64,000 nt of DNA. Origin: Okeania sp. KiyG1 (GTDB taxonomy: Bacteria > Cyanobacteriota > Cyanobacteriia > Cyanobacteriales > Microcoleaceae). How positions within the stretch are numbered: the first letter of the stretch is position 1; each line of letters starts with the position of its first letter. The notes beneath the pieces are model-generated. The model saw only the letters and a list, made by a program, of their open reading frames with translations. It was not told the DNA's origin and made no database searches. The DNA lies in the NCBI RefSeq assembly GCF_014132355.1, contig NZ_BLZO01000086.1, positions 1 through 64,000 of the forward strand. Direction: 5' to 3'. The translations under genes were made by a program, and so were the position numbers. This document shows, one piece after another, positions 1-64,000 of this stretch.

Positions 1-323
1 ATCGCCTAATGATGTTGCAGTTTGCTCAATAGTCAAAAGCAGAATTGTTTTATGGTGCGATGAAGTAATAATCCTACTCGTACTTTGGCATTACAAGAGG
101 AATTTTTAAATAATTTTACTTCTCTATCTTTTGACGATTCTGCAACTCTTACTTTGGAAGAGTACGCGCTAAATTAGCAGCTTTAGGAACACCAATTGGG
201 CCTTATGATTTACAAATTGCAGCTATAGCTTTGACACACAATTTAATCTTAGTTACCCACAATATTCGAGAATTTTCTCGTGTTGAAGGATTACGCATTG
301 AAGACTGGGAAAATATTAATTAG
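1..323 (+). pseudogene. Decayed VapC-type PIN-domain toxin gene (5' end outside window)
   Basis: The last part reads as a VapC C-terminus in one frame: YFGRVRAKLAALGTPIGPYD, then LQIAAIAL, LILVTHNIREF and a stop at 321-323. This is the usual end of a cyanobacterial PIN ribonuclease. The upstream parts are in other frames: KAELFYGAMK runs into two TAA codons near 77-82, and SFDDSAT near 130-150 must shift frame to join YFGRVR. At least two frame changes therefore separate the pieces, so no intact toxin is made from this copy. No VapB partner is visible, but the 5' side is cut by the window edge. The identification rests on the conserved C-terminal motif. Confidence 0.7.
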
Positions 324-449
324 GGTTTGCTGAAAAAGTCTTTTTAAGGAGTATAAAAATGTACTTATTACTAGCCTTATAATAGAAATATCAATTAATT
401 AGAAGAGAAAGATTTTACAGCCAATAGTCTGAGATATCTGCGATAAATT

Positions 450-477
450 TTGCATGAAAAAATATCCAGTTTAATAA
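450..477 (+). promoter_or_regulatory. Possible promoter of the cas operon
   Basis: TTGCAT (450-455) and TAATAA (472-477) are separated by 16 bases, about 15 bases before the likely cas10d start at 493. An AGGA at 479-482 could act as a weak ribosome binding site. The match is loose and the DNA is AT-rich, so this is only a suggestion. The rest of 324-492 shows part of a dispersed repeat beginning TAGGGTTTGCTGA and nothing else recognisable. Confidence 0.25.
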
Positions 478-492
478 TAGGAAATAAATCAA

Positions 493-3172
493 ATGAGACC
501 AAAAAAGGTCTGCTGATAAACAGTCCGCCAAAAAAACATTAGACGAGCAATATTTTAAGGATATTCGACCTATTTTATATGAGTTACACGCTACTCATTA
601 TCAGTATGGTTCGAGAAAAGATAAAACTTTGGCAGAACATCTTGATTCGGCTTGTCAATTTGTTTTAACTGTCAGTAAAATCGCGAAAGTTCCAGAGGAT
701 AAAAGAAAATTAATTTTAGCTGCAACTGCTGTTCACGATTTGAATAAATTAGATTCATCGGGGCGTAATGTTAAAACTTTGGCTAGAGATAAGGAATTTT
801 TACAAAAGCAACTTGAATTAGCTGGTGTCAAAAGTTTAGTTTCTACGGCGGAAGATTTAGAGTTAGTTCGGCGTTTAATTGAACGACATTCCGGTCATAA
901 TGTTAGTGACTCTATGAGGTTTTTTCCTGAAGATGAAGCTATAGAAAAATGGGCTGCTATGTTGGTAGGAGCAGATTTATTTGACTTAGGAATTCCTGAG
1001 AAAATCCGAATTCGGAAAGTTGAAAATGAATTGACTGTTGCTCTGGGATATTCCTGTCATTTTTTTCGAGTTAAAGTTGCTCAAGACCAAGGTTATATTA
1101 CTGCTCTTTTGCTGAGTGCTTGTGAGGAAGTTTTACAAGATTTGGGATTGAATGTTTTGGCTATTTTTCCTGATGGTGCGACTTTTATAGGTGCATCTTG
1201 GCCGGAGAAAGATGTTGTTTACAAAATTGCTTCTCGATGGCAAAAAAAGATTGATTTGGTGTTTGGAGGTAATGTTGAAAAACTGGTAAAGGCGACGAAG
1301 GATGGTATTAAGATTGATGCTCAAGCAATTCAGTTAAATTTAGAAGAGGCTTTGAGTTGTGTTGAGGCATTATTGGCGAAGAAAAAAGCTGGTTTTAAAA
1401 TTCAAAAGGTTGAGCAAGATATTAAAAAATGGGGGGATAATGCTGGAGATGATGCAGTGGAAAAAGCTGCAAAGTTAGGATTAACTCCGGTTGGTAATTC
1501 TGAAGAATTTGCAATTTCTGAAGGATTAAAAGCTACTTATTTAAGTTATCGAGAAACGGGAATTAGTCCTGGCGAAGTTTGGGATAAAATTGCCGATCGA
1601 GTTGGTCTATCTCCAGAACAAAGATTAGCTTTAGAACCTTTTAATTCTCAGTACGGACGATCGCTTTTTGCAGCTAAGGCAATTTCTGGAGGAATTAAGG
1701 TTGTAATTAATGCTATTCGCGACTCATTTCAAATGCGAAGAGGAGATTCTCAAGACTCAGAAATAGACATTTCCCAAGAGGCGATCGCTACTGTTTCAAG
1801 AATTTTAAATTTACCTAATTCTGCATCTGGAAAAGTTATTAATGATTTGGATGTTTATATTAATACTAATCCACGAAAGCGTAGTTCTTTAGGCACAAGT
1901 TTAACTGCGGGGGAGGACTTAATTTCTAGTAATATGCCTCCGGGAACAAAAGTTCAATCTTTTTCAAATCGTTTACCTGGAGGAATGAGTTCTGAACCGA
2001 AAAGACAAGCAGATTCTATGACATCTCTTGCCTATCAATTAATGGCAATAGGAGCAAATTTTCCTTCTGTAAATAAACAAGAACCCCTCTATTTACATTT
2101 GGCTTTACCATCAGGAAGTAGTCCGGAACTTTTGAGAATTTGGCGAGAATTTTTGAAACAAACGGCAGCCACAAATGCAGAAGAAGGAACGGTAATAGTT
2201 GATGAACAACAACTTTATCGAGACAATATTATGGAGTTTAAATCTAATAAAGTTTTCGGTATGGCTTTACCGAAACGCCCTGATTTTATTCACTCAACTG
2301 TAGTAATTCCTTTAGTCTGGGGAGATGCTAATAATTCGGTGGCTTTATTAAAATCTTTGCGTTTAAGTTTAGAACTTTCTCTTGCTGCTGAGTTTGGTTT
2401 TCCTTTTGTTCTGAGCGGTAATTTAGAAGTAGAATCTAGCAGTGAAATTTATGGAAGAGTCCAAGGAATTACTTCTGCACTTCAACCATTATTAGGAGGC
2501 GGACAATATGACCGAGGAAAAGCAATAGAAGTTAGGGAGAAATTGCGATGTATAGGGAATTTGGCTTTTTGTGTTTCTAGTCCGCAAAAAAGAGATGATT
2601 GTCTCTATGATTTAGCTCGTGCTGCTCGACGACCTATTGACCTTTATTATGTATTACTGCGTTGGGTTTTGCGGGAGCAGGAAGACCCTAATTTTGAATC
2701 AATTTGGAATCGAATTTGTGAACCATTAAAAACTTTGGAGAAGTTAATGAATGAAAAAACTAAACTAACAGAATATTTGAGAGAAGCTGCTCAAATTGCT
2801 GAGTCGGCCAAACTACGAGGTAGTTCTTTTAAGCGCACTGCTCAAGCAGAACCTTTTACTGATTTTATGGCAGCAATTCGTAGTCGGAAATCTCATTTAC
2901 CTTGGGATGTAATTTTTGCCTCTTTAGTTCAGCAATATCATAATCGTTTAGACCGAATTCGGGAGTATGGAGTTGGTGCAACTAAGTATGAAAAAGTCAA
3001 AGAATATTATGATGTTTTGCAGAAAATTTTTGAGGAGGTTTATAACTCTCGTGCCGAACGAATTTTAGCTGACAAAAAAACTCTAGAAGCAGCTTATTTA
3101 TTTTTTTTGCAAGAAGCACGTCAAGAACTGAAACAAGATTCAGAAACCAATACTGAAGAAACAAAATTGTAG
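493..3172 (+). CDS. cas10d: Type I-D CRISPR large subunit Cas10d (Csc3) with N-terminal HD nuclease; start region frameshifted
   Basis: Large subunit of the type I-D interference complex. In this subtype the HD nuclease sits on Cas10d rather than on Cas3. Counting from the TTG at 629, the HD signature is H36-D37 in AVHDLNK, with further histidines at 4, 87 and 90. The open frame extends upstream to 497 with HD-family-like sequence (PILYELHATHYQYGSRKDK) but has no ATG. The ATG at 493 enters that frame only if one A is removed from the A6 run at 501-506 (giving MRPKRSADK...). I therefore take 493 as the true start and regard the mismatch as a sequencing error or a real homopolymer indel. A TTG start at 629 would clip the HD domain. 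Csc2 follows after 728 bases, an unusually wide gap for a cas operon. The C-terminal part probably also encodes Cas11d. Confidence 0.85.
2747..3172 (+). CDS. cas11d: Predicted internally translated small subunit Cas11d
   Basis: An in-frame ATG at 2747 within cas10d is preceded by GGAG (2737-2740) six bases upstream, a good ribosome binding site inside a coding region. It would give a 141-residue helical, charged protein starting MNEKTKLTEYLREAAQIAES and sharing the Cas10d stop. It is established for type I-D that a small subunit, Cas11d, is translated from an internal start in the cas10d 3' end. Size, position and ribosome binding site fit that precedent. Independent translation here is an inference. 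Confidence 0.55.
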   Translation: MNEKTKLTEYLREAAQIAESAKLRGSSFKRTAQAEPFTDFMAAIRSRKSHLPWDVIFASLVQQYHNRLDRIREYGVGATKYEKVKEYYDVLQKIFEEVYNSRAERILADKKTLEAAYLFFLQEARQELKQDSETNTEETKL

Positions 3173-3900
3173 GTTGGGTTGAGGAACGAAACCCAACATC
3201 TACATCTACATCTACATCTAATTTAACTCTGATAGCTCGAATGATTTTTGATTATTCTCTAAAAATTGATAGCTTTTATTGGTGGGTTACGGTAGATAGA
3301 TAAATTAATTTTAAATCCTCTAATTTATTTCTGCCTTTTCATGTTGCACTGGCAAAACCAACCACAGATAAATTTCACACTTTTAAATATATAGCAATCA
3401 GGAATCAGTTGTGAGAATTGAGATGTTCCTTAAAAGTATAGAATATAGCAATTATTATACTTAGGACTTACGCAGATACGCTATATATAGCGCTCAAAAC
3501 TATTGTCCAATCGTCTTTGAACTCTATAAATAGTGCCTTTGCGTAAGTGCTGATATTTATATAATCTGTTTTTTTCTTCTTCCCAGATCCCAGATCCCAG
3601 ATCCGGTGTTCTCTGTTCCCTAAAAGTTTGCAATATCTCACAACTCAAGTCATATTGCTATAGGTTGAGTTAAGGAACGGAACGAAATGAAACCCAACTC
3701 AATCAAAATATTTTCGATGATAATTCCAATTAACAAATACAATTCAATTGTTGGGTTTATCCTGCGGATAAGCTCCGCTAACGCTGCCGCTCTACCCAAC
3801 CTACTCACTCAAATCTTTACCCCTCGTTTTGTTGGGTTTCACTCTCGCTTTAGCCAACCTACAAATTATTACAAATTACAAATTAGGAGAATAATTAATT
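3173..3900 (+). repeat. Gene-free gap between cas10d and csc2, filled with dispersed repeats
   Basis: No gene is supported here. A MITE-like element with ends AGGACTTACGCA / TGCGTAAGTGCT lies at about 3473-3551 and includes a partial ATTGTCCAAT palindrome. Small dispersed repeats of the 'taggttgggtt...aacccaac' type sit at 3170-3200, 3660-3690 and 3760-3860, one carrying a 'cggataagctccgctaac' insert. The short reading frame across 3687-3911 consists of these repeats. AGGAGA at 3884-3889 is the csc2 ribosome binding site. Confidence 0.7.
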
Positions 3901-4920
3901 ATGTCTATTGAAAAATTACAACCATTTCTTGCCCCTACTTATGAAAATTTTCCCAAAGGTCGAATGATAGAGTTAGTAATTTTAAGAACTACTAAATCTG
4001 AAACTATTTTTAGGACTGAAGGTTCCGGCGAACCAATGTCTAGCGAATTTGTTCAAGCAGGTATTAAAGATACAAATATTATCCCCCGTTTAGTAATGAC
4101 AAAAAGAAAACAAGTCGCACCAGAAAGACGACGGGGAAGAGAATTTTTAAGAGCGCAAAATTTACTTCATACTAATGACAAAAACAACTCTATTTGTTCC
4201 TTAAATACAAATGCTCCCTGTGAAAAGTGCATTGACTGTTTCCTTTATGGTTTTGCTGCGGGGGGAGAAGGTGCTCAAAAAAGTCGAGTTTGGACAGAAG
4301 ATGCTTTTAGTGTCATACCCGCAACAGAATTAATAGCAGACCGCACCATTAATGCTTTATTTGAAAATGGCACAATGCGAGATGTGAATGGTAAAGCTTC
4401 AACTGCACTAAACACCAGCGAATATATTAAACCAGGGGTTCATTTTCTAGATGTGGTTACTCTCAAAGATGTCACTGCTGATGAGCTGCGTTATGTTATC
4501 GGAAATATTTTGCTAACTTCCCGATACGGAGCAGTTTCCAGTCGAGTCGGTCGAATGGAAAATGAAATTTTGGCAGTTTTTGGCGGTATTGCCGAACTTC
4601 CCAGTTCCCTGGAGTTAGTACAAGCAGTTTATGATGCTTTGCAAAAAATAGGGGAACCCATCGAACATCCTCTACCTGTTGACCCTTTGCTCACCGCAAC
4701 AAAAGAAATAGTTTCTACTTGGAAAAATAAACGAGGTATCTCCATGCAACTTTCCGAGGATGAGTTAGAAAATTTAATTGCAGATAGCGATCGCCATTGG
4801 AGTATGGAAGAGCAAGAAACTTTTCTCCAACGTTTGGATAAGTCTTACGAAACTTTCCGTCAGTACCGACAGAAACGGAAGCGAAAAAAACTAGAGGCAG
4901 AAAAAAGTAGGTTGGGTTAA
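3901..4920 (+). CDS. csc2: Type I-D Cas7 backbone protein (Csc2)
   Basis: This is the Cas7 family protein of type I-D, which polymerises along the crRNA to form the backbone of the effector complex. It has 339 residues. The N-terminus MSIEKLQPFLAPTYENFPKG and the arginine-rich stretch VMTKRKQVAPERRRGRE are characteristic of Csc2. A cysteine cluster (C99, C107, C110, C113 in CEKCIDC) could bind a metal ion. The region RYGAVSSRVGRMEN is glycine- and arginine-containing, as expected for an RNA-binding Cas7. An AGGAGA ribosome binding site lies just upstream. It sits between cas10d and csc1, the usual I-D order, and its reading frame is intact. Confidence 0.9.
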   Translation: MSIEKLQPFLAPTYENFPKGRMIELVILRTTKSETIFRTEGSGEPMSSEFVQAGIKDTNIIPRLVMTKRKQVAPERRRGREFLRAQNLLHTNDKNNSICSLNTNAPCEKCIDCFLYGFAAGGEGAQKSRVWTEDAFSVIPATELIADRTINALFENGTMRDVNGKASTALNTSEYIKPGVHFLDVVTLKDVTADELRYVIGNILLTSRYGAVSSRVGRMENEILAVFGGIAELPSSLELVQAVYDALQKIGEPIEHPLPVDPLLTATKEIVSTWKNKRGISMQLSEDELENLIADSDRHWSMEEQETFLQRLDKSYETFRQYRQKRKRKKLEAEKSRLG

Positions 4921-5142
4921 ATTTGCGCCATTCGGAGCTTATGCGGAGGATAAACCCAACAATAACATGGAGTTAGGCAGAAACCGAGTTTATCCAGGGA
5001 AATTTTGTGATTTGAATAATAGGGAAATAAACCAGTTTTCTTGTTGTTTCTTATTTGAGTGAAAGTTCTTCAAGTAAACCTATAACTACTAATAAACTGA
5101 TGTTGGGTTTCATTCTTCAACCCAACCTACACCTTAAAAATT

Positions 5143-5937
5143 ATGAAACAACTAGAATTATCTTTAGAACATCTAAACCGTTCCGCAACAAATTTTACTA
5201 AAGCTCAACTAATAGAGTTATGGTGTGCCGAACCTATATTTTTTGCCTCCAGGGAACTTTCCGATACCTATTATACAGAGGGGGCGATCGGAAATTACGC
5301 CCTTGCTTATGCTATGGGTTGGGCACATTCTAATTATCGTCTCATAGGCAAAGCAACGGGACGACCTACTTATTTAGAAGACTTAGCACCACTAGCACAA
5401 CAACTATATATATTACCTGCTTGGCCGACGGATGGTAAGGTGTCATTTCGGTTTGAAAGGTTTAATGCTCTGTCTGACTCCTACTGGTTTGCCATGACGA
5501 ATAACCGAGTGGCAACTGCTCGTGAAGATTTACCTTTGAAGCGCACTGGCAAAAAACCTAATACCTACAGACCGAGTAATTTTCCCCAGACTGGACGGTT
5601 GCGGATGATAGAAAGGGGAAATTGTTTTCGGACGTTGGTGTTTGGAGAATGTCAAATTCCTGAATATATTCGTGTGGGTAAATTTATGAGTAAGGTGCGG
5701 GTGACTATTTTAGATGAGCTGAAGTTAGTTGCTTTGCCAGTGGACAAGTATGAAACGAGCGCTTATTTTAATGCTGCTGACTTACCGACGGATATTGATT
5801 TAATTTCATTCGACTTAATAGCAATGCCTCCTGCTTCTTTAGTCAAAAATCTCAGTTTTCGAGGAGCAGCATGGCAAGTAGGAGAATATATTATTCCGGC
5901 TAATTTGAAATTTTTTGCTGGTGGAAATCATGGATAG
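5143..5937 (+). CDS. csc1: Type I-D Cas5 protein (Csc1)
   Basis: Cas5-type RAMP protein of type I-D, expected to bind the 5' handle of the crRNA and cap the Cas7 filament. It has 264 intact residues, with conserved-looking motifs SDTYYTEGAIGNYALAYAMG near residue 40 and RVGKFMSKVRV near residue 178. The gene ends AAT CAT GGA TAG. Its last eight bases contain ATGGATAG, an overlapping start codon for a Cas3-like N-terminus (MDSQKLQ...). This implies that cas3' was originally coupled directly to the csc1 stop. The 3' end (from about 5846) is the source of one half of the tandem units that follow. The 4921-5142 gap upstream holds only AT-rich sequence and a 'tgttgggttt...cccaacctac' repeat. Confidence 0.88.
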   Translation: MKQLELSLEHLNRSATNFTKAQLIELWCAEPIFFASRELSDTYYTEGAIGNYALAYAMGWAHSNYRLIGKATGRPTYLEDLAPLAQQLYILPAWPTDGKVSFRFERFNALSDSYWFAMTNNRVATAREDLPLKRTGKKPNTYRPSNFPQTGRLRMIERGNCFRTLVFGECQIPEYIRVGKFMSKVRVTILDELKLVALPVDKYETSAYFNAADLPTDIDLISFDLIAMPPASLVKNLSFRGAAWQVGEYIIPANLKFFAGGNHG

Positions 5938-6058
5938 TCAAAAATTACAAATATGTCTTGAACCGAGAAGTCTTTATATCTGTAACTCGTCCCTGCCAGA
6001 ATTAGAATTTATGGCAAAAGCTTTGAGAAAAAATCTGAGTTTTCGAGGGTCAGCATGA
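5930..6058 (+). pseudogene. First copy of the duplicated cas3 5' end: 42-codon mini-ORF overlapping the csc1 stop
   Basis: ATG at 5930 overlaps the csc1 stop by eight bases and opens a 42-residue frame. The frame begins MDSQKLQICLEPRSLYICNS and continues SLPELEFMAKAL, clearly related to the true Cas3' N-terminus (MDHQNLQILLEARSISACNS...). It then runs into copied csc1 3' sequence (KNLSFRGSA) and stops at TGA 6056-6058, where csc1 has TGG (Trp). It therefore looks like the ancestral cas3 start position, now a truncated chimeric frame. Whether it is translated is unknown. Confidence 0.65.
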
Positions 6059-9000
6059 CAAGTAGGAAAATATATTATTCCCGCTCATTTGAAATTTTTT
6101 GCTGGTGGAAATCATGGATAGTCAAAAATTACAAATATGCCTCGAACCGAGAAGTCTTAAAATTTGGCGCAGGTGAAACTAATGGATAATCAAAATTTAC
6201 AAATGTGCCTCGAACCGAGAAGTCTTAAAATTTGGCGCAGGTGGAAATCATGGATCATCAAAAATTGCAAATATGTCTTGAACCGAGAAGTCTTTATATC
6301 TGTAACTCGTCCCTGCCAGAATTAGAATTTATGGCAAAAGCTTTGAGAAAAAATCTGAGTTTTCGAGGGTCAGCATGACAAGTAGGAAAATATATTATTC
6401 CCGCTCATTTGAAATTTTCTGGAGGTGGAAATCATGGATAGTCAAAAATTACAAATATGCCTCGAACCGAGAAGTCTTAAAATTTGGCGCAGGTGAAACT
6501 AATGGATAATCAAAATTTACAAATATGCCTCGAACCGAGAAGTCTTTATATCTGTAACTCGTCCCTGCCAGAATTAGAATTTATGGCAAAAGCTTTGATG
6601 AAAAATCTGAGTTTTCTAGGGTCAGCATGACAAGTAGGAGAATATATTATTCCCGCTCATTTGAAATTTTCTGGAGGTGGAAATCATGGATAGTCAAAAA
6701 TTACAAATATGTCTTGAACCGAGAAGTCTTTATATCTGTAACTCGTCCCTGCCAGAATTAGAATTTATGGCAAAAGCTTTGAGAAAAATCTGAGTTTTCG
6801 AGGGTCAGCATGACAAGTAGGAGAATATATTATTCCCGCTCATTTGAAATTTTCTGGAGGTGGAAATCATGGATAGTCAAAAATTACAAATATGCCTCGA
6901 ACCGAGAAGTCTTAAAATTTGGCGCAGGTGAAACTAATGGATAATCAAAATTTACAAATATGTCTTGAACCGAGAAGTCTTTATATCTGTAACTCGTCCC
7001 TGCCAGAATTAGAATTTATGGCAAAAGCTTTGAGAAAAAATCTGAGTTTTCTAGGGTCAGCATGACAAGTAGGAGAATATATTATTCCCGCTCATTTGAA
7101 ATTTTCTGGAGGTGGAAATCATGGATAGTCAAAAATTACAAATATGTCTTGAACCGAGAAGTCTTTATATCTGTAACTCGTCCCTGCCAGAATTAGAATT
7201 TATGGCAAAAGCTTTGAGAAAAATCTGAGTTTTCGAGGGTCAGCATGACAAGTAGGAGAATATATTATTCCCGCTCATTTGAAATTTTCTGGAGGTGGAA
7301 ATCATGGATAGTCAAAAATTACAAATATGCCTCGAACCGAGAAGTCTTAAAATTTGGCGCAGGTGAAACTAATGGATAATCAAAATTTACAAATATGTCT
7401 TGAACCGAGAAGTCTTTATATCTGTAACTCGTCCCTGCCAGAATTAGAATTTATGGCAAAAGCTTTGAGAAAAAATCTGAGTTTTCTAGGGTCAGCATGA
7501 CAAGTAGGAGAATATATTATTCCCGCTCATTTGAAATTTTCTGGAGGTGGAAATCATGGATAGTCAAAAATTACAAATATGTCTTGAACCGAGAAGTCTT
7601 TATATCTGTAACTCGTCCCTGCCAGAATTAGAATTTATGGCAAAAGCTTTGAGAAAAATCTGAGTTTTCGAGGGTCAGCATGACAAGTAGGAGAATATAT
7701 TATTCCCGCTCATTTGAAATTTTCTGGAGGTGGAAATCATGGATAGTCAAAAATTACAAATATGCCTCGAACCGAGAAGTCTTAAAATTTGGCGCAGGTG
7801 AAACTAATGGATAATCAAAATTTACAAATATGTCTTGAACCGAGAAGTCTTTATATCTGTAACTCGTCCCTGCCAGAATTAGAATTTATGGCAAAAGCTT
7901 TGAGAAAAAATCTGAGTTTTCTAGGGTCAGCATGACAAGTAGGAGAATATATTATTCCCGCTCATTTGAAATTTTCTGGAGGTGGAAATCATGGATAGTC
8001 AAAAATTACAAATATGTCTTGAACCGAGAAGTCTTTATATCTGTAACTCGTCCCTGCCAGAATTAGAATTTATGGCAAAAGCTTTGAGAAAAAATCTGAG
8101 TTTTCGAGGGTCAGCATGACAAGTAGGAGAATATATTATTCCCGCTCATTTGAAATTTTGTGGAGGTGGAAATCATGGATAGTCAAAAATTACAAATATG
8201 CCTCGAACCGAGAAGTCTTAAAATTTGGCGCAGGTGAAACTAATGGATAATCAAAATTTACAAATGTGCCTCGAACCGAGAAGTCTTTATATCTGTAACT
8301 CGTCCCTGCCAGAATTAGAATTTATGGCAAAAGCTTTGATAAAAATCTGAGTTTTCTAGGGTCAGCATGACAAGTAGGAGAATATATTATTCCCGCTCAT
8401 TTGAAATTTTCTGGAGGTGGAAATCATGGATAGTTAAAAATTACAAATATGCCTCGAACCGAGAAGTCTTAAAATTTGGCGCAGGCGAAACTAATGGATA
8501 ATCAAAATTTACAAATGTGCCTCGAACCGAGAAGTCTTTATATATGTAATTCATCGCTGCCGGAATTAGAATTTATGGCAAAAGCTTTGATAAAAAATCT
8601 GAGTTTTCGAGGGTCAGCATGACAAGTAGGAGAATATATTATTCCCGCTCATTTGAAATTTTCTGGAGGTGGAAATCATGGATAGTCAAAAATTACAAAT
8701 ATGTCTTGAACCGAGAAGTCTTTATATCTGTAACTCGTCCCTGCCAGAATTAGAATTTATGGCAAAAGCTTTGATAAAAAATCTGAGTTTTCGAGGGTCA
8801 GCATGACAAGTAGGAGAATATATTATTCCCGCTCATTTGAAATTTTCTGGAGGTGGAAATAATGGATAGTCAAAAATTACAAATATGCCTCGAACCGAGA
8901 AGTCTTTATATCTGTAACTCGTCCCTGCCAGAATTAGAATTTATGGCAAAAGCTTTGATAAAAATCTGAGTTTTCGAGGGTCAGCATGACAAGTAGGAAA

Positions 9001-9540
9001 ATATATTATTCCCGCTCATTTGAAATTTTGTGGAGGTGGAAATAATGGATAGTTAAAAATTACAAATATGCCTCGAACCGAGAAGTCTTAAAATTTGGCG
9101 CAGGCGAAACTAATGGATAATCAAAATTTACAAATGTGCCTCGAACCGAGAAGTCTTTATATCTGTAACTCGTCCCTGCCAGAATTAGAATTTATGACAA
9201 AAGCTTTGATAAAAAATCTGAGTTTTCGAGGGTCAGCATGACAAGTAGGAAAATATATTATTCCCGCTCATTTGAAATTTTTTGCTGGTGGAAATAATGG
9301 ATAGTCAAAAATTACAAATATGCCTCGAACTGAGAAATTTTAAAATTTTCTGGAGGTGAAAACTAATGGATAGTCAAAATTTACAAATGTGCCTCGAACC
9401 GAGAAGTCTTTATATATGTAATTCATCGCTGCCGGAATTAGAATTTATGGCAAAAGCTTTGATAAAAAATCTGAGTTTTCTAGGGTCAGCATGACAAGTA
9501 GGAGAATATATTATTCCCGCTCATTTGAAATTTTGTGGAG
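5930..9540 (+). repeat. 3.6-kb tandem array derived from the csc1 3' end fused to the cas3 5' end
   Basis: Long units of about 183 bp and short units of about 68 bp. A long unit holds the cas3-like start (ATGGATAGTCAAAAATTAC), about 32 Cas3-like codons, then csc1-derived sequence (KNLSFRGSA, TGA, QVGEYIIPAHLKF) and a fresh ribosome binding site, GGAGGTGG, 6-7 bases before the next ATG. About 16 long units are present. From 6434 to 8175 they form a higher-order repeat of 435 bp (ATGs at 6434, 6869, 7304, 7739, then 8175 after 436). Each higher-order unit is one short plus two long units (68 + 184 + 183). All copies share TGA in place of the csc1 Trp codon, so they descend from one mutated founder. 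Several copies differ by a five- versus six-A run that changes the mini-ORF end. The array separates csc1 from cas3'. Confidence 0.95.
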
Positions 9541-9898
9541 GTCATTTCAGTTATCAGTGAGCAGTTATCAGTTATCAGTACCTCCGACTAAAGTTGGAGG
9601 CTAATACTGAATTGAATATTTTTTTCATCCCCTTAAAAGAGGAGGCTTGGGATATCATTTTTTGGTAGAAACAATGGATAATCAAAATTTACAAATATGC
9701 CTCGAACCGAGAAGTATTTCTGCTTGTAATTCTTTACCGCCAGAATTGAAATTTATGGGGAAAGCTGTACAGTTATCAGTTATCAGTTATCAGTTATCAG
9801 TAACTTCGGTTTTAGTCGGAGGCTGAAAATATTGAATTGAATATTTTTTTCATCCCTTTAAAAGGGGAGGCTTGGGAACTCATTTTTTGGTAGAAACA
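9541..9898 (+). repeat. MITE-like inserts and a second truncated copy of the cas3 5' end
   Basis: Two copies of a roughly 225-bp arrangement end in ATG at 9674 and 9899. Each carries 'cagttatcagttatcag' repeats, a small hairpin element (ctgaattgaatattttttt ... aggggaggcttggga) and the run-in TTTTTTGGTAGAAACAATGG. The ATG at 9674 opens a Cas3-like frame (MDNQNLQICLEPRSISACNS, then LPPELKFMGKAVQ) that runs into the next repeat at about 9771. This copy is closer to the real cas3' than to the array units in the ISACNS part and resembles the array in ICLEPRS, so it is intermediate. The sequence directly before the true cas3' start is therefore repeat-derived. Confidence 0.75.
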
Positions 9899-12180
9899 AT
9901 GGATCATCAAAATTTACAAATATTGCTCGAAGCGAGAAGTATTTCTGCTTGTAATTCTTTACCGCCAGAATTGCAATTTATGGAAAAAGCTTTACAGCAT
10001 CAAGTAGATGTTTTTGAAGAATCTCGTAACCATGACATTATTCTTGACTTAGCTCCTACTGGCACTGGTAAAACTAATGCTGGTTTGTCAGTTCTTTTGC
10101 ATCAACCTCAGAAAACTGCCGTTTATATTGCTCCGACCAATGCATTAATAACTCAGCAAGCTGAAGCAGCAAAAAAATTTGTCCGAGAATCTGGTTTACC
10201 TCATTTAGTTATATCAGCTTCTGCTAGAGAAGTTAGGTCTTGGCCCGATAATAAGGTCGGCAAACGTAGGGGAGAAAAACTTTATAACTTGCTCCGAGAA
10301 CCAACAACTATTTTTCCGGAAGTGGGAGGAAATAGACCGATTTTATTGGTGACGAATCCTGATATTTTCTACTACGCAACTTTTTTTGCATATAATCAGC
10401 TAGATAGGGGAAATATTGCCAGTCAATTTTATAGTAAGTTTGCCACAGTAATTTTTGATGAGTTTCATTTATATAATGCCAAGCAGTTAGTAAGTTTACT
10501 TTTTTATCTGGCTCTTTCTCACATTTTTGGTTTTTTTAAACACGGACGAAAAATCGTTTTATTAACTGCCACTCCCGAACCTGCTTGTGAAAAGGCATTA
10601 GAAACTTTGGAAAAATCGGGAGTTAGAATTATCAGAATAAATGGAGAGGAAAGTCAAGCTAATTTATTGCCTTCTCAAACTTCTGTAAATTTGGAAATTC
10701 GACCCCAATTGGAAAAAGATGAATGGTTAACAGAATTAGCCAAAGAAGTTGTCAAACGTTATCGAGAAAAGCCAGAAGAAAATGGGGCAGTAGTCTTAGA
10801 CTCAAAAGATACAATTAATCGTTTGAGAGATTTATTAATTGCCCAAGGTTTAGAAGAAAAATTTGGCAGAATTACAGGTTCGACTCCATTTTCAGAAAGG
10901 TTAAAATCTGCTAACCGTCAAATAATTTTGGCAACTAATACAGTAGATGTCGGCTTTAACTTTGAAAAAAACCCTTCACCCACTAGGCAAAATTTAGATT
11001 GGTTAATTTTTCCGCAAGAGACCGCTTTTCTTTTTGGCAAAGAATAGGTAGAGTCGGCAGAATTTTAGGCAAGTCCGAAACAGATATTTCTTCAGAAGCG
11101 ATCGCTTACTTACCTGCTCAAGCTTGGGAACAAGATATTACTTCTTTAGATTTTTCTGGAGGGAGAAAAGCTCTGACTGAAATGTTAGAAAATTTGAGTT
11201 GTCTTGACCGACCTTTTTTAGAAATTTATTGGCGTTCGGAAGCCTTTTTAGAAATAGCTCGACCTCTCCTAGAGTTAGAGGAAAGTTTACAAAATTTGCC
11301 ACAGATTAAAGTTATTGCTCGACTTTATAGAACCATGCAATCTCTTTTCAGAGGTAAGCGAGATTGGAATTATTATCGTGGTCGGATGAAAGCTTTAAAA
11401 GGTGCAGAAGATATTGCTGAAAAGTCTCTCAAAGAAATTCAAAAAGGATGGAAATATATCAAGGGTGGTCAAGCCTTCGTCAGAACTTTCATCAAAGCTA
11501 ATTATCCTGATGAATGGGAAAATTTTCAGGCAGGTTATACAAAAATAGAAGACTACGAAAACTATTTTCAAGAAAATATAGAAGCTGCCAAAGAATTAAA
11601 ACAATTTGCTGAAATTTGGCAAGCTAGTTATGCTCCAATTTTTCAATTTCGAGATAGTTTGTTTGAGAGTTTAAATATTCGCGACCCCAAAGGTTTTTTA
11701 TTAGACGAATCAGACGAAACAGTTTTAGAACCTTTTCATCTTTTACGATTTTATGAATTTGTTGAAGATGGAGAATTTGTCCAACTTATTAGTCGTGCTA
11801 AAAATATCTATCAATTAAATTTTTATCTGCGATATAATGGTACTGCTGAAGAATTCAAAAATCACGAACTGAACAAATTAACCGCTTGGGAAAACTGTCG
11901 AATAGAACGTCGAATAAATGAAGCAATTTCTCCCACTCCCTTGCTCAAACAACTAGAAACAAAATTGTTACCTGGAGTAATAATTAATAAGACAGCTAAT
12001 ATGTGGATAATCATTCAACTCCAAAGAAAAGGAGTTTCCTCATATCCCATTTTTGTCTCCTGCGATGACTTTGAAAAAGAATATACTTTCTTCCCCGGTT
12101 TAACAGGTATTCTTAGCATTGCCATGTATGGTCATGTAATTAAACTTGAAGATGGAGAAGATTTTTATATTGCTGGTTAA
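9899..12180 (+). CDS. cas3: Type I-D Cas3' helicase, split by one frameshift
   Basis: SF2 helicase recruited to unwind target DNA. It lacks an HD domain, as expected for I-D. From ATG 9899: Walker A APTGTGKT at residues 52-59, DEFH box at 187-190, TATP motif at 223-226, then ATNTVDVGFNFEK. The frame breaks at the T5 run 11007-11011. Adding one T joins QNLDWLIF to SARDRFSFWQRIGRVGRILG, which contains the arginine-finger motif VI, and gives a 760-residue protein ending at 12180. As written, the first frame stops at 11045-11047 and the second is open from about 10999. The break separates motif VI from the rest, so the protein would be inactive unless the indel is a base-calling error or the T run is slippery. 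ATG 9899 is preferred to the upstream TTG at 9872 because MDHQNLQ matches the duplicated copies. Upstream lies the tandem array; cas6 follows after 271 bases. Confidence 0.85.
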
Positions 12181-12451
12181 AAATGTAGGTTGGGTTGAGG
12201 AACGTTAGCGCAGCTTATCCGAAGGATAAACCCAACATCTAATTTAATTCTGATAAAATGTTCTTTATTCTTGTCTGAAATTTCATACTTTTTATTGGTG
12301 GGTTACGGCAGATAGATCAATTAATTTTCAACAACCTAAATTATCTCCGCCTAACCCACTCTACAGAAATTTAACTTTTAATTTTGACTTTTAACTTCCG
12401 TCTAATCTTACTTTTGACTTTTGACTTTTAACTTTTAACTTTTAACTTCCA
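12181..12451 (+). repeat. Repeat-filled gap between cas3' and cas6
   Basis: No gene. It contains a 'taggttgggttgagg...ggataaacccaac' dispersed repeat with a 'gttagcgcagcttatccg' insert at about 12183-12236, and TTTTGACTTTTAACTT-type simple repeats at 12366-12448 directly before cas6. The same 'ttattggtgggttacgg' motif occurs near 3276, after cas10d. Confidence 0.6.
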
Positions 12452-13291
12452 ATGCCCTATAGTCTTGTCCTAAATCTAATACCAAAATCTCCTATTCCTA
12501 CCGGATACCTAACAGGTAGACATCTCCATGCTTTGTTCTTAACTTTAGTTAGTTCAGTCGATAGAAATTTAGGCGATCGCCTCCATGAAGCTACTGGTAA
12601 TAAACCTTTTACTGTTAGTCCTTTACAAACTAAAAAACCCTCCTCAAAAAGTCGCAAGCATACCCTCCAATGGCAACATAAAAAATTTATTCCAGCAAAT
12701 ACTAATTGTTGGTGGCGCATATCCCTTTTAGACGATAATTTATTCGGCGAATTAACTCAACTTTGGCTGAATATTAATCCCGACCAACCTTGGCATTTAG
12801 GTCCGGCAAATTTAAACATTATTAGTATTCTTAGTACGCCTAAATCCAATCGACCTTGGGTAACTTCTTTTTCTTATCAAGAAATCTATGAAAATGCTTC
12901 TGATTCTCAGAGAATTATTACTTTAAATTTTGCTACTCCTACTTGTTTTCGACAAGGCAGTTATGATACGCCGATGCCAACTAAAGATTGTGTCTTTAAT
13001 TCTCTGTTAAATCGTTGGGATAAATATAGTGGGATGGAATTTTTTGAAATTCCACTTGAATCTATTTATCCAAGTTATCTGGATATTAATACAGAAATTG
13101 TTACTGATTCTAGAAGTAAATTTATTGGCGTTATCGGTGAGGTTAGTTATCGAATTTTTGGGGATATTGAACCAGAGAAAATTAAACAAATAAATGCTTT
13201 AGCTGACTTTGCTATTTATTGTGGTTTAGGAAGAAAAACCCCTATGGGTATGGGAATGACGAGGAGGAGGAGTAGGGAAGTGGGGGAGTAG
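12452..13291 (+). CDS. cas6: CRISPR pre-crRNA endonuclease Cas6
   Basis: Processes the CRISPR transcript by cutting below the repeat hairpin. It has 279 residues. The N-terminal ferredoxin-like strand is followed by TGRHLHALFL (His24 and His26, candidate catalytic residues), and the C-terminal glycine-rich loop FAIYCGLGRKTPMGMGM is the family hallmark. The C-terminal residues RRRSREVGE are encoded by the beginning of a GGAGTAGGG simple repeat, so the original stop may have been altered by repeat expansion. No ribosome binding site stands out; the region just upstream is simple-sequence DNA. The cognate repeat has a seven-base-pair hairpin suited to Cas6 cleavage. Confidence 0.85.
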   Translation: MPYSLVLNLIPKSPIPTGYLTGRHLHALFLTLVSSVDRNLGDRLHEATGNKPFTVSPLQTKKPSSKSRKHTLQWQHKKFIPANTNCWWRISLLDDNLFGELTQLWLNINPDQPWHLGPANLNIISILSTPKSNRPWVTSFSYQEIYENASDSQRIITLNFATPTCFRQGSYDTPMPTKDCVFNSLLNRWDKYSGMEFFEIPLESIYPSYLDINTEIVTDSRSKFIGVIGEVSYRIFGDIEPEKIKQINALADFAIYCGLGRKTPMGMGMTRRRSREVGE

Positions 13292-13824
13292 GGAAGTAGG
13301 GAAGTAGGGGAGTAGGGGAGTAGGGGAGTAGGGGAGTAGGGGAGTAGGGGAGAGAGGGAGTGTAGGAAGTGTGGGGAGTAGGGGAGAAGTAAAAATATGA
13401 ATAATTAATATGCTACGAACTAATAATTCTTAAAAAGGTTATTCAGCAAGAAATAGTTTGTTATTTTCTCTATTTAGACTCGCAATGACAGAAAAATTCT
13501 CGATAAATTAAGTCTGAATATCTACTAAGTTCCCATGCAAAATTAATTCCCGAATAATTAATTCCCGAATAATTAATAATTAATAATTAAATAATTCGCG
13601 CCTTGAAGCCTCCCCTTTTAAGGGGAAATAAATAAATAAATAATATTTCCTTATATTCAATCCTCTCGGTTTTAACCAGAGGTAATTATCAATTATCCAT
13701 TATCAATTATCCATTATCCATTAATGAAACATCTTATTTACTTCCTGTTCCCTAATCCCTGTTTCCTTTCTCAACCAGAAAATTACTAAAAGTACGACTA
13801 CTTATTAAAATTTGAGGTTTTTTT
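13264..13824 (+). repeat. G-rich simple repeat and MITE-like hairpin between cas6 and cas4
   Basis: From 13264 to about 13385 the DNA is a degenerate tandem repeat of GGGGAGTA, beginning inside cas6. At 13550-13590 there is 'attcccgaataattaat' repetition. At about 13598-13690 lies a hairpin element (cgccttgaagcctcccctttt ... cggttttaaccagaggtaat) of the same family as the 174-bp array at 40856. No gene is seen in the remainder. The cas4 start is preceded by a poorly defined GAGG. Confidence 0.7.
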
Positions 13825-14418
13825 ATGCAAAATACTGATTATGTTCCAATTGCTGCTTTGAATCAATATAGTTATTGCCCACATCGTTTTTGGCGGATGT
13901 TTTGTGCTGGAGAATTTGTGGATAATCAATACACAATTGAAGGTACAACTTTACATGACCGGGTTCATACTTTAGGTGAAGAAAACCGGGAAGATGTTTG
14001 GCAAGTTCGTGCTGTTTGGTTAAAGTCAGAAAAATATAAATTAATCGGCAAATCAGATTTAATCGAAGCTGAAAATGGAGAGTTTTTTCCAGTGGAATAT
14101 AAACGGGGAAAAAAAGGAAAATGGGATAATGATGAATTACAAGTTTGCGCTCAAGCTTTGTGTTTAGAAGAGATGACCGGGAAAAATATTAATACTGGTT
14201 ATATCTATTATGCTGAATCTCATCGTCGGCAACTTGTAGAAATTTCCACAGAATTAAGAAACCAGGCGATCGCTACTATTTCTGATGTGTTGAAGTTATG
14301 GGAGTCGGGAATTATACCTCTGGCAATTTATAGTACTCGTTGTCGTGGTTGTAGTCTTTTTTCTCAATGTTTACCTCTGGCAAATGAGCGGGTAAATAAA
14401 TATCTAGAAGAAGCTTAA
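13825..14418 (+). CDS. cas4: CRISPR adaptation nuclease Cas4
   Basis: RecB-like, iron-sulfur nuclease that trims prespacers and helps select the PAM with Cas1-Cas2. It has 197 residues. Cluster cysteines are C18 (YSYCPHRF) and C173, C176, C182 (CRGCSLFSQC). The nuclease core shows H44, D78 (IGKSDLIE), E91 and K93 (PVEYKRGK) and Q106, the RecB/Cas4 pattern. All key residues are present and the frame is intact. It stands alone between repeat-filled gaps rather than overlapping cas1, which is unusual for an adaptation module. Confidence 0.9.
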   Translation: MQNTDYVPIAALNQYSYCPHRFWRMFCAGEFVDNQYTIEGTTLHDRVHTLGEENREDVWQVRAVWLKSEKYKLIGKSDLIEAENGEFFPVEYKRGKKGKWDNDELQVCAQALCLEEMTGKNINTGYIYYAESHRRQLVEISTELRNQAIATISDVLKLWESGIIPLAIYSTRCRGCSLFSQCLPLANERVNKYLEEA

Positions 14419-14802
14419 ATGTAGGTTGATTTGAGGGACAAAACCCAACATTCAAGCCCCCTAAATCCCCCAATCTTGGGGGACTTTTAGAAGCAATAGA
14501 TAGACTCTTGTTCCCCCCAAAGTTGGGGGGCTAGGGGGGCAAAATTCCCCAAAGTTTAAATGTAGGTTGGGTAGAGGGACGTTAGCCAAGCTTATCCTTA
14601 GGATAAACCCAACATTCAAGCCCCCTAAATCCCCCAATCTTGGGGGACTTTTAGAAGCAAATAGATTCTTGTTCCCCCCAAAATTGGGGGGCTAGGGGGG
14701 CAAAATTAAGTATCAAAAAACTTTTCAGATATCCTCTGAATACCTGATGAATGATAACTAATAACTAATAACTGATAACTAACAACTAATAACTGAAAAA
14801 AA
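14419..14802 (+). repeat. Duplicated G/C-run hairpin element between cas4 and cas1
   Basis: Two near-identical copies, about 14418-14553 and 14558-14706. Each has 'tgtaggttg...aacccaacattcaag' followed by a long inverted repeat (CCCCCTAAATCCCCCAATC ... TTGGGGGGCTAGGGGGG). The second copy carries a small extra insert (gttagccaagcttatcc). Short 'taactaataactgataact' repeats fill 14755-14800 up to the cas1 start. The hairpins could attenuate transcription, though nothing here proves it. Confidence 0.75.
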
Positions 14803-15807
14803 ATGGGAACTACTTACATCACTAATGAAGATGCTTTTATCGGCAAAAATGATGAACGTTTAATCGTCAAAGCCGATAAACAAAAACTTTTAGATATACC
14901 ATTAATTAAAGTAGATGGTGTTGTCGTTTTAGGTCGAGCTACTGTTTCTCCAGCAGTAGTAATGGAATTATTATCGCGACAACTTCCTTTATCTTTTCTA
15001 ACAGCTAATGGCAAATATTTAGGCAGACTAGAACCGGAAATGACTAAAAATATTTTCGTTCGTTCCGCTCAATGGAAAGCTGCTGGAAAATCTGAACAAG
15101 CTGTTCATGCTGTTAAAGGTTTTGTTAGGGGAAAATTGAAGAATTATCGGAATATTTTATTGCGTCGGCAAAGAGAATCTTCCGAATTAGATTTCCAGCT
15201 ACCTTTGAAAAAAATAGATGGAGCGATCGCCCCAATTAATTCTACTAACAATATAGATTCTTTACGGGGATTAGAAGGTGCTGGTAGTGCCACTTATTTT
15301 GGCTGTTTTAATCAATTAATTAAAGGGTCAGATTTTACCTTTGAAGCTCGGAGACGTCGCCCCCCTACAGACCCAGTTAATTCCCTATTAAGTTTGGGTT
15401 ATGCTTTGTTGCGCCATGACGTACAAAGTGCCGTAAATATTGTTGGTTTCGATCCTTATTTGGGGTATTTACATTATGAACGTTATGGTCGTCCTTCCTT
15501 AGCTTTAGATTTGATGGAAGAGTTTCGTCCGTTGGTAGTAGATATGGTAGTTTTTTCTGCTGTAAATAAACGGACTTTAACTGCCGAAGATTTTACAACT
15601 GAACCTATAAGTGGAGCAGTTTCTTTGACCAAAGATGGGTTGAAAAAATTCCTGACTTTATATGAAAAAAGGAAGCAGTTTAAGTTTAAACACCCAGTAA
15701 TGCAACGTCAATATACTTACCGAGAAGCTTTTGAAGTTCAGGCACGGTTGTTGGCTAAATATTTGATGGGAGAAACTGACCAATATCCACCTTTAATTAT
15801 GCGTTAG
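14803..15807 (+). CDS. cas1: CRISPR integrase Cas1
   Basis: Catalytic subunit of the spacer integrase. It has 334 residues, a normal length. Active-site positions are E158 (RGLEGAGSATYF), H224 (GYLHYERYGRPS) and the acidic residues in LALDLMEEFRP (D236, E239). The N-terminal beta domain (PLIKVDGVVVLGRATVS) and the helical C-terminal domain are complete and uninterrupted. It lies between cas4 and cas2 and next to the array, as expected. A hairpin and 76 bases separate it from the cas2 start. It appears functional. Confidence 0.93.
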   Translation: MGTTYITNEDAFIGKNDERLIVKADKQKLLDIPLIKVDGVVVLGRATVSPAVVMELLSRQLPLSFLTANGKYLGRLEPEMTKNIFVRSAQWKAAGKSEQAVHAVKGFVRGKLKNYRNILLRRQRESSELDFQLPLKKIDGAIAPINSTNNIDSLRGLEGAGSATYFGCFNQLIKGSDFTFEARRRRPPTDPVNSLLSLGYALLRHDVQSAVNIVGFDPYLGYLHYERYGRPSLALDLMEEFRPLVVDMVVFSAVNKRTLTAEDFTTEPISGAVSLTKDGLKKFLTLYEKRKQFKFKHPVMQRQYTYREAFEVQARLLAKYLMGETDQYPPLIMR

Positions 15808-15824
15808 ATTTTTCCTGGTTTTCT

Positions 15825-15853
15825 ACCTCAGTTTTTTTCGCTAAAACTGGGGT
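15825..15853 (+). terminator. Hairpin between cas1 and cas2
   Basis: ACCTCAGTTTT and AAAACTGGGGT form an imperfect inverted repeat around a TTTCGCT loop. There is no clear U-tract after the stem, so it may be an mRNA processing or attenuation site rather than a true terminator. Confidence 0.3.
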
Positions 15854-15883
15854 TTGATTGTTGATTTTGAGGAGATAATTTTT

Positions 15884-16156
15884 ATGTATGTGGTTGTTTG
15901 TTATGATGTTTCTGATGATAAACGTCGGACAAAAATTCATAATATTTTAAAGTCTTATGGTCAGTGGATGCAGTATAGTATTTTTGAGTGTGATTTAACT
16001 CAGACTCAATATGCTAAATTGCGGGGTCGTTTGTCTAAATTGCTGAAGGCCCAGGAAGATAATATTCGTTTTTATTTTCTATGCCAATGTTGTCAGGGAA
16101 AAGTAGAACGGATTGGTGGGCCAGAGGTGAGGGACGATACTATATTTTTTGTTTAG
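15884..16156 (+). CDS. cas2: CRISPR adaptation protein Cas2
   Basis: Structural partner of Cas1. From the ATG at 15884 it is 90 residues: MYVVVCYDVSDDKRRTKIHN, with the conserved aspartate D8 after the first beta strand, then YGQWMQYSIFECDL and a C-terminal TIFFV strand. I prefer 15884 to the TTG at 15854 because GAGGAG lies 9-14 bases upstream and the protein then begins directly with the ferredoxin-fold strand. It is the last cas gene before the leader. Confidence 0.92.
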   Translation: MYVVVCYDVSDDKRRTKIHNILKSYGQWMQYSIFECDLTQTQYAKLRGRLSKLLKAQEDNIRFYFLCQCCQGKVERIGGPEVRDDTIFFV

Positions 16157-16420
16157 AAATTAGATATAAATGCGACGATCGGTAGCTGTAGAAATTGAGA
16201 GGGAGAAAATAATGGCTGAAATTAAGTCTGGAAAAGGGTTTGATTTGTGTGGAGGGTTAGAGGCGATCGTCGCAAATTCTCTATTGCCTGTCTGGCGGGG
16301 GTTTTGGCAAAATACCTTTGTTTGGATATTGCAAATTTTTGATGGATTATGTTATTCTTTAGTAGATGGTCGCAATCGAACCTTGAAAACTAAATATGGT
16401 AAGGGTTCTAAAATCCTGCG
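16157..16420 (+). promoter_or_regulatory. CRISPR leader region
   Basis: 264 bases between cas2 and the first repeat, where a leader with the array promoter and integration signals is expected. Its location beside the adaptation genes and the repeat orientation both place the leader on this side. A 94-codon frame (16170-16454) crosses it but ends inside the first repeat. A smaller start at 16212 with GAGGGAG upstream exists, but I see no protein similarity and treat it as chance. Confidence 0.6.
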
Positions 16421-19400
16421 GTTTAAACATTACAAAATCCCTATTAGGGATTGAAACAGACCCCGATGAGTGCATCTTTGTGGTGATTAATGTTTAAACA
16501 TTACAAAATCCCTATTAGGGATTGAAACTAGGATTAGGCGAACCTGCCCATCGCTAACAGCGTTTAAACATTACAAAATCCCTATTAGGGATTGAAACTA
16601 ATTTGTAACTATTCAATTTATCGTCATCTTTTAGTTTAAACATTACAAAATCCCTATTAGGGATTGAAACGAATCCAATCAGAAGGAACCCAATCACCGA
16701 ACAAATGTTTAAACATTACAAAATCCCTATTAGGGATTGAAACTTCGACGATTTGTCCTAAAAAAGATGCAGCATTGAGTTTAAACATTACAAAATCCCT
16801 ATTAGGGATTGAAACTTCTTCAATGTAGTTAGTTATGAATTTTTCTTCTGGTTTAAACATTACAAAATCCCTATTAGGGATTGAAACCCTAATAACTCAG
16901 GAATGAAATCACTGATTGGTTTAAACATTACAAAATCCCTATTAGGGATTGAAACGATCTGAATCTTCATCTACAAACACGCGCTACAGTAAGTTTAAAC
17001 ATTACAAAATCCCTATTAGGGATTGAAACAAGTTGAGTGCAAGAAAAAAGCTATTGAATTTGTAATCAAGTTTAAACATTACAAAATCCCTATTAGGGAT
17101 TGAAACCTACAATGATTTGAGTTTGCAATCTTAACAATTGTACTCAAGTTTAAACATTACAAAATCCCTATTAGGGATTGAAACAAGCTCTGCCTTCTGA
17201 GGAGTAATATTCGTAGTGTAATTGTTTAAACATTACAAAATCCCTATTAGGGATTGAAACATCACTCTTTTAATGGCATTACTAATTCCCTGTTTAAACA
17301 TTACAAAATCCCTATTAGGGATTGAAACTAGTAATTTAAGCGATCGCCTAATTCTTTGCCCAGTTTAAACATTACAAAATCCCTATTAGGGATTGAAACT
17401 ATCTCGAAGTTGATAGAGGATCAAATCTTCCATGTTTAAACATTACAAAATCCCTATTAGGGATTGAAACTTGTTATTTTTGCTTACCCTTCTGATATTT
17501 TCGTTTAAACATTACAAAATCCCTATTAGGGATTGAAACATCTCCTATCTCATCATCTTTGAAAGACCTACCTGAGTTTAAACATTACAAAATCCCTATT
17601 AGGGATTGAAACAGATAGGGGGTAAATTAGTAAATTCTTGCTCAAGTTTAAACATTACAAAATCCCTATTAGGGATTGAAACAGCAATTCCTCCCCCCCA
17701 TAATTTGGTATATCTAGTTTAAACATTACAAAATCCCTATTAGGGATTGAAACAAAGGTATATCAAACGGAGAGGTGTTCTTTACTGGGTTTAAACATTA
17801 CAAAATCCCTATTAGGGATTGAAACAAATTGATTGAAAATATCAATGCAATAGCCTCTCGTTTAAACATTACAAAATCCCTATTAGGGATTGAAACATTG
17901 TTGCTCCATTGACGTGCCCCAAATCATCCCTGTTTAAACATTACAAAATCCCTATTAGGGATTGAAACGAATTTTACTGAACTGTTTTCATGCATGGAAT
18001 CAGTTTAAACATTACAAAATCCCTATTAGGGATTGAAACTACCTTCAAACATCCCGAGGCATAGTCCCTCATTGTTTAAACATTACAAAATCCCTATTAG
18101 GGATTGAAACCATAGAGAGCATTAATAGTATTTTCAATCTCCTTGTTTAAACATTACAAAATCCCTATTAGGGATTGAAACTGGCTGAGGATTCCTTTTA
18201 AGGCTCAAATGTGCCCAGTTTAAACATTACAAAATCCCTATTAGGGATTGAAACACTCCCACTATATCCAGTATTTTTGATATCACCTGTTTAAACATTA
18301 CAAAATCCCTATTAGGGATTGAAACATAGTTCCTGATTGTGTTTTAGTCCGTCGTGAAAGTTTAAACATTACAAAATCCCTATTAGGGATTGAAACATGC
18401 ACAATTATAGAAGAACCAGCATGCTCAAACAGTTTAAACATTACAAAATCCCTATTAGGGATTGAAACAAACACTGGACCTGCTTTTAGTGAAGATGATC
18501 CTGTTTAAACATTACAAAATCCCTATTAGGGATTGAAACAGAATAATAACTTTCTCTCCCCTGCTTCTGCGGATTTAAATCAGTTTAAACATTACAAAAT
18601 CCCTATTAGGGATTGAAACGAGTGTATGTTCTCTGGCCCTACCAAAGCAACCGCTGTTTAAACATTACAAAATCCCTATTAGGGATTGAAACGGAGCTGT
18701 AGGGACTGCTTTGGGTAGTCTAGGGGCGTTTAAACATTACAAAATCCCTATTAGGGATTGAAACACTGGCAGAACAGATTTACAGAAGTACTTAGAGCGT
18801 TTAAACATTACAAAATCCCTATTAGGGATTGAAACGATGCTGTTGTCTTGAAAAGTGAAGTATCAAATCAGTTTAAACATTACAAAATCCCTATTAGGGA
18901 TTGAAACGTGTGACGACTAGACAGTTCACTAGACAGTGAGAATAGTTTAAACATTACAAAATCCCTATTAGGGATTGAAACTTGCTTCTTTTCTGACAAT
19001 GACAAGAAAAAGAAAAGTTTAAACATTACAAAATCCCTATTAGGGATTGAAACATATTGAAGTAGTTATTATTAGGAGTGAAATTATTATGGGTTTAAAC
19101 ATTACAAAATCCCTATTAGGGATTGAAACTGATAGAACTTGGAACTGATAGCCATTTTTCCAGGTTTAAACATTACAAAATCCCTATTAGGGATTGAAAC
19201 CAATAGGTCTTGACTGCAACTCCTTTCCTCACAATATGTTTAAACATTACAAAATCCCTATTAGGGATTGAAACCCAATTAACTAAATAGTAGTCTGTTT
19301 GACAGGCTAGTTTAAACATTACAAAATCCCTATTAGGGATTGAAACAAAAGGGGCGACTCAATTAAAACTATTTGATACTGTTTAAACATTACAAAATCC

Positions 19401-20224
19401 CTATTAGGGATTGAAACTGCGGGTGGTGTGATGGTGAAAGAATCTGCCAAGAAGTTTAAACATTACAAAATCCCTATTAGGGATTGAAACTAAGAACCAA
19501 CTATTCTCAGCAGCTTGCTGAAGTTGCTGTTTAAACATTACAAAATCCCTATTAGGGATTGAAACTTGCTGAATTGTCAGCACTTTCCAGGCTGGCATTG
19601 TTTAAACATTACAAAATCCCTATTAGGGATTGAAACCTGATATCACTGATTTTAAGACCTCGGTTTTTCCTGTTTAAACATTACAAAATCCCTATTAGGG
19701 ATTGAAACCTTGGAGGCTTTTCATGCAAAGACAATAGCCTATAGTTTAAACATTACAAAATCCCTATTAGGGATTGAAACATTAGCCATTTCAAAGATTC
19801 TTTTTCTGATATATGTTTAAACATTACAAAATCCCTATTAGGGATTGAAACTTCAAGAATAAAGAATAGTGTGCTTGTGTAGCCTTGTTTAAACATTACA
19901 AAATCCCTATTAGGGATTGAAACCAGATAAGCCTGAATTTTTAAACATAGTAAAGTACAGAGTTTAAACATTACAAAATCCCTATTAGGGATTGAAACAT
20001 TAACAGCACAAATTGACGAAAATTTGTAATAATTTCAAGTTCTGTTTAAACATTACAAAATCCCTATTAGGGATTGAAACAGTAAGAGAGAAGCTCAATA
20101 TATATTCATGTATATCGTTTAAACATTACAAAATCCCTATTAGGGATTGAAACCTTTGTGTACTTCTAGAAGATCAAAAATTTTACAGTTTAAACATTAC
20201 AAAATCCCTATTAGGGATTGAAAC
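16421..20224 (+). CRISPR. Type I-D CRISPR array, 53 repeats and 52 spacers
   Basis: The 37-bp repeat starts GTTTAAACATTACAAAATCC and ends CTATTAGGGATTGAAAC. It contains a seven-base-pair stem AATCCCT/AGGGATT around ATT. Cas6 cleavage under this stem would leave the common ATTGAAAC handle. I counted 53 repeat starts from 16421 to 20188, spaced 68-82 bases apart, giving spacers of 31-45 nt (most 33-36; the longest at 19999-20043 and 18540-18582). The repeats I read are all identical, including the last one. Orientation follows the cas operon, with the leader on the left. Spacer 13 (17329-17362) contains a HIP1 octamer. Confidence 0.98.
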
Positions 20225-20385
20225 AATGAGACCACCACCAATTTAATGCTTCTGTAAATGAACAAGAACAAGTTATTTTAGTCCAGTAGGGTGTGTTAAC
20301 GAAGTGTAACGCACCGCAAATTTACAATGCTTCGGTGGGTTACGCTGACGCTAACCCACCCTACTAGCTGGAAACTAACTGCTAA
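20225..20385. repeat. Short gap after the array with a dispersed repeat
   Basis: About 60 bases of unique AT-rich sequence follow the last repeat. Then comes an inverted-repeat element with 'ccagtagggtgtgttaacg...gtaacgcacc' and 'ggtgggttacgc...ctaacccacccta' (about 20281-20366), also found near 22370. The array end and the hupL stop converge here. This palindrome is the only candidate transcription stop I can see. Confidence 0.5.
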
Positions 20386-21990
20386 TTATGATGTCCTAAA
20401 CCTAGCCAACTCTTCCCCAGTCTTCGCATCATGAGCATGAACAGTACACACCAAACAAGAATCAAAAGACCGAGCAACATGACCTACTTCCACGGGGTCA
20501 TTCACATCAGCAATAGGAATACCAACCAACGCCTCCTCAATAGGTCCCCGCACACCTTCACCATCACGGGGTCCCACATTCCAAGTAGTCGGCGCAATAA
20601 CCTGATAATTCTTAATCTTACCCCCTTCTATTTCCACCCAATGACAGAGGGAACCACGACTAGCATTAGTAGCACCCCAACCACGACCGTCTTTTTCTTC
20701 AGGCTTAATATACCAAGGATCGCGCAACTTAAACTCCCGCAAACAACGTTCTGTTTCACGGTACAACTTAGTTAATTCGTGCATTCTGGCAAACACGCGC
20801 AAATGTACGTTCGGTCCCCCCATTTTCTTGAACATATCTAAAATTAAACCGTCTTTCTGCTGCCAACTTTCCCCATGGTCGCCACCCGATATCAACTCCC
20901 GCGCCAAAGCACCAACTTCCATCCGACCTAAATCTTGGTGAGATACAGCAGTTGACCAAGAATAAGCACCATCAAAGTCAATATCATTATTAGGAACTGG
21001 TACAGTAGTGCGGTCAAAAGGATGTACATCCCCATCACCCTCGTTATACCAAGCGTGAGCAGTATTCTCCCGCGTAAAAGTATGCTCCATCAATTGATGA
21101 ATATCTGTACTGCTATCGTAGACACCACTTTTCATAATCATCGCAGCATTGCGACCTTCAATAGTAGGGCGTTGATACTTATCTTCGTGAGGCAAATATC
21201 CCCAACTCATATATTTACCAACACCCGCACCAATTTTATCCAAACCAATATTCAGACCCATGCGCCAATAGAAACCGAGGTCTGAACTAGCATGATTAGG
21301 ATTTTCATCCAACCATTCCATGAAATCTTCATAAGTTTGAATCTGTTCAAACCTGTCAATGGAACAACCCAACCATATTGGTTCTAACCAGTTAGTGCGG
21401 TAATATTCCAACATTGCCCAGGCGCGGGTAACATCGGTGAGAGTGGGAGCGCACATAACACCACCGGGAACCATGAAACTAGAGTGAGGCCATTGACCGC
21501 CAAATAGAGCGTATATTTCTACGGGTTTGGATGCAACAGTAATACCTGGTTCGTAGGATGTACCTGTGAATGCTGCGAAACGCTTACAAGCTTCTTCGTA
21601 GAAAGGACTATTGTGGTATTTTTTGTTAGTTAAGTCGATCGCGTATAAACCGTAGAAGAAGCGCGGATGACTTTGGAGTGTTTCTACCAGTTGACCGAGG
21701 TTACGAGCAAGGATAGCGTTCCGGGGTACTTCTGTTTGCCAAGCTGTATCTAACGCCCAGGAAGCACAGGTGAGGTGAGAAGCACCGCAAATTCCACATA
21801 TTCTGGGGGTGACAATGAGACCAGCTTTAGGGTCTTTACCTTTGAGAATGACCTCAAAACCTCGGAACATTTGTGCTTGAGTCCAAGCGTTAGTTACATA
21901 TCCGTCTTGAATATCAACTCTTACATCTAGGTCGCCTTCAACACGACCCACGGGAGAAATATCTAATGTTTGTACTTTAGTTTGAACCAT
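20386..21990 (-). CDS. hupL: Uptake [NiFe]-hydrogenase large subunit HupL
   Basis: Carries the NiFe active site of the cyanobacterial uptake hydrogenase, which recovers electrons from H2 made by nitrogenase. It has 534 residues. The L1 motif RICGICGASH lies at 63-72 (C65, C68). The second cysteine pair is near the C-terminus in DSCLVCTVH (C512, C515), followed by a 16-residue tail (AHDAKTGEELARFRTS) that the protease HupW must remove after H518. DSC rather than DPC is normal for this group. The frame is intact. hupS lies upstream on the same strand but 610 bases away, a repeat-swollen spacing. hupW is 8.5 kb away on the other strand. Confidence 0.95.
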   Translation of the reverse strand: MVQTKVQTLDISPVGRVEGDLDVRVDIQDGYVTNAWTQAQMFRGFEVILKGKDPKAGLIVTPRICGICGASHLTCASWALDTAWQTEVPRNAILARNLGQLVETLQSHPRFFYGLYAIDLTNKKYHNSPFYEEACKRFAAFTGTSYEPGITVASKPVEIYALFGGQWPHSSFMVPGGVMCAPTLTDVTRAWAMLEYYRTNWLEPIWLGCSIDRFEQIQTYEDFMEWLDENPNHASSDLGFYWRMGLNIGLDKIGAGVGKYMSWGYLPHEDKYQRPTIEGRNAAMIMKSGVYDSSTDIHQLMEHTFTRENTAHAWYNEGDGDVHPFDRTTVPVPNNDIDFDGAYSWSTAVSHQDLGRMEVGALARELISGGDHGESWQQKDGLILDMFKKMGGPNVHLRVFARMHELTKLYRETERCLREFKLRDPWYIKPEEKDGRGWGATNASRGSLCHWVEIEGGKIKNYQVIAPTTWNVGPRDGEGVRGPIEEALVGIPIADVNDPVEVGHVARSFDSCLVCTVHAHDAKTGEELARFRTS

Positions 21991-22600
21991 TTTTTCAGTT
22001 ATCAGATTATTAGTTATCAGTTATCAGCTATTAGTTATTCAATGTAACCCAACAACAATATCTAGTGTAGGTTGTGTCGGTCTAGTAGTGGACTGTTTCA
22101 CCTAAAATAGTGCATTAGCTTTTTTCGTCACCCCATCCCCCCATCACCCCCAAATTCCCCTCCACCGGAGGGGAGGGGCGAGGGTGGGTTCCCATCACTC
22201 CATTTTCTAATGCAACATTTAAGATGAAACAGTCCAGTAGTAGACTGACACAGCTAAAACTGTGCAATAGATTTTTGTTTCTGGGTGTCTTTATCTCCCC
22301 ATCCCCCCATCTCCCCATCCCCCCATCTCCCCATCCCCCATCTAATGCAACATTTAAGATGAAACAGTCCAGTAGGGTGTGTTAGCGCCAGCGTAACGCA
22401 CCATCATCCAGTCCAGTCGTGCATTGATTATTGGGGCGGGGGCGGGTTTACTCAGTCGTGGGTGACACCATTAACTTAACGCGGAACCCGCCCCTACTAT
22501 TGCACTATTTTAGGCGTGTCACGCCACTACTGGACCTACTACTCTTAATCCGTACATCCGTGCCATAATCCGTGTGAGCTGCCCTCAACCCAACCTACTT
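21991..22600. repeat. hupS-hupL intergenic region with large imperfect inverted repeats
   Basis: No gene. An element at about 22085-22240 has arms 'ggactgtttcacctaaaat' and its near reverse complement, with 'tgcattag' / 'ctaatgca' inside. A related, more diverged copy follows to about 22375. Between the arms lie 'ccccatccccccatc' and 'cccctccaccggagggg' runs. A 'gggtgtgttagcg...gtaacgcacc' repeat and a GC-rich 'gggcgggggcgggttt...aacccgcccc' palindrome occupy 22376-22540. In other cyanobacteria a hairpin separates hupS from hupL; here the spacer is larger and made of mobile repeats. Confidence 0.7.
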
Positions 22601-23563
22601 TTAAACAGTAAAGAAATCTTCCTCTGCCCATTTTGGAATTGAATCTTTCGCAACCATAGTCAGCAAAGCATAATCTTTACGGTTAACTCCCGTTGGTAAT
22701 TCTTTGGGAACACCCATTACTGTTTGCGTCTTAAATACTGTTCCCGGTGCGAGGTCGTGGAATGGAAATTCTGGTTCCGTACAACCTAAACATGGCATTC
22801 CCGCGCGAGTCTTAGACGAAACTCGGTTCCATAAAATGCGGTTACAAGGAGAATGAGTCATCGGTCCGCGACAACCCAAGTCATAGAATAGACATCCTTG
22901 ACGCTGCCCAAAATCTGAGGTTGAAGCTTTGTAAGCAAAGTGAACGTTGCGAGTACAACCTGTTTGAGTGAAGCTTTTGAAAAATGTTTCGGGGCGGTGA
23001 AATTCGTCTAAGGTAATGTCATCAAGTCTGCCAGTGGCAACCGCTACTAATATTTGGGAAATCCAATCTGGGTGCGCGGGGCAACCGGGAATATTGATAA
23101 CAGGATATCCAGCTTTACTCTTGAAGTCTTCTCCTAAAAATCCGCCTTTTTTCCGTTTGAGAAATTGCAAACCTTCAGATTCACTGGGGTTTGGTGCCAC
23201 TGCGGGAATACCGCCATAAGTAGCGCAGTCTCCCACCGCGACAACGAAACCTGCAACTTCCGATAATTCTTTTACCCAATCTTTCATCGGGCGATCAGCA
23301 AAACGGTTCCATTCTCCCGTCCCATTGGGAGCGTTAATTATTGTTCCTTCGTATACTAATATATCTAAATGTATTGTTCCCGAAATACAATCTTTTAATA
23401 ATTGTTGAACGTCTGTACCAAGTTCAAATCCTAAAGAAGGATGCCAAAGTACATTAATGCCAAAGTCTGTAATTAAGTCACAAATATTTGGTTCTTCAGC
23501 ATTGAGAAATGATATGGTATTGCCAGAACAAGCTCCGCCTTGAAGCCACAGTAGATTTATCAT
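22601..23563 (-). CDS. hupS: Uptake [NiFe]-hydrogenase small subunit HupS
   Basis: Iron-sulfur electron-transfer subunit of the HupSL dimer. Starting at the internal Met (23563) gives 320 residues beginning MINLLWLQGGACSGNT, the conserved HupS start. The alternative upstream ATG at 23611 adds 16 unrelated residues. AGGA lies just upstream of 23563 and GAGGAG a few bases further. Cluster ligands are visible: C12, the CPAHPDW region, and the C-terminal groups DLGCRGPMTHSPCN and MPCLGCTEPEFPF. There is no twin-arginine signal peptide, in line with cyanobacterial group 2a enzymes. The gene is complete and precedes hupL. Confidence 0.93.
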   Translation of the reverse strand: MINLLWLQGGACSGNTISFLNAEEPNICDLITDFGINVLWHPSLGFELGTDVQQLLKDCISGTIHLDILVYEGTIINAPNGTGEWNRFADRPMKDWVKELSEVAGFVVAVGDCATYGGIPAVAPNPSESEGLQFLKRKKGGFLGEDFKSKAGYPVINIPGCPAHPDWISQILVAVATGRLDDITLDEFHRPETFFKSFTQTGCTRNVHFAYKASTSDFGQRQGCLFYDLGCRGPMTHSPCNRILWNRVSSKTRAGMPCLGCTEPEFPFHDLAPGTVFKTQTVMGVPKELPTGVNRKDYALLTMVAKDSIPKWAEEDFFTV

Positions 23564-23611
23564 TCTGTCCTGATTCTCCTCTCTGTTATGTGAGGTTGAG
23601 ATGGAATTCAC

Positions 23612-23892
23612 GATAGAATTTGTCGCACCCTAATTCAACCTTTATGAAATTATAAAGGATAGATAATGATGATTTTGTATATTTTATGAAATTTTTAATT
23701 ATTGATTAATTGTTGGTTTTTTGAGATTTTTTGTTGTTTTTGATACTTTATTTTCAAGATTTTATTGGTAAGAAAATATAAAAAAACTAAAACTTAATTA
23801 AATTTCTACACTTATAGCGCTGTGCGCAGGCAACAGGCAACAGGAGGAATAAAAAACCGTTTGCGCAGCATCTCCGTTGGAATAGTATAAGA
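23612..23892. promoter_or_regulatory. AT-rich region upstream of hupS
   Basis: The likely hupS promoter lies here because the gene starts the hup unit. I looked for an NtcA-type GTA-N8-TAC site and found no convincing match. Near 23830-23860 there is a small dispersed repeat (aggcaacaggcaacagg ... tttgcgcagcatctccg). Confidence 0.3.
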
Positions 23893-25345
23893 CTATTGTC
23901 CAATAGTCCTGTTTGAGTTTAGATATAGTTAGAGTCAAGCGATCGCTCAGTTTCAGGAGATAGATGTTTGATTTAACTATTGTCCAATAGTTATGTTGAG
24001 TTTAGATATAGTTAGAGTCAAGCGATCGCTCAGTTTCAGGAGATAGATATTTGATTTATCTATTGCCCAATAGTTATCTTGAGTTTAGATATAGTTAGAG
24101 TCAAGCGATCGCTCAGTTGAGAGAGATGGATGTTTGATTTATCTATTGTCCAATAGTTATCTTGAATTTAGATATAGTTAGAGTCAAGCGATCGCTCACT
24201 TTCAGGAGATGGATGTTTAATTTATCTATTGTCCAATAGTTATCTTGAGTTTAGATATAGTTAGAGTCAAGCGATCGCTCACTTTCAGGAGATGGATGTT
24301 TAATTTATCTATTGTCCAATAGTTATCTTGAGTTTAGATATAGTCACACTCAAGCGATCGCTGATTTGAGGGAGATAGATGTTTGATTTATCTATTGTCC
24401 AATAGTTATCTTGAGTTTAGATATAGTTAGAGTCAAGCGATCGCTCACTTTCAGGAGATGGATGTTTAATTTATCTATTGTCCAATAGTTATCTTGAGTT
24501 TAGATATAGTCACACTCAAGCGATCGCTGATTTGAGGGAGATAGATGTTTGATTTATCTATTGTCCAATAGTTATCTTGAGTTTAGATATAGTCACACTC
24601 AAGCGATCGCTGATTTGAGGGAGATAGATGTTTGATTTATCTATTGTCCAATAGTTATTTTTATTTATATACAGTCACACGAAGCGATCGCTGATTTGAG
24701 GGAGATTAATGTTTGATTTATCTATTGTCCAATAGTTATCTTGAGTTTAGATATAGTCACACTCAAGCGATCGCTGATTTGAGGGAGATAGATGTTTGAT
24801 TTATCTATTGTCCAATAGTTATTTTTATTTATATACAGTCACACGAAGCGATCGCTGATTTGAGGGAGATTAATGTTTGATTTATCTATTGTCCAATAGT
24901 TATTTTTATTTATATACATTCACAGTCAAGCGATCGCTGATTTGAGGGAGATTAATGTTTGATTTATCTATTGTCCAATAGTTATTTTTATTTATATACA
25001 TTCACAGTCAAGCGATCGCTGATTTGAGGGAGATTAATGTTTGATTTATCTATTGTCCAATAGTTATTTTTATTTATATATAGTCACAGGAAGCGATCGC
25101 TTTGAGGGATATTGATGTCAGGACTTACGCATAACCACTATATCTAGTAGGGGCGTTAACGATAGTTATGCGAAGCAAACGGCCGTTCGCCCCTACACCT
25201 GGTATATGATTTGCTATTTTGCGTAAGTCCTGTGATGTTTGATTTATCTATTGTCCAATAGTTATCTTGAGTTTAGATATAGTTAGAGTCAAGCGATCGC
25301 TCACTTTCGGGAGATTAATGTTTGATTTATCTATTGTCCAATAGT
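23893..25345 (+). repeat. Minisatellite of 17 palindrome/HIP1 units upstream of hupS
   Basis: Unit of about 83 bp. Each has the near-perfect palindrome CTATTGTCCAATAG preceded by TTTGATTTAT and followed by TTAT, then an AT-rich link and AAGCGATCGCT (HIP1), then a purine-rich tail (ttgagggagat or ttcaggagat). I located 17 palindromes: 23893, 23978, 24060, 24143, 24226, 24309, 24392, 24475, 24558, 24641, 24722, 24805, 24886, 24968, 25050, 25248, 25331. Two sequence subtypes are interleaved (TTAGAGTC versus TCACACTC before HIP1), suggesting repeated unequal exchange. Spacing between units 15 and 16 is enlarged by an inserted MITE. No open reading frame runs through it. Confidence 0.95.
25120..25231. 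mobile_element. MITE-like element inserted within the minisatellite
   Basis: Ends AGGACTTACGCA and TGCGTAAGTCCT are perfect inverted repeats. The interior contains the arms 'taggggcg' and 'cgcccct'. It interrupts one unit of the 83-bp array. Related copies are at about 3473-3551, 27891-27980, 30341-30432, 54708-54796 and 56661-56749. Confidence 0.8.
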
Positions 25346-25385
25346 TATCTTGAGTTTAGATACAATCAATATTGTTGTTCAATGT

Positions 25386-25745
25386 TCACAGAAAAATACC
25401 TTCTTGATGAATATTCAATAATAAGGGACTTTTTTCTTTTTGAAATTGATATTCACTCACATAAACACAACTTACTAACACCCCATATTCGATACATATA
25501 TTGGAAATAAATTCAATGATTTTTTGATGCCTATTATCCAGAGTAGTCTTTTCTTTTAAAACTACTAAAACATCAATATATGAGTCAGATTTTGCGTCTC
25601 CCCTTGCTTGAGAACCAAATAAAACTAAATTAGTTAAATTATCTTGATAAAATTGTTGAAATTCCTGCTTAACTATGGTAAGAATTTCTGCTAACTTTTG
25701 ATGTTGTCCTAAATTTTCAACTGTACATAAAGGAATATTTATCAT
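25386..25745 (-). CDS. MNT-type nucleotidyltransferase domain protein
   Basis: 119 residues with the minimal nucleotidyltransferase fold: VLFGSQARGDAKSDSYIDVL. Members of this family are often antitoxins paired with HEPN toxins and can AMPylate them. The expected pattern is GS, ten residues, then D-x-D. Here position 56 is Tyr instead of Asp (Y56, D58), so one metal ligand is missing. The rest of the motif is intact. No HEPN gene is adjacent. The 3' end reaches into the edge of the 83-bp array. Function as an active transferase is doubtful. Confidence 0.75.
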   Translation of the reverse strand: MINIPLCTVENLGQHQKLAEILTIVKQEFQQFYQDNLTNLVLFGSQARGDAKSDSYIDVLVVLKEKTTLDNRHQKIIEFISNICIEYGVLVSCVYVSEYQFQKEKSPLLLNIHQEGIFL

Positions 25746-25933
25746 TTTAGATTATAACTCCCTTCTTTCAATATTCGGCCTACGAATTTTACTACTCAAA
25801 GCTAAATTTCCTGAACTTTGTCTAAGAGTTTCTTTTCATGTTAAACTATCATATTATCATGTAATGCTCAAATATACTCATTCCTACAAAGGAGATTTTG
25901 GTTTATAGTTTCAACTAACTAACAATAAAAGAA

Positions 25934-26173
25934 ATGAGCAATAAAAAACTCCTAGAAAGAATCACTATCAACCCAAACATCTGTCACGGTAAACCCTGCC
26001 TCCGGGGATTGCGTTATCCAGTAGAATTTATACTAGAATTGCTTAGTAGTGGCATGACTATTGAGGAAATTCTTGAAGACTATGATGATTTAGAAAGAGA
26101 CGATATTCTTGCTGCTTTACAGTTTGCTACTCGTTTAACTCAAGTAAAAAGTATTTATAGCATAGTGCCATGA
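25934..26173 (+). CDS. DUF433 antitoxin
   Basis: 79 residues: ITINPNICHGKPCLRGLRYP followed by VEFILELLSSGMTIEEILEDY. This is the DUF433 signature, a small helix-turn-helix-like protein usually encoded directly before a PIN-like toxin. The gene ends with ATGA overlapping the start of the next gene, which indicates translational coupling and a two-gene toxin-antitoxin operon. It should neutralise the downstream nuclease and repress the operon (family knowledge). Confidence 0.85.
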   Translation: MSNKKLLERITINPNICHGKPCLRGLRYPVEFILELLSSGMTIEEILEDYDDLERDDILAALQFATRLTQVKSIYSIVP

Positions 26174-26523
26174 AGTTCTTAGTTGACGCACAACTGCCAG
26201 TGCGTCTTGCAGTTTTTCTCCGATCTGCAGGTTACGATACTATTCACACAAAAGACTTACCTCTTCAAAATGCCACTCCAGATACAGAAATTAATTCTCT
26301 TTCTGTCCTAGAAAATCGAATTGTTGTTACTAAAGACCACGATTTTTTTGATTCTTTTTTGATTCGTCAAGAACCTTATAAGCTGTTGTTAGTTACCACT
26401 GGTAATATCCCTAATAAAGAACTGATGAAGTTGTTTATAAATAACCAGTCTCGGTTAGTCCAGCTACTTGAGGGAAATTCGCTAGTAGAAATGAGTAGAA
26501 ATTCTATTATTGTACATCAATAA
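26170..26523 (+). CDS. DUF5615 PIN-like toxin
   Basis: 117 residues starting MKFLVDAQLPVRLAVFLRSA. The N-terminal aspartate (D6) and the VVTKDHDFFDS motif are the acidic sites of the Mut7-C/DUF5615 PIN-like nuclease fold. It partners the DUF433 protein encoded immediately upstream with a four-base overlap. The frame is intact, so this is the best-preserved toxin-antitoxin pair in the window. The RNA target cannot be told from the sequence. Confidence 0.82.
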   Translation: MKFLVDAQLPVRLAVFLRSAGYDTIHTKDLPLQNATPDTEINSLSVLENRIVVTKDHDFFDSFLIRQEPYKLLLVTTGNIPNKELMKLFINNQSRLVQLLEGNSLVEMSRNSIIVHQ

Positions 26524-26567
26524 TTTATAATATTCAGTATTTCCTTAAATATATCTATTAGAGTTAA

Positions 26568-27725
26568 ATGAGTCTACCCCTAGAAGAATCTATTGTTTTA
26601 ATTAGTAGTAAATTGGAGAAAAAAGCAAATGTTATTGGAACTGGATTTGCTTTTTATCGAGCAGATAATTATACTTATTTGCTAACCTGCGCCCATGTTA
26701 TTGAGGATGTGGGTAGTGAAGAAAATGTATTGGTTAATAATATTCCGGCAGAAGTTGTTGCAACAGGAGATATTAAGGGTTTTGATTTAGCAGTGTTGGG
26801 AGTTGAAAAGCTGAATGTGCCACTTTTCCAGCTAATAAGTTTATCGGAAGCAGAAAATCAAAAGTTTCGGATAGCAGGTCATTATCTCTATGGTGAAAAT
26901 AAAAACGTTATGCTGGAAACTGTTGATGGAACTTTAGGGAAAAAGCGTTTTGCTCGTCAAAATAATGAAACGGTGATAGCTTGGAATTTGTTAATTAATG
27001 AAGGCGATGTAGCTACCGCTAGGCTCCGCCAACGCCTTCGTCAAGGTTATAGTGGTGCACCTGTAGTTGACCTGAGCGATCGTGTTTTGGGTATAGCAAC
27101 CAATATGGAGAAAGATGGAGCAGAGGGGTTAGCTATCTCCGTAGAAGCTTTAAATAAAATTTGGCCTCAAATGCCTGTTGCTATTTCTCAACAGCTTAAA
27201 CTTAAACCAGAATCATTGCCTGAAGTTGAACTCAAGTCTGATGTTGGTTGTGATTATACTAAGTTAAAGAGATTGCTGAGTGAAGGAAAGTGGAAAGAAG
27301 CAGATGAGGAAACTGCTCGTTGTATGTTGCAAGTTGCAGGGCGAGAGGAGGCTCTGTATGAAGAAGATATAGAAAACTTTCCTTGTACAGACCTCCGCAC
27401 AATTGACCAACTTTGGGTAAAATACAGTAATGGTAAGTTTGGCTTTTCTGTGCAAAAGAAAATTTATCAGAGTTTGGGTGGTACGAGAAAGTATGATAAG
27501 AAAGTATTTGAAGCGTTTGGTAACAAAGTCGGATGGTGTCAAGGGGGAGAATGGTTGTATGGAGATTATCTACCTAACTTAGATACGCATTATATGGGGT
27601 ACTTCCCGGGAAGGGAGGTTGTGGGTGGGCCGATGGGTGAGAGGACTGCGGGGAGGTTTATTGTGTGGGGAAGTGGCTTAGGAGGTAGGCGCTGGGGTGC
27701 TCTTCTCTCGCACAAAGACTTGTAG
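26568..27725 (+). CDS. Trypsin-like serine protease fused to a GUN4 domain
   Basis: 385 residues. The N-terminal half is a trypsin-like protease: His43 (LTCAHVIED), Asp73 (GFDLAVLG) and Ser162 (GYSGAPV). The C-terminal half, from about residue 230, is a GUN4 domain: DYTKLKRLLSEGKWKEADEE, FPCTDLRTIDQLWVKYSNGK, FGFSVQKKIYQSLGG and a final L(S)HKDL. GUN4 binds porphyrins in chlorophyll synthesis, but in cyanobacteria it is also fused to effector domains in predicted conflict systems. Just before the catalytic serine, residues ATARLRQR come from a small dispersed repeat (27010-27038), inserted in frame. The C-terminal end is also G-rich and irregular. No signal peptide. It probably acts in the cytoplasm as a regulated protease. 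Confidence 0.85.
   Translation: MSLPLEESIVLISSKLEKKANVIGTGFAFYRADNYTYLLTCAHVIEDVGSEENVLVNNIPAEVVATGDIKGFDLAVLGVEKLNVPLFQLISLSEAENQKFRIAGHYLYGENKNVMLETVDGTLGKKRFARQNNETVIAWNLLINEGDVATARLRQRLRQGYSGAPVVDLSDRVLGIATNMEKDGAEGLAISVEALNKIWPQMPVAISQQLKLKPESLPEVELKSDVGCDYTKLKRLLSEGKWKEADEETARCMLQVAGREEALYEEDIENFPCTDLRTIDQLWVKYSNGKFGFSVQKKIYQSLGGTRKYDKKVFEAFGNKVGWCQGGEWLYGDYLPNLDTHYMGYFPGREVVGGPMGERTAGRFIVWGSGLGGRRWGALLSHKDL
27010..27038 (+). repeat. Small dispersed repeat inside the protease-GUN4 coding region
   Basis: GCTACCGCTAGGCTCCGCCA matches, in reverse complement, the non-coding copy TTGGCGGAGCCTAGCGGCAG near 50793-50812 apart from one base. It adds about nine codons without shifting the frame, a few residues before the catalytic Ser. 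Confidence 0.6.
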
Positions 27726-28058
27726 ACTTTAACATATAAGCGCTTTAGCAGCATCATCAGTTATCAGTATTAAAAAATTGCATTGCCACCTCTTGTTCTG
27801 AGGTACTTCTACTTTTCTATTCAACCTCTTAGAGTTTCCTTTGACAAAGGTAGCAATTTTTAACTCCATAACCAGAAAAATAAAATAGTCAGCACTTACA
27901 CAAAATATCAATTCATACACGATCTGTAGGGGCGAACGGCCGTTTGCCCCTACTATATACGCTGGTTCTGCGTAAGTCCTGATAGTCAAATATCATCCTT
28001 ATTCCGGTCAACTAATAATTTAGTTATTATTATTTTAAGATTCAAGGAGTATGTAAAA
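27726..28058. repeat. Gap with a MITE-like element
   Basis: An AGCACTTACACA / TGCGTAAGTCCT element lies at 27891-27980, with inner arms 'taggggcgaa...tttgcccct'. At 27770-27860 there is a second hairpin-type sequence (cctcttgttctgaggtac). The ribosome binding site AAGGAG at 28045-28050 serves the broken gene at 28059. No gene is supported. Confidence 0.6.
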
Positions 28059-28836
28059 ATGGCTTACAGTGATTTTAAAACTATTAATCAAGCTCAAGCT
28101 ACTTTTGACCTTAGTATTACTATGGTTAATCTATTTCCTAATATCGAGTTAGTTGAACCCAGTGAATATTTGAAAATAACTCTCAAACGTAATCTCAAAG
28201 TTGCTTTTGATAATAATACTGAAAAAGCTCGTTTCCTGACGGAATGCTCCGCAAACAGAGTTAATTATTGCACCCTTGTTGATAGAAATAAGAGAAATAT
28301 TTGATGGTAAAATTAGTTTCTTTTCTGGCAGAGATTTTAATGTCGATATTACCAGCGGACTAAATGGATTTTGTGACTATATTTTGAGTGCTTCAGAGTT
28401 CACTTTAGAAATAGAAGCTCCTTTCAACAATTAATTATTAATAATTAATAATTAATAATTAATAATTACTTATTCTTATAAAGAAGAGGATTGAATAAAA
28501 TGATTTTTTTCTTTTTTATCCATGAATGGAGAGGCTTTATACCTTAATTTTTCGGTAATAACTATTGTTGAAGCTAAAAATGAAAGTACAAATGTAGGTT
28601 TAGGTCAATGTATTGCGGAAATGGTGGCAGCACAGAGGTTTAACCAAGCAATAAATAGAATAACTGAAAGTATTTATGGTGCTGTTAGAACTGGTCGTAT
28701 CTGGCGCTTTCTCAAACTTTATGGTCAAAATGTTGCCATTAATAATGAAGAGTTAGTCATTGAAAATGCAGAAGATATAAATGTTTCTAAGATTTTAGCA
28801 ATTTTAAGTTTACCGATTAAACAATTGAACAGTTAA
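28059..28836 (+). pseudogene. Conserved cyanobacterial hypothetical gene, broken by two repeat insertions
   Basis: The 5' part (28059 onward) encodes MAYSDFKTINQAQATFDLSI and LFPNIELVEPSEYL. At about 28236-28260 a small dispersed repeat (ttcctgacggaatgctccgc) shifts the frame, and the first frame stops at 28302-28304. Without it the coding continues ELIIAPLLIEIREIFDGKIS and NGFCDYILSASEF. Near 28433-28555 a second insert follows, a MITE with 'taataattaataatt' and 'ggagaggctttatacctta'. After that the original gene resumes as ITIVEAKNESTNVGLGQCIA, EMVAAQRFNQAI and RIWRFLKLYG to a stop at 28834-28836. The pieces look like one protein of about 210 residues, common in cyanobacteria and of unknown function. 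The 104-codon frame starting at 28522 begins within the MITE and is not a separate gene. Confidence 0.7.
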
Positions 28837-28840
28837 ATTT

Positions 28841-29055
28841 TTTGGTGTTGCTGAATTGAAGTATGAATGTGCGATTGTTTGGTTCTTGTAAAGCCCCCTA
28901 AATCCCCCATTCAACAAAAAGCGCAGCATCTTCTGGCTTCCCCCTTTCCAAGGGGGACGGGAGGGGGATAAAACGGGGGACTTTTAGAATTTTATTCCCC
29001 CCAATTTTGGGGGGATAGGGGGGCAAAATCATACCCAGAATCAGCAACGCCAATT
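28841..29055. mobile_element. MITE-like element with TTGGTGTTGCTGAAT ends
   Basis: Left end TTGGTGTTGCTGAATTGAAG and right end CAGAATCAGCAACGCCAA are imperfect inverted repeats, with TATGA / TCATA inside them. The interior carries CCCCCTAAATCCCCCATTC and TTTTGGGGGGATAGGGGGG, the G/C-run hairpin seen elsewhere, so it is probably composite. Related ends occur near 44194, 45473 and 51531. Confidence 0.65.
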
Positions 29056-29210
29056 TTTTAATCAATCATATTTATCCTAAATTAAAAGCAATAGTTGATG
29101 GCTGTTTGCGCAGCAGTCCGTAGGAAATACTTACAACATTAGTAAGGTTTTGTTAGGTTTAACTTCATATATAATATATTAAAAAAATCCCAATTAATTT
29201 GGAGGTAATT

Positions 29211-30119
29211 ATGTCAGAAAAATTGACTATTCTGCCCCATGAATATCCAGACACCAATAATATGATTCTGGAGAATGATACTCACTTCCCCCATGGAGAA
29301 CCAGATACCAGTCACATGATTCTAGAGGATGACACTCCCTTGGATAGTTTTATTAATGAAAAACAACAACGTCTACTCACAACTGTATTTTATAGCGGTG
29401 CGGAAATACCAATAAATGTTCCTTTTATTGTTGCTGCCAATGTAGGTTTATTTTCTCATCTCCGAGATTCAGGAATTGTGCCGGATGTGTTTTTAAGTTT
29501 GAATATTATTGGTGAGGAAGAATGGTGGAAACGTAATGTTCGTTCTTATTTATTCTGGGAATTTGGTAAGCCACCAGATGTAGTAATTGAAATTGTTTCT
29601 CCCACTCCAGGTAATGAATTAGGAAGTAAATTAACGGACTACGCAGAGTTAAGAATTCCTTATTATGTTGTCTACGATCCATTGCAAAAACTCAGCGAAA
29701 ATGTACTGCAAGTATTTCAACTACAAATTAATTCTTACGTTCCTAAAAATGATACTTGGTTTGCCCATGTTAATTTGGGACTAACTCTATGGAATGGTGT
29801 ATTTGAAAATATTAATGGTACTTGGTTACGTTGGTGCGATGCTGATGGGAATGTAATTAAAACAGGAGATGAAATAGCAACAGAAAAAAATCTAGAAATA
29901 TCCCAAAAAGACGCTGAGATATCCCAAAAAGACGCTCAAATTAAACAGGGGTTATTATTGGCAATTGAAATGGGATTAAAACTCAAGTTTGGTGATGAAT
30001 ATGTGGGAATTTTATCAGATATTTCAAAAATAGATGATGTGAAATTGTTAGAGACCATTGTTTCTCAAATTCCCCAGATTTCCTCAATGGATGAATTACG
30101 AAAACTATATACTGAATAG
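29211..30119 (+). CDS. Uma2 family (DUF820) restriction-endonuclease-fold protein
   Basis: 302 residues from the ATG at 29211, chosen because GGAGGT lies five bases upstream; the 29199 start overlaps that site. The central region GIVPDVFLSL, KPPDVVIEIVSPTPGNELGS and RIPYYVVYDP is the PD-(D/E)XK core of the Uma2 family, very abundant in cyanobacteria and of uncertain function. The N-terminus contains a twofold repeat, YPDTNNMILENDT and EPDTSHMILEDDT. The C-terminal tail has duplicated ISQKDAE / ISQKDAQ heptads, a short coiled coil. The gene looks intact. Confidence 0.85.
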   Translation: MSEKLTILPHEYPDTNNMILENDTHFPHGEPDTSHMILEDDTPLDSFINEKQQRLLTTVFYSGAEIPINVPFIVAANVGLFSHLRDSGIVPDVFLSLNIIGEEEWWKRNVRSYLFWEFGKPPDVVIEIVSPTPGNELGSKLTDYAELRIPYYVVYDPLQKLSENVLQVFQLQINSYVPKNDTWFAHVNLGLTLWNGVFENINGTWLRWCDADGNVIKTGDEIATEKNLEISQKDAEISQKDAQIKQGLLLAIEMGLKLKFGDEYVGILSDISKIDDVKLLETIVSQIPQISSMDELRKLYTE

Positions 30120-30463
30120 TTCAAAAATTGGGTGCATATTCCACACCCTATTGTTGAGCAGGGGAGATGGGGAGATGGGGAGATGGGGAGTGGGGGAGAT
30201 GGGGAGATGGGGAGATGGGGAGATGGGGAGATGTATTGGAGTATTTTTTAACCTTTTTCTCGTATTGCCTTTATCCCAAAGACGACTCCGCTCCTCAAAA
30301 ATTTAATCAAGGCAAAGATACTAAATGGTTTCTATAAATCAGGACTTACGCACGAGGCACGAAAAAGTAGCATTTGAGATTGCTTTCCTGTAGGTCGCTT
30401 CGGACGGAAATACGTTCTACTGTGTAAGTCCTATTTATTATTGGAGATGTCTATTTATAAATA
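30120..30463. repeat. Simple repeat and MITE before hupW
   Basis: A GGGGAGAT tandem repeat occupies about 30162-30233. A MITE-like element with ends AGGACTTACGCA / TGTGTAAGTCCT lies at 30341-30432. A TTATTGGAGATGTCTATTT motif, another dispersed repeat end, follows at 30437-30456, right before hupW. No gene. Confidence 0.7.
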
Positions 30464-30964
30464 ATGGCGAAAATATTAATCATAGGTTACGGTAATACCC
30501 TCCGCAGTGATGATGGTGCTGGTCAACGGGTGGCAGAGTTGGTGGCTGAGTGGAAGTTACCCAATGTGCGATCGCTCCCGGTGCATCAACTTACTCCAGA
30601 ATTGGCAGAACCTATATCTCAAGCAGAATTAGTAATTTTTGTGGATGCTTATCCGGCAACTTCTGAACAAGGTTTACAGGTTCATCAACTTTACGACTAT
30701 CCCCCCTACCCCCCCTTTCTAAGGGGGGAACTTGACAGCTTCAACAGGAGGGAAGTGGAGAAGAGTCAGGGTTTGAATATAGGACATACAGGAGACCCGC
30801 GATCGCTACTTGCTCTTAGTCAATTTGTCTATAACAATGTGCCTCCGAGTTGGTGGATATTAATACCCGCAGTTAATTTTGAATTTGGGGAAGATTTTTC
30901 TTCACAAACATCCCAAGGAATTACAGATGCTTTAGCACAAATTCAACAAATTGTTGTTAAATAA
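30464..30964 (+). CDS. hupW: HupL maturation protease HupW
   Basis: Endopeptidase that removes the HupL C-terminal tail after nickel insertion. It has 166 residues. The start MAKILIIGYGNTLRSDDGAG contains the nickel-binding acidic residue (D16), with further expected ligands D61 (FVDAYPA) and H108 (GHTGDPRSL). The stretch YDYPPYPPFLRGELDSFNRR (about 77-96) is encoded by a G/C-run palindromic repeat (cccccctacc ... aaggggggaa, about 30700-30730) of a kind otherwise seen between genes, so it is probably an in-frame insertion. Its substrate HupL is encoded 8.5 kb to the left. Confidence 0.85.
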   Translation: MAKILIIGYGNTLRSDDGAGQRVAELVAEWKLPNVRSLPVHQLTPELAEPISQAELVIFVDAYPATSEQGLQVHQLYDYPPYPPFLRGELDSFNRREVEKSQGLNIGHTGDPRSLLALSQFVYNNVPPSWWILIPAVNFEFGEDFSSQTSQGITDALAQIQQIVVK

Positions 30965-31689
30965 AGTTTAAAAGTTTTATTGAAAAAAGTTTTAATTTAG
31001 CAGTTATTTTTTCAACCTTTTGTTATGTGCAAAAGTCAAGTTTTGTAAAAAAACTTTAAGTCATCGCCCGATTAGGAAGAAATAGATCGGATAATAAAAG
31101 TAAGAGGTTATTTGAGAAATATCCTATCAAACTGATAGACCTGAAAAATCTAACCTTCCTTTATCTATTCCATAGAAGGGAATGAGGATTTTTAAGCCTC
31201 TATTTTATAAATTGAGAGGATTGACTTAATCAAGGAATAAGGCATAAAACAATACAGAAATTTTTGATAAATAGGACTTATCCACTGTGGTGCGTTACGC
31301 TACTACTAACACAGCCTACCAATAGCTGAGAGGATTAACTTAATTAAGGAATAAGGGATAAAACTATACAGAAATTTTTGATAAAATCTCTTAAAAAAAG
31401 GATTGTTGTGATGTAAAACACAAAGGTTTGGCTTGTTCAATAATGGACAATTGATAATTGATAATTGATAATTACCTATCCCTAAAACGGATAGGATTGA
31501 ATAAAAGGAAAATATTTTCTTGTTTATCCTTTAAAGGAGAGGCTTTAAACCTTAATTATTCGGTAAAAAAATGTAGATTTATAGAAGTAAATAAAGAGGT
31601 ATAATTTTAGCATTTGGCCATTAAATTTACAACTAAACAAATCCACAATATTTGTAAATAATTCAGAGAATTTCCACAGGAGAATATTT
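30965..31689 (+). promoter_or_regulatory. nifJ upstream region: duplicated segment, MITE and likely promoter
   Basis: A segment of about 60 bases beginning GAGAGGATTGACTTAATC (31214-31275) is repeated with changes at 31329-31390. Between them sits 'gtggtgcgttacgct...aacacagccta'. A hairpin-type MITE (tacctatccctaaaacgg ... ggagaggctttaaacc) fills about 31470-31570. TATAAT at 31600-31605 is a plausible -10 element, and ACAGGAGAATATTT gives the nifJ ribosome binding site. The promoter therefore abuts the MITE end. Confidence 0.5.
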
Positions 31690-34600
31690 ATGAGTGACAA
31701 AACTTTTGCAACACTGGACGGTAATGAAGCAGTTGCCCGTGTTGCCCACAAACTCAATGAGGTCATTGCCATCTATCCCATCACTCCCTCCTCACCAATG
31801 GGTGAATGGGCGGATGCTTGGTCATCTCAAGGTACGCCGAATATTTGGGGTACAGTTCCCAGTGTGGTTGAGATGCAGAGTGAGGGTGGGGCGGCCGGAG
31901 CAGTACATGGTTCGTTGCAAACAGGTTCTCTAACTACTACATTTACTGCATCTCAGGGATTATTATTAATGATTCCTAATCTTTATAAAATTGCTGGGGA
32001 ACTGACTTGTTGTGTTATTCATGTTGCAGCTCGTTCTCTGGCAGCTCAAGGTCTTTCTATATTTGGCGACCACGGTGATGTGATGGCTGCTCGTGCTACT
32101 GGTTTTGGGATGTTGTGTTCTGCTTCGGTACAAGAAGCTCACGACTTGGCACTTATTTCTCAAGTTGCTACTCTGGAAGCAAGACTGCCATTTATTCATT
32201 TTTTTGATGGTTTCCGCACTTCCCATGAAGTACAGAAAATTGAACTTCTGCCAGAAACGGTTTTGCGGGAAATGATCGATGATGAATTTGTTTTTGCTCA
32301 CCGCGCTCGTGGTTTGACTCCTGACCGACCAGTTTTACGGGGTACTGCTCAAAACCCGGATGTTTATTTTCAAGCTAGGGAAAGTGTCAACCCTTTTTAC
32401 ACGGCAACTCCGGATATTGTGCAGAAAGCAATGGATAAATTTGCTGAACTGACTGGGCGACAATATCAATGTTTTGAATATCACGGGGCACCTGATGCAG
32501 ATAGGGTTATTATTCTGATGGGGTCTGGTTGTGAAACGGTTCACGAAACTGTAGACTACTTAACTGCCAATGGTGAAAAAGTTGGAGTATTGAAAGTTAG
32601 ACTATATAGACCATTCGATGCTAGAAGGTTAGTCGCAGCATTACCTGAAACAGTGAAAAAAATTGCGGTGTTAGATCGGACAAAAGAACCCGGTGCAAGT
32701 GGCGAACCTCTTTACCAAGATATAGTTACTGCTCTGAATGAAGAGTGGTCAGACGTAATGCCAAAAGTGGTCGGTGGTCGTTATGGTTTATCTTCTAAAG
32801 AGTTTAACCCGGCAATGGTGAAGAGTGTTTTTGACAACCTCAGTGCTGACAAACCCAAAAATCATTTTACTGTCGGTATCAATGACGACCTTTCTCACAC
32901 ATCCTTACCTTTCGATGCAGGTTTCTCTATCGAACCAGATAATGTTGTGCGGGCAATGTTTTACGGTTTGGGTTCTGATGGTACGGTTGGTGCGAATAAA
33001 AACTCGATTAAAATTATTGGGGGAGAAACTGACAACTATGCTCAAGGTTATTTTGTCTACGACTCGAAAAAATCTGGTGCTGTTACTGTCTCCCACTTAC
33101 GCTTCGGTGCTAACCCCATTCGTTCGACTTATCTGATCGACCAAGCAAATTTTGTTGGTTGTCACCAATGGAGTTTTCTAGAAAAATTAGACGTTCTGAC
33201 CTCCGCAGCTAATGGTTCTATTTTTCTGATGAATAGTCCCTACAGTGCTGATGAAGTTTGGCAACAGTTGCCTGTAGAAATTCAAGAACAAATTATCCGC
33301 AAGAATTTAAAAGTCTACGTCATCAATGCAAATAAAGTTGCTAGTGACAGTGGGATGAGGGGACGCATTAATACAGTAATGCAAACCTGTTTCTTTGCCT
33401 TAGCTAATGTTTTGCCCAGAGAAGAGGCGATCGCTCAAATTAAAAAATATATTCAAAAGACCTATGGCAAAAAAGGTCAGGAAATTGTCAATATGAATTT
33501 ACAAGCTGTTGACAATACTTTGGATAATCTCTACGAAGTGAAAATTCCCACGGAAGTTAGCAGTACTCTCCACCGTTTACCACCAGTTTCCGATACAGCG
33601 CCAGAATTTGTCCGGGATGTTTTGGGCAAAATGATTTCTAGGGAAGGCGACCAACTACCAGTCAGCGCTTTACCATGTGATGGAACTTACCCCACCGGAA
33701 CAACTCAATGGGAAAAACGTAACGTTACTCAAGAAATTCCAGCTTGGGACCCCAATGTCTGCGTGCAATGTGGCAAGTGTATTATGGTTTGCCCTCATTC
33801 GGTCATCCGTGGTAAAGCTTATGAGGAGACTTTGTTAGATAATGCTCCGGCAACTTTCAAATCTATAAATGTCAAGGATAAAGATTTTGCCGGACAGAAA
33901 TTTACTATCCAAGTAGCGCCCGAAGACTGTACTGGTTGTGGTGTGTGTGTAGATATTTGCCCGGCGAAAAATAAATCTATGCCATCCCGCAAAGCAATAA
34001 ATATGGAAGCGCAGTTACCATTGCGGGAACAAGAAAGGGAAAATTGGGATTTCTTCTTGGGTCTACCTAACCCCGACCGTCGCTCCCTCCATCTAGACCG
34101 CATCCGTCAACAACAATGGCAAGAACCTTTATTTGAATTTTCCGGTGCTTGTGCAGGTTGTGGCGAAACTCCCTATATTAAATTAGTCAGTCAGTTATTT
34201 GGCGATCGCTCTGTTGTGGCGAATGCTACGGGATGTTCGTCTATTTACGGCGGTAACTTACCTACAACTCCTTGGGCAAAAAATGCCGATGGTCGTGGAC
34301 CTGCTTGGTCAAATAGTTTGTTTGAGGATAATGCCGAATTTGGTTTAGGTTTCCGTCTTTCTATTGATAAACACACTCAGTTCGCTGCGGAGCTTTTACA
34401 AAAAGTAGCGGGAAGTGTGGGAGATAATTTAGTTGATGCCATTCTGAACGCCTCCCAAAAATCTGAAGCTGATATTTGGGAACAACGGGAGCGAGTCGCC
34501 CAAGTCAAGGAAAAATTGCAAGGGGTAGATTCGCCAGAAGCAAAGCAACTGCTGACTTTAGCAGATTATCTGGTGAAAAAATCAGTTTGGATAGTTGGTG

Positions 34601-35259
34601 GTGATGGTTGGGCGTATGATATAGGTTTTGGTGGTTTAGACCACGTTATTGCTAGCGGTCGAAATGTGAATATTTTGGTCATGGATACGGAGGTTTATTC
34701 TAATACTGGCGGTCAGTCTTCCAAAGCAACACCCCGTGCGGCAGTTGCCAAGTTTGCAGCAGGAGGAAAACCTGCGGCGAAGAAAGATTTAGGTTTGATA
34801 GCAATGACTTATGGCAATGTTTATGTTGCCAGTGTAGCAATGGGAGCGCGAGACGAACATACTCTCAAAGCATTTTTAGAAGCAGAAGCTTATGAGGGAC
34901 CATCTTTAATTATTGCTTACAGTCATTGTATTGCTCATGGAATTAATATGACTACTGCCATGAGTCATCAGAAAGCTCTGGTGGAGAGCGGTCGGTGGTT
35001 GTTGTATCGGTATAACCCAGACCTGGTACAACAAGGAAAAAATCCTTTGCAGTTGGATATGCGATCGCCTAAGAAACCAGTAGGTGAGTCGATGTATCAG
35101 GAGAATAGATTCAAAATGCTAACCAAGAGCAAACCTGCTGATGCTAAAGAATTATTAGCACAAGCGCAGGAAGATGTTAATACTCGTTATGCGATGTATG
35201 AATATTTGGCAGCTCGAAAATTAGAAATGTCCAATGGTAATGGTAGCGGTAACAGTTAA
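31690..35259 (+). CDS. nifJ: Pyruvate:ferredoxin (flavodoxin) oxidoreductase
   Basis: Converts pyruvate and CoA to acetyl-CoA and CO2 while reducing ferredoxin or flavodoxin. In diazotrophs it can supply nitrogenase; in other cyanobacteria it serves fermentation. It has 1189 residues, the standard single-chain length. The N-terminal domain begins with TLDGNEAVARVAHKLNEVIA and YPITPSSPMGEWAD. Two 4Fe-4S motifs lie at about 690-702 (CVQCGKCIMVCPH) and 745-757 (DCTGCGVCVDICP). A third cluster cysteine pair, ACAGCGE, is near 818-824. The thiamine diphosphate site GGDGWAYDIGFGGLDHV is near 970, with VYSNTGGQSSK after it. The frame is intact. Its neighbour is the DHOD-like gene often found beside nifJ. 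Confidence 0.96.
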   Translation: MSDKTFATLDGNEAVARVAHKLNEVIAIYPITPSSPMGEWADAWSSQGTPNIWGTVPSVVEMQSEGGAAGAVHGSLQTGSLTTTFTASQGLLLMIPNLYKIAGELTCCVIHVAARSLAAQGLSIFGDHGDVMAARATGFGMLCSASVQEAHDLALISQVATLEARLPFIHFFDGFRTSHEVQKIELLPETVLREMIDDEFVFAHRARGLTPDRPVLRGTAQNPDVYFQARESVNPFYTATPDIVQKAMDKFAELTGRQYQCFEYHGAPDADRVIILMGSGCETVHETVDYLTANGEKVGVLKVRLYRPFDARRLVAALPETVKKIAVLDRTKEPGASGEPLYQDIVTALNEEWSDVMPKVVGGRYGLSSKEFNPAMVKSVFDNLSADKPKNHFTVGINDDLSHTSLPFDAGFSIEPDNVVRAMFYGLGSDGTVGANKNSIKIIGGETDNYAQGYFVYDSKKSGAVTVSHLRFGANPIRSTYLIDQANFVGCHQWSFLEKLDVLTSAANGSIFLMNSPYSADEVWQQLPVEIQEQIIRKNLKVYVINANKVASDSGMRGRINTVMQTCFFALANVLPREEAIAQIKKYIQKTYGKKGQEIVNMNLQAVDNTLDNLYEVKIPTEVSSTLHRLPPVSDTAPEFVRDVLGKMISREGDQLPVSALPCDGTYPTGTTQWEKRNVTQEIPAWDPNVCVQCGKCIMVCPHSVIRGKAYEETLLDNAPATFKSINVKDKDFAGQKFTIQVAPEDCTGCGVCVDICPAKNKSMPSRKAINMEAQLPLREQERENWDFFLGLPNPDRRSLHLDRIRQQQWQEPLFEFSGACAGCGETPYIKLVSQLFGDRSVVANATGCSSIYGGNLPTTPWAKNADGRGPAWSNSLFEDNAEFGLGFRLSIDKHTQFAAELLQKVAGSVGDNLVDAILNASQKSEADIWEQRERVAQVKEKLQGVDSPEAKQLLTLADYLVKKSVWIVGGDGWAYDIGFGGLDHVIASGRNVNILVMDTEVYSNTGGQSSKATPRAAVAKFAAGGKPAAKKDLGLIAMTYGNVYVASVAMGARDEHTLKAFLEAEAYEGPSLIIAYSHCIAHGINMTTAMSHQKALVESGRWLLYRYNPDLVQQGKNPLQLDMRSPKKPVGESMYQENRFKMLTKSKPADAKELLAQAQEDVNTRYAMYEYLAARKLEMSNGNGSGNS

Positions 35260-35993
35260 CAGTTATCAGTTATCAGTTATCAGTTATCAGGAAGTAGTGT
35301 AGGTTGGGTTAAGCGCAACTCAACAACAACTGCGGTAACAGTTAACAGTTATCAGTTATCAGGAAGTAGTGTAGGTTGGGTTAAGCGCAAACGCAACCCA
35401 ACAACAACTGCGGTAACAGTTAACAGTTATCAGTTATATCATGTCCGGATAATTAGTGATGAAAAAACTTTCTCCTTGTCTTGTTCTTTCTTCCCTCCTG
35501 AATTCTGTTTGCGGAGCATTCCGTAGGAAATTCTGAATTATGACTCCTGAGTAGTTTATTTATAGAACCCATTTGATTACTATATAATTATGGTATTCAA
35601 GTCTTTTCGTACATCAATGAGTGAGGAAAAATCATCAGCAAGGAGTGTTGAATTTTTTGTATTATTTCTCCCCGCATCTTCCTTCTTCCCTCTTACCTCC
35701 TGTCTCCTGTCTCCTGACTCCTAGCTAAAAAAACTTAATATTTATGAAGATACGGTTAGGGGTTCTATAAGTATTCAACCGGACATGATATTATCAGTTA
35801 TCAGGAAGTAGTGTAGGTTGGGTTAAACGCAAGCGCAACCCAACAACAACTGTTGCATATTTGCGCATTTGCACATATTACTTTTGACTTACAACATTCC
35901 AACCTACATCTCAATAAAATTCATATTACTTTTGACTTTTGACTTTTGACTTAAACATTTGACTTTTGAATTTTAACTTTTGACTTAAACATT
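35260..35993. repeat. Gap between nifJ and the DHOD-like gene: nested repeats
   Basis: Three copies of 'aacagttatcagttatcaggaagtagtgtaggttgggtt' occur (about 35252-35410 and after 35791). A MITE of the TATCATGTCCGG family interrupts the third (35447-35790). AACTTTTGACTTTTGACTT-type simple repeats run from 35878 to 35990. No gene. Confidence 0.75.
35447..35790. mobile_element. MITE, TATCATGTCCGG family, copy 1
   Basis: Left end TATCATGTCCGG, right end CCGGACATGATA, flanked by TTA on both sides (35444-35446 and 35791-35793). The 344-bp interior contains a small dispersed repeat (tttgcggagcattccgtagg) and 'cctcctgtctcctgtctcctg' simple repeats. Confidence 0.85.
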
Positions 35994-37004
35994 ATGGATA
36001 TTACGACAAATTATTTAGGATTACAATTACGTTCCCCTCTAGTTGTGGGAGCTGCTGCACCTTTAACCGAAGACTTAGATAATCTCAAACGGATGGAAGA
36101 TGCTGGTGCTGCTGCAGTAGTTTTACATTCTTTATTTGAAGAACAACTTCGTGAAGAACGTTTGGAATTACAACATCATTTAGAATACGGTACAGAAAGT
36201 TTTCCAGAAGCTCTAACTTATTTTCCCGAACCAGAAGTATTTCATATTGGTGCTGCGGAATATTTAAAGCATATTAGTGAAGCAAAAAAAATGGTAAATA
36301 TGCCAATTATTGCCAGTTTGAATGGTTCAACTATTGGCGGATGGACTCATTATGCTAAAGAATTAGAGGCTGCTGGTGCAGATGCTTTGGAGTTAAATAT
36401 CTACAATATTCCTACTAATATGGATATGACCGGGGAACAAGTAGAACAGAATTATATTAGTATTCTGCAAGCTGTTAAATCTGAGGTAAATATTCCAGTG
36501 GCAATTAAACTTAGCCCCTTCTTTAGTAACATGGCAAATATGTCTAAAAAATTGGTAGAAGCAGGGGTCAATGGATTAGTTTTGTTTAACCGTTTCTATC
36601 AGCCAGATATTAATATTGAAGAGCTAGAAGTAACAACTAATGTATTATTAAGTACCCCACAAGCAATGCGTTTACCTATGCGTTGGATAGCTATTTTGTA
36701 CGGTAGATTAGAAGTTGATTTTGCAGCAACAAGCGGCGTTCAAAAAGGGCAAGATGTTATTAAAATGATGATGGCAGGTGCGAATGTAACTCAGCTAGTG
36801 GGTACTTTATTACGTCATGGAATTAATCATATTCAAGTTATCGAAAATGAGATGATTCATTGGATGGAAGAACATGAATATGAATCAATAGCGCAGATGC
36901 GTGGTAGCATGAGTCAAATTAATTGTCCTGATGAGAGTAAATTTGAAAGGGCGCAATATATGAAAGCCATTCAAAGTTATAAACCTGCTCAAAGTTTGGT
37001 TTAA
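35994..37004 (+). CDS. Dihydroorotate dehydrogenase-like flavoprotein
   Basis: 336 residues: MDITTNYLGLQLRSPLVVGA at the start, then a TIM barrel with AIKLSPFFSNMANMSKKLVE and a C-terminal phosphate/FMN-binding region (MAGANVTQLVGTLLRHG). Family members act on dihydroorotate or dihydropyrimidines using FMN. This branch is typically found beside nifJ in cyanobacteria, and the true substrate is not established. The frame is intact. It shares strand and neighbourhood with nifJ but is 734 bases away, so co-transcription is uncertain. Confidence 0.85.
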   Translation: MDITTNYLGLQLRSPLVVGAAAPLTEDLDNLKRMEDAGAAAVVLHSLFEEQLREERLELQHHLEYGTESFPEALTYFPEPEVFHIGAAEYLKHISEAKKMVNMPIIASLNGSTIGGWTHYAKELEAAGADALELNIYNIPTNMDMTGEQVEQNYISILQAVKSEVNIPVAIKLSPFFSNMANMSKKLVEAGVNGLVLFNRFYQPDINIEELEVTTNVLLSTPQAMRLPMRWIAILYGRLEVDFAATSGVQKGQDVIKMMMAGANVTQLVGTLLRHGINHIQVIENEMIHWMEEHEYESIAQMRGSMSQINCPDESKFERAQYMKAIQSYKPAQSLV

Positions 37005-37444
37005 TTAGTTAGCAATAGTAGGCATCTCGACTAAATTTTTGGGTAAAGATATAGTCTTGGTGTGACTCGACCACCGCTTTTTCAGCCAATGTCGTTTTAC
37101 CAGAAAATTGGTTTTAAAGCCTCCCCCTTTTAGGGGGAATTTTTAGTTTTTTTTTTCAAGAAGTATATTATAGCTAGAGATATAGAAGACAACCATAATT
37201 TGCTAGGAATATTATCTTTATTAATATAAATATGTAGTGGTTTACTTGGTTCATGGCTATAGAAATTTAATGCAAGAATTGATAGAAACTACTCAAGAAT
37301 TAGAACGAAAAATTCCTCAATCAAAAAATCAGTCAATATTGGCATAGAGAAAGTAGGCGATCGCTAAATTTTTTACTACAATTTTTTGTGCTGTCCTAAA
37401 GTAGATATTGCCAACAAAAAAAATCAAACCAAGGAGTGATAATC
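37005..37444. other. Gap with a MITE end and gene debris
   Basis: At about 37105-37155 there is a short 'ttttaaagcctcccccttttagggggaa' hairpin. At about 37268-37345 the sequence MQELIETTQELERKIPQ reads as a short fragment, possibly a remnant. AAGGAG at 37430-37435 serves the next gene. Nothing else is recognised. Confidence 0.4.
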
Positions 37445-37750
37445 ATGGTAGAAAAATCTAGGTTCAATAGAGCTAAAAACAATAAAATTGATGTTCGTGC
37501 TGCGGTTTCTGCTGCAAATAAATATTTGCAATCTCTTCAAAGCATATTAGAATATAAAATTGAAGATTTAAGGCTAGAAGAAGTAGAATTCTCAGAAGAC
37601 AGAAAGTATTGGTTAATTACGCTGGGATTTATTGCTAATACAACAGGAGAAGAAGAAAGTTTTTTCTCCAAAAAAGAGAGGGATTATAAAGTCTTTAAAG
37701 TTAACGCTGAAACAGGTAAAGTTGAAGCAATGAAAATTCGTGAATTATGA
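37445..37750 (+). CDS. Small protein, likely antitoxin partner of the PIN gene
   Basis: 101 residues from ATG 37445, chosen because AAGGAG is ten bases upstream; the GTG at 37436 sits too close. The sequence VRAAVSAANKYLQSLQSILE, then EDRKYWLITLGFIAN and YKVFKVNAETGKVEAMKIRE resembles a PepSY-like alpha/beta module of unknown role. The stop overlaps the start of the PIN gene (ATGA), so the two form a unit. The antitoxin role is inferred only from that coupling. Confidence 0.6.
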   Translation: MVEKSRFNRAKNNKIDVRAAVSAANKYLQSLQSILEYKIEDLRLEEVEFSEDRKYWLITLGFIANTTGEEESFFSKKERDYKVFKVNAETGKVEAMKIREL

Positions 37751-38247
37751 GAGATTATACTCGCAAACTGCTTGGCAAATATAAAAACAGAGGAGTTATA
37801 GTTGATACGAATATTCTACTTTTATTGTTTGTAGGTTCAGTTAATAAAGATCGCATTTCTAAATTTAAGCGTACCGAACAGTTTTTACCAAAAGACTACG
37901 ATTTATTGGTCGAGATTTTATCATTTTTTTCAAAAATTGTTGTCACTCCTAATATTCTCACCGAAGTTAATAGTTTAATTAATCAACTGAGTGAACCGGA
38001 GCGTTCTAAATCTCTAGAATTTCTGGCAAAAGCGGTTACAGAATGGGATGAATTTTATGTAGAAAGTAGCATTGTCACTCAGGAAGAAAAATTTACTAAA
38101 TTTGGTTGAACTGACAGTGCAATTATTAGTCTGGCACAAGAAAAATATTTAGTATTAACTGACGATTTAAAGTTAGTAAATTATCTAGATAAGATTGAAA
38201 TTGATACAGTTAATTTCAACAATATTCGAGTTTATGGATGGTATTAA
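37747..38247 (+). pseudogene. PIN-domain gene with an internal TGA
   Basis: The first 120 codons encode a PIN-fold start, GVIVDTNILLLLFVGSVNKD, and a helical middle, SFFSKIVVTPNILTEVNSLI. TGA at 38107-38109 follows KFTKFG. The same frame continues TDSAIISLAQEKYLVLTDDL, then KLVNYLDKIEIDTVNFNNIR, to TAA at 38245-38247. The second half carries the acidic residues TDSA and LTDD that complete a PIN active site. TTA to TGA (Leu to stop) is the simplest explanation. The full product would be 166 residues. As written the toxin is truncated and probably inactive. Confidence 0.75.
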
Positions 38248-38991
38248 ATAATTAATAATTAATAATTAATAATGAATAATTAATAATTAGGGTTTGCTGA
38301 TTAAATCTAAAAGTATTGACATATAGAGGTTGAGCGCATTTTTTAGTTAAAAAAAGTCCAAACTTTTAGGTCGTAATGGTTCAAAAAATTAGCATTTTAG
38401 GCGAGAGTTGCGCAGAATAATCAAGGGATTATTCTTCCTCCTACCTCCTCTATAATTCCCATTTATCCTGTCTCCTGTCTTCCCCTCCCAGGAGGGGTTA
38501 GGGGTGGGTTGTCTCCTGACTCCTACCCTCACCCATAAGACTTTTGAGCGCAAACCCTAATTATCTCTTCTTTTCAAGGAGAGGATTGACTAATTATGAA
38601 AATTTTTCTTTATTATCCCCTTAAAAGGGGAGGCTTTAAACAACAACTTTTCGGTAAAAAAATTTTTTGATATAATTGATTTTATTGCTTGAATATGATT
38701 TTCAATAAATTAACAAATTATTACAAAAATCAAAATACAACTCAAGGTATTCTCTTATATTTCTACATTTTTAATGCGCTCATCAACTCGGAGTGTTGAA
38801 ATACTCATTCAATACCTCCAAAAAATGTTTTGATTAACTTCGACTATTATGGTTAACTAAAAGCCACAGCACCATAGTAATTGAGGATTTAAATGTTAGT
38901 AGAATTTTGAAAAAATAGTACGACTTTATTACACTTTTCTAATTCTTAAGATATAATTATTATAATTACGAGCAAAATAAAAAATTTATAG
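38248..38991. repeat. Gap with inverted-repeat elements
   Basis: 'taataattaataattaat' repeats at 38249-38288 are followed by an element beginning TAGGGTTTGCTGATTAAATC (about 38289) and ending GAGCGCAAACCCTA (about 38561). Its inside holds 'cctcccaggaggggtta' and 'ctcctgtctcctg' repeats. A second hairpin element (ctcttcttttcaaggagagg ... ggggaggctttaaac) lies at about 38564-38640. About 300 bases of unique AT-rich DNA precede the acyltransferase gene. Confidence 0.6.
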
Positions 38992-39843
38992 ATGCCAGTG
39001 TTTACTGTCAATAAACAAAACTCTCATCAACCTTATGATGGTTGGTCTTTAGATGACCGCGATCCAAAAGTAATTGAATCTTTGATGCCATTATGGGAAT
39101 GGTTTTATCGTTATTATTTTCAAGTTCAAACCGACGGTTGGCATCATATTCCTAGAGATGAAAAAATCCTGATAGTTGGCTCTCATAATGGTGGTTTAGC
39201 CGCTCCAGATATGCATATGTGTATGTATGACTGGTTTAAAAGATTTGGTGCAGAGCGTTTGGTTTATGGACTTATGCACCAGAATGCCTGGTCAGTTTTT
39301 CCTACCACTCCCTTAGCAGTACAATGTGGGGCAGTTAGAGCGCATCCGAAAATGGCGATCGCTGCTTTCCAAAGAAATGCCTCTGTAGCTGTTTATCCTG
39401 GTGGTGCCCCGGATGTCTTCCGTCCTCATTCTATGCGAGATAAAATCTATTTTGCTGGACGTAAAGGCTTTATTAAGTTGGCTTTGCGTGAAGAGGTGCC
39501 TATTGTACCAATGATTTCTAATGGTGCTCACGATACTTTAATAGTGCTGGCAGATTTTTATGAACAAGTGAAACAGCTCCATGAATTGGGTTTGCCTTGG
39601 TTATTTGGTATCGACCCAGAAGTGTTTCCTATCTATATTGGATTACCCTGGGGATTAGCTATTGGGCCTTTACCTAATTTTCCTTTGCCAGTAAAAATTC
39701 ATACCCGAGTTTGTCCTCCCATTGTATTTGAACGTTATGGACGTGAAGCAGCTAGCGATCGCGATTATGTTGATGCTTGTTATGAGAGAGTTCTGAGCGA
39801 AATGCAGCAAGAGTTAGACCAATTAGTATTATTAACTTCTTGA
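38992..39843 (+). CDS. PlsC-like lysophospholipid/glycerol acyltransferase
   Basis: 283 residues. The catalytic region ILIVGSHNGGLAAPDMHMCM contains an H-to-D arrangement resembling, but longer than, the classical HX4D motif. A substrate-binding motif YPGGAPDVFRP stands in for FPEGTR, and IPIVPMISNGAHDT is the usual downstream strand (here VPIVPMISNGAHDT). This spacing is typical of the diacylglycerol-acyltransferase-like branch of the family. It probably transfers an acyl chain to a glycerolipid at the membrane. Complete, with no obvious ribosome binding site. No operon partner. Confidence 0.8.
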   Translation: MPVFTVNKQNSHQPYDGWSLDDRDPKVIESLMPLWEWFYRYYFQVQTDGWHHIPRDEKILIVGSHNGGLAAPDMHMCMYDWFKRFGAERLVYGLMHQNAWSVFPTTPLAVQCGAVRAHPKMAIAAFQRNASVAVYPGGAPDVFRPHSMRDKIYFAGRKGFIKLALREEVPIVPMISNGAHDTLIVLADFYEQVKQLHELGLPWLFGIDPEVFPIYIGLPWGLAIGPLPNFPLPVKIHTRVCPPIVFERYGREAASDRDYVDACYERVLSEMQQELDQLVLLTS

Positions 39844-40070
39844 AGAAAGAAGGAAGAAGCGAAGAAGGAAGAAGGAAGAAGGGGAGAAGGGAAGAAGGGA
39901 AGAAGGAAGAAAAAATGGATGGGACTCAAACCCCTTCTTGAAGAAGGAGGAAGGAAGAAGGAAGAAGGAAGAAGGGAAGAAGGGAAGAAGGGAAGAAGGG
40001 AAGAAGGGAAGAAGGGAAGAAGAAAGAAAAAATGGATGGGACTCAAAGCACAATCAATTGTCAACGAAGT
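39844..40070 (+). repeat. GAAGAAGG simple-sequence block
   Basis: Two stretches of GAAGAAGGGA-type repeat (39844-39910 and 39933-40027), each followed by AAAAAATGGATGGGACTCAA. Frames across it on both strands encode only FFLLPFFPSSLLP-like low-complexity peptides. Confidence 0.85.
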
Positions 40071-40855
40071 TAGGATATTGATATTTAATTACATAAATAG
40101 ATATCTCCAACAATCAAAAATCAAATCAATTATTGCACTCTTATTCATCAATTATTTATTCCTACTCTGTAAGGACGTTGCATGCAACGTCCCTACGACC
40201 TACTCCCTATGCGTGGAGGAGATGCTTAAAGATACCAAATGGGTTCTATAAAAAGGTGATTAGTAATAGTCTTGACACTGCAAATACAAAGAAAAAAGAC
40301 AAACTCGCTACACTGCTAACTTGGAATTTTCAATTATTTCAAAAAGTTAAGTTCTTAACTGTTTAGAGATTTGATATCATATCCGCGCTATATCTTTTGT
40401 GTAAACCTAAGCGTGAATATCTACAGAAAACTTAAGTTTTTTTTTTCATACTTTTAAACCTTCTTCCTCCTTCCCTCTTACCGGATTATTAATAATTAAT
40501 AATGTAAGCATTCAGCCGTCAGCTATCAGCTATCAGCTATTACTTTTAGTTTAAGATAAAAGCTTTATTAATTCTCTTACTACAAAAGTTGGCTCCTTTG
40601 CTATCAAAGTCTATATTAATTTAAGCACTGTCTTTAAGGAGAGAGTATTGTTGCTGATAGCTGACAGCTAATAGCTGTTTGCGCAGCATTCCGCAGGAAA
40701 TGCTTACTTAATAATTAAATAATTCGCGCCTTGAAGCCTCCCCTTTTAAAGGGAAAAAAAGCGGTCGATCTTCGCAGCTTCCCCAAGGGTGGGATGGATG
40801 GCTTTCCTAACCATATCCAATCGACCAAGAGAAGAAATAATATTTCCTTATGTTC
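40071..40855. repeat. Gene-free stretch with several dispersed repeats
   Basis: 'ggacgttgcatgcaacgtccctac' palindrome at about 40171-40195. 'agctatcagctatcagc' repeats at 40518-40540 and a partner near 40650-40675. A small dispersed repeat GTTTGCGCAGCATTCCGCAG at 40677-40696. From 40722 a hairpin element (cgcgccttgaagcctcccct ...) leads into the 174-bp array. No gene seen. Confidence 0.6.
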
Positions 40856-42425
40856 AATTCCGTAACGGTTTTAACCAGAGGTAATTATCAATTATCAATT
40901 AATGAACTTTTCCTTTCGCTACTTTGATTAGTTAATAAAAATGGTATAACTTGATATATAGCGTTTCTCAAATTAGTGAGATAGGGAAATGTTTTTCCTA
41001 CTGTTCCCTGTTCCCTGTTCCCTATTTTCAATTCCGTAACGGTTTTAACCAGAGGTAATTATCAATTATCAATTAATGAACTTTTCCTTTCGCTACTTTC
41101 ATTAGTTAATAAAGATGGTATAACTTGATATATAGCGTTTCTCAAATTAGTGAGATAGGGAAATGTTTTTCCTACTATTCCCTGTTCCCTGTTCCCTATT
41201 TTCAATTCCGTAACGGTTTTAACCAGAGGTAATTATCAATTATCAATTAATGAACTTTTCCTTTCGCTACTTTCATTAGTTAATAAAAATGGTATAACTT
41301 GATATATAGCGTTTCTCAAATTAGTGAGATAGGGAAATGTTTTTCCTACTGTTCCCTGTTCCCTGTTCCCTATGTTCAATTCCGTAACGGTTTTAACCAG
41401 AGGTAATTATCAATTATCAATTAATGAACTTTTCCTTTCGCTACTTTCATTAGTTAATAAAAATGGTATAACTTGATATATAGCGTTTCTCAAATTAGTG
41501 AGATAGGGAAATGTTTTTCCTACTGTTCCCTGTTCCCTGTTCCCTATTTTCAATTCCGTAACGGTTTTAACCAGAGGTAATTATCAATTATCAATTAATG
41601 AACTTTTCCTTTCGCTACTTTCATTAGTTAATAAAGATGGTATAACTTGATATATAGCGTTTCTCAAATTAGTGAGATAGGGAAATGTTTTTCCTACTAT
41701 TCCCTGTTCCCTGTTCCCTATTTTCAATTCCGTAACGGTTTTAACCAGAGGTAATTATCAATTATCAATTAATGAACTTTTCCTTTCGCTACTTTCATTA
41801 GTTAATAAAGATGGTATAACTTGATATATAGCGTTTCTCAAATTAGTGAGATAGGGAAATGTTTTTCCTACTATTCCCTGTTCCCTGTTCCCTATTTTCA
41901 ATTCCGTAACGGTTTTAACCAGAGGTAATTATCAATTATCAATTAATGAACTTTTCCTTTCGCTACTTTGATTAGTTAATAAAAATGGTATAACTTGATA
42001 TATAGCGTTTCTCAAATTAGTGAGATAGGGAAATGTTTTTCCTACTGTTCCCTGTTCCCTGTTCCCTATTTTCAATTCCGTAACGGTTTTAACCAGAGGT
42101 AATTATCAATTATCAATTAATGAACTTTTCCTTTCGCTACTTTGATTAGTTAATAAAAATGGTATAACTTGATATATAGCGTTTCTCAAATTAGTGAGAT
42201 AGGGAAATGTTTTTCCTACTGTTCCCTGTTCCCTGTTCCCTATTTTCAATTCCGTAACGGTTTTAACCAGAGGTAATTATCAATTATCAATTAATGAACT
42301 TTTCCTTTCGCTACTTTCATTAGTTAATAAAAATGGTATAACTTGATATATAGCGTTTCTCAAATTAGTGAGATAGGGAAATGTTTTTCCTACTGTTCCC
42401 TGTTCCCTGTTCCCTGTTCCCTGCT
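40856..42425 (+). repeat. Nine tandem 174-bp units before the HerA-like gene
   Basis: CAATTCCGTAACGG begins units at 40856, 41029, 41203, 41377, 41551, 41725, 41899, 42073 and 42247. The spacing is 174 bases (173 for the first). Each unit carries AACCAGAGGTAATTATCAA, 'tgaacttttcctttcgctac', 'tatatagcgtttctcaaatt' and three TTCCCTG repeats. Copies differ at a few positions (tttgatt/tttcatt, aaaa/aaag, actgtt/actatt), and these variants recur in blocks. The array ends 30 bases before the next start codon. No reading frame of note. Confidence 0.95.
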
Positions 42426-42455
42426 ATAGCATTATAAAGTAATCAAGTAATTTAT

Positions 42456-44193
42456 ATGGATTTTGAACAACCATTAGGCTCAGTAATTCAAGGTTCTCTC
42501 AGTCAAGGATTAGAAGTACGACTGCATCCAGACATATCAGTAGAAGATATGCGGGTAGGTAAATTTTTGGTAGTAAAAGGAGTACAAACCCACTTTTTTT
42601 GTATGCTAACTGATGTTTTATTAGGAACATCCAGCGAACGAATAATGATTAATCCTCCTTTACCTACAGATGATTTTTTACAATCTGTTTTAGCTGGAGG
42701 TAGTACTTATGGAACTATCGAACTTGCACCAATGTTGATGTTAGTTATTTCTTCAGAAAAATCCCCAGTATATTTCAATGCTAATAACGATAATGGCAAT
42801 AAGAAAAATCTAAATCTATAGAAAATTTAGCATCTTTTGAAGCTCAAACCAGTGCTGAAATAAAATTAATGCCAGTGAAAACTATTCCGAGTCATTTTTC
42901 CCAAGTATTTGACGCAAGTGAGAGAGATTTTAGTCTGGTTTTTGGTAGGGAAGATGACCAGAGTCGGCGCAATTTTGCTGTGGGTAAACCTATTGATATG
43001 GATGTACCTGTTTGTTTAGATTTAGATAGATTTGTAGAACGGAGTAATGGCATTTTTGGCAAGTCAGGAACAGGTAAGTCTTTTCTGACTCGTTTACTTT
43101 TATCTGGGATTATTCGTAAAGGAGCTGCTGTAAATTTAATTTTTGATATGCACTCTGAATATGGTTGGGAAGCAATGGCGGAAGGAAAACAAGTTAATAC
43201 GGTAAAAGGTTTAAAACAATTGTTTCCAGAACGAGTGGAACTTTGGACTCTCGACCCAGAAGCGACTAAACGTAGAGGGGTGCGAGATGCACGAGAATTG
43301 TATTTAAGTTATAACCAAATTGAGGTGGAAGATATTGGGTTGGTGCAACGGGAATTAAATTTATCTGAGGCAAGTATTGATAGTGCAAATATTCTCAGAA
43401 GTGAATTTGGTAAGTCTTGGATTGCTCAATTACTGGAAATGACTAATGAAGATATCCAAACATTTTGTGATGAAAAAAGGGGTCACAAAGGGTCAATAAT
43501 GTCTTTACAAAGAAAGTTATTGCGACTGGATAATCTGAAATATATGCAGAAAAAAATACTAATAATTATATTGAGGAAATTTTAGAATCTTTGGATGCTG
43601 GTAAACACGTTATTATTGAATTTGGTTCCCAGTCGAATATGCTTTCTTATATGTTAGCTGCTAATATGATTACTCGCAGAATTCATAATAGTTATGTGCG
43701 GAAAGCTGATAAATTTTTGAGTTCTAAAAATCCGAGCGATCGCCCTCAACCATTAGTTATAACTATTGAGGAAGCTCACCGTTTTCTCGACCCTGCGATA
43801 GTACGTTCAACTATTTTTGGAACCATAGCTAGAGAAATGCGGAAATATTTTGTGACTTTATTGGTAGTAGATCAGCGACCTTCCGGGATAGATGGGGAAG
43901 TTATGTCTCAAATTGGTACAAGAATTACAGCTCTATTAAATGATGATAAGGATATAGATTCTATTTTTACTGGAGTTTCTGGGGGTCATGGTTTACGGTC
44001 TGTATTGGCAAAGTTGGATTCTAAACAACAAGCTTTGGTATTAGGTCATGCGGTACCGATGCCTGTGGTGATTCAAACTCGTGCTTATGACCAGACTTTT
44101 TATCAGGAAATTGGAGATACAGACTGGCGATATGTGTCTGATGAAGAATTATATGAAGCAGCTCAGGTTGCTCTGGATGATATTGGGTTTTAG
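42456..44193 (+). pseudogene. HerA/DUF87-type ATPase split by two frameshifts
   Basis: Three consecutive frames form one protein of about 580 residues. Part 1 (42456-42821) is the HerA-like N-terminal barrel, LGSVIQGSLSQGLEVRLHPD. Part 2 (to 43585) has Walker A GIFGKSGTGKSFLTRLLL and FDMHSEYGW. Part 3 (open from about 43560) has Walker B LVITIEEAHRF and LLVVDQRPSGIDGEVMSQIG. One added base in the A5 run near 42801-42805 joins parts 1 and 2 through KSKSIENLASFEAQTSAEIK. One added A in the A7 run near 43551-43557 joins parts 2 and 3 through YMQKKNTNNYIEEILESLDA. Both breaks are in homopolymers, so sequencing error is as likely as true decay. No NurA partner is beside it. HerA-type motors pump DNA during end processing or defence. 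Confidence 0.8.
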
Positions 44194-44700
<507 letters not shown>

Positions 44701-45411
44701 GGCTTTGTTGCATGAAAATATATAGCTGCCGCACTTGATCCGCATATGTACTTCATAACGCGGGGAAACTACTGTAACTATTGGGCAATAGATCAATAGA
44801 ACATCAATGTTTGAGGTGAAAAAGACTGAAATTTTTACCTGTAAGAGCTTTGAGGTTTAATCAGCAGAGCAATAACTATTGGACAATAGATAAATCAACA
44901 TCAAGCCATCGTCAAAGATAGCGATCGCTTGGCAGTGTAGAGCAATAACTATTGGACAATAGATAAATCAACATCAAGCCATCGTCAAAGATAGCGATCG
45001 CTTGGCAGTGTAGAGTCATAACTATTGGACAATAGATAAATCAACATCAAGCCATCGTCAAAGATAGCGATCGCTTGGCAGTGTAGAGCAATAACTATTG
45101 GACAATAGATAAATCAACATCAAGCCATCGTCAAAGATAGCGATCGCTTGGCAGTGTAGAGTCATAACTATTGGACAATAGATAAATCAACATCAAGCCA
45201 TCGTCAAAGATAGCGATCGCTTGGCAGTGTAGAGTCATAACTATTGGACAATAGATAAATCAACATCAAGCCATCGTCAAAGATAGCGATCGCTTGGCAG
45301 TGTAGAGCAATAACTATTGGACAATAAATAAATGAACATCAAGCCATCGCTAAAGATAGGGATATAGCTGCGGAATGGATGTTAATAATCCTACTTTCAT
45401 GCAACAAAGAC
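44701..45411. mobile_element. TIR-bounded element carrying a palindrome/HIP1 minisatellite
   Basis: Left end GGCTTTGTTGCATGAAA (44701) and right end TTTCATGCAACAAAG (45395 onward) are inverted repeats of a type common at insertion-sequence ends. Inside are eight copies of CTATTGG(A/G)CAATAG at 44778, 44876, 44949, 45022, 45095, 45168, 45241 and 45314. The last seven have a 73-bp period. Units continue AATCAACATCAAGCCATCG, then TAGCGATCGCTTGGCAGTG. There is no transposase, so it is non-autonomous. The palindrome with its flank is the reverse complement of the core of the 23893-25345 array. Confidence 0.85.
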
Positions 45412-45702
45412 ATTATTAATTATCAATTATCAATTATCAATTATTGAATACTGTTCCCTGCTATAGAAAGAGGGCGTTGGTAAATTAGTGTATGATATTA
45501 ATCTTAATTATTTAGGAGTCAGAAGGAAAGAAAGAAGAATAAAGAGGAATAGAAGGAGAAAGTTTTTTGTTTGCGCTCTTATCTGAGCAAGACATCATAC
45601 CTCAAATTACCAGCGCCAGAAATAGTTATTGTGTTACAGAATAGTTGAGCAAAATTATAATAAATTGATATTTATATTTTAAACTGTTCCGAAACATTAA
45701 TT
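45412..45702. repeat. MITE-like element before the glycosidase gene
   Basis: Ends GGCGTTGGTAAATTAG...TATGATATT (about 45473) and CATCATACCTCAAATTACCA followed by GCGCC (about 45591-45615) are imperfect inverted repeats. Simple 'tcaattatcaattatcaatt' precedes them. A related element starts at 51531. Confidence 0.6.
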
Positions 45703-48375
45703 ATGATGAATACTCAAAACAATAACCTATTTACCAAAGAAGAACAAAGATTAGAAGCAGACCTCAACCATGAAGCATACTGGAGACGTTGGGGGCCATA
45801 CCTAAGCGAAAGACAGTGGGGAACAGTACGAGAAGACTATAGCGAAGATGGTTCTGCTTGGGATTATTTCTCCCACGAACAATCTCTTTCTCGTGCTTAT
45901 CGATGGGGAGAAGACGGTATTTGTGGTATTTCAGATAATCATCAACGACTGTGCTTTGCGATCGCTCTCTGGAATAGCGAAGATCCTATTGTCAAGGAAC
46001 GACTTTTTGGTTTAACGGGAAGTCAAGGAAATCATGGGGAAGATGTTAAAGAATATTATTTTTACTTAGATAATACCCCCAGTCATAGTTACATGAAGGC
46101 ACTTTATAAATATCCTCAAAGTGCTTATCCTTATGCTGACTTAGTAGCAGAAAATCAACAGCGCGACCGCAAATCTTTAGAATACGAACTACTGGAGACA
46201 GGAATATTTGCAGAAAATCGTTATTTTGATGTTTTGGTCGAATATGCTAAAGCAACAACAGAAGATATCTTAATTAAAATTACAGTAAATAATCGAGGTT
46301 CAGAAACTAAGACGTTACACTTATTACCCACTCTTTGGTTTAGAAATACTTGGTCTTGGGATAATCAATCAAAAAAACCTATCCTCAAAAAAATCAATCC
46401 TGGTCTCATTGAAACAGACCACCCAACTTTAGGTAAAAGGTGGTTTTATTTTCCTCAGACAATGGAACTATTTTTCACAGAAAATGAAACTAATAAACAA
46501 ACCTTATTTGGAGAAAAAAATGATTCCCCTTATACCAAAGATGGCATCAATAACTATCTAATTAACGGTCAAAAAGATGCCATTAATCCAGAGATGTATG
46601 GAACTAAATTTTCACCACATTATCGTCTAGAACTAGAACCAGGTGAAACTAAAATTGTTAAATTAAGACTTGCTAACTCCCCAGAAATTAAACAGCCTTT
46701 AGACACAGAATTTGAAGAAACTTTTCAAACCAGAATTCAAGAAGCAAATGAATTTTATCAGCGTCTTTCCCCTTGTAAAATGAAGGATGAATGGCGTAAT
46801 ATTCAGCGTCAAGCCTTTGCCGGACTACTCTGGACAAAACAATATTATCATTATATTGTCGAAGAATGGCTCAAAGGCGACCCTAACCAACCGCCAGTAC
46901 CAGAAAACCGTAAACATATCAGAAATTATGGGTGGGTTCATCTATTTAATGATGATATAATTTCCATGCCCGATAAGTGGGAATATCCTTGGTATGCTGT
47001 TTGGGATTTAGCATTTCATGCCATACCTTTAGCAATAGTTGACCCTAATTTTGCCAAACATCAATTAGACCTAATAACCAGAGAATGGTATATGCACGCC
47101 AACGGTCAATTACCAGCTTATGAATGGAATTTTAGTGATGTAAATCCTCCCGTTCATGCTTGGGCAACTTGGCGAGTTTATCAAATTGAAAAAGAACTTT
47201 ATAGTCGTAGCGATCGCAAGTTTCTCGAAAGAGTATTTCAAAAACTTTTACTCAATTTTACTTGGTGGGTAAACCAGAAGGATGTTGAGGGAAATAATGT
47301 GTTTGAAGGAGGCTTTTTAGGTTTAGATAATATTGGGGTATTTGACCGGAGTTCGGAACTACCAACCGGGGGTCATATTGAACAATCAGATGGTACAAGT
47401 TGGATGGCAATGTACTGTCTAGATATGTTAACTATTGCTCTGGAACTTGCTAAAGAAAATGATGTTTATGAAGATATTGCCTGTAAATTTTTCGAGCATT
47501 TTCTCTACATAGTTGATGCCATGAATCATTTAGGTTCAGATGGGACTCAGCTCTGGGATGAAACGGATAATTTTTATTATGATGTTCTCCACCAACCAGA
47601 TAAAGAAGATATACATATAAAAATCCGTTCAATAGTAGGATTAATTCCATTATTTGCTGTGGCAATTATTGACTCAGAAACTTTGCAAAAATTACCTAAA
47701 TTCCAGAAACGGGTAAAATGGTTTATGGCAAATAGGATTGACCTTAGTGCCAATATTGCTTGTATGGAAGCTTGCGGTATTGACTCAGAACGTTTACTAG
47801 CAATTGTTAGTCCCGAACGTCTGCGAATAATCCTCGAAAAAATGTTAGATGAAAATGAATTTTTCAGCGATTATGGTATTCGTTCCTTATCTCATTTCCA
47901 TACCGAAAATCCCTATATTTTTAATGCTAATGGAGAAGAATATAGAGTTGATTATGAACCTGCCGAATCTACCAGTCAAATGTTTGGAGGAAATTCTAAT
48001 TGGCGGGGTCCAATCTGGTTTCCAATTAATCATTTAATGATAGAATCTCTACAAAAATTTCATAACTATTTAGGTGAAGATTTTCGAGTGGAATGTCCGA
48101 CAGGTTCAGGTCGGATGATGAATTTATGGGAAGTATCATTAGAAATTGAAGCGAGACTAATTAAAATCTTCCTCAAAGATAAAGATGGAAAACGTCCGGT
48201 TTATGGTGAGACAGAAATATTCCAAAATGACCCCTACTGGCAAGATTTAATTTTGTTTTATGAATATTTTCACGGCGATAATGGTGCAGGTTTAGGGGCG
48301 AGTCATCAGACTGGTTGGACTGGTTTAGTAGCAAAATTGATTCAGCAACGGAGCGAATATGTTTGTGAAATTTAG
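45703..48375 (+). CDS. GH63-type (MGH1-like) glucosidase
   Basis: 890 residues. The N-terminal half is a beta-sandwich region, starting with [20 protein letters not shown] and [20 protein letters not shown]. The C-terminal half is an (alpha/alpha)6 barrel of the GH63/MGH1 type. It shows [20 protein letters not shown] (candidate catalytic Asp), [40 protein letters not shown] and [20 protein letters not shown] (C-terminal family motif). There is no signal peptide, so it is probably cytoplasmic, acting on an alpha-glucoside such as glycogen-derived or compatible-solute sugars. The exact substrate is not known. ATG ATG offers two starts; 45703 is the first. The frame is intact and it stands alone. 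Confidence 0.85.
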
Positions 48376-48820
48376 GTAAGCATTTCCTGCGGAATGCTGC
48401 GCAAACAGCACTCAGTTATTAGCTATCAGCTATCACAGGACTTACGCAAAGACACTATATATAGCGCATAACCAACAGAGCGATCGCTATAATTTTTAGA
48501 GAGCGATCGCCAAGTATTTCTTAGCCTTTCTCTATTGAGAAAAACTTAAATAGCTATCATTTTAATGGTAGGATGTTTCAGTTCAGATACTAGATATTTA
48601 GATAGTAATTGATGTTTGATATCATGTCCGGTAGCATCGGTCTTGTATAACAAAGGTAAGGAAGAAGGAAGAGGGAAGAAGGAAGAGGGAAGAGGGAAGA
48701 GGTCCGAAGGCTACCCTCGCAAGAAAAAAACCATTATTTCCTGTAGATATTCACCCTTGGGTTTACACTAACGATATAAACGGACATGATATGAGTTGAT
48801 AAATAGTTTTTCCCAAAATT
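48376..48820. repeat. Gap with dispersed repeats and a MITE
   Basis: A small repeat TTTCCTGCGGAATGCTGCGC at 48384-48403, an AGGACTTACGCA end at 48437 followed by two HIP1 octamers, then the TATCATGTCCGG-family MITE at 48620-48791. No gene. Confidence 0.65.
48620..48791. mobile_element. MITE, TATCATGTCCGG family, copy 2
   Basis: Left end TATCATGTCCGG, right end CGGACATGATA, flanked by TGA on both sides (48617-48619 and 48792-48794). The interior (tagcatcggtcttgtataac and GAAGAAGG repeats) resembles copy 3 at 57962. Confidence 0.85.
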
Positions 48821-49500
48821 TCAGCTACTTTTTTCAAATGATTCCAGACCAACATAGAGCAAGCTTTTATGTTTTTTTGAATTTTTGCCAGACGACATTG
48901 ACACAATTCTATTCCTGTTAACTGCTTGATTCTGGCGTGAAACTCTTCGATTTTCCATCAAGGAAAGCGACTCGAATTCTACATCATCTGTAGAAGATTT
49001 ACTTAAGTCATTAGTAACAATATATTCCGTTCTATTGGCAGAAATAGTAGCCCAGAATAGCTTGATTTTTTTATCTCTTGGAAAACCTCTAATTTTTATT
49101 ATTTTACCTGATATTCTTTCTGATTCATTCCAGCTTAATTTAGCAATACTTTTATATTTTTCTACACCACCAGTGTCATCCACGGGCGCGATTTATTTTT
49201 AAGGGGCAATAATAAATTTTTCCTAAGTTATCTATAAAAGCCATTAATCTTTGCCTTGCATACCAACTATCCATCAATACAGTTTGAAATGGTAATTTCT
49301 TCTCATTTACCACATTCAATATCATTTCTTCAACATAGTCAAACTCAAGTTTTTTTGTCACTATCTGGATCATAAATACGATAATCTAGTATCCGCGCAT
49401 TGCTCGGTTTGGGGATTAAAATAGATACAATTAACTACTCCTATTCCTCGAATTACTTGATGTTCATTACCGCTATATTGTCGTCGCACAAGTGCCTCTT
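48821..49500 (-). pseudogene. Degraded IS transposase (DDE type)
   Basis: Reading from 49500 leftward: EALVRRQYSGNEHQVIRGIG and VVNCIYFNPQTEQ, then in another frame KKLEFDYVEEMILNVVNEKK and TVLMDSWYARQRLMAFIDNL (aspartate of the DDE triad) with IYYCPLKINR. After another shift near 49180: DDTGGVEKYKSIAKLSWNES and LFWATISANRTEYIVTNDLS. These are pieces of a single cyanobacterial IS transposase in at least three frames, without the N-terminus and most of the C-terminus. It cannot be active. Confidence 0.8.
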
Positions 49501-49689
49501 TTCCTCTTGAAAAGCTGACTGCTGAATGCTGAGTGCTGAGTGCTACTTCAACTACCAACTGTTTTTGAGCGCACCCTGGATGTTGTGCCGCAACTGCGAT
49601 ATAATTGTAGGTTAGGCGTAACAAAAACGCCTCCCAAAAATTGGCCTAGTCCCAATTTTTTCTCACCTAAAAATTAATACGGAGCCTCT

Positions 49690-50754
49690 ATGCGAGCAAT
49701 TCGCCAACTAGAAACGAATTCGCCTGTCGTTATAGACGAAGTGTCAGAACCTATCTTGAAAGACGGAGATGTCCTCGTACGAATTGAGGCAGCCGGTGTA
49801 CTGAGTTATCACGAAGACGTTTTGGCCGGTCGTCTCGGATACGCTTTACCAGAAAATCCGTTTACGCCTGGTAACGATGGAGTCGGAATCGTTGAAGCAA
49901 CTGGCAAAACTGTAGTCCATGTTTCTGTCGGCGATAGAGTCGCGATCGATCCGCGAATCTTTGCTCGCGAAAATGTTTCAGAACCGGACGGTATGCTATT
50001 GGCGCTCACAGGTTTAACCGTTGGTGCTGTCGAGGTTCAGAAACTATGGCCAGACGGTACCTGGGCAGAAAAAGTCGCGGTTCCGAGCGAGAACGTAACC
50101 AAACTACCCACTATTGCCGGGATGGACGGAGTGGGGTTGTCCCGGTTGCACAAGTTCGCAGTGTGTTACGGGGGACTCTCGCGAGCGCAACTAGCTGGCG
50201 GTGATACGGTGGCTGTACTCGGCGCAACTGGTAATTTCGGCTCACCGGCCGTGCCCTTGTCGCTCGCAATGGGAGCCTCAAAAGTCATTGCTCTCGGACG
50301 CAATGAGTCTGTCCTGGACAAACTGAGCAAGCTAAGTCCACGAGTATTTCCAGTGAAACTCATGGGTGACCCGGAAGCTGATGCTGCCGAACTAAGAAAA
50401 ATTGTTCCTGGGGGGATTGACCTTGGTATCGATCTAATTGGGCAAGCTAAGGACTCGAGCGGAATTCAAGCTGTGATTGGCGGCCTTCGTAACGGCGGGC
50501 GAGTCGCGATTCAAGGCTCTATGGATGTCCCCCTTGAACTCCCCTACGGCAGCATCATGGCTCGTAATATCACGATCATTGGAGCATTTATGTACCCACG
50601 CGATACGTTTAGGAAACTGGGCGTGCTAGTCGAATCTGGCGCCCTCGATCTGGACTGCGTGGAGGTTCATACGTTCCCGTTGGAAGAAGTCAACAAGGCA
50701 ATGCAAAGAGCCGCAGAGATACGGGGGCTTGGCCATGTTGTCCTCACTCCGTAG
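49690..50754 (+). CDS. Zinc-independent MDR-family alcohol dehydrogenase/quinone reductase-like protein
   Basis: 354 residues. The N-terminal GroES-like domain has LVRIEAAGVLSYHEDVLAGR and TPGNDGVGIVEATGKTV. The Rossmann motif VAVLGATGNFGSPAVPLSLA binds NAD(P)H. The C-terminus FPLEEVNKAMQRAAEIRGLG is the normal MDR end. The catalytic-zinc cysteine found after AAGV in alcohol dehydrogenases is absent (AAGVLSYHE), so it resembles the zinc-free quinone-reductase branch. Codons are visibly more G+C-rich than in neighbouring genes, and it is flanked by transposase and TnpB remnants, so it is probably a recent acquisition. The substrate is unknown. Confidence 0.8.
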   Translation: MRAIRQLETNSPVVIDEVSEPILKDGDVLVRIEAAGVLSYHEDVLAGRLGYALPENPFTPGNDGVGIVEATGKTVVHVSVGDRVAIDPRIFARENVSEPDGMLLALTGLTVGAVEVQKLWPDGTWAEKVAVPSENVTKLPTIAGMDGVGLSRLHKFAVCYGGLSRAQLAGGDTVAVLGATGNFGSPAVPLSLAMGASKVIALGRNESVLDKLSKLSPRVFPVKLMGDPEADAAELRKIVPGGIDLGIDLIGQAKDSSGIQAVIGGLRNGGRVAIQGSMDVPLELPYGSIMARNITIIGAFMYPRDTFRKLGVLVESGALDLDCVEVHTFPLEEVNKAMQRAAEIRGLGHVVLTP

Positions 50755-50869
50755 CCTTTATCTCAACGTTGGTTGAAGACCCGCGCTCTCCCGTTGGCGG
50801 AGCCTAGCGGCAGCTATTAGGGGAGCGTCGTATGGGAAAACCAATCAATTTTGGGGCGCATGTCAATAG

Positions 50870-51080
50870 TGTGTTAGACTTAAAATATGGCTGCTGGGCT
50901 AGCAGTGTCAGTCTGTGGAGCGACTGTAAGACCGAAAAGAGGCTCGACCTTGGAGGCTGGTGCATTGTTAGCGCAGCTCCTCTGCAAGAGGCAGCAGAAA
51001 GACCTAAGAGCGCGATGGTTAGGAATCCCGCGCTGTCTCGTAGAGCAGCGTCGGGAGGATGTCAAGCGGAGCTATCTGCT
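50870..51080 (+). pseudogene. TnpB C-terminal remnant with possible IS200/IS605 right-end RNA
   Basis: The frame starting near 50887 reads AAGLAVSVCGATVRPKR, like the tail of cyanobacterial TnpB proteins, followed by unrelated residues. Downstream, GGAATCCCGCGCTGTCTCGT ... GCAGCGTCGGGAGGATGTCA forms a hairpin (GCGCTG/CAGCG) and resembles the end of IS200/IS605 elements, where the guide (omega) RNA scaffold lies. The rest of tnpB and any tnpA are missing. Base composition differs from the surroundings. The identification is from memory of motifs and is moderate. The overlapping 92-codon frame from 50832 is not a gene. Confidence 0.45.
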
Positions 51081-51197
51081 ACAGAGAAGGAAAAATTAAG
51101 AAAATATTAGAGAAAAAGGTCTTGATCTGAGGGAGAGGTAAAAATATTCTGAAAGTTCCTTTTGAACAGCACCCAATACAAGGAAAAGAAGAGACAA

Positions 51198-51521
51198 ATG
51201 AAAAGATTGTGGAAAATGATTCCAGGAATCATGCTGGTAGCATCAGTTTTTTTCGGTACTATGCTGGGAAATGTAACGTCAGCTCTTGCAGAGGATATGG
51301 GACCCTTGTCGTTTGATGTATTTATCCGAGGGCGAGTGCTTGCTGTTACCGATGTTTTTGGCCCAGAAGAATGTTCTGACTTATGTGCAAGTGATTCTGA
51401 GTGTTTAGCAGTGAATTGGTTTCGACGTACATCAACTTGTACGGAGTTAATTGCTTACTTTTCAGCAGAAGTAAATCCAGGCTATGTTTCTGCATTAAAA
51501 CCCCAAGGTTACAGTAACTAA
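51198..51521 (+). CDS. Secreted PAN/Apple-like small protein
   Basis: 107 residues from ATG 51198. A signal peptide is clear: MKRLWKMIPG, then a hydrophobic stretch IMLVASVFFGTMLG and SALAED, with probable cleavage after ALA. The mature part has ECSDLCASDSECLAVNWFRR and STCTEL, four cysteines in the order expected of a PAN/Apple module, which binds proteins or sugars. It is probably exported. The start at 51162 is possible but would place a charged stretch before the signal. No operon partner. Confidence 0.7.
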   Translation: MKRLWKMIPGIMLVASVFFGTMLGNVTSALAEDMGPLSFDVFIRGRVLAVTDVFGPEECSDLCASDSECLAVNWFRRTSTCTELIAYFSAEVNPGYVSALKPQGYSN

Positions 51522-52525
51522 TCGCAATCTGGCGTTGGTAAATTAGGGTGTGATATTAATCTTAATTTCTTAGGAGTCAACCCACCCTCGCCCCTCCCCT
51601 CCCAGGAGGGGAGGGGAACTCAGGAGTCAGGAGTCAGGAGGGAAGAAAGAAGAAGAAATAAGAAATAGAAGGAGAAAGTTTTTTGTTTGCTGGCGCACAA
51701 CGCACCTTAACGCGGAGTGCGGAACTGAGTTCTATCCCGCTCTTATCTGGACATGATATCATACCTCTTTTCACCTAGGAGTCAGGAGTCAGGGGGAAAG
51801 AAAAAAGAAGAAATAAGGAAAAGCTAGTGCAGGATGGCAGAAATAACTAGGGTTTGCTGAAAAAGTCTTTTTGCTCTTTGTAGGAGACAGGAGACAGGAG
51901 ACAACCCACCCCTAACCCCTCCCAGGAGGGGAGAACGGGGAATGTAGAGGAGGTAGGAGCGGGCGTTTTGTCTCTCAATTTTTCTGCCATAATCATCCCA
52001 AAATACTAGCTTTATGCAGCTCTTGCCACCGAAAAGCTGGTACTTTTTTCTACTCTAAAACGCTAAAACCAATATCAGTCAATACTTTTAGAATTAATCA
52101 GCAAGCCCTAACTAACCAGTTAAAAAATCCTAAAAGCCTTACCAATCAAAAATGATTGACTTTTGACTTTTGACTTTTGACGTACGCTGACTTTTGATAT
52201 CAAATCCGGTGGGGTTGCACATAGAATCTGACTATATAATATCTGTTTATAATTTCTTAAATTACTCCAATATTAGACATCTCTTCCACGGATAGGGAGT
52301 AGGTATGGAGGGGGAAATAATTGATAATTTCTGTACGATGTAGATATTGATTTTTTATTATTGGAGATGTCTATCTAGGGTTTGCTGAAAAAGTCTTATG
52401 GGCTAGGGGTGGGTCCCCTACTCTCAACTATATAGTAAGTATTCAACCGGATTTGATATGACTTCCGCGTAGCGGCACTAGCTGTTTGCGGAGCATTCTG
52501 ACAGAGAAATGCTAAAAGCTGATAG
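51522..52525. repeat. 1-kb repeat cluster without genes
   Basis: First an element starting GGCGTTGGTAAATTAG (51532) with 'aactcaggagtcaggagtcag'. Then an element with ends TAGGGTTTGCTGAAAAAGTC (51849) and TTAATCAGCAAGCCCTA (52094-52110). Then 'ttgacttttgacttttga' repeats, then a MITE variant at 52198-52458 that itself contains 'tagacatctcttcc ... ttattggagatgtcta' arms (52276-52375) and a second TAGGGTTTGCTGAA end. A small dispersed repeat (tttgcggagcattctgacag) is at 52486-52505. Confidence 0.75.
52198..52458. mobile_element. MITE, TATCAAATCCGG variant, copy 5
   Basis: Left end TATCAAATCCGG, right end CCGGATTTGATA, flanked by TGA on both sides (52195-52197 and 52459-52461). Same architecture as the TATCATGTCCGG family with three changed bases in both ends, so the ends have co-varied. 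Confidence 0.8.
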
Positions 52526-54265
52526 CTAGTTAACTATTTGAGTTTGATTCAACAAAAAAGCTTTACCAGTTTCAGTATCAAACGCCCAAGCTTTAAGTTT
52601 AACCTTTCCTTGAGGAATTTCTTCAATAGTAAAAGACTTTTGCCAACCAGAATCTAAATAAGCTGAATTATCAAAATATTCCCTAACACTAGGTCTCGGC
52701 ATTCTCTGATTAATTAACTTAAATATTATGTCTTCTCCCTCCGCATTTTCGTAAGTTAAAATCACACCATCAGCAACTTCATTTCTTTCGGGTAAAATTG
52801 CCCAACCATTAGCAACATAAATCCGGTCGTCAATTTTATTGACCCTATCAAAATAACCATAAATTAAATCTTTTTGTGTCTCTCCAGCAATATCTTTAAT
52901 ATTCTTACTCTTGACTAAACCAGGTTGTAAAAAACCTAATTTATCTAAAATATTAGCTGTCTTTCTCAGAGGTTCAGGACTTCTTTTAGTCACCAAACAT
53001 TCATCTTGAGGAACAACATTTATCATTAATAGACAAGCCTTACTTTGTAATAAAATTGCTCGGCGATCGCTCATTCTCTCTACAGCATTAATAGTGGTCT
53101 TAAGATGTAAGATAATCAAAATACTAACTAAAAAATAGGAAGCATATTTAATCAACTTTGTCTGAACATTTTTTTGACTAGCTAACTGCCAAAAAATAGC
53201 CAAAAGATAAACCAAAGAAACCATCAAATATAATGAAAAAGCCGTATATCTTGGAGCCAAAGATTGTCCGACACCAAAACCAACTCTACCCACAGCAGTT
53301 ACAGCACCACTAATAATTCCATAAATCCCAATTATTAGCCAACCAATTAAACGATGTAACAATAAAAAATCTGTTTTAACTAACCAAAAAAACTTCCAAC
53401 CTAAAAATAGCCAAAAACCAAATACCAAACCTCCAACTATTGTCGCCACAGTTAAATTTTCAAATCCTAAAGGAGCGCCTAAAAAAGCTAAAAAATAATG
53501 AATTGTCTCAACTGGATGAGCTATAGCAGATAAAAAACTCGGATGTTTATCAGGCTTTTGATAATCATAAAAATACACTATTACATTGGCAACTAAACCC
53601 AACAACCCACCGATAATTATCCAAATATTCTTAGTAAAAACTTCCTCAAATTTTCCAGAAGCTAAAATTGCCAATGCTGGAAAAACTAATACCCAAATCA
53701 ACATTCCATTAGCATAAGAAAAAGTACTAACCGTACAGAGACAAAAACAAATAATAAACTTAGTTCTTAAACTCAATTTTTTCTGGGAAATAACCAAACA
53801 ACCAGTCAAACAAGCAATAGGAATATAAACCACAATTTGAATTCCCCAAAGCCAATTTTCATATTGAGCAGGAGAAAAAATTACTAAATTAGAAATTGCC
53901 AAGAGCAAAAATTGAGTAACAATACTCGCCCTAACAGTCAACCTATTTAAACAATAAATATTGAAAGAAACAACACAAGTCAACAGAAATATCACCAACA
54001 TTTCATATCTGACATCCCAATTAGTCAAATAAGCTAAACCAATAAAAATTAGCCTGGGAAAAAATTTTCTACTTTCATGGAATTGAGCAAATAAATCGCT
54101 AAAAGATAAATTTCCAGCATAGATTTTCTCAAACATTACCGCCAGAGGCCATTGGTCAGAAAAAGGAAAATTTACGCTATATTTAATCATGCAAATTCCC
54201 ATGAATAAAACTGGCAAAAAAATCAGACATAAAATAGGAATTTGTTGGCGGTTGAATTGTTGCAT
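52526..54265 (-). CDS. Polytopic membrane protein, possible GT-C glycosyltransferase
   Basis: 579 residues with about ten to eleven hydrophobic segments in the first 400, beginning with ILCLIFLPVLFMGICMI. The first exported loop contains FPFSDQWPLAVMFEKIYAG, an acidic loop typical of GT-C sugar transferases. The last 170 residues are soluble: GYFDRVNKIDDRIYVANGWA and FTIEEIPQGKVKLKAWAFDT. I recognise no exact family. Membrane location is seen directly; the glycosyltransferase role is an inference. Intact and alone on its strand. Confidence 0.65.
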   Translation of the reverse strand: MQQFNRQQIPILCLIFLPVLFMGICMIKYSVNFPFSDQWPLAVMFEKIYAGNLSFSDLFAQFHESRKFFPRLIFIGLAYLTNWDVRYEMLVIFLLTCVVSFNIYCLNRLTVRASIVTQFLLLAISNLVIFSPAQYENWLWGIQIVVYIPIACLTGCLVISQKKLSLRTKFIICFCLCTVSTFSYANGMLIWVLVFPALAILASGKFEEVFTKNIWIIIGGLLGLVANVIVYFYDYQKPDKHPSFLSAIAHPVETIHYFLAFLGAPLGFENLTVATIVGGLVFGFWLFLGWKFFWLVKTDFLLLHRLIGWLIIGIYGIISGAVTAVGRVGFGVGQSLAPRYTAFSLYLMVSLVYLLAIFWQLASQKNVQTKLIKYASYFLVSILIILHLKTTINAVERMSDRRAILLQSKACLLMINVVPQDECLVTKRSPEPLRKTANILDKLGFLQPGLVKSKNIKDIAGETQKDLIYGYFDRVNKIDDRIYVANGWAILPERNEVADGVILTYENAEGEDIIFKLINQRMPRPSVREYFDNSAYLDSGWQKSFTIEEIPQGKVKLKAWAFDTETGKAFLLNQTQIVN

Positions 54266-55151
54266 GCAGTATATTTTTTTTAATTGAAAGAAAGCATATA
54301 GCGTTTCTCAAATTGGTGAGATACAGTTTTAGATCCCCCCTAACCCCCCTTAGTAAGGGAGTAAGGGGGGAACTGCTTAAAAAGAGGGGAGGTTTCAAAG
54401 TCCCCCTTTTTAAGCTATGCTTTATAAACATCTTTCTTAACATAAAACTTGACAAAAAAGACAAGTTATGTGTAAGTCTGGGAGCGGCTTTTTCTGGAGA
54501 AAATTGTATTGAAAAATACACTATGAGTGAGGACTGTAGACAAAATTCTTACTTCCCACACCCCCCACCCTACCCACACTCCCCACCCTTCCACAAGGGT
54601 TTCAGGAGTTCCTTATCAGGGATAGCTTTTTAAGGGGGATGCGCGGGGGATCGTAAATGTACCTCATCTTTATGAGAAATGCTATAACAGAGATTTATAA
54701 TATTATCAGGACTTACGCAAAGGCACTATATATGGGGTATTGGTCTGTTACGCTAGCGCTAACACACCCTACCAATAGCGCTCATGCGTAAGTCCTAATT
54801 ATTTGGAAATATAAATTATACAGCAGATTTCAAGTATCTAAAGAAATATTTGGCACGGGAGCAAGATGCTCCCACTGCCGTGTATTCTCATAATTCTATT
54901 GAAAAATTATTCAATCAAGCGGATTTTAAATTGGAGGGAAAAGATACAGCGTATTCCACTTTGGTGAGGTACAATCACGCGAGCAAGATGCTTCCTCGCG
55001 AGCAAGATGCTCGGACTGGGAAGATTTAATTATTAATATCTGTACTTCATATACTTGGAATTTGCTGTAAAAGTTGACAGCTTTTTATTTACTCCAAAAA
55101 ATAATAACCCTGTAGAGACATTGTATGCAACATCCCTGCTGCCTAAAATAA
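54266..55151. repeat. Gap with G/C-run hairpin, MITE and small repeats
   Basis: 'atcccccctaacccccctta ... aaggggggaac' at about 54331-54372 and its counterpart 'agtccccctttttaag ... ttaagggggatgcgcggggg' to 54650. 'agcgtttctcaaattggtgagat' at 54300 is shared with the 174-bp units. A MITE with AGGACTTACGCA ends lies at 54708-54796. 'gcgagcaagatgct' repeats occur at 54860-55015. No gene supported. Confidence 0.65.
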
Positions 55152-55631
55152 CTAATTATCGCGATCGCGTACCTGCTTTAGCAACTCTACCACATCCTTA
55201 TGACCTTCCGAATTTGCCCAAACCAAAGCCGTCCATTTATTGTTATCTTTAGCCTTGATATCTGCTCCCCGGTCTAACAAAATTTGCACGACATCAGTAT
55301 GACCACTACCAGCAGCAGTCATCAGCGCAGTCAAGCCAAAATTAGTAGTAGCATTGACATCAGCGCCAGCATCCAACAATAGTTCTAAAATTTCCCGATC
55401 GCCACTACCAGCAGCACCCATCAAAGGTACCCAACCATCATTATCATTGTTATTGACATCAGCGCCAGCAGCCAATAATTTTTTAACTATCTCTATATGG
55501 CCAGCTTCCACAGCAGCAATTAAAGAAGTGGAACCTTCCGAGTCTTTAGCATCGATCTCTGTACCTTCACTCAGCAAAGTTTCGACTTGAGAAATATCTC
55601 CAGTTTTAACCACATCAATTAATTCTGTCAT
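55152..55631 (-). CDS. Ankyrin-repeat protein
   Basis: 159 residues made of about four and a half ankyrin repeats, each near GxTALxxAAxxGHxxIVxxLL and AGADVN: TSLIAAVEAGHIEIVKKLLA, WVPLMGAAGSGDREILELLL, TALMTAAGSGHTDVVQILLD, TALVWANSEGHKDVVELLKQ. A short capping segment starts the protein. There is no catalytic domain or signal peptide, so it is a cytoplasmic protein-binding module of unknown partner. AGGAG lies upstream of the start (complement of 55640-55646). Intact. Confidence 0.9.
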   Translation of the reverse strand: MTELIDVVKTGDISQVETLLSEGTEIDAKDSEGSTSLIAAVEAGHIEIVKKLLAAGADVNNNDNDGWVPLMGAAGSGDREILELLLDAGADVNATTNFGLTALMTAAGSGHTDVVQILLDRGADIKAKDNNKWTALVWANSEGHKDVVELLKQVRDRDN

Positions 55632-55680
55632 CTTAATTTTCTCCTATAATTTGGTTTTATCTAAAGTTAAGAGGATATCT

Positions 55681-56080
55681 GAAAAGTTGTTTAATACTGA
55701 ATTTTGCCCCCCTAACCCCCCAATTCTGGGGGGAACAAGAATCCATTAGCTGGTAAAAGTCCCCCAATGCGTGGGGGATGCGCGGGGGCGCGTGATGTAG
55801 CAAATGAGACTTCTCAGACAACCTCTAAGTATATTAGATATCTCCAGAAAATAAACTTGCTCTTTATTTAACATAAGCTAGAAAAGTTGTTTAATACTGA
55901 ATTTTGCCCCCCTAACCCCCCAATTCTGGGGGGAACAAGAATCCATTAGCTGGTAAAAGTCCCCCAATGCGTGGGGGATGCGCGGGGGCGCGTGATGTAG
56001 CAAATGAGACTTCTCAGACAACCTCTAAGTATATTAGATATCTCCAGAAAATAAACTTGCTCTTTATTTAACATAAGCTA
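55681..56080 (+). repeat. Perfect-looking tandem duplication of a 200-bp MITE-containing segment
   Basis: GAAAAGTTGTTTAATACTGA begins at 55681 and again at 55881. The 200 bases match throughout by eye. Each copy holds the hairpin CCCCCCTAACCCCCCAATTC / TTCTGGGGGGAACAAG and 'gtgggggatgcgcgggggcg', plus TAGATATCTCCAGAAAATAA. Identity suggests a very recent duplication, or an assembly artefact. Confidence 0.9.
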
Positions 56081-56181
56081 GAGTTGTAACAGTCATTTAC
56101 AAAATCATTTTTCATAGTCTTTGGCCGTGAAAATCTATTCCCTATTACCTATTCCCTATTCCCTGTTCCCTATTTCCTACT

Positions 56182-57549
56182 ATGAAAATTGATATTGTCA
56201 TCCTCTCAAATGGGCCCGGAGAATTAGTTACTTGGGCGCGACCTGTTGTGCAACAGTTACGACAACAGACAAATAAGGAAATCAGAATTTCTGTTATTCT
56301 CTCACCTTGTCCCCATGCTACTGGAAAAGAAGCAGCGATCGCTCTTTCTTATCCAGAAATAGACCGAGTACAACCCGCAGAATATTTTTGGCGGTTTTTG
56401 CTTCAGGGAAAAACGGCGGAAAATTGGCACTGGCATCCACAGGGAATAGTTTTATTTTTGGGAGGCGACCAATTTTTTACTGTTGCGGTGGGAAAACGCC
56501 TTGGTTATCGTACTGTTATTTATGCTGAATGGGATGCTAGATGGTGGCGCTGGATAGATAAATTTGGCGTAATGAAACCAGAAGTTGCTGCTGAAGTACC
56601 ATCAAAATATGCTGAAAAATTTACAGTAGTGGGAGATTTGATGGCGGAAGTAACCAGTACAGGACTTACGCAAATTAACCTTGAAAACACTATATGTAGG
56701 GGCGAATGGCATTCGCCCTCACTTGATTTAGTTTCCATGCGTAAGTCCTGTCGTGATATAAACTTACCTACAACTGAGGAAAATATTGTTGAGTTAATTG
56801 GGTTATTGCCTGGGTCGAAACCTACCAAGTTATCTTTAGGTGTACCTTTAACTTTAGCGATCGCTCAACATCTCCACAAAGTACGCCCGCAAACAAGATT
56901 TATTATTCCAGTTGCTCCTACTCTGGAATTATCTACTTTAGCTAGTTTTGCCGACTCTCGAAAAAATCCGGCAGTTCAAAAAATGGGTGGTGTTGAGGCG
57001 AAATTATTAATTCCTCCAGACTCCGAGACAGAAAATCCTAAATTGGTCACACCAACAGGTTTAGAGGTGGAATTAATAACGCGCACTCCTGCTTACGATA
57101 TACTTTCCCAATGTCGTCTTTGCTTAACCACAGTCGGTGCTAATACTGCTGAGTTGGGTTCGTTGGCAATACCAATGATTGTATTATTACCCACACAACA
57201 ACTAGATATTATGAGAGCTTGGGATGGTTTACCTGGGTTGTTAGCAAATTTACCAGGGGTAGGTGCTGCTTTTGCTGCCGGAATTAATTGGTTAGTGTTG
57301 CGTAAGGGAAAACTGTTTGCTTGGCCGAATATTTGGGCAAAACAGGAAATTGTGCCGGAGTTGGTAGGGAAACTGACACCGGAAACAGTAGCAGAGTTGG
57401 TATTAGATTTTTTGAGCCATCCAGAAAAATTAGCAGAAATGCGCGATCGTCTCAGAAGTGTCAGAGGTCAATCGGGAGCGGCACAAAAGTTGGCTGAAAT
57501 TGTTTTATCGTTAGCGTCAGAGATCAACCGGGAGCAGCACAAAAGTTAG
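56182..57549 (+). CDS. LpxB-like (lipid-A-disaccharide synthase-related) glycosyltransferase with an embedded MITE
   Basis: 455 residues. The N-terminus IDIVILSNGPGELVTWARPV and the sugar-nucleotide-side motif VGANTAELGSLAIPMIVLLP are those of the LpxB-related family widespread in cyanobacteria, which transfers a sugar in glycolipid or lipopolysaccharide synthesis. The exact reaction is not established. Residues from about 160 to 190 (TGLTQINLENTICRGEWHSP ... MRKSC) are encoded by a complete AGGACTTACGCA MITE (56661-56749) that keeps the frame. The sequence on each side, FTVVGDLMAEV and NIVELIGLLPGSKPTKLSLG, is normal, with LLPGSK as the conserved LpxB motif. The insert probably forms a surface loop. 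Confidence 0.82.
   Translation: MKIDIVILSNGPGELVTWARPVVQQLRQQTNKEIRISVILSPCPHATGKEAAIALSYPEIDRVQPAEYFWRFLLQGKTAENWHWHPQGIVLFLGGDQFFTVAVGKRLGYRTVIYAEWDARWWRWIDKFGVMKPEVAAEVPSKYAEKFTVVGDLMAEVTSTGLTQINLENTICRGEWHSPSLDLVSMRKSCRDINLPTTEENIVELIGLLPGSKPTKLSLGVPLTLAIAQHLHKVRPQTRFIIPVAPTLELSTLASFADSRKNPAVQKMGGVEAKLLIPPDSETENPKLVTPTGLEVELITRTPAYDILSQCRLCLTTVGANTAELGSLAIPMIVLLPTQQLDIMRAWDGLPGLLANLPGVGAAFAAGINWLVLRKGKLFAWPNIWAKQEIVPELVGKLTPETVAELVLDFLSHPEKLAEMRDRLRSVRGQSGAAQKLAEIVLSLASEINREQHKS
56661..56749 (+). mobile_element. MITE inside the LpxB-like coding region, frame preserved
   Basis: Inverted ends AGGACTTACGCA and TGCGTAAGTCCT, with inner arms GGGGCGAATG / CATTCGCCC. Same family as the copies at 25120, 27891, 30341 and 54708. 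It is read through as coding sequence without a stop in this frame. Confidence 0.85.
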
Positions 57550-58290
57550 TTGAAATTGTTTTATCGTTGTTATGCTCCGAAAGTGTTGAGTATTAGACAT
57601 CTCCAGAAAAGAGGCAACAGGCAACAGGCAACCCACCCCCAACCCCTCCGAGGAGACAGGGCTAATTCATTGTCACGAGAGAAAAAAGAAGTAGGGGAGT
57701 GGGGAGTGGGGGAGTGGGGGAGTAGGGGAGTGGGGAGTGGGGGAGTAAAGTCAATTCATCGTCACGCTTAGAAAAATTGTATCCTTTGAAATTTTGAAAT
57801 TTCCTACATCTTAACTAGAATTAGTTAACCAAAAATATAGGGTTGTAAATATTCTCTGACGACAATGAATTAGCCCTGCTCCCAGGAGGGGAATAATATC
57901 AAATCCGGTTCAACAGTTATAGAATGGTTAAGTCTTTAGAAGTCAGCAATTTTGCAATTCATATCATGTCCGGTAGCATCGGTATTGTATAGAGAAGGTA
58001 AGGAAGACCGAAGTTGGAAGAAGGAAGAAGCTTTAAGAGAAGGAAAAACCTTATATGGCGCTAGATATTTCCCCAACTTTATACACAAACGATACCAACG
58101 GACATGATATCAGGATAAGAAAGAATTAGAAAGATGAGCGTAGTTATAGCAATTGGAGAATTTTTTTTATTCCAATTAAGTAGATTTGATCTAATTGATA
58201 ATTTATGGATAATAATTGATTTTATTTTTGATTTTTGGAGATGTCTATTAGTGGTAGTTAGACATTTTATGGTCGAAAAATACCTGAAAT
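57550..58290. repeat. Repeat cluster between the LpxB-like gene and the helicase
   Basis: Part of the LpxB 3' end (tcagagatcaaccgggagcagcacaaaagtt) is a near-duplicate of the sequence just before it (57470-57550). Then come 'tagacatctccagaaaag' (57594), GGGGAGTGG simple repeats (57693-57745) and a TATCAAATCCGG end at 57898 without an obvious partner. The TATCATGTCCGG MITE copy 3 follows at 57962-58109, then 'ttttggagatgtctatta' (58235). No gene. Confidence 0.65.
57962..58109. mobile_element. MITE, TATCATGTCCGG family, copy 3
   Basis: Left end TATCATGTCCGG, right end CGGACATGATA, flanked by TCA on both sides (57959-57961 and 58110-58112). 148 bp; the interior resembles copy 2. Confidence 0.85.
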
Positions 58291-60537
58291 TCAGTATCCA
58301 AGTTTATCCTCTAATTCTTCAATTTTATCCTCCACTTTTTTTCTTTCTCTTTCTTGCTTTTCAATTGTTTTTTCTAATTCAAATTTTTGAGCAGTATGAG
58401 ATGTAATTACTAAATCTTCTCGGAGAGTAGCTATCTTTTCACTATATACGTCATATTGCTTTTGAAGACTATCTAGTTCCTTTTGTAGACGTTGATTTTT
58501 CTGTGCTTTTATAGACTCTTGACTTGGTAATTTAGCCTTTATTTTCTGAGGAGTTTCGATGTCGAAAATATCTAACCAGTCTTCTGTAGTTACAGAATTT
58601 TCAATTGCTTCAACAGCAAGAGGATCGATTATATTCTCAACAAGTAAACGTTTTTCAATCAATTTCTTCTTAATCCTTTCCTCGATGGTATCCTTCATCC
58701 AAAAACTATAAACTGTTAAGCTTTTTGTTTGTCCAATTCTATGAGCTCTATCTTCAGCATTTTGCATCTTTGCTGGATTCCAGAGATGATCGAAGTGGAT
58801 TACATAAGAAGCTTCTGTCAAAGTTAAACCAAAGCCTACAGATTGAATAGTGGCAAGAAAAACATTTATTTCTGGCTTGCTGCGAAAATCACTAATTATT
58901 TGATTTCGGTTTTCCTCAGATATTCCACCCTTGTACAAAACAAACCTAATTTTTTTCTCAGTTAACAATTTTGCAAGTTTATCAACTCCTTCGAGAACAT
59001 ACTGAGAAAATATGATAACTTTCTGGTTATTCGCTACTATTATGCCGAGATATTCAAGCAATCTATCTGTCTTCGGACTGGTGTATTTTTCCTTGGCAAA
59101 GTTACAAATTTGCTTCAATTTGTTGAGGAGGGCAAATATATGAGTTTTTTTAACTTCACTTTGATTACTAATAATAGTTTGAATCTTTTGGCGGCCAGCA
59201 TTTAGAGTTTCATCATAAACCTTTTGTTGATTTTCATCTAACTCTAACCAATCTTCTTGGCAAATTTTTTCAGGCAAATCTTTTAAAACATCTTGCTTTA
59301 ATCTACGCAGTGTATATGGTTCTATCGTACTTCTAATTTCTTCATTTGAGTAATTATTTTCTGTCTTAAATAAATCGGGATTAATAAATGAAAAAAGTGC
59401 TTTAACATCCTCAATACTATTTTCAATTGGTGTACCAGTTAACGCCCATCTGTATTTAGAATTTAACTTGCGGACTGCCTTAGAACGACCAATATTTCTA
59501 TTTTTTATATTTTGAGCTTCATCTAAGATAATACAATCAAATTTATTCAAATCAACTAATACATTTTCTGATAAATCATTACGGAGAGTATCATAGGTTG
59601 TAATATATATATGAGCTGGTATTTCCCATAATTTACGGCGCTTTCTACTACCTCCTCTAACAATTATTACATAAAGTTCTGGTGTCCAAAGATAACAATG
59701 ACCGCTCCATCCTTCTGGCTTTTCAGTTTCAATAGTTAGTGCGACACTACCAATTACTGCTGGAGGACAAACTATCAAAGCAGATTTAATATTTCCTTGT
59801 CTAAAAAGAAAACGTATTGCATTTACTGTTTGGACAGTTTTACCTGTACCCATTTCGTCTGCTAGTAAAGCTGAATTTTTTTTGATTAACCACAATATTC
59901 CTTGTTGCTGATAACCTCTTAAAGGTTGATATAAATCAAACTCATCTGAAAAATCAAATGATAAAGGTGGTTGTAATAAAGGTTTTAATAAATCCCAGTA
60001 ATCTACTTGGTTAGTTAAATAATTAGCTTTCTGAGCTTGCTCGATCAAAAGTTTTTTTTCTTCATTTCCAAGTCCAGATAAGTTTTTTCTAATTTGTTGA
60101 TTTTCATCTTCAAAAACTTTCCCATCAACTTTTTTTACTTTAAGCAGCTCAAGTAGGTTATCTGAAATATGTGTCTGCGGAAATTGAAAATTATATTTAA
60201 GGACTTTAGGCTGAACAATTAATTTTATTAGGTTGCCGCTAAGGTTTTTATTCGTATGAAAAATATCGGTGTAATCAAAATTTGTAGGTTGTGGAATAAG
60301 GAACAGAATTTCAGAAATTTTAAAGTTTTTAGGATTCGGAATTGGCTCATATATTTTTAGTATATTTGGAACAACAAACAAAAGGTTATTAGAAACTCGG
60401 ACTTTTGAAATAGTGAAACATAAATTATTTGAAATTAGTGGAATAGGTATCTCAAAATATATGCGAAAGCAAGCTGGTTTTCTAACTCCAGAAATTTGCC
60501 TGGTTATCTGTTTAGCAAAATAACGTATCACCCCCAT
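58291..60537 (-). CDS. SNF2-family helicase with C-terminal coiled-coil adaptor
   Basis: 748 residues. Residues 1-190 are a novel, beta-rich region. The SNF2 ATPase follows: Walker A LLADEMGTGKTVQT at 224-237, DEAQ box at 339-342 (CIILDEAQN), RWALTGTPIENSIEDVKALF, and in the second lobe VIIFSQYVLEGVDKLAKLL and ENRNQIISDFRS, ending in NAEDRAHRIGQTKSL (arginine finger). The last 66 residues (683-748) are a coiled coil beginning RLQKELDSLQ and containing SEKIATLREDLVITS and TAQKFELEK. The same segment ends the nearby metacaspase. The start is five bases after the stop of the upstream gene, so the two are co-transcribed. It probably acts as the sensor or DNA-engaging part of a conflict system; that role is inferred. 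Confidence 0.85.
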   Translation of the reverse strand: MGVIRYFAKQITRQISGVRKPACFRIYFEIPIPLISNNLCFTISKVRVSNNLLFVVPNILKIYEPIPNPKNFKISEILFLIPQPTNFDYTDIFHTNKNLSGNLIKLIVQPKVLKYNFQFPQTHISDNLLELLKVKKVDGKVFEDENQQIRKNLSGLGNEEKKLLIEQAQKANYLTNQVDYWDLLKPLLQPPLSFDFSDEFDLYQPLRGYQQQGILWLIKKNSALLADEMGTGKTVQTVNAIRFLFRQGNIKSALIVCPPAVIGSVALTIETEKPEGWSGHCYLWTPELYVIIVRGGSRKRRKLWEIPAHIYITTYDTLRNDLSENVLVDLNKFDCIILDEAQNIKNRNIGRSKAVRKLNSKYRWALTGTPIENSIEDVKALFSFINPDLFKTENNYSNEEIRSTIEPYTLRRLKQDVLKDLPEKICQEDWLELDENQQKVYDETLNAGRQKIQTIISNQSEVKKTHIFALLNKLKQICNFAKEKYTSPKTDRLLEYLGIIVANNQKVIIFSQYVLEGVDKLAKLLTEKKIRFVLYKGGISEENRNQIISDFRSKPEINVFLATIQSVGFGLTLTEASYVIHFDHLWNPAKMQNAEDRAHRIGQTKSLTVYSFWMKDTIEERIKKKLIEKRLLVENIIDPLAVEAIENSVTTEDWLDIFDIETPQKIKAKLPSQESIKAQKNQRLQKELDSLQKQYDVYSEKIATLREDLVITSHTAQKFELEKTIEKQERERKKVEDKIEELEDKLGY

Positions 60538-60542
60538 TGATA

Positions 60543-61088
60543 TTATTCTACTCCTTTATCGTTCTGCTCATGCACTTGTTGACAAGCTAACTGACTACGA
60601 TCAAATGGTTCTAGTATATTTCTTCGATAATATATTGATTCTAATTGCTTTGCTATACTTTCTAGTTCTGTACTAAAGTTATCTGAAGTCGTTAAAATCA
60701 GAGGAGGATAATTTGAATTTATAGAATTTAATTGAACCGTGGAAGTTTTGAGACCATATTGTGGTTCGTCTTCCCTAATAACTAAAATAGTAGGTATCTC
60801 CTGTCTAGTATTAATTTCCAGTAATAGTGGTTCTTGTACTAGGATGAGCTGGCTTTTTGTCTCAGTTGCAGTTAACAAAGGAGCTGCTATTAGTTCTACA
60901 AAAATATGCTCTTTCAGCAGTTCACCGTACAAAGTTTCTTGAAAATTTGTAGGACGAATTGGTTCAGTGACTCGAAATTCTAGTGGCTTAGTTTCGTAAT
61001 CTGTAACAAGTATAGAACCTCTAATCACATTTCCGTCTTCAAAATCAAAACAAGAAATAAAAGCTATTTTGATATCGTTAATATTCAT
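60543..61088 (-). CDS. Unknown protein in the helicase operon
   Basis: 181 residues starting MNINDIKIAFISCFDFEDGN. I do not recognise a family. It looks mostly beta-stranded (VIRGSILVTDYETKPLEFRV, HIFVELIAAPLLTA) with a helical C-terminus (STELESIAKQLESIYYRRNI). The helicase N-terminus is also beta-rich, but I see no clear similarity. There is no catalytic motif, signal or membrane segment. It ends TAA five bases before the helicase start, so it is very likely a partner of the helicase, perhaps an adaptor or sensor. Confidence 0.65.
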   Translation of the reverse strand: MNINDIKIAFISCFDFEDGNVIRGSILVTDYETKPLEFRVTEPIRPTNFQETLYGELLKEHIFVELIAAPLLTATETKSQLILVQEPLLLEINTRQEIPTILVIREDEPQYGLKTSTVQLNSINSNYPPLILTTSDNFSTELESIAKQLESIYYRRNILEPFDRSQLACQQVHEQNDKGVE

Positions 61089-61416
61089 TAGTTTCAGAAA
61101 AGAAATAAAAATAAAATTGTTTGACTTTAAGCTTTCAGTACAACCAATATAATTATTTGCGATTTTAGTTGATTTGTCAATTATTTTTACCGAAAAATTG
61201 TGGTTTAAAGCCTCCCCTTTTAAGGGGATAAAAAGCGGTCTCCGGATGGCGTTTGCTATCGCAAAGCTGCGCTAACAGCGGAGCGGCTCTGATAAGAGCG
61301 GTCTCCTCGCCATATCCAATCGACCAAGAGAAGAAAAATTTTCATTATTAGTCAATCCTCTCCTTGAAAAGAAGAGGTAATTATTCATTATTAATTGTTG
61401 AACCATAATATTAGTT
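61089..61416. repeat. Hairpin-type MITE between the metacaspase and the unknown gene
   Basis: An element from about 61190 (ACCGAAAAATTGTGGTTTAA, aagcctccccttttaagggg) to about 61385 (ctctccttgaaaagaagagg) includes 'gccatatccaatcgaccaag' and a small dispersed repeat (aagctgcgctaacagcgg). It probably entered what was once a tighter caspase-unknown-helicase operon. No gene. Confidence 0.65.
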
Positions 61417-62623
61417 TTATTCAAGAATAAATTGTTCAATAGCAGAAATTTCATCCTCCAATTCAGCAATTTTAGCCTCTTCTTCCAAAAGCTGTTTTTC
61501 TAATTGAAACTTAACTGCTGTTGCACTTTCAATAGCTAGGTCTGCTCGCATTCGTTTTGCTTTTTCACTGCGTAAGTTGTAGTCTGATTCTAGGGAATCT
61601 CGTTTCTGCTCCATTCGTCGTCGTTTTCCAGATGTTAAATTAGTTGTTGTACCAATAGATTCAATAAAAGGTAACTCTCCTGTTGTAAACTTACTACCGC
61701 CTGCATAGTAACAGATAGGAAAGTTATCGCCTAGTTCTAAAACCTTATTTACGAAGGGGTGCTGAGAATTATTTGTTCGTTTAGGAACTTGGTCAAATAG
61801 GTAAATCAAGGTATCAAGGATACGAGCATAACCATCCTGATTAACAGATGCTTTACCTTGCATTCCCTCTAGTAAACAAGCAGTAAAGATACTGTAAGGA
61901 TTACCAGTATACGATAATTCATCTTCCCTTGAAGAAGCAACCACTACTCGACCACTACCTGATTTCAAAATATTCATCAGGTCAGGTGGAACAGGTGACT
62001 TAACAAAACTTTTCTCTATATCCTTCAGTTGGGGTAGACCTCCAGCATGACAGCAATCTAAGAAAACCACTAACTTATATCATGTCCGGTTGAACAGTTA
62101 TAAATAAATGACGGAGTCCTCAGGAGTCAACCCACCCCTAACCCTCCCAGGAGGGGAAGTCAGGAGTCAGGAGGAAATAAAGAAGAAGAGAAGGAGAAAG
62201 TTTTTTTATCACTAATTATCCGGACATGATATTACGAGCATTTATAGCTTCTATCTTTTCAGTGAACTCTTTGCCTGAAATTGCTGTATCCTCAAGATTA
62301 TTCATCTTAAAGCCATAAGGAACTAAAAAATACTTTTCCCCATCTGGACTATTAATTTTTACTCCATGACCAGAATAATAGACAATTACCGTAGCTTCAG
62401 GATTGTGACTCACCTGTTCAATTAATGAGTCAAATGCAGCAAGAATCTTTAAACGAGTGGCTGAAGTTTCTGTGAGTAATACTACTTGTTCTTTTGAGTA
62501 AGCTGCTTTACCAGGATAAATCAATATATTATGTAGAGCAGTAGCATCTTGAACAGTAACAGGTAAATCAGCACCGATGCCAATTAGTAATGCGTAGCCA
62601 TTAGAAAAGGTTTGATTAGTCAT
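61417..62623 (-). pseudogene. Metacaspase (peptidase C14) gene interrupted by a MITE
   Basis: The 5' part (62623-62216) encodes a caspase p20 start, GYALLIGIGADLPVTVQDAT, with catalytic His86 in VIVYYSGHG. The 3' part (to 61417) begins MVFLDCCHAGGL, holding the catalytic Cys, then VVVASSREDELSYTGN and GIFT-like SIFTACLLEGMQGKASVNQD, and ends with a 66-residue coiled coil. The two parts are separated by a 154-bp MITE at 62078-62231 with a TTA duplication. Removing 157 bases gives exactly 1050 nt, a 349-residue protein reading NARKLVVFLDCC across the join. As it stands His and Cys are on separate frames. The coiled coil (residues 284-349 of the restored protein) aligns without gaps to the helicase C-terminus. 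Confidence 0.88.
62078..62231. mobile_element. MITE, TATCATGTCCGG family, copy 4, inside the metacaspase
   Basis: Left end TATCATGTCCGG, right end CCGGACATGATA, flanked by TTA (62075-62077 and 62232-62234). It contains 'ggagtcaacccacccctaac', 'tcaggagtcaggagg' and 'tcactaattat'. The latter is shared, in reverse, with copies 1 and 6 (ataattagtga). Confidence 0.9.
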
Positions 62624-62787
62624 GATTCACTTTTATTAACTTATGAAATTTGATTGTTTCGTAATCAAGTTAAGTTGGCTATAAAAAATTTTAACATAAT
62701 CGTTTTTTGGTAATAGTGCATTGTAGTGGTATAGAAAGTGGGAGCATCTTGCTCCCGTTCTCAGTGTTGCTTATCTCCACTTAATAA
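62624..62787. other. Short gap between the metacaspase and the creatininase-like gene
   Basis: AT-rich with 'gtgggagcatcttgctcccgtt', a palindrome near 62739-62760 similar to the 'gagcaagatgctcccac' repeats at 54860. It could serve as the terminator of the creatininase-like gene on one side, or be just another repeat. Confidence 0.35.
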
Positions 62788-63603
62788 TCAAGAGTTAGGT
62801 TTTTGTTTTGGCTGCCGAAATTTATAAACATCCCGAATAACCTGCACCCAACTATCAGTCAAAGCTTCAATAAGGCGATCGCCTTTTTCTTTCGTTGCTA
62901 CCTTTGCATCACCCAACACCCCACTACAACTTAACTCCTGGGTTAACCAAGCGAAAGGCAACTTTCCCTCCATACTTAACATACTGTCTTCAGGCAAATC
63001 TTGAGGATATTCCGTTACTGCCTTATCCATTTTTACCGTATCCGGCAATATTGACAACATCATACTGGTTTCCCCATCTCCTGCATGAATTCCCAATTCC
63101 ATTTCCTTTGGCGTAAACAACTCTTCGTTAGGCAGGGGTACGCGCCAAGCAAAAAGCGGAAATAGCAAAAAATCCTCATATTTCTGGTGCAAGTCTCGCG
63201 CCACAATTTCGATAACTTGTGGTTGTCCGCCATGAGCGTTCAAAAATACCAATTTGCGGAACCCAGAACGATAGATACTTTCAGCCATTTCTGTCAATAC
63301 TGCCATCAAAGTCTGAGCGGTGAGAGTAATAGTACCCGGAAAATGCCAATGTTCGTTAGATTTACCGTAATATTGAGTTGGTAAGGCGTAAGCAGGAATA
63401 TTAGAGTCGAGTTTAGCTAGTGCTTTACCTGTAATAAAAGTAGCGATCGCCGAATCAACAATTATAGGTAAATGAAAACCGTGTTGTTCAATAGAACCCA
63501 CTGGTTGAATAATTACTACATTTTCCTTATTTGGCATTGTTTCAATATCTTGCCAGGTGAGATAGGGAAAAAATCTTTCTGGTGGGATAAAATTGTGCAT
63601 CAT
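62788..63603 (-). CDS. Creatininase-family amidohydrolase
   Basis: 271 residues if started at the ATG 63603 (an adjacent ATG at 63600 is equally good; the TTG at 63618 is less likely). The metal-binding pattern is complete: QPVGSIEQHGFHLPIIVDS (Glu, His, Asp), VFLNAHGGQPQ and HAGDGETSMML (Glu). Family members hydrolyse creatinine or remove formyl/amide groups in cofactor synthesis. The substrate here is unknown. No operon partner is visible; it precedes the metacaspase on the same strand with a 164-base gap. Intact. Confidence 0.85.
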   Translation of the reverse strand: MMHNFIPPERFFPYLTWQDIETMPNKENVVIIQPVGSIEQHGFHLPIIVDSAIATFITGKALAKLDSNIPAYALPTQYYGKSNEHWHFPGTITLTAQTLMAVLTEMAESIYRSGFRKLVFLNAHGGQPQVIEIVARDLHQKYEDFLLFPLFAWRVPLPNEELFTPKEMELGIHAGDGETSMMLSILPDTVKMDKAVTEYPQDLPEDSMLSMEGKLPFAWLTQELSCSGVLGDAKVATKEKGDRLIEALTDSWVQVIRDVYKFRQPKQKPNS

Positions 63604-64000
63604 TATTAATAAAGTCAAATATCATTAATAATCATAATAGACATCTCCTAGAAAAGAGGGAGTAGGGAGTAGGGAGTAGGGAGTAGAGAGTAGGGGAAAA
63701 TAATTGATAATTTCTGTGGCATAATTGACTTTATTTTTGCGGGACTTATATCATATTCGGATAATTAGTGATAAATCAAGTTTAAGGACTAACAATACCG
63801 AGAGTACTAAAGAAATACTGAAATTATCAATACCCCATCTCCAATATTTCCTCTTTTTATCCTTTCTTTCTTCCTGACTCCTGACTCGGTCCTCCTGACT
63901 CCTCACAACAGTTATTTATAAGTATTCAACCGTTAGCGCAGCTCCCCCTCCGGGGGAACATGATATTACGCATAACCACAAAATATAGTGGTTAACGGCC
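63604..64000. repeat. Right edge: simple repeats and MITE copy 6
   Basis: 'tagacatctcctagaaaag' at 63640, 'gtagggagtagggagtaggg' to 63695, then a TATCATATTCGG-ended MITE at 63759-63965. After it, 'ttacgcataaccac' resembles the start of the AGGACTTACGCA elements. No gene is seen. Confidence 0.65.
63759..63965. mobile_element. MITE, TATCATGTCCGG family, copy 6
   Basis: Left end TATCATATTCGG; right end CAACCG...AACATGATA. Here a small dispersed repeat (ttagcgcagctccccctccg) is inserted within the right end. TTA flanks both sides (63756-63758 and 63966-63968). Confidence 0.75.

Follow-up and report, generated by a model that had tools for sequence, protein, structure and literature searches.

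The framework of effector-associated domains (EADs) is already published, and EAD adaptors are known from comparative genomics. In the parts of that study on which we draw here, EADs are proposed as homotypic coupling adaptors, EAD9 is placed among the EADs that primarily recruit signaling components, and VMAP, iSTAND, Ubl and GAP1 are given as examples of components bearing the core EAD copy (Kaur et al., 2020, PMC7159879). The locus analyzed here resembles the EAD9 systems of Kaur et al. (2020) in that a small terminal adaptor is present in two proteins encoded near each other, one of them a caspase-like protease, and in being cyanobacterial. By contrast, its second adaptor protein is an SNF2 ATPase where those systems have VMAP, iSTAND, Ubl or GAP1, its tails score below the Pfam cut-off, and it includes an extra middle protein. 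Inspection by eye of the ORFs listed for 52-64 kb of the window, i.e., of the whole 64,000-nucleotide stretch of Okeania sp. KiyG1 DNA that was analyzed, revealed no MoxR-vWA pair.

Cyanobacterial pairs of a protease-EAD9 and an iSTAND-EAD9 protein (L067, L071, L073, L278 and others) share with the locus the adaptor family and the combination of a protease with a nearby adaptor gene; their partner is an inactive STAND protein with an N-terminal adaptor, whereas the partner in the window is an SNF2 protein with a C-terminal one. According to the sections of PMC12799240 considered here, the Canu caspase-nuclease system likewise consists of three genes centered on a caspase and includes a partner enzyme, but it contains a gated pro-nuclease, none of which was recognized in the window genes (Pfam detected no nuclease domain among the three, and the middle protein is without known fold), and the helicase implicated as its trigger is a phage protein outside the system, whereas the window helicase is encoded in the locus. 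Canu and the nuclease-protease Hachiman, as presented in the same sections, show that protease-partner logic can act against phages (PMC12799240). The SNF2 core is also common to Zorya ZorD, Dpd DpdE, DISARM DrmD and the window helicase (238.5 bits with the ZorD model); these matches center on the ATPase core, the scores with the NCBIfam equivalog models lie far below cut-off, and inspection of the 52-64 kb ORFs by eye revealed no partner genes of Zorya, Dpd or DISARM.

Organization of the Locus and the Split Caspase Gene

On the minus strand, a two-piece caspase gene, the gene of a 181-aa middle protein and the gene of a 748-aa SNF2 protein follow each other in the order of transcription (Table 1). 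Caspase and helicase are 0.9 kb apart, with the middle gene in between. The SNF2 gene starts 5 nt past the end of the middle gene, a spacing which suggests that the middle protein is an accessory subunit of the helicase, while 328 bp separate the caspase from the middle gene and, given this gap, the two may be separate transcripts. Moreover, because a promoter-like site precedes the middle gene, this gene and the helicase could be transcribed apart from the caspase; the consensus scan detected four such sites in the region as compared to a mean of 5.9 in shuffles. The flanking genes were named by eye as lpxB-like, ankyrin and creatininase genes.

TABLE 1. Features of the caspase-SNF2 locus (positions refer to the window).
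Feature	Position	Strand	Evidence or remark
Caspase (orthocaspase), N-terminal piece	62216..62623	-	His motif YYSGHG; Pfam Peptidase_C14 35.4 bits
MITE-like insertion	62085..62225 (limits approximate)	.	Inverted-repeat ends (read by eye); separates the His half of the caspase gene from the Cys half
Caspase, C-terminal piece	61417..62070	-	Cys motif DCCHAG and adaptor tail; Peptidase_C14 18.3 bits (cut-off 21.4)
EAD9-like adaptor, caspase C-terminus	61429..61620	-	Leave-out profile 74.0 bits, E 4.8e-21; Pfam EAD9 17.1-17.9 bits
Promoter-like site TTGACA-17-AATAAT before the middle gene	61152..61180	-	Consensus scan alone
Middle protein, 181 aa, unnamed family	60543..61088	-	Alignments A1 and A3 (the latter of 47 sequences); homologues in other genomes
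SNF2-family ATPase, 748 aa	58291..60537	-	Pfam SNF2-rel_dom 157.6 bits, Helicase_C 69.4 bits; motifs I-VI by pattern
Helicase N-terminal region, residues 1-140	60118..60537	-	Without recognized family
SNF2 ATPase core, about residues 202-640	58618..59934	-	Domain and structure-database matches
EAD9-like adaptor, helicase C-terminus	58300..58494	-	Leave-out profile 58.5 bits, E 3.3e-16; Pfam EAD9 13.6-18.4 bits

The two caspase pieces, compared separately, abut on the intact caspases of loci L054 and L277: the N-terminal piece showed 65% identity over 133 aa to the former and 59% to the latter, and the C-terminal piece 67% identity over 212 aa to both. The sequence between them has at least 43 matches in the host genome at E<=1e-8 (40 of 1276 candidates scored; a few are fragments) and is thus regarded as a short repeated MITE-like element. 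Owing to this insertion, the His and Cys motifs of the orthocaspase dyad are both present but lie on separate ORFs, and since the gene is interrupted, the caspase is, as judged from its sequence, very probably inactive in the host strain. The neighbors of the EAD9 caspases of L054 and L277 differ, so that the same protease module is used with different partners.

A Shared EAD9-Like Adaptor

The original prediction held that the C-terminal ends of the caspase and the helicase are one adaptor, and their homology was confirmed: the tails, which stop 2 and 3 residues short of the respective C-termini, align without gaps and in one register only, with 25 of 64 positions identical, an identity reached by none of 40000 shuffles. 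Furthermore, a leave-out profile, for which 23 tails from other genomes and neither window tail were used, found both tail ORFs (Table 1) and no further match up to E 10 in the six frames of the window, whereas the best of 8000 shuffles, half of which preserved heptad classes, scored 27.4 bits.

Both tails have Pfam EAD9 (PF19962) among their best matches, at scores below its gathering cut-off of 25 bits, while the homologous tail of the iSTAND protein at L073 passes this cut-off with 26.6 bits; we therefore call the window tails EAD9-like and do not assign them to Pfam EAD9. By sequence, the tail is a divergent form of this known adaptor, and the leave-out profile together with the protein architectures relates it to the tails of EAD9-type iSTAND, trypsin, CHAT and caspase proteins. 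In a loose EAD9 search of the host genome (E<=1), the window tails were the best two of eight matches (81 of 81 candidates scored). Comparison of the EAD9 profile with the PDB gave no match at E<=0.01.

At the outset, a generic coiled coil found at random was named as a finding that would refute the prediction; on this reading, the tails would resemble each other through chance or convergent composition. Many coiled-coil families indeed match the tails weakly, and the same loose EAD9 search was positive in 10 of 14 control genomes as well, with no match over the cut-off. Against this stand the leave-out profile, which finds both tails while the heptad-class and other shuffles remain far below, the register test, and a turn motif around KF.L common to the alignment of 25 tails. 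On the strength of profile, shuffles and register the coiled-coil reading was ruled out, and we regard it as extremely improbable.

In the 10.98-Mb host genome, the tails of the caspase and the SNF2 protein, 3.1 kb apart, are the only matches at E<=1e-5 (16 of 36 candidates scored; assembly 92% complete); by our own estimate, the chance of two random genomic sites being that close is near 6e-4. Since there is no third strong tail, no classical core component fused to an EAD9-like copy was found in this genome, and its sole iSTAND match belongs to another pair. Nor are the two window tails each other's nearest relatives, as adjacent EAD copies tend to be: the partner ranks 12 and 6 among 24, so that co-adaptation of the tails is not shown. 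This tendency is not strict; it also fails at L054 and L056 and holds at L067 and L073.

Partners of the Adaptor in Other Genomes

The caspase tail as single query matched in 13 of 291 genomes of the order, and the profile of 25 tails gave at least 96 matches at E<=1e-5 in at least 41 of 369 genomes, the weakest of which may be due to chance. Another match lies within 10 kb for 46 of the 96 matches listed and for 18 of the 52 strongest. Among 47 EAD9-like proteins scanned in Pfam were caspase, CHAT, trypsin, TIR, PNP, iSTAND, AAA-like, STAND, FHA, GUN4 and WD40 proteins and some without domains.

Besides the window locus, two EAD9-like genes were present at 15 fetched loci, ten of which combine a caspase, trypsin or CHAT protein with a recognized partner, namely iSTAND at eight (L052, L066, L067, L071, L073, L278, L279, and L280), FHA at L065 and GUN4 at L277; the other five (L054, L056, L274, L275, and L276) carry other, weak or unrecognized domains. 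The window thus shows the published EAD layout, as had been proposed: a protease and a partner, encoded in neighboring genes, share an adaptor at one terminus.

The partner itself is new. An SNF2 ATPase with an EAD9-like tail was seen, among the EAD9-like proteins examined, only in the host genome and one sister genome: none of the 47 proteins scanned in Pfam is an SNF2 protein, and no SNF2 match was obtained in the ORFs of 40 loci fetched for an EAD9-like match (window locus and locus L020 of the sister genome G001 set aside), which are a part of the 96 matches picked for long ORFs and pairs and not a full census. Likewise, the searches outside the genus returned no SNF2 protein with such a tail. 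On plasmids, the helicase tail matched six Nostoc records, of which one is annotated as NACHT, one as EAD1-containing and four as AAA-like, none of them SNF2, and the caspase tail gave no match. At another locus of the host genome, L008, a caspase adjoins an iSTAND fragment, and both carry a hairpin-like tail that resembles the window tail by eye yet is different.

The SNF2 ATPase and Decay of the Locus in Sister Genomes

The helicase belongs to the SNF2 family, as it matches SNF2-rel_dom and Helicase_C and the patterns for motifs I-VI are all present; its closest solved structure is 1z63, a helicase of the snf2/rad54 family. Members of the SNF2 family act on double-stranded DNA. The N-terminus, which had been described as lacking a recognized family, gave no domain match above cut-off, and residues 1-223 as query matched only the host genome and G001 among 389 genomes of the order. 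Its start looks by eye like that of the gene following the middle gene in other phyla; homology between the two was rejected after a profile comparison with five groups yielded probabilities of at most 0.1.

The locus was compared with five congeneric genomes (G001-G005). G001 has a helicase with 96% identity over residues 53-748 and a stop ahead of that part; its caspase is reduced to an N-terminal stub next to a piece that looks TnpB-like by eye, and neither the C-terminal caspase piece nor the middle gene is left. In G003, the flanking genes are the same, and between them a 72-bp stretch of the adaptor-coding end of the helicase gene adjoins sequence from the region upstream of the caspase, which is, as read from the sequence, a deletion scar. 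A gene of mechanosensitive-channel type (by eye) lies between the same flanks in G004 and G005, where the three genes had no match, and the 13 kb fetched from G002, which has a different gene order there, contained none of them. Two of the five congeners thus retain either a decayed copy or a deletion scar, and these remnants show that caspase and helicase were neighbors earlier. Read most simply, the ancestor of at least three of these species possessed the module, and its loss is now under way. Costly conflict systems are often lost.

Between host and G001, the helicase showed a dS of 0.063 and a dN/dS of 0.30, as compared to a dS of 0.17-0.18 and a dN/dS of 0.08-0.22 for three flanking genes. 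For the caspase stub, dN/dS was 0.50 over 77 codons, a stretch that may extend beyond the break. The helicase protein is therefore still constrained, although less so than the products of the flanking genes, and its low dS could be due to gene conversion or recent exchange. These data bear on the alternative that helicase and middle gene form a DNA-repair or restriction-like unit of their own which acquired an EAD9-like tail beside an EAD9 caspase and has no working partnership with it now. A separate history is suggested by the dS difference, the caspase is broken in both the window and G001 while the helicase is mostly open, and the promoter-like site ahead of the middle gene points weakly in the same direction; yet the only two strong adaptor copies of the host genome flank the middle gene, and G001 retains the helicase beside a caspase stub. 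Altogether, we consider such an independent unit unlikely.

Proposed Mode of Action

With slightly more confidence than doubt, we interpret the locus as a decaying caspase-SNF2 conflict module, for self-destruction or defense, built on the EAD principle and with the SNF2 ATPase as sensor. Behind this explanation stand the adaptor shared by the two proteins, its occurrence in protease-partner pairs of other genomes, SNF2 motifs that are intact, a caspase gene that is split, and the remnants left in sister genomes; coupling of caspase and helicase is deduced from sequence and gene neighborhood, and binding, sensing and killing are inferred. Of the conflict system originally predicted, the homologous EAD9-like adaptor and the EAD layout stand, whereas a conserved three-gene unit does not: the complete set was found in no other genome searched, an outcome that had been named beforehand as refuting the prediction. 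Nor is the middle protein unique.

Following this, we propose that the SNF2 ATPase and the orthocaspase would be coupled by homotypic contact of their C-terminal EAD9-like adaptor, probably a helical hairpin, with the ATPase filling the position that iSTAND, FHA or GUN4 proteins appear to hold in related loci and the middle protein, coupled to the helicase, serving as putative accessory subunit. Engagement of foreign or damaged DNA by the ATPase would cluster the caspase, and the resulting proteolysis would stop the cell. The roles might also be reversed, with the helicase as effector and the caspase as switch: upon infection, EAD9 would bring in the caspase, the helicase would be cut or released, and the freed SNF2 ATPase would act on the invading DNA. 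We judge this order of events improbable and retain the ATPase as the candidate sensor. With an SNF2 motor as partner, the caspase arm would have a straightforward input for sensing DNA, and the sensing step of an EAD system would become testable by standard ATPase, DNA-binding and protease assays.

In animals, the logic of RIG-I-like receptors, CARD and caspases consists of an SF2 ATPase sensor, a homotypic helical adaptor and a caspase. A bacterial analogue of the RIG-I type, in which an SNF2 DNA translocase as sensor recruits an orthocaspase via a homotypic helical adaptor and has captured the middle protein of unnamed family as third subunit, is conceivable but rather doubtful; the likeness is an analogy only, and RIG-I is not an SNF2 protein.

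The Middle Protein Family

The middle protein has no Pfam match, and it had been described as having no recognized family. The first searches indeed returned its own copy alone, as for an orphan; a joined query and then profiles found homologues, and it belongs to an unnamed family found in several phyla, with the motif D....P..F..T.P..P...Q..LYG and EP..R near the C-terminus. A PDB match of the family to Crov588 (E 8.8e-5) was composed of ten stretches, none significant singly, and was taken as chance. The middle protein hence points to a multi-phylum family for which no name or function was found.

Within the order of the window, the middle-protein profile matched in the host genome alone (1 of 243), and matches at E<1e-8 were obtained in 6 of 386 other genomes of the phylum. 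Plasmids gave no match, and viral contigs held no relative of the family, their 14 SNF2 loci being without middle-protein match. Among 86 loci with a homologue (L136-L221, duplicate records and short contigs included), none has an SNF2 match at E<=1e-3, by which the middle gene as a regular SNF2 neighbor was ruled out; their pairing is thus seen only in the lineage of the window. An ORF of 100 aa or longer directly follows the homologue on the same strand in 67 of the 86 loci, some of these ORFs, in GC-rich DNA, probably being spurious. Pattern matches in the species collection numbered 138, of which 133 were confirmed and 80 of these kept, and the record titles of the homologues include Gastranaerophilales, Vampirovibrionales, Holophagaceae, Synergistaceae, Armatimonadetes, Thermoleophilia and others. 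The homologue is preceded in Vampirovibrionia by a sigma-70 gene, as identified by Pfam for one case and by eye for the others.

Related Loci and Elements

The genome of Okeania sp. KiyG1 holds another caspase locus, in which an intact-looking caspase of 332 aa adjoins a 162-aa ORF that holds the beginning of an iSTAND domain. By eye, both bear a similar hairpin, unlike the EAD9-like tail of the window proteins; no EAD was named by Pfam at this pair, and the hairpin may be a sister adaptor. In other genomes, EAD9-like adaptors are borne by a protein with CobW domains and by a PNP_UDP_1-domain protein, and a caspase-EAD9 gene adjoins an EAD9-GUN4 gene, which together possibly form a tetrapyrrole-sensing caspase pair.

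The caspase gene of the window is interrupted by a MITE-like element with inverted repeats at its ends, for which at least 43 matches (E ≤ 1e-8), spanning up to about 178 bp, were detected in this genome, which carries the element at further places too. Between the two congeners, helicase dS was about one third of flanking-gene dS. The middle-protein family and its downstream gene look like an unnamed two-gene unit present in several phyla (L136-L221), and in Vampirovibrionia a sigma-70 gene lies upstream of this unit.

Locations of the features described
Feature	Location
Other caspase locus	L008:720-2226 (G000:C128)
CobW protein	L064:7553-8791
PNP_UDP_1 protein	L059:7766-8785
Caspase-EAD9/EAD9-GUN4	L277:4484-6413
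MITE-like element	window 62085-62225
Helicase	window 58291-60537
Congener helicase	L020:3644-5734
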